Source: an uncultured Bacilli bacterium (lineage in GTDB: Bacteria; Bacillota_I; Bacilli_A; RF39; UBA660). Taken from it: 32,273 nucleotides of DNA. The notes beneath the pieces are model-generated. The model was given only the letters and a program-made list of their open reading frames with translations. It did not search any database and was not told the DNA's origin. Positions 1 through 32,273 of the stretch are shown in pieces. The stretch is taken from contig CALVYB010000009.1 in assembly GCA_944371955.1 (NCBI GenBank), forward strand, positions 1 through 32,273. The letters run 5' to 3'. The first letter of the stretch is position 1, and the number at the start of each line of letters is the position of its first letter. The translations under genes and the position numbers were made by a program.

Positions 1-82
1 AATAGTAAATTTCGTGTCTTTTCGTTATGCATTAATATAACATAAAATTTTATTATTGACAAATCTTAGAATGTCATGAAAC

Positions 83-111
83 AACTACAATTCTATTAAA
101 GAATTGTAGTT
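83..111 (+). terminator. Hairpin, probable terminator of a gene left of the window
   Basis: A perfect 12-bp inverted repeat (AACTACAATTCT / AGAATTGTAGTT) with a 5-base loop is followed on the plus strand by a T-rich run. No gene lies between it and the window edge, so it would end a plus-strand transcript starting outside the window. The rest of bases 1-227 is AT-rich and shows no coding frame I can support. Confidence 0.4.
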
Positions 112-227
112 TGATTTTTAAAATTTGTAATATTTCGATTAGATTCTGTTTTTTTGACAGTTTTATTATTATTTTAATTTGACTTTTATAAAATTATTTA
201 GTTTTTTTACATTTTAATATAATAAAA

Positions 228-245
228 AAGAGGAAAGCTCCTCTT
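228..245 (-). terminator. Rho-independent terminator of clpB
   Basis: A 7-bp stem (AAGAGGA / TCCTCTT) with a 4-base loop is followed on the minus strand by a run of T. It overlaps the clpB stop codon. Confidence 0.7.
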
Positions 246-2346
246 AATTTTGTATTATATAATTATCCCCTTGATAATCAATTATTACCGTATCACTTGG
301 TTTAATATCTCCAGCGATTATTTTTTTAGAAAGCATAGTTTCTATTGTTCTAGATACTAAACGTTTTAATGGTCTTGCGCCATAATTAATATCATAGCCA
401 GTATCAATCAATTGTTTTTTTGCTGTTGGTGTTAATGTAATTTTTATGTCAATATCTTTTAATCTAGTTTCGATTTCATCTATTATTTTATCTAAAATAT
501 GACCGGTTGCTTCTTTTGTTAATGGATTAAAGATAATTATATCATCGATACGATTAATAAATTCAGGACGAAAATGTTGTTTTACCTCTTTCATCACTAG
601 ATCTTTATTACCATCTAGAATATGTTCACTGCCTAAATTAGATGTCATAATAATAATAGTATTTTTGAAATCTACTGTTCTACCATTAGAATCAGTTACT
701 CGTCCATCATCTAAAATTTGCAATAATAAGTTCAACACTTCTGGATGAGCTTTTTCTACCTCATCGAATAGGACAATACTATACGGATTTCTTCTTACTG
801 CTTCTGTTAATTGCCCACCTTCTTCGTATCCTACATAACCAGGAGGAGAACCGATTAATCTTGAAACAGAAAATTTTTCCATATATTCACTCATATCGAT
901 TCGTACCATATGGCGTTCATCGTCAAATAATTCGTATGCCAAAGTTCTAGCAACTTCTGTTTTACCTACACCAGTTGGTCCTAGGAATAGGAATGATGCA
1001 ATTGGTCGATTTGGATCTTTGATACCGCTTCTTGATTTTATAACAGCATCGCTTACTAACTCTAAGGCTTCATCTTGTCCCATAACACGTTTTTTCATAT
1101 TTTCTTCTAAAGACAATAATTTTTCTTTTTCGCTACTTACTAATTTAGCCACAGGAATATTTGTCCATTTAGCAATAATTTTGGCAATATCATTTTCCGT
1201 TACAGTATCACTTAAAATTTTATTTTTTTCTACATTATTTAATTGTTCCAATTCTTTTTCTAATTTTGGAATTGTGCCATGACGAAGGATAGCAGCTTGT
1301 TCTAGGTCATATTTGTTTTCAGCTTGATCAAGTTTGAATTTTGCATCTTCTAATTCTTTTTTCTTTTTCTTGATATTTTCATTTAAATTCTTTTCTTTAT
1401 TCCAAGCCTCGGTTAATTCTTGTTCTTTTTGTTTCATTGTAGTTAGATTTTTATCAATGTCGTCTCTACGTTTTTTAGAAATCTCATCTTTTTCTTTTTT
1501 GATTGCTTGACGTTCGATTTCTAATCGCATGATTCTATGAGTTAGGTTATCTAGTTCAAATGGCACGGAATCCATTTGTACACGGATAGTTGCACAAGCT
1601 TCGTCTACTAAATCAATTGCTTTGTCTGGTAAATAACGATCCGTAATATATCTGTTAGATAAAGTTGCTGCTGCAATTAGAGCTTTATCTTGGATTGTTA
1701 CACCATGATGAATTTCAAACCGTTCTTTTAATCCTCTAAGAATTGTAATGGTATCTTCAACGTTTGGTTCCTCTACTTTAATTTTTTGAAAACGACGTTC
1801 TAGTGCTCCATCTTTTTCGATATATTGTCTATACTCATTTAGCGTTGTAGCACCTATTACATGAATTTCACCACGAGCAAGCATTGGTTTTAAGATGTTT
1901 GAAGTGTCCATAGCACCTTCTGTTCTACCAGTGCCTACGATCATATGAATTTCATCAATAAACATAATAATGTCGCCTTCACTTTTTTTGATTTCATTTA
2001 AGACATTTTTTAATCTTTCTTCGAATTCACCACGATATTTAGCACCAGCTACAAGAGATGCCATATCTAGTTCCCAAACAGTTTTATCTTTTAAACTTGA
2101 TGGAACATCCCCCTTAATAATTCTCAAGGCTAATCCTTCCACAATAGCTGTTTTACCTACACCAGGTTCACCAATTAGAACTGGATTATTTTTTGTTTTC
2201 CTTGATAATACTCTGGTGATACTGCGAATTTCTTCATCACGTCCAATAACTGGATCAATTTTTCCTTTTTTAGCATCTTCAGTGATGTTACGCCCATATT
2301 TCTCAAGAACATTTTCTTCTTGTTGTTCATTATAATTATTATACAT
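244..2346 (-). CDS. clpB: ATP-dependent chaperone ClpB, form without N-domain
   Basis: This is a hexameric cytosolic disaggregase that, with DnaK, threads aggregated proteins through its pore. The 700-residue product has two AAA+ modules: Walker A GEPGVGKT at residues 59-66 and Walker B ending IDEIH near 126-133, then GPTGVGKT at 456-463 and [10 protein letters not shown] near 525-534. A charged coiled-coil M-domain (about 265-375) separates them and distinguishes ClpB from ClpA and ClpC-like proteins. The family is usually about 860 residues. The missing part is the roughly 150-residue N-domain, and the short form is the designed gene, because a promoter, CIRCE operator and GGGGTGAT ribosome binding site lie directly before this ATG. 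Loss of the N-domain is known from the internally initiated ClpB isoform, which keeps disaggregase activity. Confidence 0.95.
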
Positions 2347-2367
2347 ATTATCACCCCTTCATTGAAT

Positions 2368-2395
2368 ATTATACTCTTATTTTAGCACTTGTCAA
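2368..2395 (-). promoter_or_regulatory. Sigma-A-type promoter of clpB
   Basis: On the minus strand a perfect -35 box TTGACA (2390-2395) and a perfect -10 box TATAAT (2368-2373) are separated by 16 bases. The -35 box lies inside the CIRCE element, so HrcA binding would block RNA polymerase. Confidence 0.85.
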
Positions 2396-2408
2396 TACAG
2401 AGTGCTAA
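2382..2408. promoter_or_regulatory. CIRCE operator (HrcA binding site)
   Basis: The sequence TTAGCACTT, nine spacer bases, GAGTGCTAA matches the CIRCE consensus (TTAGCACTC-N9-GAGTGCTAA) with one mismatch. This predicts HrcA repression of clpB, released on heat shock. HrcA itself is not in the window. Confidence 0.93.
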
Positions 2409-2441
2409 AATTATTCTTCTCACTTATCTGTATAATTTATA

Positions 2442-2467
2442 AAAACGACTCAATCTTGAGTCGTTTT
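2442..2467 (-). terminator. Terminator of the DUF2871 gene
   Basis: A perfect 12-bp stem (AAAACGACTCAA / TTGAGTCGTTTT) with a 2-base centre is followed by T residues on the minus strand. It overlaps the last codons of the DUF2871 gene and sits just upstream of the clpB promoter, isolating the heat-shock gene. Confidence 0.75.
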
Positions 2468-2884
2468 CCCTTTTTCATTTTTGATTTGTTTTTGTAATAC
2501 GATAAAGAACAGAATTATACCAATTCCTAATAATATGTGTCCTATTCCACTAATACCGCTAATCATCTTATCATAGGTAATAGAGGCGTCCTTTGTAATA
2601 TCAAATATTCCTCTAACCCACAACATAATGCCTGTCCAAATTAGCCCTATATTATAAATAATATAAAATGCTTGGAATTTTTTATTTTGTGTTAGATTAA
2701 AACTTTTTTCTAATAACAATACAATTAGAAAAAATATCATACCTAACACAAAGAAATGAGTATGTGTTAAACTCCATGTAGTTGGTTGTGTTAGTTCTAA
2801 GAACTTACTTCCTTCTCTATATATTACCCCACAAATCATCGCTATTATTGCATAGGCAAAAGCTGTATTTCCTATTTTTTTCAT
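2450..2884 (-). CDS. DUF2871 family membrane protein
   Basis: The 144-residue protein has four predicted membrane segments (about 8-25, 43-60, 72-92 and 110-130). The stretch from about residue 19 to 60, with YREGSKF, THTHFFVLGMIFF and a following LLEK, matches the DUF2871 family as I remember it. The conserved His pair in THTH lies at the start of the second membrane segment. The function of the family is unknown to me. The gene starts at an ATG with a good AAGGAG site, 12 bases after the stop of the Ca2+ ATPase gene, so the two are probably cotranscribed. A role linked to ion homeostasis would rest only on that context. Confidence 0.75.
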   Translation of the reverse strand: MKKIGNTAFAYAIIAMICGVIYREGSKFLELTQPTTWSLTHTHFFVLGMIFFLIVLLLEKSFNLTQNKKFQAFYIIYNIGLIWTGIMLWVRGIFDITKDASITYDKMISGISGIGHILLGIGIILFFIVLQKQIKNEKGKTTQD

Positions 2885-2896
2885 ACTTCTACTCCT

Positions 2897-5482
2897 TTAT
2901 TTTTTTAAGATAAACAATTTTATAATTTCTGATACACCTAGCGGTACAAATGATAACCCAATAGTTATTAACCATTGTGTGCTATCTAATGGCGCAATTG
3001 AGAAAAATTGACTTAATGCTGGTACAAAAATTATTGTCATCAAAATCAACACAGACGCTAACATCGCCAAAAATAACATTTTGTTTTTAGGTTGTTCTTT
3101 TGAAAAGAAGGATATTGTGTTAGAATGTTGGTTCATTGCATGCACAATTTGTGATAAACACAATGTAATAAAAGTCATGGTTATTGCTGTTTCATAGTTT
3201 TTTTGTAAACCGATGAAATATGCTGTGAATGAAAGTAGAGTTAATAACATTCCATAATAAGCAATATTAAAAATCATTCCCTTTTCAAAAAGTGTTCCTT
3301 TTTTTGTCGGTGGATGTTTCATGGTGTTTTTATTAGCAGGATCTACACCTAATGCTAAAGCTGGTAATGTGTCAGTAATTAGATTTACAAATAAAATATG
3401 TACAGCTAGTATAGGTGTTTTTAAGTTAAAAACCATTGCTAGAAGAATAGTTAAAACTTCTGCTATATTTCCAGTTAATAAAAATTGGATTACTTTTTGA
3501 ATATTTCTATAAATTCTTCTTCCTTCTTTAATCGCCACTTCTATTGTTGAGAAATTGTCATCTAGTAGTAACATATCAGCAGCATCTTTTGCAACATCCG
3601 TTCCATTTTTTCCCATGGCGATACCAATATCGGCGGTATTTAAAGCTGGTGCATCATTTACCCCATCTCCAGTCATTCCTACAATTTCTTGTTGCTCTTG
3701 CAAAGCCTTTACAATATCTAATTTATCCTTTGGACTAACTCTAGAAAAGACACTAATTTTCGGTAATTTTTTATGAAGTTCTTCTCGAGTCATTTCATGG
3801 AACTCTTCCACATTGACCGCTAGATCTGAGTCACGATAAATCCCTAACTGTTTTGCTATTGCAACTGCGGTCTTTTTATGATCCCCTGTAATCATGATTA
3901 CTCTTACTCCTGCTTCATGACAACTTTTAATTGAGGCCATTACTTCTTTTCTTGGCGGATCAATCATGCCTGTGATGCCTAAAAATATTAAATCTTCTTC
4001 TACTTCTTTTTCTGTTAATTTTGCTATCTTATAAGCAAATCCTAAACTTCTTAATGCGTTGTCTGCAAGATAGTCACATTTTTTTGTAATTAGTTTTTTT
4101 TCTGTGTCTGTAATTTTTTTCTTCTCACCATTTATAAAGGCATAATTACATTTCTTTATTAATTCTTCTGGTGCTCCTTTAATATATGCCGTCTTTTTGT
4201 CTTGTTCATCTTTACATATTACAGCCATTAACTTTCGATCCGAATCGAACGGCTTTTCATATTCTTTTTTGTTTTTATTTATTATTTTTTCAACATCATA
4301 GTCATTATCTTCGGCAAACTTTAATAGAGCTCCTTCTGTGGGGTCTCCTTGAACTTCCCCATTGATAATACTTGAATTATTACAAAGGACAGCACAATAA
4401 GCTAATAAATCGGTAATGTTATTTTCTTTATTTTCTAGCAAATTGTCTGCAGTATAAAATTCGGTCACTGTCATTTTATTTTCTGTTAGGGTTCCTGTTT
4501 TATCTGTGCAAATCACAGTAGCACTGCCAAGGGTTTCTACCGCAGGGAGTTGTTTTACAAGAGCTCTTTTTTCTGCCATTCTCTGGACACCAATTGCCAT
4601 TACTACAGTTACTGTTGCCGGAAGCCCTTCTGGTATTACGGATATTGCAAGTGATACAGCTATCATTAATATGCTAATTAGATTTTGCCCATGAACTATT
4701 CCGATAATGAAAATTAAGATACTGATAATAATCCCTAAAATACTTAGGACTTTTCCTATTTTATTTAATTTTTGTTTTAATGGAGTTTCTAAATTATCTT
4801 CACTATCTAATAGTTTTGCTATTGTACCAATTTCGGTTGTCATACCGGTATTAGTAACTACTCCGATTCCTGTACCATTATTTATAATTGTAGAAGAAAA
4901 TCCCATGTTTTTTCTTTCACCCAATGGTTCTTCCTTTTCACTGATATAATTTTTATCTTTTTCTACTGGAACACTTTCACCAGTCAATGCCGACTCATCT
5001 ACTAATATATCGTGTTCTTCCAACCATCTAATATCAGCTGGTATAATATTTCCAGCTTCCAAGTAAACAATATCTCCTGGTACTAAATCTCTAGCTAATA
5101 TTTTTTCTTTTTTTCCATTTCTTAATACCAAAGTATGTGGAGCATTCATGTTTCTTAGTGCTTCTAAAGCATCACTAGCCTTTTTTTCTTGAATGACACT
5201 AATTATGATATTTATGGAAATAATAAATAAAATTACCCCTCCCTCTAAAGTTTCTCCTAGAACAAAAGATAATAATGAAGCTATTAAAAGAATAATAATC
5301 ATTTTATCCGTTAATTGTTCTATGATCATTTTTAAAATAGATTTTTTGGGTTTTTGCTTAAGCTCATTCAATCCATATTGTTTTTGCCTTGTTATTACTT
5401 CGTTCGTGTTTAATCCAGTTTGCTCATTAGTATTTAATTCTTTAATAATCTTTTTTATATCTTTTTGATAGTTTTCTAGCAT
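2897..5482 (-). CDS. P-type Ca2+-transporting ATPase (P2 type)
   Basis: This is a membrane pump that moves cations, most likely Ca2+ out of the cytosol, using ATP. The 861-residue length is normal for SERCA/PMCA-like bacterial pumps. Visible landmarks are an N-terminal cation ATPase domain, the actuator motif TGES at 167-170, the membrane motif PEGLP at 284-288 and the phosphorylation motif DKTGTLT with Asp327. Further on are the hinge motif TGDGVNDAPAL near 615-625 and a C-terminal block of membrane helices. The start ATG has GGAGAA upstream. A divergent plus-strand gene begins 168 bases away, and a TATAAT-like -10 sequence near 5579-5584 could serve this gene. Ion specificity (Ca2+, or Mn2+ as in some relatives) cannot be settled from sequence alone. 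Confidence 0.92.
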   Translation of the reverse strand: MLENYQKDIKKIIKELNTNEQTGLNTNEVITRQKQYGLNELKQKPKKSILKMIIEQLTDKMIIILLIASLLSFVLGETLEGGVILFIISINIIISVIQEKKASDALEALRNMNAPHTLVLRNGKKEKILARDLVPGDIVYLEAGNIIPADIRWLEEHDILVDESALTGESVPVEKDKNYISEKEEPLGERKNMGFSSTIINNGTGIGVVTNTGMTTEIGTIAKLLDSEDNLETPLKQKLNKIGKVLSILGIIISILIFIIGIVHGQNLISILMIAVSLAISVIPEGLPATVTVVMAIGVQRMAEKRALVKQLPAVETLGSATVICTDKTGTLTENKMTVTEFYTADNLLENKENNITDLLAYCAVLCNNSSIINGEVQGDPTEGALLKFAEDNDYDVEKIINKNKKEYEKPFDSDRKLMAVICKDEQDKKTAYIKGAPEELIKKCNYAFINGEKKKITDTEKKLITKKCDYLADNALRSLGFAYKIAKLTEKEVEEDLIFLGITGMIDPPRKEVMASIKSCHEAGVRVIMITGDHKKTAVAIAKQLGIYRDSDLAVNVEEFHEMTREELHKKLPKISVFSRVSPKDKLDIVKALQEQQEIVGMTGDGVNDAPALNTADIGIAMGKNGTDVAKDAADMLLLDDNFSTIEVAIKEGRRIYRNIQKVIQFLLTGNIAEVLTILLAMVFNLKTPILAVHILFVNLITDTLPALALGVDPANKNTMKHPPTKKGTLFEKGMIFNIAYYGMLLTLLSFTAYFIGLQKNYETAITMTFITLCLSQIVHAMNQHSNTISFFSKEQPKNKMLFLAMLASVLILMTIIFVPALSQFFSIAPLDSTQWLITIGLSFVPLGVSEIIKLFILKK

Positions 5483-5650
5483 TTATTGTTCTCCTTTTAT
5501 CTTCCGTTTTATTTTCTGTTTCTACTTCGATTATGGACATTTTCTGTAAAATAAATTATTCATGTTGGTGCCTTATTATTTTTATTATAACATAACTATT
5601 CTTTCTTGTTTTAAAAATATATGATATTCTTTTAAGGGAGATGATATATA

Positions 5651-6115
5651 ATGATTAAGATATGTTTTGTATGTTTGGGTAATATTTGTAGAAGTCCTAT
5701 GGCAGAATTTATTTTTCAATTTATGTTAGAAAAGAATAATTTACAGGATAAAATATTTGTTGCTTCTAAAGCAACTAGTACTGAAGAAGTAGGAAATCCT
5801 ATTTATTTTAGAGCAGTTGAAGTCTTAAAAAGTCATCAGATTCCATATAAAGATAGACAAGCTACTGTTTTATTAAGAAAAGATTATGATACTTTTGATT
5901 ATATTATTGGCATGGATTCTTCTAACATTTTTCATATAAACCGTATTTGTGGAGATGACTCAGAAAATAAAGTTTTTAAGCTTCTAAGTTTTTGTAATTC
6001 CAATAATGATATTGAAGATCCTTGGTATACTGGAAATTTTAATAAAGTGTATGAGCAAATATATGAAGGATGTTCAGCTTTGTTAAAGTTCTTAAAAAAT
6101 GAGTATAAACTATAA
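5651..6115 (+). CDS. Low-molecular-weight protein tyrosine phosphatase
   Basis: This cytosolic phosphatase hydrolyses phosphotyrosine or phosphoarginine in proteins through a cysteine-phosphate intermediate. The 154-residue length is typical. The P-loop CX5RS is at residues 8-15 (Cys8, Arg14, Ser15) right after the first beta strand, and the general acid lies in the EDPW motif (Asp123). The start ATG follows a GGGAG site. It is one of only three plus-strand protein genes in the window and stands alone between divergent and convergent neighbours. Bacilli use relatives such as YwlE on phosphoarginine and YwqE-associated systems on phosphotyrosine; sequence alone does not tell which applies here. 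Confidence 0.93.
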   Translation: MIKICFVCLGNICRSPMAEFIFQFMLEKNNLQDKIFVASKATSTEEVGNPIYFRAVEVLKSHQIPYKDRQATVLLRKDYDTFDYIIGMDSSNIFHINRICGDDSENKVFKLLSFCNSNNDIEDPWYTGNFNKVYEQIYEGCSALLKFLKNEYKL

Positions 6116-6141
6116 AAGAGTTAGATTTTACTAACTCTTTT
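6114..6141. terminator. Bidirectional terminator between convergent genes
   Basis: An 11-bp perfect stem (AAAAGAGTTAG / CTAACTCTTTT) with a 6-base loop has an A run before and a T run after. It can therefore end both the phosphatase gene and the converging AI-2E family gene, whose stop codon lies inside it. Confidence 0.8.
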
Positions 6142-7272
6142 CTTTTGGGTAGTTTTTTCTTTTAGTTTATCATTAACATCTGTTTTTAAAATGCTATAAA
6201 TAATTGAACACAATGGTACGCTAATTAACATTCCTAAAATACCTGCTACTCCTGCTCCTACTGTTACAGCAACCATTACCCAAATGCTAGGAAGTCCCAC
6301 TGATTTTCCTACCACTTTTGGATAAATTAAATTCCCTTCTATTTGTTGTAATAGTAAAAGAAATATCACAAAGATTATAGCTTTAGTAGGATCTACCATC
6401 AAAATTAAGAATGCACCTACAACTATTCCTATAAATGCACCAAATACTGGTATTAATGCGGTAAATCCAATTAATACGGAAACTGTTGAAGCGTATGGTA
6501 TTTGTAAAATAAACATTCCAGCAAAACAAAGAATTCCAATAATTAAAGCTTCTAAACATTGACCGCTAATAAAATTACCAAATGTTTTGTTAGAAAGTTC
6601 GGCAATTTCTTTAATTTTATTTTCTTGTTTCTCCGATAGGTAAGCTTTCAATATTTTTTTACTTTGTCTAGCTAGATCCTCTTTTTTTAATAATATGTAA
6701 ATAGCAAAAATCAGTCCTAGAAGAAAGGAAGTAACAGTGCCTATTACTGAGGTTGCTACACCTAGTGTTGTTTCAAAAATTTCTTGTTTATTATTATCAA
6801 TGTAGTTTGTTACTTCAGTTATTACTTTACCTATATTTTTATTTAATTTATTGATACCCTTATCATCAATACCAATATTTTGTAATAATTTAACACTTTC
6901 CTTCTTATAAGAATCAAAATTTTCAGTAAATATAGTAGCTGTATTTTGAAGTTGGGGAATTATCAACCCTAAAACTAGTGCAAGCAACGCAATTATAATC
7001 ATAAATGTGGTAACCACCGATACTGGGCGTTTTATTCTTTGCCATAGTTTTGTATTTTTTTTATTCAGTTTTCTGTATAGTTTATTTTCTACTACATTTA
7101 ATAGCACATTCAATACAAAAGCTATCATCACACCAATGATAAAAGGCATGAATATTGCAATAATATATTTAATAAATGACCATATTTTTGCCATATTAAT
7201 GAAAGCAAAGACTATAACAATTGTAAATAGTATTAGTTCCATAATACTTCTTTTATTTTTTTCTATATCCAT
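6121..7272 (-). CDS. AI-2E family transporter (YtvI/PerM-like)
   Basis: This is an integral membrane protein of the AI-2E transporter family (PF01594). The 383 residues show two N-terminal helices (about 13-58), another near 88-108, a long soluble coiled segment (about 110-170), then five or so helices to residue 360. The C-terminal stretch with IYPKVVGKSVGLP is the recognisable family signature. Known members export AI-2 (TqsA) or move Na+ or K+ with protons; the substrate here is open. The start has a good AAGGAG site. It is separated from the MBL-fold gene by 68 bases. Confidence 0.88.
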   Translation of the reverse strand: MDIEKNKRSIMELILFTIVIVFAFINMAKIWSFIKYIIAIFMPFIIGVMIAFVLNVLLNVVENKLYRKLNKKNTKLWQRIKRPVSVVTTFMIIIALLALVLGLIIPQLQNTATIFTENFDSYKKESVKLLQNIGIDDKGINKLNKNIGKVITEVTNYIDNNKQEIFETTLGVATSVIGTVTSFLLGLIFAIYILLKKEDLARQSKKILKAYLSEKQENKIKEIAELSNKTFGNFISGQCLEALIIGILCFAGMFILQIPYASTVSVLIGFTALIPVFGAFIGIVVGAFLILMVDPTKAIIFVIFLLLLQQIEGNLIYPKVVGKSVGLPSIWVMVAVTVGAGVAGILGMLISVPLCSIIYSILKTDVNDKLKEKTTQKKRVSKI

Positions 7273-7340
7273 ATACTACTCCTTGATTTACATCCAAGAT
7301 TTCTTTCTACATAATTGGCACCAATTATATCATAGCTTGC

Positions 7341-7961
7341 TTATTTTATCAACTCTTCAATAGCTATGGTATCGTTAACTTCATTTTTAAATTTGGCTAA
7401 ATCTTCTGTGTTACCAACCACTAACCCATAATGTATAGGAATAACTTTTTGAGGATGAATCATATTGGTAAATTCTGCAGCTTCTGATGCATTCATTGTA
7501 TATGTTCCTCCGATAGGAATACATAATACATCACATTGAATTTGTTCATTTTCTTCTAAACAATCTGTATCTCCCATAATGTAATATGTTTTATTATCCA
7601 TTGTTAATAAGTATCCCAACCATTTATTTTCTTTTGGGTGATAATCTTTTTCTTTGTTATAGGCAGGAACGGTTTTTATTAATATATTGTCTACTATTAA
7701 TTCTTGATAAGGTGTTGTAGTAATAATATTTTCTTCTTTAAAACCCATTTCTACTAAACTTTCTCTAATGTCATTAGGGCCTATAATTTTTGTAATATCT
7801 TTTTTTATTTTAAGAATATCTTCTTTTGAAAAATGATCCCAGTGCGGATGCGTAATAAGAATCAAATCCGCATCATATTTTTCTTCTACTTTTAACGGAT
7901 CAAAATATATTGTTTTTCCTTCTGTTATTTTTATACTACTCTGGCAGTTTACTGTTATCAT
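7341..7961 (-). CDS. MBL-fold metal-dependent hydrolase
   Basis: The 206-residue soluble protein has the metallo-beta-lactamase fold. The metal motif HxHxDH is at 38-43 (HPHWDH), a GDTD motif near 144-147 supplies the next ligand, and IPIHYG near 188-193 gives the last His. The compact length and these motifs resemble the UPF0173/UlaG-like branch, which includes lactonases and phosphodiesterases. The substrate cannot be named. The gene is flanked by unrelated genes and may be transcribed alone. Confidence 0.85.
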   Translation of the reverse strand: MITVNCQSSIKITEGKTIYFDPLKVEEKYDADLILITHPHWDHFSKEDILKIKKDITKIIGPNDIRESLVEMGFKEENIITTTPYQELIVDNILIKTVPAYNKEKDYHPKENKWLGYLLTMDNKTYYIMGDTDCLEENEQIQCDVLCIPIGGTYTMNASEAAEFTNMIHPQKVIPIHYGLVVGNTEDLAKFKNEVNDTIAIEELIK

Positions 7962-8074
7962 AATCTTTAATCCTTTCTATCTCATATAGTTTTATATTAA
8001 AAGAAATTATTACAAATTCTTACTCTTTTATTCATCATTTCTACAAAACAATTTATTTTTCTATAGTTAATTTT

Positions 8075-8539
8075 TTATATTTCTATTATTCTATGTTTTT
8101 CACTTTCAATAAATTTTATTAAGTCTTCATATTGTATGGAAATTGTTGTGGTATTTCTATTTGGATGTACTAATATTTTCTTTCCGCCTAGTTCTTTATC
8201 CAAGACTACTGTTACTTTATTTTCTGTATCATTAATAATAGCAAGAGGAGTTACAGAACCAGGAATTATCCCTAATACTTCTTCTAGAGTTTCTGGAGAT
8301 GCAAAATGAAATCTTGTTACTTGTAGTTGTTCTGATAAACCTTTTAAACTTATCTGTTTATCTTCCGGTAAAGTATATAAGAATAATTCTTTTTTATGCG
8401 TTTTTAGAAATAAATTTTTACACCCTACTCCTTCTATTTTAGGAACTTTTTCTTTTGCTTCTTCTACCGTATATACAGCGGGATGATCTACCTCATCATA
8501 GCTTATATTTAAGTTATTTAGTTTTTCTTCTACCGTCAT
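8075..8539 (-). CDS. YbaK/EbsC-type prolyl-tRNA editing protein (ProX-like)
   Basis: This is a free-standing trans-editing deacylase that removes wrongly attached amino acids (Ala or Cys) from tRNA-Pro. The 154-residue protein has the YbaK fold throughout: an N-terminal helix with a YDEVDHPAVYT-like segment, KNLFLK near 42-47, a LKGLSEQL segment near 64-71 and PGSVTPLAI near 92-100, all typical of the ProX/PrdX branch. The start at 8539 follows a GAGGTGAT ribosome site. No prolyl-tRNA synthetase is nearby. The choice of Ala versus Cys substrate is inferred from the family only. Confidence 0.85.
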   Translation of the reverse strand: MTVEEKLNNLNISYDEVDHPAVYTVEEAKEKVPKIEGVGCKNLFLKTHKKELFLYTLPEDKQISLKGLSEQLQVTRFHFASPETLEEVLGIIPGSVTPLAIINDTENKVTVVLDKELGGKKILVHPNRNTTTISIQYEDLIKFIESEKHRIIEI

Positions 8540-8572
8540 AGTATCACCTCATTTTTATTATATCACAGAAAA

Positions 8573-8592
8573 AGAAGAACTTTTGTTCTTCT
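8573..8592 (-). terminator. Terminator of the ABC transporter gene
   Basis: An 8-bp stem (AGAAGAAC / GTTCTTCT) with a 4-base loop is followed on the minus strand by TTTTTC, ten bases after the ABC transporter stop codon. Confidence 0.75.
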
Positions 8593-8601
8593 CATTTGTT
8601 T

Positions 8602-10332
8602 TTAAATATCTGATTCCGCTGTGTATAAATTTTGATATGGTTCACAACTTTCTAATAATTCTTTATGTTTTCCACTACCAGCTAATTTCCCTTTTTCAAT
8701 TACATGAATTGTATCAGCATCCACAATTGTTGATAATCTATGAGCAACAATAATTACTGTATGATCTTTTACTAAGTCATCAATCGTCTTTTTAATATAT
8801 TCTTGGGACTCATTATCAAGTGCAGAGGTCGCTTCGTCAAACAAAATTATTTTTGTATTTAAAAGGAGTGTTCTTGCGATTGCTATACGTTGTTTTTGCC
8901 CTCCTGATAAGTTTATTCCACCTTCTCCAATTACAGTATCATATTTATTAGGTAAACTCATTATGTACTCATCAATATAGGCTCTTTTACAACATTCTCT
9001 TACTTCTTCTAATGTTACATTTTCTTTTACTAGTCTAAAGTTTTCTAATATAGTTAAGTTAAATAAGAATGGACTTTGTCTAATAATTGATAAGTTGTTT
9101 CTTAAAGATTCTTCTGTTAAATCTTTGATATCTATATTATCAATCATAATCTTTCCTTTTGTAGCATCAAAGTATCTTAATAGTAAGTTAAATATTGTAC
9201 TTTTTCCATTTCCACTACGTCCAACAATAGCAATTTTTTTGTTTGGTTCAATAGTTAAATTTAACCCTTTTAAAGTATAATCTTCTTTTTCAGTATATTT
9301 AAATTTTACATTTTCAAACTTAATTATTCCTTTTGTATTTTCTAATACTTTATCACCATATTTTTCATCTTGATATAATTCATTATTCAGTATTTCACCA
9401 ATTCTTTTTAGAGATACTGTTACTTTATTAAAACTTACTCCAAAGTCGCTAATACTTTCTACTACTTCATCTATTCTCCAGATGTAGGACTCTATCATTA
9501 AGAAAATACCTAAACTAATCGCTCTATCTAAATAAAATTTTCCTGTTGTAAAAAGTATTAGGAATTGAATAATAAAATAAGCTAAACTATTAAAAGCATA
9601 ATACCATCTTTCGTATTTTCTAACTTGGGCAGTATGAGTAAATAATTTATCAATTACTTTAGAAATATTATTTTCTATAATCTTAGAAATACCTAAAGAT
9701 TTTATTTCTCTTATTCCAGTCATATTTTCTGTTGATACTTTTACATAGGCATCGCTTTCCTTTTTAATTTTTTCTTGGCTCTTTTTAATTCTTGGAAAGA
9801 ATTTGATAGAGATAAAGCCCATGATTATCGCTAACAGCATTATTTCTGCAAATAAGATCCATGATATTTGAATTGCAATTATAATTACCACTATTACTAC
9901 AATAGCTTTACAAATTAATCTCACCATTTTAGAAAGCAATTCCATTACTCTATCTGGATCTGTATATAATCTATTTATGAACTCTCCAACCCCTATATCT
10001 TCAAATGCTATGGCTGGTAATTTATCCATTTTTCTATATAAATCTTTACTTACACTTTTTGTAAATTTTATTTCAAAGTATGTATATAGATAATCTCTTG
10101 GTATTTGTAAAAAAGTATAAAGCAATATGTAAATACCTTCATAAACTGTCAAATATAAAGCAAATTGGTTAAAGTCTTTTGATGTTAATGCTTCTACTGC
10201 AACTCCCCAAAAATAGACAGCGATTAGTGCTGGTAAATATGATAAAGCAACTAGCATTACGTATAGAAATAATTTAAATTTATCATCTTTGATGTAATTC
10301 CAAAATATTTTAAAATGTTTTATTTTTTCCAT
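8602..10332 (-). CDS. ABC exporter, fused permease and ATPase
   Basis: This is a half-size type I (MsbA/LmrA-like) exporter of 576 residues that would act as a dimer in the membrane. The first 300 or so residues form a six-helix transmembrane domain. The ATPase domain follows, with Walker A GRSGNGKS near 370, Q-loop near IIRQSPF, signature LSGGQKQRIAIART, Walker B IILFDEATSALD and the H-loop VAHRLSTI. There is no N-terminal C39 peptidase domain, so it would not trim a double-glycine leader itself. An unpartnered half transporter normally forms a homodimer. It follows a 33-residue peptide gene and a terminator, apparently on the same transcript, which makes that peptide a candidate cargo; this is inference. 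Confidence 0.9.
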   Translation of the reverse strand: MEKIKHFKIFWNYIKDDKFKLFLYVMLVALSYLPALIAVYFWGVAVEALTSKDFNQFALYLTVYEGIYILLYTFLQIPRDYLYTYFEIKFTKSVSKDLYRKMDKLPAIAFEDIGVGEFINRLYTDPDRVMELLSKMVRLICKAIVVIVVIIIAIQISWILFAEIMLLAIIMGFISIKFFPRIKKSQEKIKKESDAYVKVSTENMTGIREIKSLGISKIIENNISKVIDKLFTHTAQVRKYERWYYAFNSLAYFIIQFLILFTTGKFYLDRAISLGIFLMIESYIWRIDEVVESISDFGVSFNKVTVSLKRIGEILNNELYQDEKYGDKVLENTKGIIKFENVKFKYTEKEDYTLKGLNLTIEPNKKIAIVGRSGNGKSTIFNLLLRYFDATKGKIMIDNIDIKDLTEESLRNNLSIIRQSPFLFNLTILENFRLVKENVTLEEVRECCKRAYIDEYIMSLPNKYDTVIGEGGINLSGGQKQRIAIARTLLLNTKIILFDEATSALDNESQEYIKKTIDDLVKDHTVIIVAHRLSTIVDADTIHVIEKGKLAGSGKHKELLESCEPYQNLYTAESDI

Positions 10333-10358
10333 ATCTTTCTCCTTTCTTTTTCACACAA

Positions 10359-10382
10359 AAAAACTACTTTGCAGTAGTTTTT
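10359..10382 (-). terminator. Terminator between peptide gene and ABC exporter
   Basis: A 10-bp stem (AAAAACTACT / AGTAGTTTTT) with a 4-base loop is followed by seven T on the minus strand. It lies between the small peptide gene and the exporter, for which no separate promoter is evident. Partial read-through would give much peptide and little exporter. Confidence 0.75.
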
Positions 10383-10397
10383 CTTTAATACCAACTA

Positions 10398-10499
10398 TTA
10401 TCCAATATTAAAGTCGTGGAAAACATTAAATGCTACCACTTCTACTGCAGAATATTTTTTTCTTAATTGTATTTTTTTGTTTGTAAATAAATATCTCAT
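10398..10499 (-). CDS. Unrecognised 33-residue peptide upstream of ABC exporter
   Basis: A short open frame starts at an ATG preceded by a strong GAAAGGAGTGG site and stops at TAA. The product is basic in its first half (MRYLFTNKKIQLRKK) and has a hydrophobic, Cys-free second half beginning YSAVEVVAF and ending DFNIG. I do not recognise a family. Its reality rests on the consensus promoter, the ribosome site, and a terminator directly behind it, which together form a complete small transcription unit. It could be a peptide signal, a bacteriocin or modified-peptide precursor exported by the next gene, or a leader peptide controlling the exporter. No peptide-modifying enzyme is encoded nearby. 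Confidence 0.65.
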   Translation of the reverse strand: MRYLFTNKKIQLRKKYSAVEVVAFNVFHDFNIG

Positions 10500-10532
10500 A
10501 TTTTCCACTCCTTTCTTTGTTTGACTGGCTTC

Positions 10533-10561
10533 ATGATAACACTCTTTGCTTTTTATGTCAA
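10533..10561 (-). promoter_or_regulatory. Promoter of the peptide-ABC unit
   Basis: On the minus strand a perfect -35 TTGACA (10556-10561) and -10 TATCAT (10533-10538) are 17 bases apart, ending 33 bases before the peptide start codon. The -35 box overlaps the stop codon of the preceding phosphodiesterase gene. Confidence 0.8.
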
Positions 10562-11667
10562 TAAGTTTTATCAATTACGATTATTGGAATATATATTTCA
10601 TCATCTGTATATCCAGCATGTTGAGATACTAAAATATCATCATCATCCATTATGAAACATTTATTAGAATCTTCAGCTATTGCTAGAAAATCCCCTAAAT
10701 TATCTTTAAATAACGGATGATATTCTCCTGGGCCAAATAAATTACTTTCTATTATTTCTTCTTTAGTATATAACTTAAATTCTTTTCCAAAGTATTTATC
10801 AAATAATCTTTTAAATTCTTCTTTTTTCTCTTCTTTTACATGAAATGAAGTTGCTCTTTGTTCTATAGAAGTTGTATTTTTTAAAGTATCTAATAAATCT
10901 TGATATTGATTTAAAAAAATATGGTCTATTTTTTTATGACCGTGATCTGCCACTATAAATAAAATGGTATTTTTTAGATTTTTACATAGATTTTCTATTT
11001 TAGTATTTCTTTCTTCAATTAATCTTTTTGCTTCCATACTGTCAGGTCCATAATAATGCATAGTATGATCTGGTTCTGTATCGTAGGCATAGATATATTT
11101 TTTACCAGGTTCTTTAGTAAAGTTATTAATTTGTTCTAACATATCATCTAGTCCGTGATAAATAGTCTTTTGAAAAGGATATAATTCTATTCCTTTTCCT
11201 AATCCTTGTTCTTCTATTTGTTCTGGTATTGATTTAAATTTATAAAATTTATCTTTTATTTTTAGAAAATCTTCATCTTTAGTAATTTTTCCTTTTTCAG
11301 TTTCTAAATAAAGAGTTATTACTTTATCAATTGGTTTTATATAGACATTCCATCCTAGATAACCATGTTCACTTGGATTTAGCCCAGTCTGCATAGCTGT
11401 TGTTGCAGCGGTTGTAGTAGCAGGAAAAACAGTAGTTATTTCTTTTAGTTTATGTTTTCTTAAAAAACTTTCTTCTTGTAGTGTTCTATCTAAAATTCTA
11501 GAACCTATTCCATCAAATAAAATAACCACTACATTTTCTGGATTTTTTTCTTCTAATAGTTCATCTATATAGGAAAGTGTATTATGTTTTGGAGTCAATC
11601 CAAAATATTTTTGTATAGAACAAGCAAAATTTGTAATACATTCATTATAATTATTTTTTACTTTCAT
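10558..11667 (-). CDS. Alkaline phosphatase superfamily phosphodiesterase/nucleotide pyrophosphatase-like enzyme
   Basis: This 369-residue soluble enzyme belongs to the type I phosphodiesterase/nucleotide pyrophosphatase branch. The metal-binding LFDGIG motif has Asp52, and the nucleophile Thr lies in TTVFPATTTAATT (about 78-90), followed by TGLNPSEHG. Further metal ligands come in EPDHTMHYYG (about 203-212), VADHGHKKID (about 245-254) and a C-terminal His in VSQHAGY. No signal peptide is visible, so it probably acts in the cytosol. Its start overlaps the end of the deoxyribosyltransferase-like gene by 17 bases, which suggests translational coupling and a joint role in nucleotide or nucleoside handling. 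The substrate is not determinable; phosphonoacetate or phospholipid headgroup hydrolases share the fold. Confidence 0.85.
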   Translation of the reverse strand: MKVKNNYNECITNFACSIQKYFGLTPKHNTLSYIDELLEEKNPENVVVILFDGIGSRILDRTLQEESFLRKHKLKEITTVFPATTTAATTAMQTGLNPSEHGYLGWNVYIKPIDKVITLYLETEKGKITKDEDFLKIKDKFYKFKSIPEQIEEQGLGKGIELYPFQKTIYHGLDDMLEQINNFTKEPGKKYIYAYDTEPDHTMHYYGPDSMEAKRLIEERNTKIENLCKNLKNTILFIVADHGHKKIDHIFLNQYQDLLDTLKNTTSIEQRATSFHVKEEKKEEFKRLFDKYFGKEFKLYTKEEIIESNLFGPGEYHPLFKDNLGDFLAIAEDSNKCFIMDDDDILVSQHAGYTDDEIYIPIIVIDKTY

Positions 11668-12133
11668 TTTCTTCCTTTTCCTCTACCATTTTTATTGTTT
11701 CTATCAATAATTTTTCTAAATCATTAATTGGTTTTTTATTGTAGTCTAATTCATATAGCCAATCTAAATATTTTATCTTTTTGGCATAGTCTGGTCTACC
11801 ATATATTACTTTTTTAGTAGGAAGCCAGTAACCAAATTCTACATTGGTAGTAAATCCAGCCATATCAGGTAAAGTTCTTGGTACCCAAAAACATATTATG
11901 GTTGCTTCTGTTAAAACAAGTCGTTCCCACATTGCTTGGTCGGTATAATCCTCTTTTGGATGCCATGTAGAATATTCTGGTACATAAACAACCCCATCAA
12001 AATTTAATTTTTCTAAAATTGCGCAAGCTTCTTTTCTCCAAGATATTTGATTTTCTCCTCTTGGAGTTGGCCCTGCTAAAAATATTGATTTTTTACCTGT
12101 AATTACAGGTTGGTCTGAATAATTTATTTGCAT
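11651..12133 (-). CDS. Nucleoside 2-deoxyribosyltransferase-like protein
   Basis: The 160-residue protein carries the deoxyribosyltransferase-like fold of the Nuc_deoxyri_tr2 type. It opens with IFLAGPTPR (about 17-25), has SWRKEA (about 31-36), a YVPEYS segment, the acidic WER helix and ICFWVPR, then GFTTNVEFGYW (about 103-113), where the Glu would be the nucleophile. The classical enzymes swap bases on deoxynucleosides; this branch is often uncharacterised and may act as a nucleoside hydrolase. Its 3' end overlaps the phosphodiesterase gene, so both are probably made together. The C-terminus is highly charged (EEKEENESKK). Confidence 0.82.
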   Translation of the reverse strand: MQINYSDQPVITGKKSIFLAGPTPRGENQISWRKEACAILEKLNFDGVVYVPEYSTWHPKEDYTDQAMWERLVLTEATIICFWVPRTLPDMAGFTTNVEFGYWLPTKKVIYGRPDYAKKIKYLDWLYELDYNKKPINDLEKLLIETIKMVEEKEENESKK

Positions 12134-12153
12134 ATTATTTACTCCTTTATTAT

Positions 12154-12501
12154 TTATTCTTCTATATATTCATGCTGTTCTGGTGTCCACGCTGGCGTAC
12201 GTGGCACCGCCGCTGTAAAGTGGCCTTCAAAAGCGTAACTCTCACCTTTATCTATTAAAAGCACATCACCTTGTTCAAATTCTATTTTTTGTCTTTCCCC
12301 TTTTTTATTTAAGATACCATTTCCCTCCATGATATAAAGTAATTCTTTACAATTAGTATTTGTCTGATAACCTTTTTTAGGGCTTTTACCATTAATTTTT
12401 ACTATGGCAAAATTGATATCTTTATCAATTGTTGGATAATCCATTCCAGAAAATCCATCTCCATTATATAATTCAGCTTCTTCTTTCTTTATGTGTTCCA
12501 T
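12154..12501 (-). CDS. Small cupin-domain protein
   Basis: The 115-residue single-domain protein has the cupin beta-barrel pattern: KELLYIMEGNGIL at about 49-61, and EFEQGDVLLIDKGESYAF at about 71-88, which resembles the G(D)xxxxPxGxxH second motif without its His. Metal ligands are therefore incomplete compared with classical cupins. The substrate is unknown. It starts directly after a decayed gene, whose last bases supply the AAAGGA ribosome site, and stops 20 bases before the deoxyribosyltransferase-like gene. Confidence 0.75.
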   Translation of the reverse strand: MEHIKKEEAELYNGDGFSGMDYPTIDKDINFAIVKINGKSPKKGYQTNTNCKELLYIMEGNGILNKKGERQKIEFEQGDVLLIDKGESYAFEGHFTAAVPRTPAWTPEQHEYIEE

Positions 12502-12504
12502 ATT

Positions 12505-12717
12505 CTATATCCTTTCTATTGAGCAAGTCATGCACCTAAAATCTCCACCAATTTTACTTATTTCTTCTTTTGGTGTTTCTTATTGAATGCGTTTATAATT
12601 AGAATTCGTTATAATTATTTTATTATTTATTGCTAAACTTGTAGCATTAAAATAGGATGCACTTGAGACGATTACTTTGTGTAATTTGTCGTATTCATTA
12701 TTTGTTTGTACTTTCAT
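12505..12717 (-). pseudogene. Remnant of a dimethylarginine dimethylaminohydrolase/amidinotransferase-like gene
   Basis: An ATG with an AGGAGGT site starts a frame reading MKVQTNNEYDKLHKVIVSS, like the N-terminus of the guanidino-modifying (DDAH/amidinotransferase) family. It meets TAA at 12580-12582 after 45 codons. The same frame then continues and ends GGDFRCMTCSIER before a TAG at 12505-12507, which resembles the family's C-terminal block with its catalytic Cys. Only about 70 codons of the usual 250 or more remain, so the middle is deleted and a stop has arisen. Family assignment is from memory of these end motifs. Confidence 0.55.
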
Positions 12718-12731
12718 TAGAACCTCCTATC

Positions 12732-13286
12732 TTATATTTCTGTTAATAGTTCTTTGAATTCTTGGTATCCACTTTCTGTATTTAAATGACCTCCATTAGA
12801 AATTACTTTTTGATTATTTGTGATAGTATCAGCAAATTCTTTTTCTGCTTCATATTTTACATATGGATCATTATCTGAGTAGTAACAAACAATATCATCA
12901 CAATATTTTGTTATATCTTCTAAATTATCTAAATACATACTTTTATTTACTACATCATAGTCTTCGTCTATTCCTAAGTAGTTATTAAAACCGCAGATAA
13001 ACACTAACTTTTTTACTTTTAATTTATTTTCTATTAAAAACTTACAAATAAATACTGGTGCAATAGAATGAGCAAATATGGTTGTATTTTCTGTTAACAC
13101 TTTAGCATCTACATAAGCTTTTAATAATTTAGACCAATTTTCGTAAGTTTGAAATCCTACTCCTGATGGAAAATCAGGAGTGTATACATCTAAACCTTTT
13201 TCTTCTAGCTCTGTTCTTAAATATGGTATCCAATTTGAAAAAGGACTAGAAAAACTTCCGTGAACGATTAAGTAATTATTTTTCAT
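12732..13286 (-). CDS. RBBP9/YdeN-type alpha/beta hydrolase
   Basis: This is a small serine hydrolase of 184 residues. It opens with YLIVHGSFSSPFSNWIPYL (about 5-23), the oxyanion-hole region of this family. The nucleophile elbow is FAHSIAP near residues 71-77, a weak variant of GxSxG with Ser74. Asp in YSDNDPYV (about 136-143) and His in GGHLN (about 165-169) complete the triad. The family is annotated as serine hydrolases of unknown natural substrate. It stops one base before the pnuC stop region and is likely cotranscribed with it. Confidence 0.85.
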   Translation of the reverse strand: MKNNYLIVHGSFSSPFSNWIPYLRTELEEKGLDVYTPDFPSGVGFQTYENWSKLLKAYVDAKVLTENTTIFAHSIAPVFICKFLIENKLKVKKLVFICGFNNYLGIDEDYDVVNKSMYLDNLEDITKYCDDIVCYYSDNDPYVKYEAEKEFADTITNNQKVISNGGHLNTESGYQEFKELLTEI

Positions 13287-13287
13287 A

Positions 13288-13947
13288 TTATTTTTTTCCT
13301 TTCTTACTTTCTATATTCCATTTTAAAATTCCATAAATATTAATTAAGAAATACCCAATTGATACTAATAGCATCATGAGAGCATTTTCCCCGTGATATA
13401 CGAAGGTGATTGCCCAGATACTTAAATCTATTATATTATTTATTAACCAAACCCACCATGCCTCTTTAAAACGAAGAATCATTAAGATAACTCCACATAG
13501 ATTAATGCAGTTAGAAGTAGCGTCCATAAATGCTAATCTTTGATTTGGGATTAAGGATAATAGACATCCTAATAACAAACTACCTAAAATACAGCATGTT
13601 GTAATTATAATAGAATTTTTTAAGGTAAATTCTTTTACTTTTATTTTCTTATCTTTTTCTAGATTTTTATTCCACATAATAAAACCCAAAATTTGTAGAA
13701 CAGAAAATACAAAAATATAAAAGAAGAAAATTCCATATAAGTTGTTCTTCCATGCAACAACACCCATAAGCAAATAATTAATTAATCCTAAAATATAATT
13801 TATTCGTTTTCTTTCCGTTGCAAAATAAGTACACAATACGCCAGTAGCTAGAGTGGCACCTCCTATTATAATATCTTTTGAAATTGTCCCTAATATTACT
13901 GATATTGTGATACATATTATCGTAATTGTTAAATACTTTTTATTCAT
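13288..13947 (-). CDS. pnuC: PnuC-family nicotinamide riboside transporter
   Basis: This is a membrane facilitator of the PnuC/SWEET-like fold that imports a vitamin precursor, usually nicotinamide riboside, for NAD synthesis. The 219 residues have seven predicted helices. The family hallmark is the segment near residues 165-180 with aromatic residues and Asn (EAWWVWLINNIID), preceded by NCINLCG. The cytosolic kinase NadR that traps the riboside is not in the window. Relatives carry thiamine or riboflavin (PnuT, PnuX), so the substrate is an inference. No riboswitch that I can recognise lies in the 95 bases upstream. Confidence 0.85.
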   Translation of the reverse strand: MNKKYLTITIICITISVILGTISKDIIIGGATLATGVLCTYFATERKRINYILGLINYLLMGVVAWKNNLYGIFFFYIFVFSVLQILGFIMWNKNLEKDKKIKVKEFTLKNSIIITTCCILGSLLLGCLLSLIPNQRLAFMDATSNCINLCGVILMILRFKEAWWVWLINNIIDLSIWAITFVYHGENALMMLLVSIGYFLINIYGILKWNIESKKGKK

Positions 13948-14042
13948 TTTAATTACTCCATGCTATATATTTTTAAAGTTAGTTTATTGTTATATTTCTA
14001 AGCCTTTAGAACTATTTATTATATCTTCGCTGGACCATCTAC

Positions 14043-14460
14043 TTAGTCTTTCATGTAATCTTTGATTTTTGTTAATATTTCTTCATTCCATTCCTCACCT
14101 TGAGAAAATTTGTTAAAGTATTTTGATCTTTCCAAGTTATATCAAACAAATTTATACTTTTGTCGTATCTAGGGAAAGCATGATAGTGAACAAAATGGTC
14201 GTGCATCATCATTATTATATAATTAAACTTTATTGCACCAAATTTTTCTTTACATTTATTTTCATACCATTTTACTACTTCAGGAAACTCCTTACTTTCT
14301 TCTGGTAAAAGGTTAGCTACTGATTGAGTTTCTCTTTTCAATAATAATACTGCAGAACCTAAAGTTGTTTGTTTTCCTCTGATACATATTATCCAATAAT
14401 TAAACTCTTTGATACATCTTTCGTGAAGCTTAAATTATTCATAAATGTTAAATCTGACAT
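14043..14460 (-). pseudogene. HIT-family (Ap4A hydrolase-like) gene with two frameshifts
   Basis: The reading begins at an ATG at 14460 with AAGGAG upstream (MSDLTFMN), then must change frame near 14433. It continues FKLHERCIKEFNYW, then RGKQTTLGSAVLLLKRE, where the second segment resembles the N-terminal block of HIT-like dinucleotide hydrolases. The long central frame holds the HIT-type motif FVHYHAFPRY. A second shift near 14110 is needed to reach FSQGEEWNEEILTKIKDYMKD and the TAA at 14043. All three frames together give about 139 residues, the normal size for the family. It follows the DapB-fusion gene by 16 bases. The shifts may be true decay or assembly errors in A/T runs. Confidence 0.65.
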
Positions 14461-14476
14461 TCTTTTCTCCTTTTTA

Positions 14477-15619
14477 TTATCGTTTGATTGTTCCACCTTG
14501 GCATTTTAATATGTAAACTCTTTTCCCTTCTTTTTCTATTACTTCTTCTCCTTCGAAATTCATTAAATCTCCAGTTGCTTGAAATGTGTATCTATATCCT
14601 TGATTATTCAATTCTCTAGGACCTCTCACTGGAATAATATCATCTTGTCCTACTTGCATTAGTGCAGGTCTTAATGCTTTGTCCATTGCTTCTTCACTTA
14701 ATGTTTCGTCTAATGTTTTACCATAGTAGATCATTCCCCAGATAGGATTTTCTCCATCTTTGTATACTACTTCTTGTCCCTGAAAAACGGTTCCTCCAAA
14801 ATACGTATCATGGTAAGTCCAATTACCTCTTTTATATTCATAGTCATGGGAACCTCTTCTTGTTGATGGAGCTTTTTCTACATTTTCATTCGCATAGGTT
14901 TGTTGTTTAGCTTCTATTAAAAAGTGTTGTAATTCGGCTAACTCTTGTTCCTTAAATAATCGATCTAAATCATATATTCCTGATGGAGTTTTATCTTTCA
15001 TCATTCTAGCTATTTCTAGTACATTTTCTGCTAGTTCTTTAAAACCTACAACACGACATTCTAAATTGTCTACTTTCCAATCGTTTATTAACTCATCATA
15101 TTCTAGATAAGAATTAATATTTACTGTTTTTCCAGTTTCGGCTAACACTCTTTTTGCAATTACTTTGGCTGTTTCGCTTGGAACTTTTTTTGTTTTATAG
15201 TGAGTTTCTATTAAATCAAATGATTGTTTCTCACTTTGTTTTGCATATGCTACTACTTTATCAATAAATTTTTTTACACCAAATCTAAAGTTTCCACCCC
15301 TAAATACAGGAATAACTTTTGATGCTTCCTCAAAACGATTTTGTTGTTCTTCTGTAAGTCCTGCTGTTCCTATTATAATTGGTTTTCTTATGCTTAAAGC
15401 ATAGTCTAATACTCTATCAAAACTATCCTTATGAGAGAAATCCACAATAACGTCAAAATCTACTGGTATATTCTCTAATTCATCATAACTATAAAAGTTT
15501 CTATTATTTCTGGATAGTCCGGCAACTATTTCAAAACATTCACTGCTTTGCGCTATTCTTTGGGCTTCTTTTCCTGTTCTGCCTGTAATCCCACTCCATA
15601 ATATTTTTACTTTTTCCAT
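14477..15619 (-). CDS. Fusion of a divergent DapB-like reductase and a DUF5680 domain
   Basis: Residues 1-220 follow dihydrodipicolinate reductase: the nucleotide-binding loop GITGRTG at 10-16, DVIVDFSH at 56-63, IIIGTAGLTEEQ at 81-92, and a C-terminal TPSGIYDLDRL at 211-221. The catalytic segment, normally HHxxKxDxPSGTA, reads HYKTKKVPSETA at 140-151, so one His, the Asp and the Gly of SGT are changed. Residues 225-380 resemble DUF5680 (RRGSHDYEYKRGNW, YHDTYFGG, YEYK and C-terminal GGTIK). A DapB activity in lysine and diaminopimelate synthesis is therefore doubtful; an NAD(P)H-dependent enzyme with another substrate is more likely. No other lysine pathway gene is nearby. Confidence 0.8.
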   Translation of the reverse strand: MEKVKILWSGITGRTGKEAQRIAQSSECFEIVAGLSRNNRNFYSYDELENIPVDFDVIVDFSHKDSFDRVLDYALSIRKPIIIGTAGLTEEQQNRFEEASKVIPVFRGGNFRFGVKKFIDKVVAYAKQSEKQSFDLIETHYKTKKVPSETAKVIAKRVLAETGKTVNINSYLEYDELINDWKVDNLECRVVGFKELAENVLEIARMMKDKTPSGIYDLDRLFKEQELAELQHFLIEAKQQTYANENVEKAPSTRRGSHDYEYKRGNWTYHDTYFGGTVFQGQEVVYKDGENPIWGMIYYGKTLDETLSEEAMDKALRPALMQVGQDDIIPVRGPRELNNQGYRYTFQATGDLMNFEGEEVIEKEGKRVYILKCQGGTIKR

Positions 15620-15633
15620 ACATTTATTCCTTT

Positions 15634-16170
15634 CTAATCATGTATTGTGCTAATAATCTTATTTATTTTATCTTTATATTCTTTATCTCTTGTTACATCA
15701 TCGATTTTGGAAGGATCACCAGTAGTAAAATAATCTAAAAATTTAAAATTAAAATTTAACCACTCACTAATTCCCTCAAAGTATCTTACTACGGCTTCTA
15801 TTTCTTTTTCGTTTTCTTCTTGAGTTGCTTGTCCAGTTAAGATTAAATAAATCGTTTTTCCATTAAAATAATCATGATGATAAAATGGATTGCATCTATC
15901 TATCATATTTTTTAATAGCCCTGTAATATGACTCATATATAAAGGACTGGCAAGTACAATTTTGTCATTTTCTTTTAATCCTTGATAAAATTCCTGCATA
16001 TCATCTTTTTGAATACAATATTCATCTAATATTTTCCTACATTTATCACAACCTAAACAATATTTTATATTCTTGTGAGATAGTGATAATAATTGATCCT
16101 TTTCTGTTTTAATTTCCTTTAATATTTGATAATTATTTTTTTCTCTATTACTTCCGTTAATTAATAACAT
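15634..16170 (-). CDS. Flavodoxin-like NAD(P)H-dependent oxidoreductase
   Basis: The 178-residue protein belongs to the NADPH-dependent FMN reductase/WrbA-like group. The phosphate-binding loop LLINGSNREKNN (about 2-13) is followed by CLGCDKC (about 38-44), a Cys motif typical of iron-sulfur flavoprotein-like members. ASPLYMSHITGLLKNMIDR (about 74-92) is the FMN ring-binding segment. It would bind FMN and pass electrons to an unknown acceptor. It ends 14 bases before the DapB-fusion gene, so the two may be expressed together; a redox link is only suggested by position. Confidence 0.85.
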   Translation of the reverse strand: MLLINGSNREKNNYQILKEIKTEKDQLLSLSHKNIKYCLGCDKCRKILDEYCIQKDDMQEFYQGLKENDKIVLASPLYMSHITGLLKNMIDRCNPFYHHDYFNGKTIYLILTGQATQEENEKEIEAVVRYFEGISEWLNFNFKFLDYFTTGDPSKIDDVTRDKEYKDKINKIISTIHD

Positions 16171-16181
16171 AAACCTCTCCC

Positions 16182-16496
16182 TTATCTAGTTTCTTTTTCT
16201 ATCCAATCTAGATATTCTTTTGATCCTTCTTTTATTTCTTCAGCAAATATTTCAGCTATTTCATAAGTATGAAGTTTTTTTATTTCTTCTTCTATTTCTT
16301 TAAACAACTCTTTTTTGGTTTTCATTTCTAAAACGTATTCTTTACCTTGTTCTATTTGATTATTGTACCACCAAATAGACGTTACCTCTCTTCTTTGAAT
16401 ACTACTTACGAGTTTCTTTTCTAGTAGTATTTTAGTTATTTGTTCTGCAATTTCTAAATTATCTATAGTGGTTTTTACATTGTAATATAGTGACAT
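16182..16496 (-). CDS. cutA: CutA1-type protein
   Basis: This is a small trimeric cytosolic protein of 104 residues from the CutA1 family, historically linked to divalent cation tolerance and structurally like PII signalling proteins. The family pattern is visible as a central IWWYNNQIEQGKEYVLEMKT segment (about 41-60), followed by KLHTYEIAEIFAEEI (about 74-88), equivalent to the usual HPYxxPEI block. The start has a GAGGAG site. Its biochemical role is unsettled across bacteria. Confidence 0.88.
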   Translation of the reverse strand: MSLYYNVKTTIDNLEIAEQITKILLEKKLVSSIQRREVTSIWWYNNQIEQGKEYVLEMKTKKELFKEIEEEIKKLHTYEIAEIFAEEIKEGSKEYLDWIEKETR

Positions 16497-16560
16497 ATGA
16501 CTCCTCTTTTCTAATTTTATTATAGCAAAAATTAATAGGAAAACCAGTTTTTAGAATTAT

Positions 16561-17583
16561 TTAGTTTGTAAAATGACCAAATCTTGCTTTTTCTTCATAG
16601 CAAGTGTGATATAAATCTAAGTCTTTAATTATATTTTTAGGAGTACATTCTTCATAAAGTGCGTTTTCTACTTCAATATTTCCTTTATTACTGTCAATAT
16701 AGATTGCTAAAGGGTGAGTAATACCTATCGCATAACTTAATTGTACAATACACCATTCTAGATTGTATTTTTTTAAGTAACGTTTTGCTAATTCTCTTGC
16801 TTTGTAAGCAGCACTTCTGTCTACTTTTGATGGGTCTTTTCCACTAAAGGCTCCTCCACCAACTTTTGCAAATGATTGGTAACTATCTACCACTATTTTT
16901 CTACCAGTAAGTCCTGCATCTCCAGCAAAACCACCTATTAAAAATTTACCAGTTGGATTAATTAAAAACTTTTCTACTTCTACATTATAAGCATTACAAA
17001 TTTCACGGCATTTATCTTTAATTAAACTGTCCGTTTCTTGTCTATTTTGTTCATCATTTTGATAAGATATAGTAAAATATTTGATTTTTTGTAATTTCAT
17101 ATTCTCATCATAATAGCCTGTAATCTGAGCTTTTCCATCTGGATAAAGATGGCTATTATTTTTTTGCTCTTCGTCGTACCATTTGCTTAATTTTTGTAAT
17201 ATGACCATAGCTGTTGGTAAAAGTTCTTTCGTATCATTGCAGGCATAGCCAAACATCATTCCTTGATCTCCTGCTCCGCCAACTTCGTCATTCGTTCCTA
17301 GAGCAATATCTCTACTTTGTTCTCCTAAATTATTGATAATTTCGTATTTTTCCTCATATCCAATATCTTTTAATACTCTATTTACTATACTAGGTATATC
17401 TATTTTTATAGTAGAAGTAACTTCACCTGTAATAAATATTTTACCTTTTCCACCCATTACTTCGATTGCACATCTAGAATGCTTATCATCTTTTAAATAA
17501 GCATCTAATAATGCATCACTAATTTGGTCGCAGACTTTGTCTGGGTGTCCTCGAAAGACAATTTCATTTGAATATAATTTCAT
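16561..17583 (-). CDS. metK: S-adenosylmethionine synthetase, short form
   Basis: It makes S-adenosylmethionine from methionine and ATP in the cytosol. At 340 residues it is well below the usual 380-400. Core motifs are intact: GHPDKVCDQISDA at 12-24 (His13 and Asp15 bind ATP), GAGDQGMMFGYA at 103-114 and GGGAFSGKDPSKVDRSAAY at 242-260. The N-terminus lacks the common FTSESVTE wording and reads YSNEIVFRG, and the central and C-terminal domains look trimmed. It stands directly behind a SAM-I riboswitch and terminator, so high SAM switches it off. The start at 17583 has an AGGAGG site. It seems to be the genuine, if divergent, enzyme. Confidence 0.93.
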   Translation of the reverse strand: MKLYSNEIVFRGHPDKVCDQISDALLDAYLKDDKHSRCAIEVMGGKGKIFITGEVTSTIKIDIPSIVNRVLKDIGYEEKYEIINNLGEQSRDIALGTNDEVGGAGDQGMMFGYACNDTKELLPTAMVILQKLSKWYDEEQKNNSHLYPDGKAQITGYYDENMKLQKIKYFTISYQNDEQNRQETDSLIKDKCREICNAYNVEVEKFLINPTGKFLIGGFAGDAGLTGRKIVVDSYQSFAKVGGGAFSGKDPSKVDRSAAYKARELAKRYLKKYNLEWCIVQLSYAIGITHPLAIYIDSNKGNIEVENALYEECTPKNIIKDLDLYHTCYEEKARFGHFTN

Positions 17584-17616
17584 TTTTTCCTCCTTTTATG
17601 AAACCAAAGAAAGAAA

Positions 17617-17638
17617 AAAACAGGTTGAAACCTGTTTT
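17617..17638 (-). terminator. SAM-controlled terminator of the metK leader
   Basis: A 10-bp stem (AAAACAGGTT / AACCTGTTTT on the plus strand) is followed on the minus strand by seven T, about 30 bases before the metK start. The rising arm carries AGGTTTCA, an exact complement to TGAAACCT at the 5' side of the aptamer, which gives the competing antiterminator. Confidence 0.85.
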
Positions 17639-17640
17639 TT

Positions 17641-17728
17641 ACTCCTTATCATGCAGGCTTTAGCACCTAATCTAATAGGTTGCTGTAGTATCAATGGGCC
17701 AGTCCCTCCACTACTCTTTATAAGGTTT
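17641..17728 (-). promoter_or_regulatory. SAM-I (S-box) riboswitch upstream of metK
   Basis: Read on the minus strand, the leader has the S-box landmarks in order: the P1 strand CCTTAT followed by AAGAG, then GGAGGGACTGGCCC, a CAGCAACC element, AGGTGCTAAAGCC and the closing ATAAGG that pairs with P1. SAM binding stabilises P1 and lets the downstream terminator form; without SAM the 5' arm (TGAAACCT) can pair with the terminator arm instead. A TATACT -10-like box near 17740 could start the transcript. Confidence 0.93.
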
Positions 17729-17759
17729 CATATTTATAGTATAGCATATATATTCTATT

Positions 17760-18049
17760 GTGTGCTAGTATATATTTATAAATTTTGGCAATCTAACTTT
17801 ATATAATTTTCCCTGTTAAAACATATTAACCAGCATTATGCTCACTAGCAAATTTGTCATATTAAAAATTTTTATTAATGCTAATTTCATATAATTTATT
17901 TTTTCTATTACCTTTATCCATTTCTTCTAGTTTTTCCTTATTATACTATTTTTTTATTTTACTTTTCTACTTATCAAACTGAAAAGTTTTTTGACAAAAT
18001 AATTCATATTTTATCTTCTTTTTTATGTTATTAGTAGGAAATACTTTTG
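17760..18049. other. Gene-free AT-rich stretch
   Basis: This stretch between the metK leader and the open frame that ends at 18050 is very AT-rich. Only very short frames (under 25 codons) start with ATG, and none has a convincing ribosome site. I see no RNA gene, repeat or clear promoter in it. Confidence 0.4.
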
Positions 18050-18316
18050 TTATGAATATTTATACACTTCAATGATTCTTTTAGTTTTCATTTCTAATAT
18101 AACAATACCATAATTTTTATAACAATATATTTTTAAAACATTCCCGTTAATGTAACACTTTAAAAGCCTATGACATATACATATATTAGTAGGACTATAA
18201 TAAATAATTATATTTATTTCTAAGTCTTGTTCTAAAAGAATAGGAAAATTTAAACTTTGTCCTTTAAAAGATTTACATTTTAAAGTGTTGTAGATAACTT
18301 TGATTTTACTACATAG
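18050..18316 (-). other. Open frame of 88 codons without a start codon, possible frameshifted extension
   Basis: Immediately behind and partly overlapping the carboxypeptidase-regulatory-like gene, the minus strand keeps a frame open from 18316 to a TAA at 18050-18052. In DNA this AT-rich such a run is unexpected by chance. It has no ATG, GTG or TTG near its start, but one extra base in the AAAA run at 18304-18307 would join it to the preceding gene and add about 85 residues. The translated part is rich in Ile, Tyr, Lys and Asn, with a strand-like tail GIVILEMKTKRIIEVYKYS. It may be a decayed or frameshifted C-terminal domain. I do not recognise it. Confidence 0.35.
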
Positions 18317-19143
18317 TTACCTTCTACTACATTACCAAACATATATTTACCATCAATATTAGTATATGTTACTGCTACTAATGTTTCTTTTCCATCTTCT
18401 ATTTTGTATAAACCTACGTAAGCATTTGCTACTGCAATACCTAATTCATTTTTAATCATTCCTGATACAGTACTGTTGATTGTACCAATAGTACTTGTTA
18501 GAGTTGTTGATGCATCAAATTTAGTACTACCTGTTAATACAACATTATTTACTTCTACTGTTTGATAACCTGTTTTAGAAAATGATAAAGAGTATGTTCC
18601 AGCTTCTATTTTGTCTATTGTAAATTCACCATCAGCAATAGATGTAGTTGTTGAAACTAATATTTTTTCTCCATCTACTATTTTATATAAAGAGACTGTT
18701 ACATTATCAATTGGAGAATTTGTTAAGTTATCATCTACAATACCATAGACAATATTCTTAGTAATGCTTTCATTATTAGTTAATATTAAATTAATTGTTA
18801 CTGGTAGTGTACTAGAAATAGTTAGAGGAATCTCTTTTGATAAGTAGTTCCCATCTTTTACCGCTGCAATAGTATAGATTCCCATTGGTAGATCACTAAT
18901 TGTATATCTACCATCCATATCTGTTATGGTATGGGCATATGGAGTTCCATCTGTTGTAAATACTTTAACTGTTGCTCCCGGAACAACGGTTCCTGTTAAT
19001 AAAGTAGTATCATAGACTGTACCAGTAACTGTACCTTCTGTTGTAACTGTTGGTGGAGTTAAATTTAAATTAATATTGGCTTCATTATTATCAGCTAAAG
19101 TAAATGTACTTGAGACATTTAATTTTAGTGTATCATCATTCAT
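18280..19143 (-). CDS. Protein of carboxypeptidase-regulatory-like (Cna-B-type) repeats
   Basis: The start is taken at 19143, where ATG follows GGAGGTGAG; an in-frame ATG at 19191 lacks a site. The 287-residue product has three beta-sandwich repeats of about 80-90 residues. Each opens with a phrase like GTVTGTVYD, VYGIVDD or SGMIKNE and closes with a DGRYTISDLPMGIYTI-like strand pair. There is no signal peptide, membrane segment or LPxTG anchor. Such domains usually form stalks on surfaces; a leaderless version in a spore former fits assembly on the spore surface from inside the mother cell, but that is inference. The protein stops abruptly after the last repeat, and an open frame follows in another phase. 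Confidence 0.75.
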   Translation of the reverse strand: MNDDTLKLNVSSTFTLADNNEANINLNLTPPTVTTEGTVTGTVYDTTLLTGTVVPGATVKVFTTDGTPYAHTITDMDGRYTISDLPMGIYTIAAVKDGNYLSKEIPLTISSTLPVTINLILTNNESITKNIVYGIVDDNLTNSPIDNVTVSLYKIVDGEKILVSTTTSIADGEFTIDKIEAGTYSLSFSKTGYQTVEVNNVVLTGSTKFDASTTLTSTIGTINSTVSGMIKNELGIAVANAYVGLYKIEDGKETLVAVTYTNIDGKYMFGNVVEGNYVVKSKLSTTL

Positions 19144-19183
19144 TTTTCTCACCTCCATTATAATATATTGAGGTATCAAAAAA

Positions 19184-19214
19184 AGAACCATTTTATTTAT
19201 ACTGATTTGGTTCT
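19184..19214 (-). terminator. Terminator-like hairpin in front of the repeat-protein gene
   Basis: The arms AGAACCA and TGGTTCT, 17 bases apart, are followed on the minus strand by seven T. It stands between the terminator of the upstream glycosylase gene and the start at 19143, so it is either a second terminator or a leader attenuator for the repeat-protein gene. Confidence 0.55.
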
Positions 19215-19232
19215 ATTTTTGAGTGGAATAAA

Positions 19233-19254
19233 AAGATAGGATGAAACCTATCTT
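19233..19254 (-). terminator. Terminator of the YunG-glycosylase gene
   Basis: An 8-bp stem (AAGATAGG / CCTATCTT) with a 6-base loop is followed by T residues on the minus strand and overlaps the last codons of the gene. Confidence 0.7.
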
Positions 19255-20138
19255 ATTTTTTCAAATATTGGAATATTCCCTTTATAACTCTTAGGCGATA
19301 TTGGACTTGGGTGATAGATAGGTAATATTTTATAACCGTTTATTTCATATATATTACCTACCACATCTTGAAATTTCTTAAATTTAAAATCTAAAATATT
19401 TCTAGTTGGAAATTCTCCTAAAGTGATAATTAGTGTTGGTTGAAGTATTTCTATTTGCTTTTCCATAATTTGTTTACAATTTTTAGAACAAGTTTTTAAG
19501 TTTTTTCTTTCTATTGGATAACATTTTACTGACTCTAAGAATGTTGTTTCAAAAATATTTCTATCAATAATATCAAATAGTTTTTGTAATATTACTCCAC
19601 TAGGTAATACTTTACCATTAACATCTTTCCATAACATATGACTTTTTCTCCAACCATTATTAGCAGGAGCTTCTCCTATTAAAACAATATCATTGTTTTT
19701 ACCTAAATATACTGTGTTTGAATTTGGAAACTTTTCTACTAAGCCTTTACATAATAAACATTTATTTACTTCTTTATCTATTTCTTGTAGTAAAAAGATT
19801 ATTACTTTTTTCTTTAGTTTCTGATATCTATTATTTGTATCTTCTGTTAATATGTCTTCTCTATTTATTATTTTATAATTTTGATACTCTATTTTCTTAT
19901 TAAATTGAGGGGCTGTTAAATCTACTATACTGTCATTTATCATATTAAAATAATGACTAATTCCATCTACTTTTATTTTGGCAATATCACCTTTAAAATA
20001 GTCATTTACTATTAGTGAAGTTATGGCACACATACCTAGTGTTTTATTTTTTTCTGTCCAATTTTCTTGCACTTTTTCATAACAAAGTTCTTTTTCATAT
20101 GAATTTAATAAAGCTTTTTCTAATGCTTTTATAGTCAT
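19248..20138 (-). CDS. Fusion of a YunG-like domain and a family-4-type uracil-DNA glycosylase
   Basis: Residues 1-100 resemble Bacillus YunG: SYEKELCYEKVQENW, LGMCAITSLIVNDYFKGDI at 34-52 and VDGISHYFNMI at 57-67, then a DLTAPQF segment. Residues 125-296 look like an iron-sulfur uracil-DNA glycosylase: Cys127 and Cys130 in CLLC, GEAPANNGW at 155-163 as the water-activating motif, Cys206 and a Cys pair at 217 and 221 for the cluster, ITLGEFP at 238-244, and HPSP at 276-279 as the DNA-intercalating loop. The glycosylase removes uracil from DNA; the role of the YunG part is unknown. The start has a weak GGTGATT site. Confidence 0.8.
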   Translation of the reverse strand: MTIKALEKALLNSYEKELCYEKVQENWTEKNKTLGMCAITSLIVNDYFKGDIAKIKVDGISHYFNMINDSIVDLTAPQFNKKIEYQNYKIINREDILTEDTNNRYQKLKKKVIIFLLQEIDKEVNKCLLCKGLVEKFPNSNTVYLGKNNDIVLIGEAPANNGWRKSHMLWKDVNGKVLPSGVILQKLFDIIDRNIFETTFLESVKCYPIERKNLKTCSKNCKQIMEKQIEILQPTLIITLGEFPTRNILDFKFKKFQDVVGNIYEINGYKILPIYHPSPISPKSYKGNIPIFEKIR

Positions 20139-20166
20139 GTAATCACCAATTTTATTATATCAAAAA

Positions 20167-20187
20167 AACTAGGATGTTATCCTAGTT
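20167..20187 (-). terminator. Terminator of the YHYH-domain gene
   Basis: A 9-bp stem (AACTAGGAT / ATCCTAGTT) with a 3-base loop is followed on the minus strand by seven T, 13 bases after the stop codon. Confidence 0.8.
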
Positions 20188-20199
20188 AATCTTGATTTA

Positions 20200-21063
20200 T
20201 TATGCCTTTTTTCTTTTTTTAACTAAACAATAAATGCCATAACCAATACCGCCTATTACACCCATACCCGTTACTGTTTCTACAGTTTCTTCTGCTGTAG
20301 TAGCTTTATCAACTGTTATTTCATATTCTGCTTTTGTTCCATCTTCTGCTGTTACTATAAACTTGACAATATTATTACCATATTTTAAGTTTTTATCCCC
20401 AGTTATTTTAACTTTAGATTTTTCATCTTCAAGTTCATATCTATATTTTAAATTCGTAGTATCTGATGATACATCTATATTTGCTTTTTTATTGATAAAT
20501 TCTACTTCTTCATTATTAATGATAATTTTAATATTGGCATTATTACTTAATCTTTTTATCATTATTGTATACTCTTTTTCTGCTCCATTTTCTGCTTTTA
20601 CTACTATAGAGATATTATTTTCTCCGACTACCAAATCTTTATTATTAATAGTTTCTGTTGCTTTATCATCATTGGTTTCTACTTCAATTTCTACTCTTTC
20701 TTTATTTGTTTCATATTGCATTTGATCTGCTACAGTAAGATTATTTCCATCTACTGCAACAGATTTTAAGGTATTATCACTACTTTTTGGTGGTTCTGGT
20801 TGTGTATAAGAACTATTAGAATTAGATGATGCATTATTATAATTGTATGTACTTACTGAATTATTTTGATTAGATGAACTAGAGCTAGAACTTCCACTAC
20901 CATTGTGGCAATGGTACTCTCCATAACTTAATCCCCATTGTTCACAATTAGTTCTACAATAATGACACCCATTAGCATCTGTTCTTCCTGGATGGGCACT
21001 CACTTCATTCGGTGTTATTAGCAAGAGACATAATAAAAATGTACCTAATATTTTTAACTTCAT
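20200..21063 (-). CDS. Secreted, membrane-anchored YHYH/cadherin-like protein
   Basis: The 287-residue protein has a signal peptide (residues 1-23, ending EVSA before HPG). A short YHYH-type module follows (AHPGRTDANGCHYC, then CEQWGLSYGEYHCH) with four Cys and several His that could bind metal; the eponymous YHYH is YHCH here. A Ser/Asn-rich linker (about 57-95) leads to two cadherin-like beta-sandwich domains (about 98-170 and 173-255), each ending in a GAEKEYTI or GTKAEYEI strand. A C-terminal hydrophobic helix and KKRKKA tail anchor it in the membrane; no LPxTG is present. It faces outward; the ligand is unknown. Confidence 0.8.
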   Translation of the reverse strand: MKLKILGTFLLCLLLITPNEVSAHPGRTDANGCHYCRTNCEQWGLSYGEYHCHNGSGSSSSSSSNQNNSVSTYNYNNASSNSNSSYTQPEPPKSSDNTLKSVAVDGNNLTVADQMQYETNKERVEIEVETNDDKATETINNKDLVVGENNISIVVKAENGAEKEYTIMIKRLSNNANIKIIINNEEVEFINKKANIDVSSDTTNLKYRYELEDEKSKVKITGDKNLKYGNNIVKFIVTAEDGTKAEYEITVDKATTAEETVETVTGMGVIGGIGYGIYCLVKKRKKA

Positions 21064-21092
21064 TTTTACTTACCTCCAAAAATAAAACGCTT

Positions 21093-21293
21093 CTACTTAA
21101 ATAAGTCAAAAAAACTAAAAGTAGTTTTTTTATAAGCCTTATTATAAATAGCTTTTTTAGGATTAGTTATTAATCCTATTCCTTTTTTCCCATACAATGG
21201 GTTAACCGACGATTTTATTTTACGTTTTATTTTTCCTGTTGTTCTTGCCTTAACACTTTTCATTAAACTTGGTTTTCTCATTCCAAACTTCAT
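21093..21293 (-). CDS. Small, strongly basic conserved-looking protein
   Basis: The 66-residue protein is rich in Lys and Arg and has no membrane segment. The N-terminal half (MRKPSLMKSVKARTTGKIKR), with NPLYGKKGIGLITNPKKA following, resembles a short hypothetical protein found across Bacillota as I recall it, but I know no function. Its charge suggests nucleic acid or acidic polymer binding. The ribosome site GAAGGAG lies ten or more bases before the ATG, so a later start at residue 5 is possible. The terminator hairpin lies inside the last codons. Confidence 0.6.
   Translation of the reverse strand: MKFGMRKPSLMKSVKARTTGKIKRKIKSSVNPLYGKKGIGLITNPKKAIYNKAYKKTTFSFFDLFK
21110..21129 (-). terminator. 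Terminator inside the end of the small basic gene
   Basis: An 8-bp stem (AAAAACTA / TAGTTTTT) with a 4-base loop is followed by a T run on the minus strand. It overlaps the codons for the last ten or so residues, which accounts for the Phe/Lys-rich tail. Confidence 0.5.
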
Positions 21294-21390
21294 TAAAACA
21301 AAACACTCCTTCTTTTGTTAGTTTAAGAATACCAAATTTTACCATTTCTACTACAAGAGAATTATAGCACTAATTTATTATAAAAACAAA

Positions 21391-21414
21391 AAAACTAGGA
21401 TTTTTCCTAGTTTT
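21391..21414 (-). terminator. Terminator of the collagen/beta-helix gene
   Basis: A 10-bp stem (AAAACTAGGA / TCCTAGTTTT) with a 4-base loop is followed by seven T on the minus strand. Confidence 0.8.
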
Positions 21415-21433
21415 ATATTGAATATTAATATTT

Positions 21434-22464
21434 TTATCGTTGGTCACTAATAGTTGCTGAACTATTACTAGCTTGTAAGGCAGTAAGTGGATTATATGGT
21501 GCTCCGGTTGTAGTTCCTGCAAGTAAGGCAATATCTACGGCATTTTCTGGAATGCCCCATGAATTTCCTGAAAATAAGAATATTGCTTGGTCTACTACGT
21601 ATCCACGAGTGTTATATACAACATTATCCATAATTGTTCCAGTAGAATTAGGATTTAAGTATGCTGGTTGCCGCAGAGTATGAAAAATATTGTTTCGTAC
21701 TAATAAATTAGTAGAATTTACTTGAGTAACAAATCCCCTATTTACTACCCATGTTGAAGAGTCTCCTGCTTGGTTTGGACCATAAATTTGACAATTTAAA
21801 ATTTGATTCCCATCTCCCGCAACTTGTATAAATTCAACTGGATAGGGATTATCACTAGTCATAGTTAGACCATCAATGGTAACATTACCACCACTACATA
21901 AAAATGGTACTATGGGAGCTTGAAGTAAGATGATTGATCCTGCTCTTCCCTTTAAAGTTAAACCTGGTATATTTAAATTAATTTGTTCAGTAATCGGATA
22001 GGTTCCAGGTAAAATATTAATAATACTATTGGGTCTAGCAACTGCTAGTGCTTCTTCTATAGTTTGAAAAGGAGCAAATTCAGTCCCATCTCCACCAGGG
22101 GCTGCGGATGACTCCACATATAAATCATAGGGATTAGGCTGTATACTTCCTGTTGGACCTGTTGCGCCAGTCGGACCTGTAGGGCCGGTTATGCTAGGTC
22201 CAGTTGCTCCTGTAGGACCAGTCGGGCCTGTTGTTCCTGAAAGTCCTGATGCCCCAGTTGGTCCTGTGGGTCCAATTAAACCAGAACCCCCATTGGACCT
22301 GTTGCACCGGTAGGACCTGTAGGTCCGGTAATACTAACCCCTGGTATACCTGCTGGACCTGTAGGGCCTATTGAACCTGGAGGACCTGGTGCACCGGTTG
22401 GACCTATAAAAGAATATATTTTCATATAAGGATTATTATATTCATCATTTTTATTACAATACAT
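21434..22464 (-). pseudogene. Collagen-like and beta-helix spore surface protein, interrupted by a one-base frameshift
   Basis: From an ATG at 22464 (GGAGG 11 bases before) the product starts MYCNKNDEYN, then runs into Gly-X-Y triplets such as GPTGAPGPP. In the run of five C on the plus strand (22287-22291) the frame breaks and hits a stop at 22276. One added base restores perfect triplets ([12 protein letters not shown]) through about 22150. These lead into a right-handed beta-helix domain ([17 protein letters not shown], then NILPGTYPI) ending at 21434. The whole would be about 340 residues. Leaderless collagen-like proteins with globular C-domains are typical of exosporium filaments such as BclA. 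The shift may be phase variation, decay or a sequencing error; two separate open frames (22276-22464, 21434-22117) remain. Confidence 0.7.
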
Positions 22465-22495
22465 TGGGCATAAAACCTCCATTATATCTTTTATA

Positions 22496-22522
22496 TATTG
22501 TATGATATTAAAAATTATTCGT
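22496..22522 (-). promoter_or_regulatory. Sigma-K-like promoter of the collagen-like gene
   Basis: On the minus strand an AC at the -35 position (21-22 of 225xx) is followed after exactly 16 bases by CATACAATA, which fits the late mother-cell consensus AC-N16-CATAnnnTA. It lies 31 bases before the chosen start codon. This supports late sporulation expression and placement on the outer spore surface. Confidence 0.55.
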
Positions 22523-22618
22523 TTACAGAACAAGAAAAAATGAATTTCTTGTAATGGCTGTTATTTTTAATTATGAAATTATTCAATATACCCCTTAATC
22601 TTTTTATATTTTAATTTG

Positions 22619-22903
22619 TTATTCATTTTGCATTTCTAAGCTGCTAATTTTCTGTTCTACTTCTTTTTCCTTAATATCAATTATTTTTAAATTTTCTTTA
22701 AATTCTTGTATAGAATGCAACAGTATTTCTTTAAAACTGTCTTTATCAAAGTTTTCATCATCAATTTTTATTTCAATACTATTAAAATCAAAATTATCAT
22801 CTTGATTTATTATTACACTAACTAATTTTTTTAAATCCGGATTATTTGATTCTAATTCTATATCAATTTCATTTATTATCACGTGAAGTTTTTTCTCGTC
22901 CAT
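22619..22903 (-). CDS. Small acidic partner of the PHP-ATPase
   Basis: The 94-residue protein is acidic and soluble, with a beta-rich first half (IEIKIDDENF near 42-51) and a charged, probably coiled C-terminal helix (about 55-92). I do not recognise a family. Its start overlaps the 3' end of the PHP-ATPase gene by 35 bases, with an AAGGAG site inside that gene, so the two are translationally coupled and probably work together. It has no counterpart elsewhere in the window. Confidence 0.7.
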   Translation of the reverse strand: MDEKKLHVIINEIDIELESNNPDLKKLVSVIINQDDNFDFNSIEIKIDDENFDKDSFKEILLHSIQEFKENLKIIDIKEKEVEQKISSLEMQNE

Positions 22904-25214
22904 ACTTTTTTAGTCTCCTTTCTACTGCTTCTACCCCGCCATCTAGTATAATTGAAATCCTATTTAAAATATTTCCGTACTCTAAGGCTCCATAATCATA
23001 TATAAATTTATTATCTGATTTTTTATTTGCAATTATTACATTATCAGCATCAGCATTTATCACAATATTGGCATCATGTGTTACAACTATCACTTGTCTC
23101 TTTAATTTTAGTTTTCTAAACCACGTTGTTAATTTTGTATAAATAGTTTCATTATCAATATTATCTTCTGGTTGATCTATTAATAATGGAATCTTCGTAT
23201 CTTTAGAAACAATATATTCCATTAATATATTAGTTTGAGTTCCTGGTGACATTTTGCTAATATTTTCTAGAGTATCATCTGCTTTTCCATATAATATATT
23301 GCATTGATATTCCATTTTGTAATTATTTAATGATTTTAAATCATTAAGAAAATCATCAATTTTCTTGCTCGTTTTTAATTCTTCTTCTAAATGAAAAATA
23401 AAAATATTACACAACTCTTCCCAATTACATTTTTGAACTTTTGCCCCCAAATATTTTATACATTGTTGTCTAAAATAATTTAATGGATCATCATAAACTA
23501 TTTTTTTCTCAAATTTAAATTTACTACCATCTATACCTTCTTTTATGTCAAACAACTCTTCTTCTTTTTGGTATTCATTCTTCATCTGTATTATTGCATT
23601 AACTAAATTTACTCTCTCTTCATATTTATTACACTCATATTTTAAGTGTTTTATAAACAGCTCCTCTTGTTTGTTTTTTTCTTTTATTGAAATGTTTTTC
23701 TTTTCTAAATATAATATAAATTTTTTCTTAATAATATTTTCAAAATTTTGTTGTTCAATTTCAACATTATATTTACTCACTTCATTATTAATTACTTTTA
23801 ATAAATCAAACAACGCTTTATTTATTGACTTATTGTCATGTAATTCTTTAGGAATTAATTTAGATGTATCTTTCGAATATTTAATTGCTTCTTCTAAATT
23901 AAAATATATATTTTTTTTATCTTTTATTTCATTTTTTTTAAATTTTAAATTTACTCCTTTTTCATTTATAACTTTATATTTTCCTATAAAATTAGATATA
24001 TTATCATTTGGTTTTACTTCTTTATTGACGTTTAAACTTGCATTAAATTTTAATTTAATTGCTTGTCTTTTGTTTTCTAAGTTCAGTTCCCCTAATTCAT
24101 CAAATTCATCACTGAAATATGCTTCAATTGCTTGATTAGTATCCTTAGAATTGAATATTTTAGATACATATGATTGATCATAAAAGTCAATTTTCTTACT
24201 ATCAATTGCTATTTTTGTATTATCTAAATTCACTAAATTTATAGGGATAGTATCTAAAAATTTGATTCTGTCATCATTTAATCTTTCTTTTTCGCGAATG
24301 TCACTAACTATGTGTAAAGCCATATTATCTAATAACAAAGATTTGCCACTTCCTCTTCCACCAACTATTACATTTAATTGATCTGATAATTCAATTTTTT
24401 CTTCATTAACTTCTATATAACCAATTATATTACCACTATTATCTGTATCTAATTTTTTTGGATATTTTAATATTCTTCGGGCATCGGTACCAGCTAACTG
24501 AACTCCTTTAAAATTTGGCAATGATTTAAAATATTGAGGTGGATTAGATAAATACTCTCTTAACTTTTTTTCATCAGAGGAGTCTGAAAACGATATAATT
24601 GATATTAATTCTTCACTATCGAAGTTTTTTAAAAATTCAACTGCCTTAGCTATTTCTGAATACCCTCCTACTTCCCAAAAGCAAAAAAACTGATCCATAA
24701 ATTTATACATATTATCTTTTGTTACATCCTCATCATTCCAATCATAATTAATTGCTCTCTTACCTTGTTTAAAAGCGTGTGGACTAATTAAAAACTCAAC
24801 TTTTGTACTAACAAGAAATTGTAATAAGTCATTTATATTTATATTGTCTTTTCCTTCTAAAAATTCGTTTATTTTCTCAGAAAAAGTCTTTAATTCATTG
24901 ATGTTGATAATATTAAAATAAAATATTAAATGTTTTGAATCTTTTATTCCTTCAATATTAACATCCACTTCTATTCCAGGAATTATATTTATATTTGTTT
25001 TTCTTAAACAAAATTCTTTATAAACATCATATGCAATATAATTATGATCTGTAAATGAAATTAAAGATAACAACGGGTAATCAGAAAATATTTCTAACAG
25101 CTTGTCAACAAATTCTACTATACCCATTTTTTGAAATTCACCTGGTGATTTAGGACTTTTACAAGAATGTATATGTAAATCCCATATACTAGAATGATTA
25201 ATGAGTCTCTTCAT
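22869..25214 (-). CDS. PHP-domain and ABC/SMC-type ATPase fusion (TrlF-like)
   Basis: The 781-residue protein starts with a PHP phosphoesterase domain: DLHIHS at 12-17, FTDHN at 54-58, PGIEVDV at 79-85, SPH at 144-146 and a further acidic SFSDSSD near 208-214, all candidate metal ligands. The second part is a split ABC-type ATPase: Walker A GGRGSGKS at 285-292, a long charged and probably coiled insertion, then LLIDQPEDNIDNE with Walker B, and VVTHDANIVINADAD as the H-loop. This layout resembles proteins that pipelines label TrlF-family ATPases. A nuclease or nucleotide phosphoesterase gated by DNA-bound ATPase activity is plausible, as in several defence ATPases; the function is not established. 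The start has a strong GGAGGT site. Confidence 0.8.
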   Translation of the reverse strand: MKRLINHSSIWDLHIHSCKSPKSPGEFQKMGIVEFVDKLLEIFSDYPLLSLISFTDHNYIAYDVYKEFCLRKTNINIIPGIEVDVNIEGIKDSKHLIFYFNIININELKTFSEKINEFLEGKDNININDLLQFLVSTKVEFLISPHAFKQGKRAINYDWNDEDVTKDNMYKFMDQFFCFWEVGGYSEIAKAVEFLKNFDSEELISIISFSDSSDEKKLREYLSNPPQYFKSLPNFKGVQLAGTDARRILKYPKKLDTDNSGNIIGYIEVNEEKIELSDQLNVIVGGRGSGKSLLLDNMALHIVSDIREKERLNDDRIKFLDTIPINLVNLDNTKIAIDSKKIDFYDQSYVSKIFNSKDTNQAIEAYFSDEFDELGELNLENKRQAIKLKFNASLNVNKEVKPNDNISNFIGKYKVINEKGVNLKFKKNEIKDKKNIYFNLEEAIKYSKDTSKLIPKELHDNKSINKALFDLLKVINNEVSKYNVEIEQQNFENIIKKKFILYLEKKNISIKEKNKQEELFIKHLKYECNKYEERVNLVNAIIQMKNEYQKEEELFDIKEGIDGSKFKFEKKIVYDDPLNYFRQQCIKYLGAKVQKCNWEELCNIFIFHLEEELKTSKKIDDFLNDLKSLNNYKMEYQCNILYGKADDTLENISKMSPGTQTNILMEYIVSKDTKIPLLIDQPEDNIDNETIYTKLTTWFRKLKLKRQVIVVTHDANIVINADADNVIIANKKSDNKFIYDYGALEYGNILNRISIILDGGVEAVERRLKKYGREKTSRDNK

Positions 25215-25231
25215 TTCTACCTCCTACAAAA

Positions 25232-25271
25232 AAAGCGCAGTACAAAACTATAAAGCCTGTACTAGCGCTTT
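25232..25271 (-). terminator. Terminator-like hairpin directly before the PHP-ATPase ribosome site
   Basis: A long imperfect stem (AAAGCGC plus AGTACA against TGTACT plus GCGCTTT, one bulge, 13-base loop) is followed on the minus strand by seven T. Only a few bases then separate it from the GGAGGT site of the PHP-ATPase. A TATAAT -10 sequence lies at 25276-25281, so a transcript from it would begin at the hairpin itself. The element may end transcription of the decayed gene upstream, attenuate the ATPase gene, or be an operator-like dyad. Confidence 0.65.
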
Positions 25272-25299
25272 CTTGATTATATAATACCATATTTTATAA

Positions 25300-25560
25300 T
25301 TAATTGGAAGTTATACTGAAAAATTTGTCGAAGAATTCTAATGATTTATCAATAACTTTAATTTTCTTTTTTGTCTATCATTTGTAGAAATAAACAGGTT
25401 CATTAGAGGAAGTATCTTAGATATTTTTGTTCCATCTATATCTAATTTTCCTTGTGCATATGACTTCTTTATGAATTTATATGTTTCTTCTTTTTTTCTT
25501 ACTATTCATGAAAGTTTCAAAACCACTATATATCAGACTTTTGATATTGTGATTTGATGG
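25300..25560 (-). pseudogene. Decayed, twice-frameshifted gene of unknown family
   Basis: Three frames together give a continuous protein-like reading of roughly 85 residues. SNHNIKSLIYSGFETFMNS leads into a Lys run, where one base too many in an A7 tract shifts the frame. EETYKFIKKSYAQGKLDIDG then reads on through TKISKILPLMNLFISTNDRQ, and a missing base in an A4 tract leads to IKVIDKSLEFFDKFFSITSN and a TAA at 25300-25302. No good start codon or ribosome site is seen, so the 5' end is lost too. I do not recognise the family. It lies between two accessory genes and explains this 387-base gap. Confidence 0.4.
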
Positions 25561-25601
25561 ACATAATTATTTTTTTATTCATACTTATGAAAAGTTAAAT
25601 T

Positions 25602-26135
25602 TTATTTAATAATTTCATAAATTTGTGCGACTATCAATGCTAATCCTAGAATTTGTGAAATTATTACAATGGCGCTTGAAAATAAATTTTTCTTTTTATT
25701 ATTTTCTTTGTAATTTTTATATAATGAGTATATCATCTCTATTAATCCTCTGCTAAGTCCATATATTGAAAATAACATTATTAAAAATAGAATTATTTCA
25801 TACACATATTTAAAAATAAAAAACCAATTTTGAGGGGCAATATAGATTTTCATTATATATGTGATTCCTAGTAAAAATATTCCCATAATAAGATTATCTA
25901 ATCCTTTAATATTATAACTAAGATTTAAATTCTTTATTTCTGTCATCAATCCTAATATTCCCACTATAATGAAAGTTATTTGTACGCTTTTAGTTGCCAC
26001 ACCAAAAAAACTGTTATCAAATTCCAGCATAATTCCTACAATTATAAAAGCTAATACTATTGAAAATCCATTTATAGAACTATCTATTTTTTCGTCAAAA
26101 ACTACTGATTTTTCTTTTTTTATTTTATTTTTCAT
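25602..26135 (-). CDS. Unrecognised multi-pass membrane protein
   Basis: The start is set at the ATG at 26135, six bases after a GAAGGTG site; a GTG at 26144 would overlap that site. The 177-residue product has a charged N-terminus and about five membrane segments (near 26-43, 50-68, 82-100, 108-135 and 150-172), with a Lys/Asn-rich loop before the last. I do not recognise a family. It sits between tRNA-His and the decayed gene. A partnership with the PHP-ATPase module is possible only by position. Confidence 0.6.
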   Translation of the reverse strand: MKNKIKKEKSVVFDEKIDSSINGFSIVLAFIIVGIMLEFDNSFFGVATKSVQITFIIVGILGLMTEIKNLNLSYNIKGLDNLIMGIFLLGITYIMKIYIAPQNWFFIFKYVYEIILFLIMLFSIYGLSRGLIEMIYSLYKNYKENNKKKNLFSSAIVIISQILGLALIVAQIYEIIK

Positions 26136-26159
26136 GCTATTCACCTTCTTTATTACAAA

Positions 26160-26185
26160 AAAATCGATTCCTGTGAATCGATTTT
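26160..26185 (-). terminator. Terminator behind tRNA-His
   Basis: An 11-bp perfect stem (AAAATCGATTC / GAATCGATTTT) with a 4-base loop is followed by seven T on the minus strand, twelve bases after the tRNA 3' end. Confidence 0.85.
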
Positions 26186-26196
26186 ATATTCCAATA

Positions 26197-26273
26197 TGGG
26201 GCGGCGTATGAGGATCGAACTCATGCATACTGGTGCCACAAACCAGCGTGTTAACCACTTCACCAACGCCGCC
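26197..26273 (-). tRNA. tRNA-His (anticodon GTG)
   Basis: A cloverleaf can be drawn on the minus strand: acceptor GCGGCGT / ACGCCGC, D-arm GTG...CAC with loop AAGTGGTTAA, anticodon stem CTGGT / ACCAG enclosing loop TTGTGGC (anticodon GTG), and T-arm ATGAG / CTCAT with loop TTCGATC. The extra G at position -1 faces C73, the identity element of histidine tRNA, and the 3' CCA is encoded. Confidence 0.96.
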
Positions 26274-26292
26274 ATGTCAGAAATACATACTT

Positions 26293-26321
26293 ATTTTATC
26301 AAGACTTTTTGGTTTTTGCAA
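26293..26321 (-). promoter_or_regulatory. Promoter of tRNA-His
   Basis: On the minus strand a -35 TTGCAA (26316-26321) and -10 TAAAAT (26293-26298) are 17 bases apart and end about 20 bases before the tRNA. Confidence 0.7.
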
Positions 26322-26338
26322 GTCTTTTTTGTGTATTT

Positions 26339-26370
26339 GTCATTTTTTTATAGGCTTTAGTCTATACTCT
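26339..26370 (+). promoter_or_regulatory. Possible sigma-E-like promoter of the cotJ operon
   Basis: GTCATTTT and TATACTCT, 16 bases apart, resemble the sporulation sigma-E pattern (GTCATATT and CATACAHT) with mismatches and slightly long spacing. The position, about 40 bases before the cotJB start, is suitable, and cotJ of Bacillus subtilis is known to be sigma-E dependent. Confidence 0.35.
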
Positions 26371-26409
26371 TTTATTTTTTTAGAATACATTAAAGCGAAA
26401 GGAGATATT

Positions 26410-26868
26410 ATGTTTAACCAAAATTATGTTTATCCATTTATGAATAATTCTATGTATCCTAATCCTACTATGATGAATCAACAAGATTTGTATAGAAATG
26501 TTACTACCCCTTCTTTATTTACTCCAGCTATTGGTCTTGATAATGGTAATATGTTTTCTAATTTATATCAACCATATAAGAATTATAAACCTGCAACTAT
26601 TCCTGCGAATAATGAACGTGAATCTTTAATTCGCGAACTTGCAAGAATGGATTTTGCAGCTCATGAGATTAACCTTTATTTAGATTTACATCCTGATGAT
26701 AGTTCTATGCTTGCTTTATTTAATGATTATCGTGAAAAGTATAATCAATTAGTAAAGCAATATGATGAGAAGTTTGGGCCTTTACTTATTTCTAGTAATA
26801 TATTAAATCAAAATCCATTTTTATGGGAAAAAGATCTATGGCCATGGGAGGTAAAGCCTAATGTTTAG
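26410..26868 (+). CDS. cotJB: Spore coat protein CotJB with an N-terminal extension
   Basis: The start is set at 26410, where ATG follows AAAGGAG; reading further upstream would run through the tRNA-His gene. The 152-residue product has a CotJB domain at about 75-130: LIRELARMDFAAHEINLYLDLHPDD, with a FNDYREKYNQLVKQYDEKFGPL tail. The first 70 residues are rich in Asn, Pro, Met and Tyr and have no match I can name; CotJB of Bacillus is shorter, and this part could take the place of CotJA, which is missing. The gene overlaps cotJC by eight bases, so they are coupled. It acts in the inner spore coat. Confidence 0.88.
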   Translation: MFNQNYVYPFMNNSMYPNPTMMNQQDLYRNVTTPSLFTPAIGLDNGNMFSNLYQPYKNYKPATIPANNERESLIRELARMDFAAHEINLYLDLHPDDSSMLALFNDYREKYNQLVKQYDEKFGPLLISSNILNQNPFLWEKDLWPWEVKPNV

Positions 26869-27424
26869 ATATTCTAAAAGATTACAGTATCCTATTAATA
26901 TTAAAAAGAAAGATTTAAATATGGCTAAGTATTTAGTTACTCAATACGGTGGTTCTAATGGAGAATTAGGTGCCGCTATTCGTTATTTAAATCAGCGTTA
27001 TACGATGCCTGATAACCGTGGTAAAGCTTTACTTACCGATATTGGTACTGAAGAACTTGGTCATGTTGAAATGATTTCTACTATGATTTATCAATTAACT
27101 AAGGGAGCTACTGCTGATGAGATGAAACAAGCTGGTCTTGGTAGTAATTTTGCTGAACATGGTAATGCATTATTTCCTACTGATGCGAATGGTGTTCCAT
27201 TTACAGCAGCATACTTTGCTACTACAGGAGATCCTTTAGCTGACTTAGCTGAAGATATGGCAGCAGAACAAAAAGCTAGAGCAGTTTATGAAAACTTAAT
27301 TGATTTAACAAATGATCCTGATGTTATTGGTCCACTACTTTGGTTACGTCAAAGAGAGATTGTTCATTATGATCGCTTTAAAGAACTATTTGAAACTTAT
27401 CAAAAAGAGTTATATAAAAAATAG
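26861..27424 (+). CDS. cotJC: Spore coat protein CotJC, manganese catalase family
   Basis: The 187-residue protein belongs to the CotJC branch of the manganese catalase (ferritin-like) family. A four-helix bundle is suggested, with metal ligands in NGELGAAIRYLNQRY (about 30-44), IGTEELGHVEMI (about 60-71), DMAAEQKARAVYENL (about 130-144) and REIVHYDRF (about 165-173). Each helix supplies Glu or His at the expected spacing. It is a coat component that may degrade hydrogen peroxide. It is translated with cotJB. Confidence 0.93.
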   Translation: MFRYSKRLQYPINIKKKDLNMAKYLVTQYGGSNGELGAAIRYLNQRYTMPDNRGKALLTDIGTEELGHVEMISTMIYQLTKGATADEMKQAGLGSNFAEHGNALFPTDANGVPFTAAYFATTGDPLADLAEDMAAEQKARAVYENLIDLTNDPDVIGPLLWLRQREIVHYDRFKELFETYQKELYKK

Positions 27425-27449
27425 AAACTAGTAAGCTAGTTTCTATTTT
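27418..27449. terminator. Bidirectional terminator between cotJC and the converging gene
   Basis: A perfect 14-bp stem (AAAATAGAAACTAG / CTAGTTTCTATTTT) with a 4-base loop includes the cotJC stop codon and the last codon of the minus-strand gene. Confidence 0.8.
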
Positions 27450-28270
27450 GCTTTTGGTACATCATATAGCCCTTGTGCCCTACAAATCTCATTAATTTTA
27501 TCTTTAGCCTCGTTTATAGGAGTCGCATATTCATTATTGTCTAAGGCTAATTCAATTTGGTAATTCCCCCTTTCATCTACTTCTGTTAGATGATCTACTA
27601 ACCCCATTAAAATATTATATTGAAAATCATTTAGCTTTGATGGAAACCAAACTGCTGAACTTCCATTAGTGCTTAGTTGGATGATTATATTCCCTATATT
27701 TCTAGCTTTATCTTGCCATATTAACTCTTCCAATTTGACTGGTGTTTCTTGCCATATTGATTCTTCTGGATTTGACGCCATATATTGCCTCGTTAAATCT
27801 TCCCAATTTGATGTTTGTATATCTCTATTATATAAGTAATTATAAATATTTAAAGCTGTTGCTCCATGTGACAACCAAGAATAAGCACTAATCATTTTAT
27901 CTTTAGTAATTACAATTACTGCTGCTGGCAACTTATTTCTATAAAAATTTTCCAGATTAAAATTATCATTTTCAAATTCTAGTTCTTGTGTTAATAGAGG
28001 TTTACTTTTGATAGTTTCTATAGGATATTTTATTCCTTCTACACCTTCTAATCTCATCCAATCAAAATTCATCCTCGTTGAATGAAGTACTGTATTGATA
28101 TCTCTTACAGACCTTTCGATATTACTTTTTATTTCTACACCCAAACAATTATCAGCTAAGTAGACTAGGTTGCATTCTACAGAATGTTCTCTTAATCTTT
28201 CTGTTAGCAATTCATGTTTTTCTTGTGTCATTTCTTCTGATAATTTTACAAGCATTTTAATACTATCCAT
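27443..28270 (-). CDS. Unrecognised soluble protein of 275 residues
   Basis: I do not recognise this protein. It is soluble, with mixed alpha/beta character and no signal peptide. Visible parts are an N-terminal helical region (about 5-30) and two short strand pairs (VYLADNCLGVEI near 36-47, PAAVIVITKDKMISAY near 114-129). A Trp-rich helical part follows (155-190), then a IIIQLSTNGSSAVWFP segment near 194-209 and a charged C-terminal helix. It has a GGATGG ribosome site, stands alone facing the cotJ operon, and shares the terminator with it. No catalytic motif stands out. Confidence 0.65.
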   Translation of the reverse strand: MDSIKMLVKLSEEMTQEKHELLTERLREHSVECNLVYLADNCLGVEIKSNIERSVRDINTVLHSTRMNFDWMRLEGVEGIKYPIETIKSKPLLTQELEFENDNFNLENFYRNKLPAAVIVITKDKMISAYSWLSHGATALNIYNYLYNRDIQTSNWEDLTRQYMASNPEESIWQETPVKLEELIWQDKARNIGNIIIQLSTNGSSAVWFPSKLNDFQYNILMGLVDHLTEVDERGNYQIELALDNNEYATPINEAKDKINEICRAQGLYDVPKAK

Positions 28271-28297
28271 TTTTAACCATCCTTTACGCCATTTTTA

Positions 28298-28579
28298 CTA
28301 CTCTACTATTATTTTACCATCTAAATTACATATATAGCAATCTGGTAACTTTGTTTTTATATGTTCTAGATATTCTTTATTTTCTTCTACTTTTCTACCT
28401 ACTAATACTCCTTCAATTAATCTATTTGGTAGTCCAAATATAATTGCTCTTTCTCTATCTGTTGTTTGGGCAGTTCTATTAAATCTTTCTTGTAAAAGAT
28501 TTTCGTAGTATCTATAGTCTAAAAATTCCTTTAAGGTTTCTTCATCTAGGTCTATATTTCAAACATCTTCTCTTATCAT
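28298..28579 (-). pseudogene. Gene interrupted by an in-frame TGA, possible DUF2971-type C-terminus
   Basis: This fills the gap between the unknown 275-residue gene and the acetyltransferase. From an ATG at 28579 the frame reads MIREDV, meets TGA at 28559-28561, and then stays open for 86 codons to a TAG at 28298. The post-stop part is clearly protein-like (DEETLKEFLDYRYYENLLQE, then RERAIIFGLPNRLIEGVLVG, then PDCYICNLDGK). No alternative start follows the TGA and no ribosome site precedes the ATG, so this is probably a truncated and stopped relic. The style of the last third recalls DUF2971 C-termini, a weak guess. Confidence 0.5.
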
Positions 28580-28598
28580 TTCTTTTACAGAAGCACTT

Positions 28599-29066
28599 TT
28601 AATTTTTAAAACTAAATATCCTATCTTTATATTGATTTTTATTGTTGGTATATTCATCTACTGTCTTTTTCCAAAATTTATAGGCTATTTCATTTCCATA
28701 GGATGGGGATACTTCCCAAAAGCCTTTATACATGTCAAAACACATAAAAGCTACTTTTTTACCAATATTCTTTCGTCTATATTTAGGAATTATCATGAAT
28801 TCTGCAATACTATGTCCTTCTTTGATATGTTGCATATAAGTGTTAATCATAACAAAACCTAGTAATTTGTTTGTTGTTTCTTCTTTTATAAAAAACGCAT
28901 CTCTTGTCTTATCTATAAAGTAATCCTTAAAATATTTATACTCAAAGATTGCCTTATCATTCATTTCATTACCGTCTGTTAGACTTTCTTCAAATAATGA
29001 ATATTGTAGTAATTGATATAAGGTGTCTTTTTTATCTTTTGTTACTCGTTCTAATTTTATTTTCAT
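28599..29066 (-). CDS. GNAT-family acetyltransferase
   Basis: The start is set at the ATG at 29066, which follows GGAAAGGAA; an upstream in-frame ATG has no site. The 155-residue product has the GNAT fold: a strand with KLLGFVMIN (about 57-65), then AEFMIIPKYRRKNIGKK (about 82-98) holding the acetyl-CoA-binding RRKNIG turn, and a C-terminal WEVSPSYGNEIAYKFWKK with the conserved Asn and Tyr. It transfers an acetyl group from acetyl-CoA to an unknown amine. The gene lies 56 bases after glmS and may share its transcript. Confidence 0.85.
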   Translation of the reverse strand: MKIKLERVTKDKKDTLYQLLQYSLFEESLTDGNEMNDKAIFEYKYFKDYFIDKTRDAFFIKEETTNKLLGFVMINTYMQHIKEGHSIAEFMIIPKYRRKNIGKKVAFMCFDMYKGFWEVSPSYGNEIAYKFWKKTVDEYTNNKNQYKDRIFSFKN

Positions 29067-29122
29067 GTTTTTCCTTTCCGAAAACAAAAAGGCGCTCTAT
29101 TTGTTTCTATTTTATTTGTCAA

Positions 29123-30895
29123 TTATTCTACTGTAACACTTTTAGCTAGATTTTTTGGTTTGTCGATATCACAACCTCTTAATTTAGCTGTTTCATAAGC
29201 AATTAGTTGTAGTGTTGGTACAATTAAAATTGGTTGGAAATATGGACTTATTTTTGGTACTGTAACTTGTAAATCTTCTGCTTGCCATTTTTCATTACTG
29301 ATAATAATTGTTTTGGCTCCTCGAGATTTTACTTCTTCAATATTAGATACTGTTTTATCTTTTATAGTATCATCTGTTACAATTGCAAATACTGGCATAC
29401 CATCTTCTATTAAAGAGATTGTTCCATGTTTTAATTCTCCAGCTTGATATGCTTCACTATGGATGTATGACACTTCTTTTAGTTTTAAGCTACCTTCCTG
29501 TGACGTTGCATAGTCTATTTTTCTTCCTATAAAGAAAATATCTTCTTTATTATAAATTTCTTTAGCAACTTTTTTATATTCATCTCGTCTATCTAATACT
29601 TCTTTAATTAGTCTTGGTAGTTTTTCTGCTTCTTCTAATACTTTATCTTTTTCTTTTACTAATCCTTTAGTTAAGGCAGTTTTATAAGCAAGTAATGCCA
29701 TAATACCAACTTGTAAAATATAAGCTTTAGTTGTGGCGACTGCAATTTCTGGTCCTGCTTCTATAAATATTTGCTTGTCACTTTCTCTAGCAATAGTTGA
29801 TGTTTTGACATTAACAATAGCTAGAGTTTCCACATTGTTTTCTTTTGCTTTTCTCATAGCAGCTATTGTATCTGCTGTTTCACCTGATTGGGAAATTAAT
29901 ATTACTAAAGTCTTTCTATCATAAATCACATTTTTATAACGATATTCACTAGCAACATCTATTTCTACTTTAGTATTAGCATATTCTTCTAACAATGTTT
30001 TTCCAATCATTCCGGCATACATAGCAGAACCACAGGCTACAATATGAATTTCTTCATATTTTGTTAAGTCTGGTAATTTATCTAAATCTTCTAAATATAG
30101 TTTAAATGTTTTTTCAAGCACCACAGGCTCTTCCATTATTTCTTTTAACATGTAATGGTCATAACCACGTTTATCTTTGGCATCCCGTTCCATATTAGTT
30201 ATTTGAATTTGTTTTTCTACTTTTTTCCCATCTTTTGTTATTTCAACTTTATCTTTTGACATTTCTGCAATTTCATTTTCTTCTAGTAAGAAATATTTAT
30301 TGGTGTAGTCTATGATTGCTGCTATATCGCTAGCAATAAAGTTTTCATCTTCTCCTAACCCTACAATTAATGGGGAGTCTTTTCTTACCGCATATAGACA
30401 ATCACTACCTTGGAAAAGTATTCCTAAAGCATATGATCCTTTTATTTCTTTTAAAGCTTTGTTAATTGCCTCTATTTGGCTATTGTCATAATACTTATTA
30501 ATTAGAGCAGCAACTACTTCTGTATCTGTTTCGCTATTAAAAGTTACTCCTTCTTTTTTTAATTTTTCTCTTAGCTCTTCAGCATTTTCAATAATACCAT
30601 TATGTACTAAAGTAACTTTTCCTACAGTATGAGGATGAGCATTATTTTCTGTTGGTTTTCCATGAGTTGCCCATCTGGTATGAGCTATTCCTAAATGACT
30701 TGGTATTAACTCTTTACATTTTACTTTTTCTTCTAGGTTTACGATTTTTCCAACACTTTTGATAACTTCTATTTCATCTTTATTTTTTAATGCAATTCCT
30801 GCTGAATCGTATCCCCTATATTCAAGATTTCTTAATCCATTTATTAAAATTTCTATTGGACTTTCTTTTCCTATATATCCAATAATTCCACACAT
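29123..30895 (-). CDS. glmS: Glutamine-fructose-6-phosphate aminotransferase (isomerising)
   Basis: It makes glucosamine-6-phosphate from fructose-6-phosphate and glutamine, the first step to UDP-GlcNAc for the cell wall. The 590-residue product starts MCGIIGYIG, so Cys2 becomes the N-terminal nucleophile of the glutaminase domain; HTRWATHG (about 72-79) and the NGIIEN motif follow. Two SIS sugar-isomerase domains come after residue 280 (VACGSAMYAG, then SQSGETADT, and SYIHSEAYQAGELKHG), and the C-terminus PKNLAKSVTVE is the classical end. A glmS ribozyme in the leader gives feedback control by glucosamine-6-phosphate. The start has GGAGG. Confidence 0.96.
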   Translation of the reverse strand: MCGIIGYIGKESPIEILINGLRNLEYRGYDSAGIALKNKDEIEVIKSVGKIVNLEEKVKCKELIPSHLGIAHTRWATHGKPTENNAHPHTVGKVTLVHNGIIENAEELREKLKKEGVTFNSETDTEVVAALINKYYDNSQIEAINKALKEIKGSYALGILFQGSDCLYAVRKDSPLIVGLGEDENFIASDIAAIIDYTNKYFLLEENEIAEMSKDKVEITKDGKKVEKQIQITNMERDAKDKRGYDHYMLKEIMEEPVVLEKTFKLYLEDLDKLPDLTKYEEIHIVACGSAMYAGMIGKTLLEEYANTKVEIDVASEYRYKNVIYDRKTLVILISQSGETADTIAAMRKAKENNVETLAIVNVKTSTIARESDKQIFIEAGPEIAVATTKAYILQVGIMALLAYKTALTKGLVKEKDKVLEEAEKLPRLIKEVLDRRDEYKKVAKEIYNKEDIFFIGRKIDYATSQEGSLKLKEVSYIHSEAYQAGELKHGTISLIEDGMPVFAIVTDDTIKDKTVSNIEEVKSRGAKTIIISNEKWQAEDLQVTVPKISPYFQPILIVPTLQLIAYETAKLRGCDIDKPKNLAKSVTVE

Positions 30896-30934
30896 AATTA
30901 TTTTCCTCCATGTTAAAAATATATGTGATGATAT

Positions 30935-31060
30935 ATATATTGTTGTAATGTTGATTTTACTTTTTGCTATATATCTAACGAATCACATCTCCGCAGTAGC
31001 ATCCGCCGAATCTTTCGATCACTACTGTCCTCGTCAACTGTTAAAGTCCAGGCGCTTAAA
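30935..31060 (-). ncRNA. glmS self-cleaving ribozyme/riboswitch
   Basis: Read on the minus strand, the leader has the glmS ribozyme core in order: AGCGCC at the cleavage site (cut expected between 31056 and 31055), AACAGTTGACGAGGACAG, ATCGAAAGATTCGGCGGATG, then the P3 region. The 5' half matches closely; the 3' support helices are less certain, so the boundary near 30935 is approximate. Glucosamine-6-phosphate acts as the cofactor for cleavage and lowers glmS expression. Confidence 0.93.
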
Positions 31061-31096
31061 TGAATTTGTCTCCTTCCTACTATCCATTCTATATTT

Positions 31097-31125
31097 ATTA
31101 TATCAAAATTATGTTGTGTCAGCAA
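31097..31125 (-). promoter_or_regulatory. Promoter of glmS
   Basis: On the minus strand a -35 TTGCTG (31120-31125) and a perfect -10 TATAAT (31097-31102) are 17 bases apart and lie about 40 bases before the ribozyme cleavage site. Confidence 0.75.
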
Positions 31126-31135
31126 ATTATAAAAA

Positions 31136-31161
31136 AGATACCTTATTCTCCTAAGGTATCT
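31136..31161 (-). terminator. Terminator of the single-AAA+ gene
   Basis: A perfect 10-bp stem (AGATACCTTA / TAAGGTATCT) with a 6-base loop is followed by six T on the minus strand. It overlaps the stop codon and lies just before the glmS promoter. Confidence 0.82.
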
Positions 31162-32117
31162 AAGTTTGCATAAATATTTCTTGAACTTTGGCATGATGCT
31201 ATTTCATCTTTAAAAATTTTATCAAATTCTGGTAAAGCTTTATTAATTACATCTTGATATATATTTTTACTTGTTTCAATAGCTTTTCTAAAATCTAATA
31301 CATTTACTTCCGTTCTATTATCAAATAAAGCATTGGAAAAGGCTTGTTGCACCATAGTTAATGATACGTCTGGATAACGTGAGCCTATTTCATAAATTCT
31401 TTTATATTCACTCGTTATATCTGTAATAAACTCCATCATCTTTCTTTGAATAAATGGCGTATATAGCATCTTAGCTCCCGTTCTTTTTTCTATTTTAGGT
31501 AGTGTTCCAATTAATATTTGAACATTCTCATCTCTTGTTGGTTCTGCTACTTCTACTTTTTGGAAACGTCTGACGAAAGCTTTATCACGTAAAATATATC
31601 TTTCATACTCTTCCGTTGTTGTAGCTCCGATAACTTTAATATCACCACGATCTAAAGCTGGCTTAAACATATTCGCAAAATCCAAAGCTTCTCCTTTAGT
31701 TCCCATTAAAGTGTGAATTTCATCTATAAACAAGATTAATTTTGATCTTGTTTTAATTTCGTCAATTAACGTTTGAATTTTTGCTTCTCCAGTTACAGGG
31801 TCTACACCAAGTAGCGCAGATGTATTTACCTTTATTACTTGATAGCCTTTTAAAATATCTGGTACTAATCCTTTTTGAATTCTATATGCTAATCCTTCAA
31901 CTGTTGCAGTTTTACCAACACCTGGTTTACCAACTAATACAGCTGATTTATCTGGAGTTAATAAAATTAGAATTAATTGTTTTATTTGTTCATCACGACC
32001 AATTGCAGGATTAGTTATGTAATCTTTATTTTGAAAGTTTTCTCCATAATTTTCTAAAACACTTATACGTTTCTTTTTTATATCAAAAGGTTCATTGTTC
32101 ATCAAGTTTTCGTTCAT
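31143..32117 (-). CDS. Single-domain AAA+ protein resembling the first ATPase domain of ClpB/ClpA
   Basis: The 324-residue product aligns by eye with the first AAA+ module of Clp/Hsp100 proteins. It has a VLENYGENF linker, PAIGRDEQI (about 37-45), Walker A GKPGVGKT at 63-70, Walker B LILFIDEIH at 127-135, IGATTTEEY near 163-171 and the arginine-finger segment FVRRFQKV near 184-191. The M-domain, second ATPase module and N-domain are all absent, and it ends in its own short C-terminal helix region. The stop codon is backed by a terminator, so this is a complete gene, not a window-edge fragment. Partner or substrate is unknown; the intact ClpB is encoded at the other end of the window. The start has AAGGAGGAG. 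Confidence 0.85.
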   Translation of the reverse strand: MNENLMNNEPFDIKKKRISVLENYGENFQNKDYITNPAIGRDEQIKQLILILLTPDKSAVLVGKPGVGKTATVEGLAYRIQKGLVPDILKGYQVIKVNTSALLGVDPVTGEAKIQTLIDEIKTRSKLILFIDEIHTLMGTKGEALDFANMFKPALDRGDIKVIGATTTEEYERYILRDKAFVRRFQKVEVAEPTRDENVQILIGTLPKIEKRTGAKMLYTPFIQRKMMEFITDITSEYKRIYEIGSRYPDVSLTMVQQAFSNALFDNRTEVNVLDFRKAIETSKNIYQDVINKALPEFDKIFKDEIASCQSSRNIYANLDTLGE

Positions 32118-32143
32118 TTTGTCTCCTCCTTCTTTACAGTATT

Positions 32144-32172
32144 ATTATATCACGTATAATGTAGATAAGTAA
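32144..32172 (-). promoter_or_regulatory. Promoter of the single-AAA+ gene
   Basis: On the minus strand a perfect -10 TATAAT (32144-32149) is preceded after 17 bases by TTACTT (32167-32172), a weak -35 box, about 30 bases before the start codon. No CIRCE element is present, unlike in front of clpB. Confidence 0.5.
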
Positions 32173-32210
32173 ATTGAAGAAGTTGAAACTTACGATATTT
32201 ACTATATAAT

Positions 32211-32246
32211 AATTTACGTTCGTTTTTATAAAAATGAACGTAAATT
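32211..32246. repeat. 36-base near-perfect palindrome
   Basis: The arms AATTTACGTTC and GAACGTAAATT enclose a further GTTTTT / AAAAAT pairing, so 17 pairs (one G-T) close a 2-base centre. It could be the terminator of a gene beyond the window edge or a regulator site; neither side has a strong T run. Confidence 0.6.
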
Positions 32247-32273
32247 TGCGATTGAGTTTAGGCAAATTATACC

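Follow-up and report, generated by a model that had tools for sequence, protein, structure and literature searches.

A predicted ribosome-mediated transcription attenuator preceding an ABC exporter gene in uncultured Bacilli

A 33-codon open reading frame with expression signals of its own directly precedes an ABC exporter gene in a 32,273-nucleotide stretch of DNA (the window) from an uncultured Bacilli bacterium, raising the question of whether it codes for a peptide that the transporter exports or is part of a leader that controls the exporter. Comparison with related loci favors the second answer, and the feature is very probably a ribosome-mediated transcription attenuator.

Organization of the leader and its exporter

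The minus-strand order is promoter, Shine-Dalgarno sequence, 33-codon frame (the leader uORF), U-tract hairpin, second Shine-Dalgarno sequence, and exporter, with the following features, in which ATE denotes the antiterminator element and P1 a helix between the start region and the 3' part of the uORF.

10533..10561, minus strand: leader promoter, sigma-70-type TTGACA-17-TATCAT, from direct sequence and hexamers in relatives
10498..10508, minus strand: P1 5' arm GTGGAAAATAT, covering the end of the uORF Shine-Dalgarno sequence and the start codon
10398..10499, minus strand: leader uORF, 33 codons plus stop, with a strong Shine-Dalgarno sequence and no protein-level purifying selection
10442..10449, minus strand: ATE TGCAGTAG, inside the uORF and complementary to the terminator 5' arm
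10416..10426, minus strand: P1 3' arm ATGTTTTCCAC, within the 3' part of the uORF
10370..10377, minus strand: terminator 5' arm and loop CTACTGCA, pairing with the ATE or the terminator 3' arm
10357..10383, minus strand: intrinsic terminator hairpin and U tract, with 94.6% of cells paired in 44 distinct rows
8602..10332, minus strand: controlled gene, an ABCB-type half-transporter exporter of 576 aa with ABC_membrane and ABC_tran domains

The expression signals are mostly as an earlier note on this DNA had read them. The promoter hexamers, TTGACA (10561-10556) and TATCAT (10538-10533), lie 17 nt apart on the minus strand and match the consensus at 11 of 12 positions, with a TG preceding the second hexamer, and they are recognizable also in five relatives (L057, L092, L093, L095, and L096). 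The ribosome site is strong, with a Shine-Dalgarno duplex energy of -9.3 before the ATG at 10499, and the frame has its own stop; codons at 10499-10401 specify the product MRYLFTNKKIQLRKKYSAVEVVAFNVFHDFNIG and are followed by TAA at 10400-10398. The terminator, GAAAAACTACT-GCAA-AGTAGTTTTTTT (10383-10357, ∼-11 kcal/mol), does have a hairpin and a U tract, but calling it strong was an overstatement, as its stem has only two G-C pairs and falls under the generic threshold of the detection tool; it is better described as moderate.

The exporter is a stand-alone protein with no C39 peptidase domain, again in agreement with the initial description. It shares domain order and sequence similarity with stand-alone ABCB-type exporters (Sav1866, MsbA, and the halves of P-glycoprotein), with matches to Sav1866 (1.8e-79) and to the MsbA model (3.7e-98); it is below every curated NCBIfam cutoff and is predicted to be of the multidrug type. 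Orthologs were gathered with the exporter sequence, not with the 33-aa peptide, and the scan yielded 80 loci from uncultured Bacilli at 57 to 96% identity, many of them from gut or fecal metagenomes and including organisms named Candidatus Onthousia (class Bacilli), Caccenecus, and Ventrenecus. At ∼45 of these loci, the exporter is preceded by a leader built in the same way, with a uORF of 18 to 39 codons behind a strong Shine-Dalgarno sequence and then a U-tract hairpin. The genes upstream of the leader fall into many unrelated groups, and the leader is thus associated with the exporter rather than with a fixed neighborhood. Distant orthologs (∼60% identity and below) often have no recognizable leader and often lie directly behind another gene, suggesting that the exporter can function without it.

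Other parts of the window have features of their own, including a SAM riboswitch (17643-17726, minus strand) and a glmS ribozyme (30920-31067, minus strand), both well above the Rfam gathering score. A collagen-like ORF (22276-22533, minus strand) is followed by a beta-helix ORF (21434-22117, minus strand), and the two may be fragments of a single collagen-stalked surface protein, split by a frameshift or an assembly error. A 781-aa protein (22869-25214, minus strand) is related to the TrlF family AAA-like ATPases (9.9e-67, below the curated cutoff) and weakly to the anti-phage protein Ppl, and its gene, with a 94-aa ORF directly downstream, is a possible defense gene.

Evolution of the 33-codon frame

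The possibility first put forward was that the frame encodes a peptide secreted by the adjacent exporter, which might be a bacteriocin or a signal; the short frame, its strong expression signals, and the stand-alone exporter immediately downstream would suggest as much. The 33-aa peptide is, as claimed, without a known family, with no match in Pfam or NCBIfam; the frame has no double-glycine motif, which, together with the lack of a C39 domain in the exporter, speaks against such a role. Two findings had been named beforehand as refuting this reading, substitutions lacking a synonymous bias and loss of the frame in close relatives with the exporter. There is no synonymous bias: a comparison with the nearest ortholog, L057 (96% exporter identity), shows seven nonsynonymous and no synonymous differences in the frame (pN 0.087, pS 0), whereas the exporters of the same pair have a pS of 0.25 and a pN of 0.020. 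Calculated from these counts, evolution like that of the exporter predicts that about three-quarters of changes are synonymous, and none in seven then has a p value of ∼7e-5, but the same result is unremarkable for a neutral frame (p ∼0.23). Codons 1 to 9 of the uORF in a second group of relatives behave similarly, with a pS of 0.023 and a pN of 0.077, pooled from non-independent pairs, compared to 0.250 and 0.023 for the exporter.

Nor is the frame conserved in close relatives that keep the exporter. It is shifted in L012, L014, and L032, where the same DNA reads CSR or CSK in place of SAVE, and L011 has lost the stop, its frame running on to end within the terminator; such frameshifts and lost or displaced stops occur at 85 to 91% exporter identity. 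The uORFs, of 18 to 39 codons, are unrelated in sequence, and some exporter orthologs lack any leader frame. A search of 60 relatives with the peptide found only the window and a near twin, the weaker matches in L008 to L010 not being leaders as far as examined. Secretion of a peptide is therefore largely refuted already, and we consider it extremely unlikely. The earlier note had offered a leader peptide controlling translation of the exporter as its alternative, of which control by the leader stands; a covarying antiterminator within the frame competes for the terminator 5' arm, and the evidence thus favors transcription termination over translation as the step controlled.

Alternative pairings in the leader RNA

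The ATE is perfectly complementary to CTACTGCA in the terminator (5' arm and loop). Scanning by duplex energies, which take G-U pairs into account, finds that 38 of 51 loci have an ATE able to pair with their terminator 5' arm (p ≤ 0.05 relative to shuffles), and the pair covaries over ∼40 orthologous loci with differing terminators. Relatives with terminator CTACTGTAAA have the uORF element TTTACAGTAG, and the corresponding combinations are AGTCACTT with AGTGACT, GAGCCATTT with AAATGGCT, GTCATTTGT with ACAAATGGC, and GTCATTACC with GGTAATGA. Among 23 distinct terminator types, ATEs pair at -11.5 kcal/mol with their own terminators and at -7.5 kcal/mol with swapped ones (z = -7.1; none of 5,000 permutations). 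A 45-row alignment (44 distinct rows) contains 42 double-change cells in the ATE helix compared to 18 in shuffles, and the covariation score of 0.357 drops to at most 0.058 if the partners are slid by one column. P1 is paired in 82.5% of cells (44 distinct rows), with 67 double-change cells compared to 26 in shuffles and a z value of -8.3 for own versus swapped partners at the same 23 loci; L092, for example, has a start region GTGGAAAAACATG that faces CATGTTTTTTCCAC. The terminator itself has 48 double-change cells compared to 16, and the compensatory changes in each of the three helices exceed those of every shuffle. The ATE falls in all three uORF reading frames (18, 13, and 12), as expected if selection acts on the RNA. 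Comparison among the leaders shows the uORF start, the ATE pairing, P1, the terminator, and the covariation of the helices, along with a lack of selection on the peptide. The ATE and P1 share no sequence; they are thus only partly exclusive of each other, perhaps through kinetics or topology.

Two variant arrangements are of note. Four distant orthologs (L079, L081, L087, and L088; 58 to 59% identity) retain a helix resembling P1, in which the start region faces a uORF ending in CATTTTCTCACG, and their weaker A/T-only terminators (AACTATTA...TAATAGTT) were missed by the scan. In L016 (exporter 86% identical), the 250 bases before position 4001 keep the hairpin and the ATE, but the leader is degenerate and the uORF has no evident start, so that L016 may be a uORF knockout that arose naturally.

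The leader has three features of ribosome-mediated attenuators of the bmrB and vmlR type: a translatable uORF between promoter and terminator (45 leaders, 18 to 39 codons), an intrinsic terminator before the controlled gene, and a covarying antiterminator exclusive with that terminator. We propose that P1 acts as an anti-antiterminator. With no ribosome at the leader start, P1 would form between the Shine-Dalgarno sequence and start codon and the uORF 3' part, and the terminator would stop transcription; a freely moving ribosome would cover the ATE while the terminator is made, with the same outcome. A ribosome held in about the first 3 to 6 codons of the window leader would instead block P1, leaving the ATE to pair with the terminator 5' arm, which would prevent the terminator hairpin and allow transcription of the exporter. 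Codons 1 to 8 are a putative ribosome-stall zone. The cause of holding is most plausibly a translation-inhibiting drug, and stalling drugs may be the natural signal, with the exporter removing such compounds. Drug induction that depends on translation of the uORF defines this type of attenuator and is predicted for the window leader.

Folding with a model ribosome, an equilibrium calculation with a crude footprint that supports the switch logic but is no proof of it, suggests that early stalling would favor read-through. The window leader folds into P1 and the terminator (-31.1 kcal/mol) without a ribosome; a footprint at codons 3 to 5 removes P1 and gives the ATE-terminator antiterminator instead. 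Once the footprint reaches codon 7, the full transcript refolds with the terminator, but up to about codon 11 there is still a stage, preceding synthesis of the terminator 3' arm, at which the antiterminator can form. The window terminator probability falls from 0.95 to 0.00 on simulated stalling. A footprint covering the ATE gives a terminator probability of 0.98. When 45 leaders are folded with a footprint at codon 4, ATE pairing at the stage preceding synthesis of the terminator 3' arm is 0.83, compared to 0.46 without the footprint, and the terminator probability is 0.61, compared to 0.96. Shuffled-middle controls (n = 270) have no such fall in terminator probability, with none exceeding 0.3 compared to 44% of real leaders; in the other ∼56% of leaders, the fall in final terminator probability at equilibrium is only modest.

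Two other types of leader have related designs. An amino-acid-starvation attenuator, in which the uORF would stall at codons for an amino acid in short supply and the exporter would transport a metabolite related to it, shares its RNA logic with the leaders of amino acid operons, and Lys and Asn are indeed somewhat overrepresented in codons 2 to 10; however, this excess fits an A-rich open ribosome site and no codon run is common to 40 distinct leaders, making starvation a very unlikely signal. Structured leaders with a terminator and an antiterminator are also common among riboswitches, and a ligand-binding or protein-bound leader would make the uORF incidental. We regard this as highly improbable, as a uORF with a strong Shine-Dalgarno sequence is retained in 45 leaders although its codons drift, and nothing resembling an aptamer core is conserved among the leaders, which have only helices that exclude one another and drift in sequence. 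Rfam covariance models give no leader match above the gathering score, and a relaxed threshold adds only chance matches.

Relationship to known leaders

The broader proposal is that uncultured host-associated Bacilli have a family of attenuators, undescribed and fast-drifting, through which a lineage-wide exporter is induced by stalled ribosomes only. Being off both without a ribosome, through P1, and with a moving one, the switch would report stalling and not merely low translation, and it would reveal intrinsic drug-inducible efflux in bacteria never cultured. We consider the case for and against this proposal evenly balanced. A literature search, limited to open publications, found no account of such a leader in these organisms. 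A leader covariance model (R1) has a good match in the window's genome only at the exporter locus, all others having E values above 1, and across 58 family genomes it identifies one further exporter leader (L106) beyond those of the window and genome G013. Two other R1 matches (L107 and L108) are terminator-like chance matches with neither uORF nor exporter.

With ribosome-mediated attenuation, what looks like a peptide gene would become a regulatory switch that can be read, predicting which exporter in uncultured gut Bacilli answers translation inhibitors. The covarying ATE-terminator pairs supply direct compensatory mutants. The locus also illustrates a general trap, in that short frames before exporters resemble secreted peptides while selection acts on RNA pairing.

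The closest counterparts are in Bacillus subtilis, where this type of control has been established by experiment. Translation of the bmrB leader is needed for lincomycin-induced read-through into the multidrug ABC exporter genes bmrCD, and blocking it lowers read-through and abolishes lincomycin induction (PMC4191407). Like the window leader, bmrB is a short translated frame holding an RNA switch, with alternative stem-loops and an intrinsic terminator before a multidrug-type ABC exporter, but it has 53 to 54 codons, its terminator lies within the frame, and its target is a heterodimeric pair, whereas leaders of the window type have 18 to 39 codons, are unrelated in sequence, mostly have the terminator downstream of the frame, and precede a single half-transporter gene. 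In the vmlR leader, the uORF lies in an anti-antiterminator hairpin, and stalling there releases an antiterminator at the expense of an intrinsic terminator (PMC9226507), as proposed for the window leader. However, vmlR codes for an ABC-F ribosome protection protein, its uORF has only three codons (Met-Ile-Asn), and its Shine-Dalgarno sequence is outside the hairpin, whereas in the window leader the Shine-Dalgarno sequence and start codon are inside a P1 arm. The predicted control logic is thus a known one, that of bmrB and vmlR, in a new place; what differs is the organism, the sequence, the length of the uORF, and the inclusion of the Shine-Dalgarno sequence in P1.
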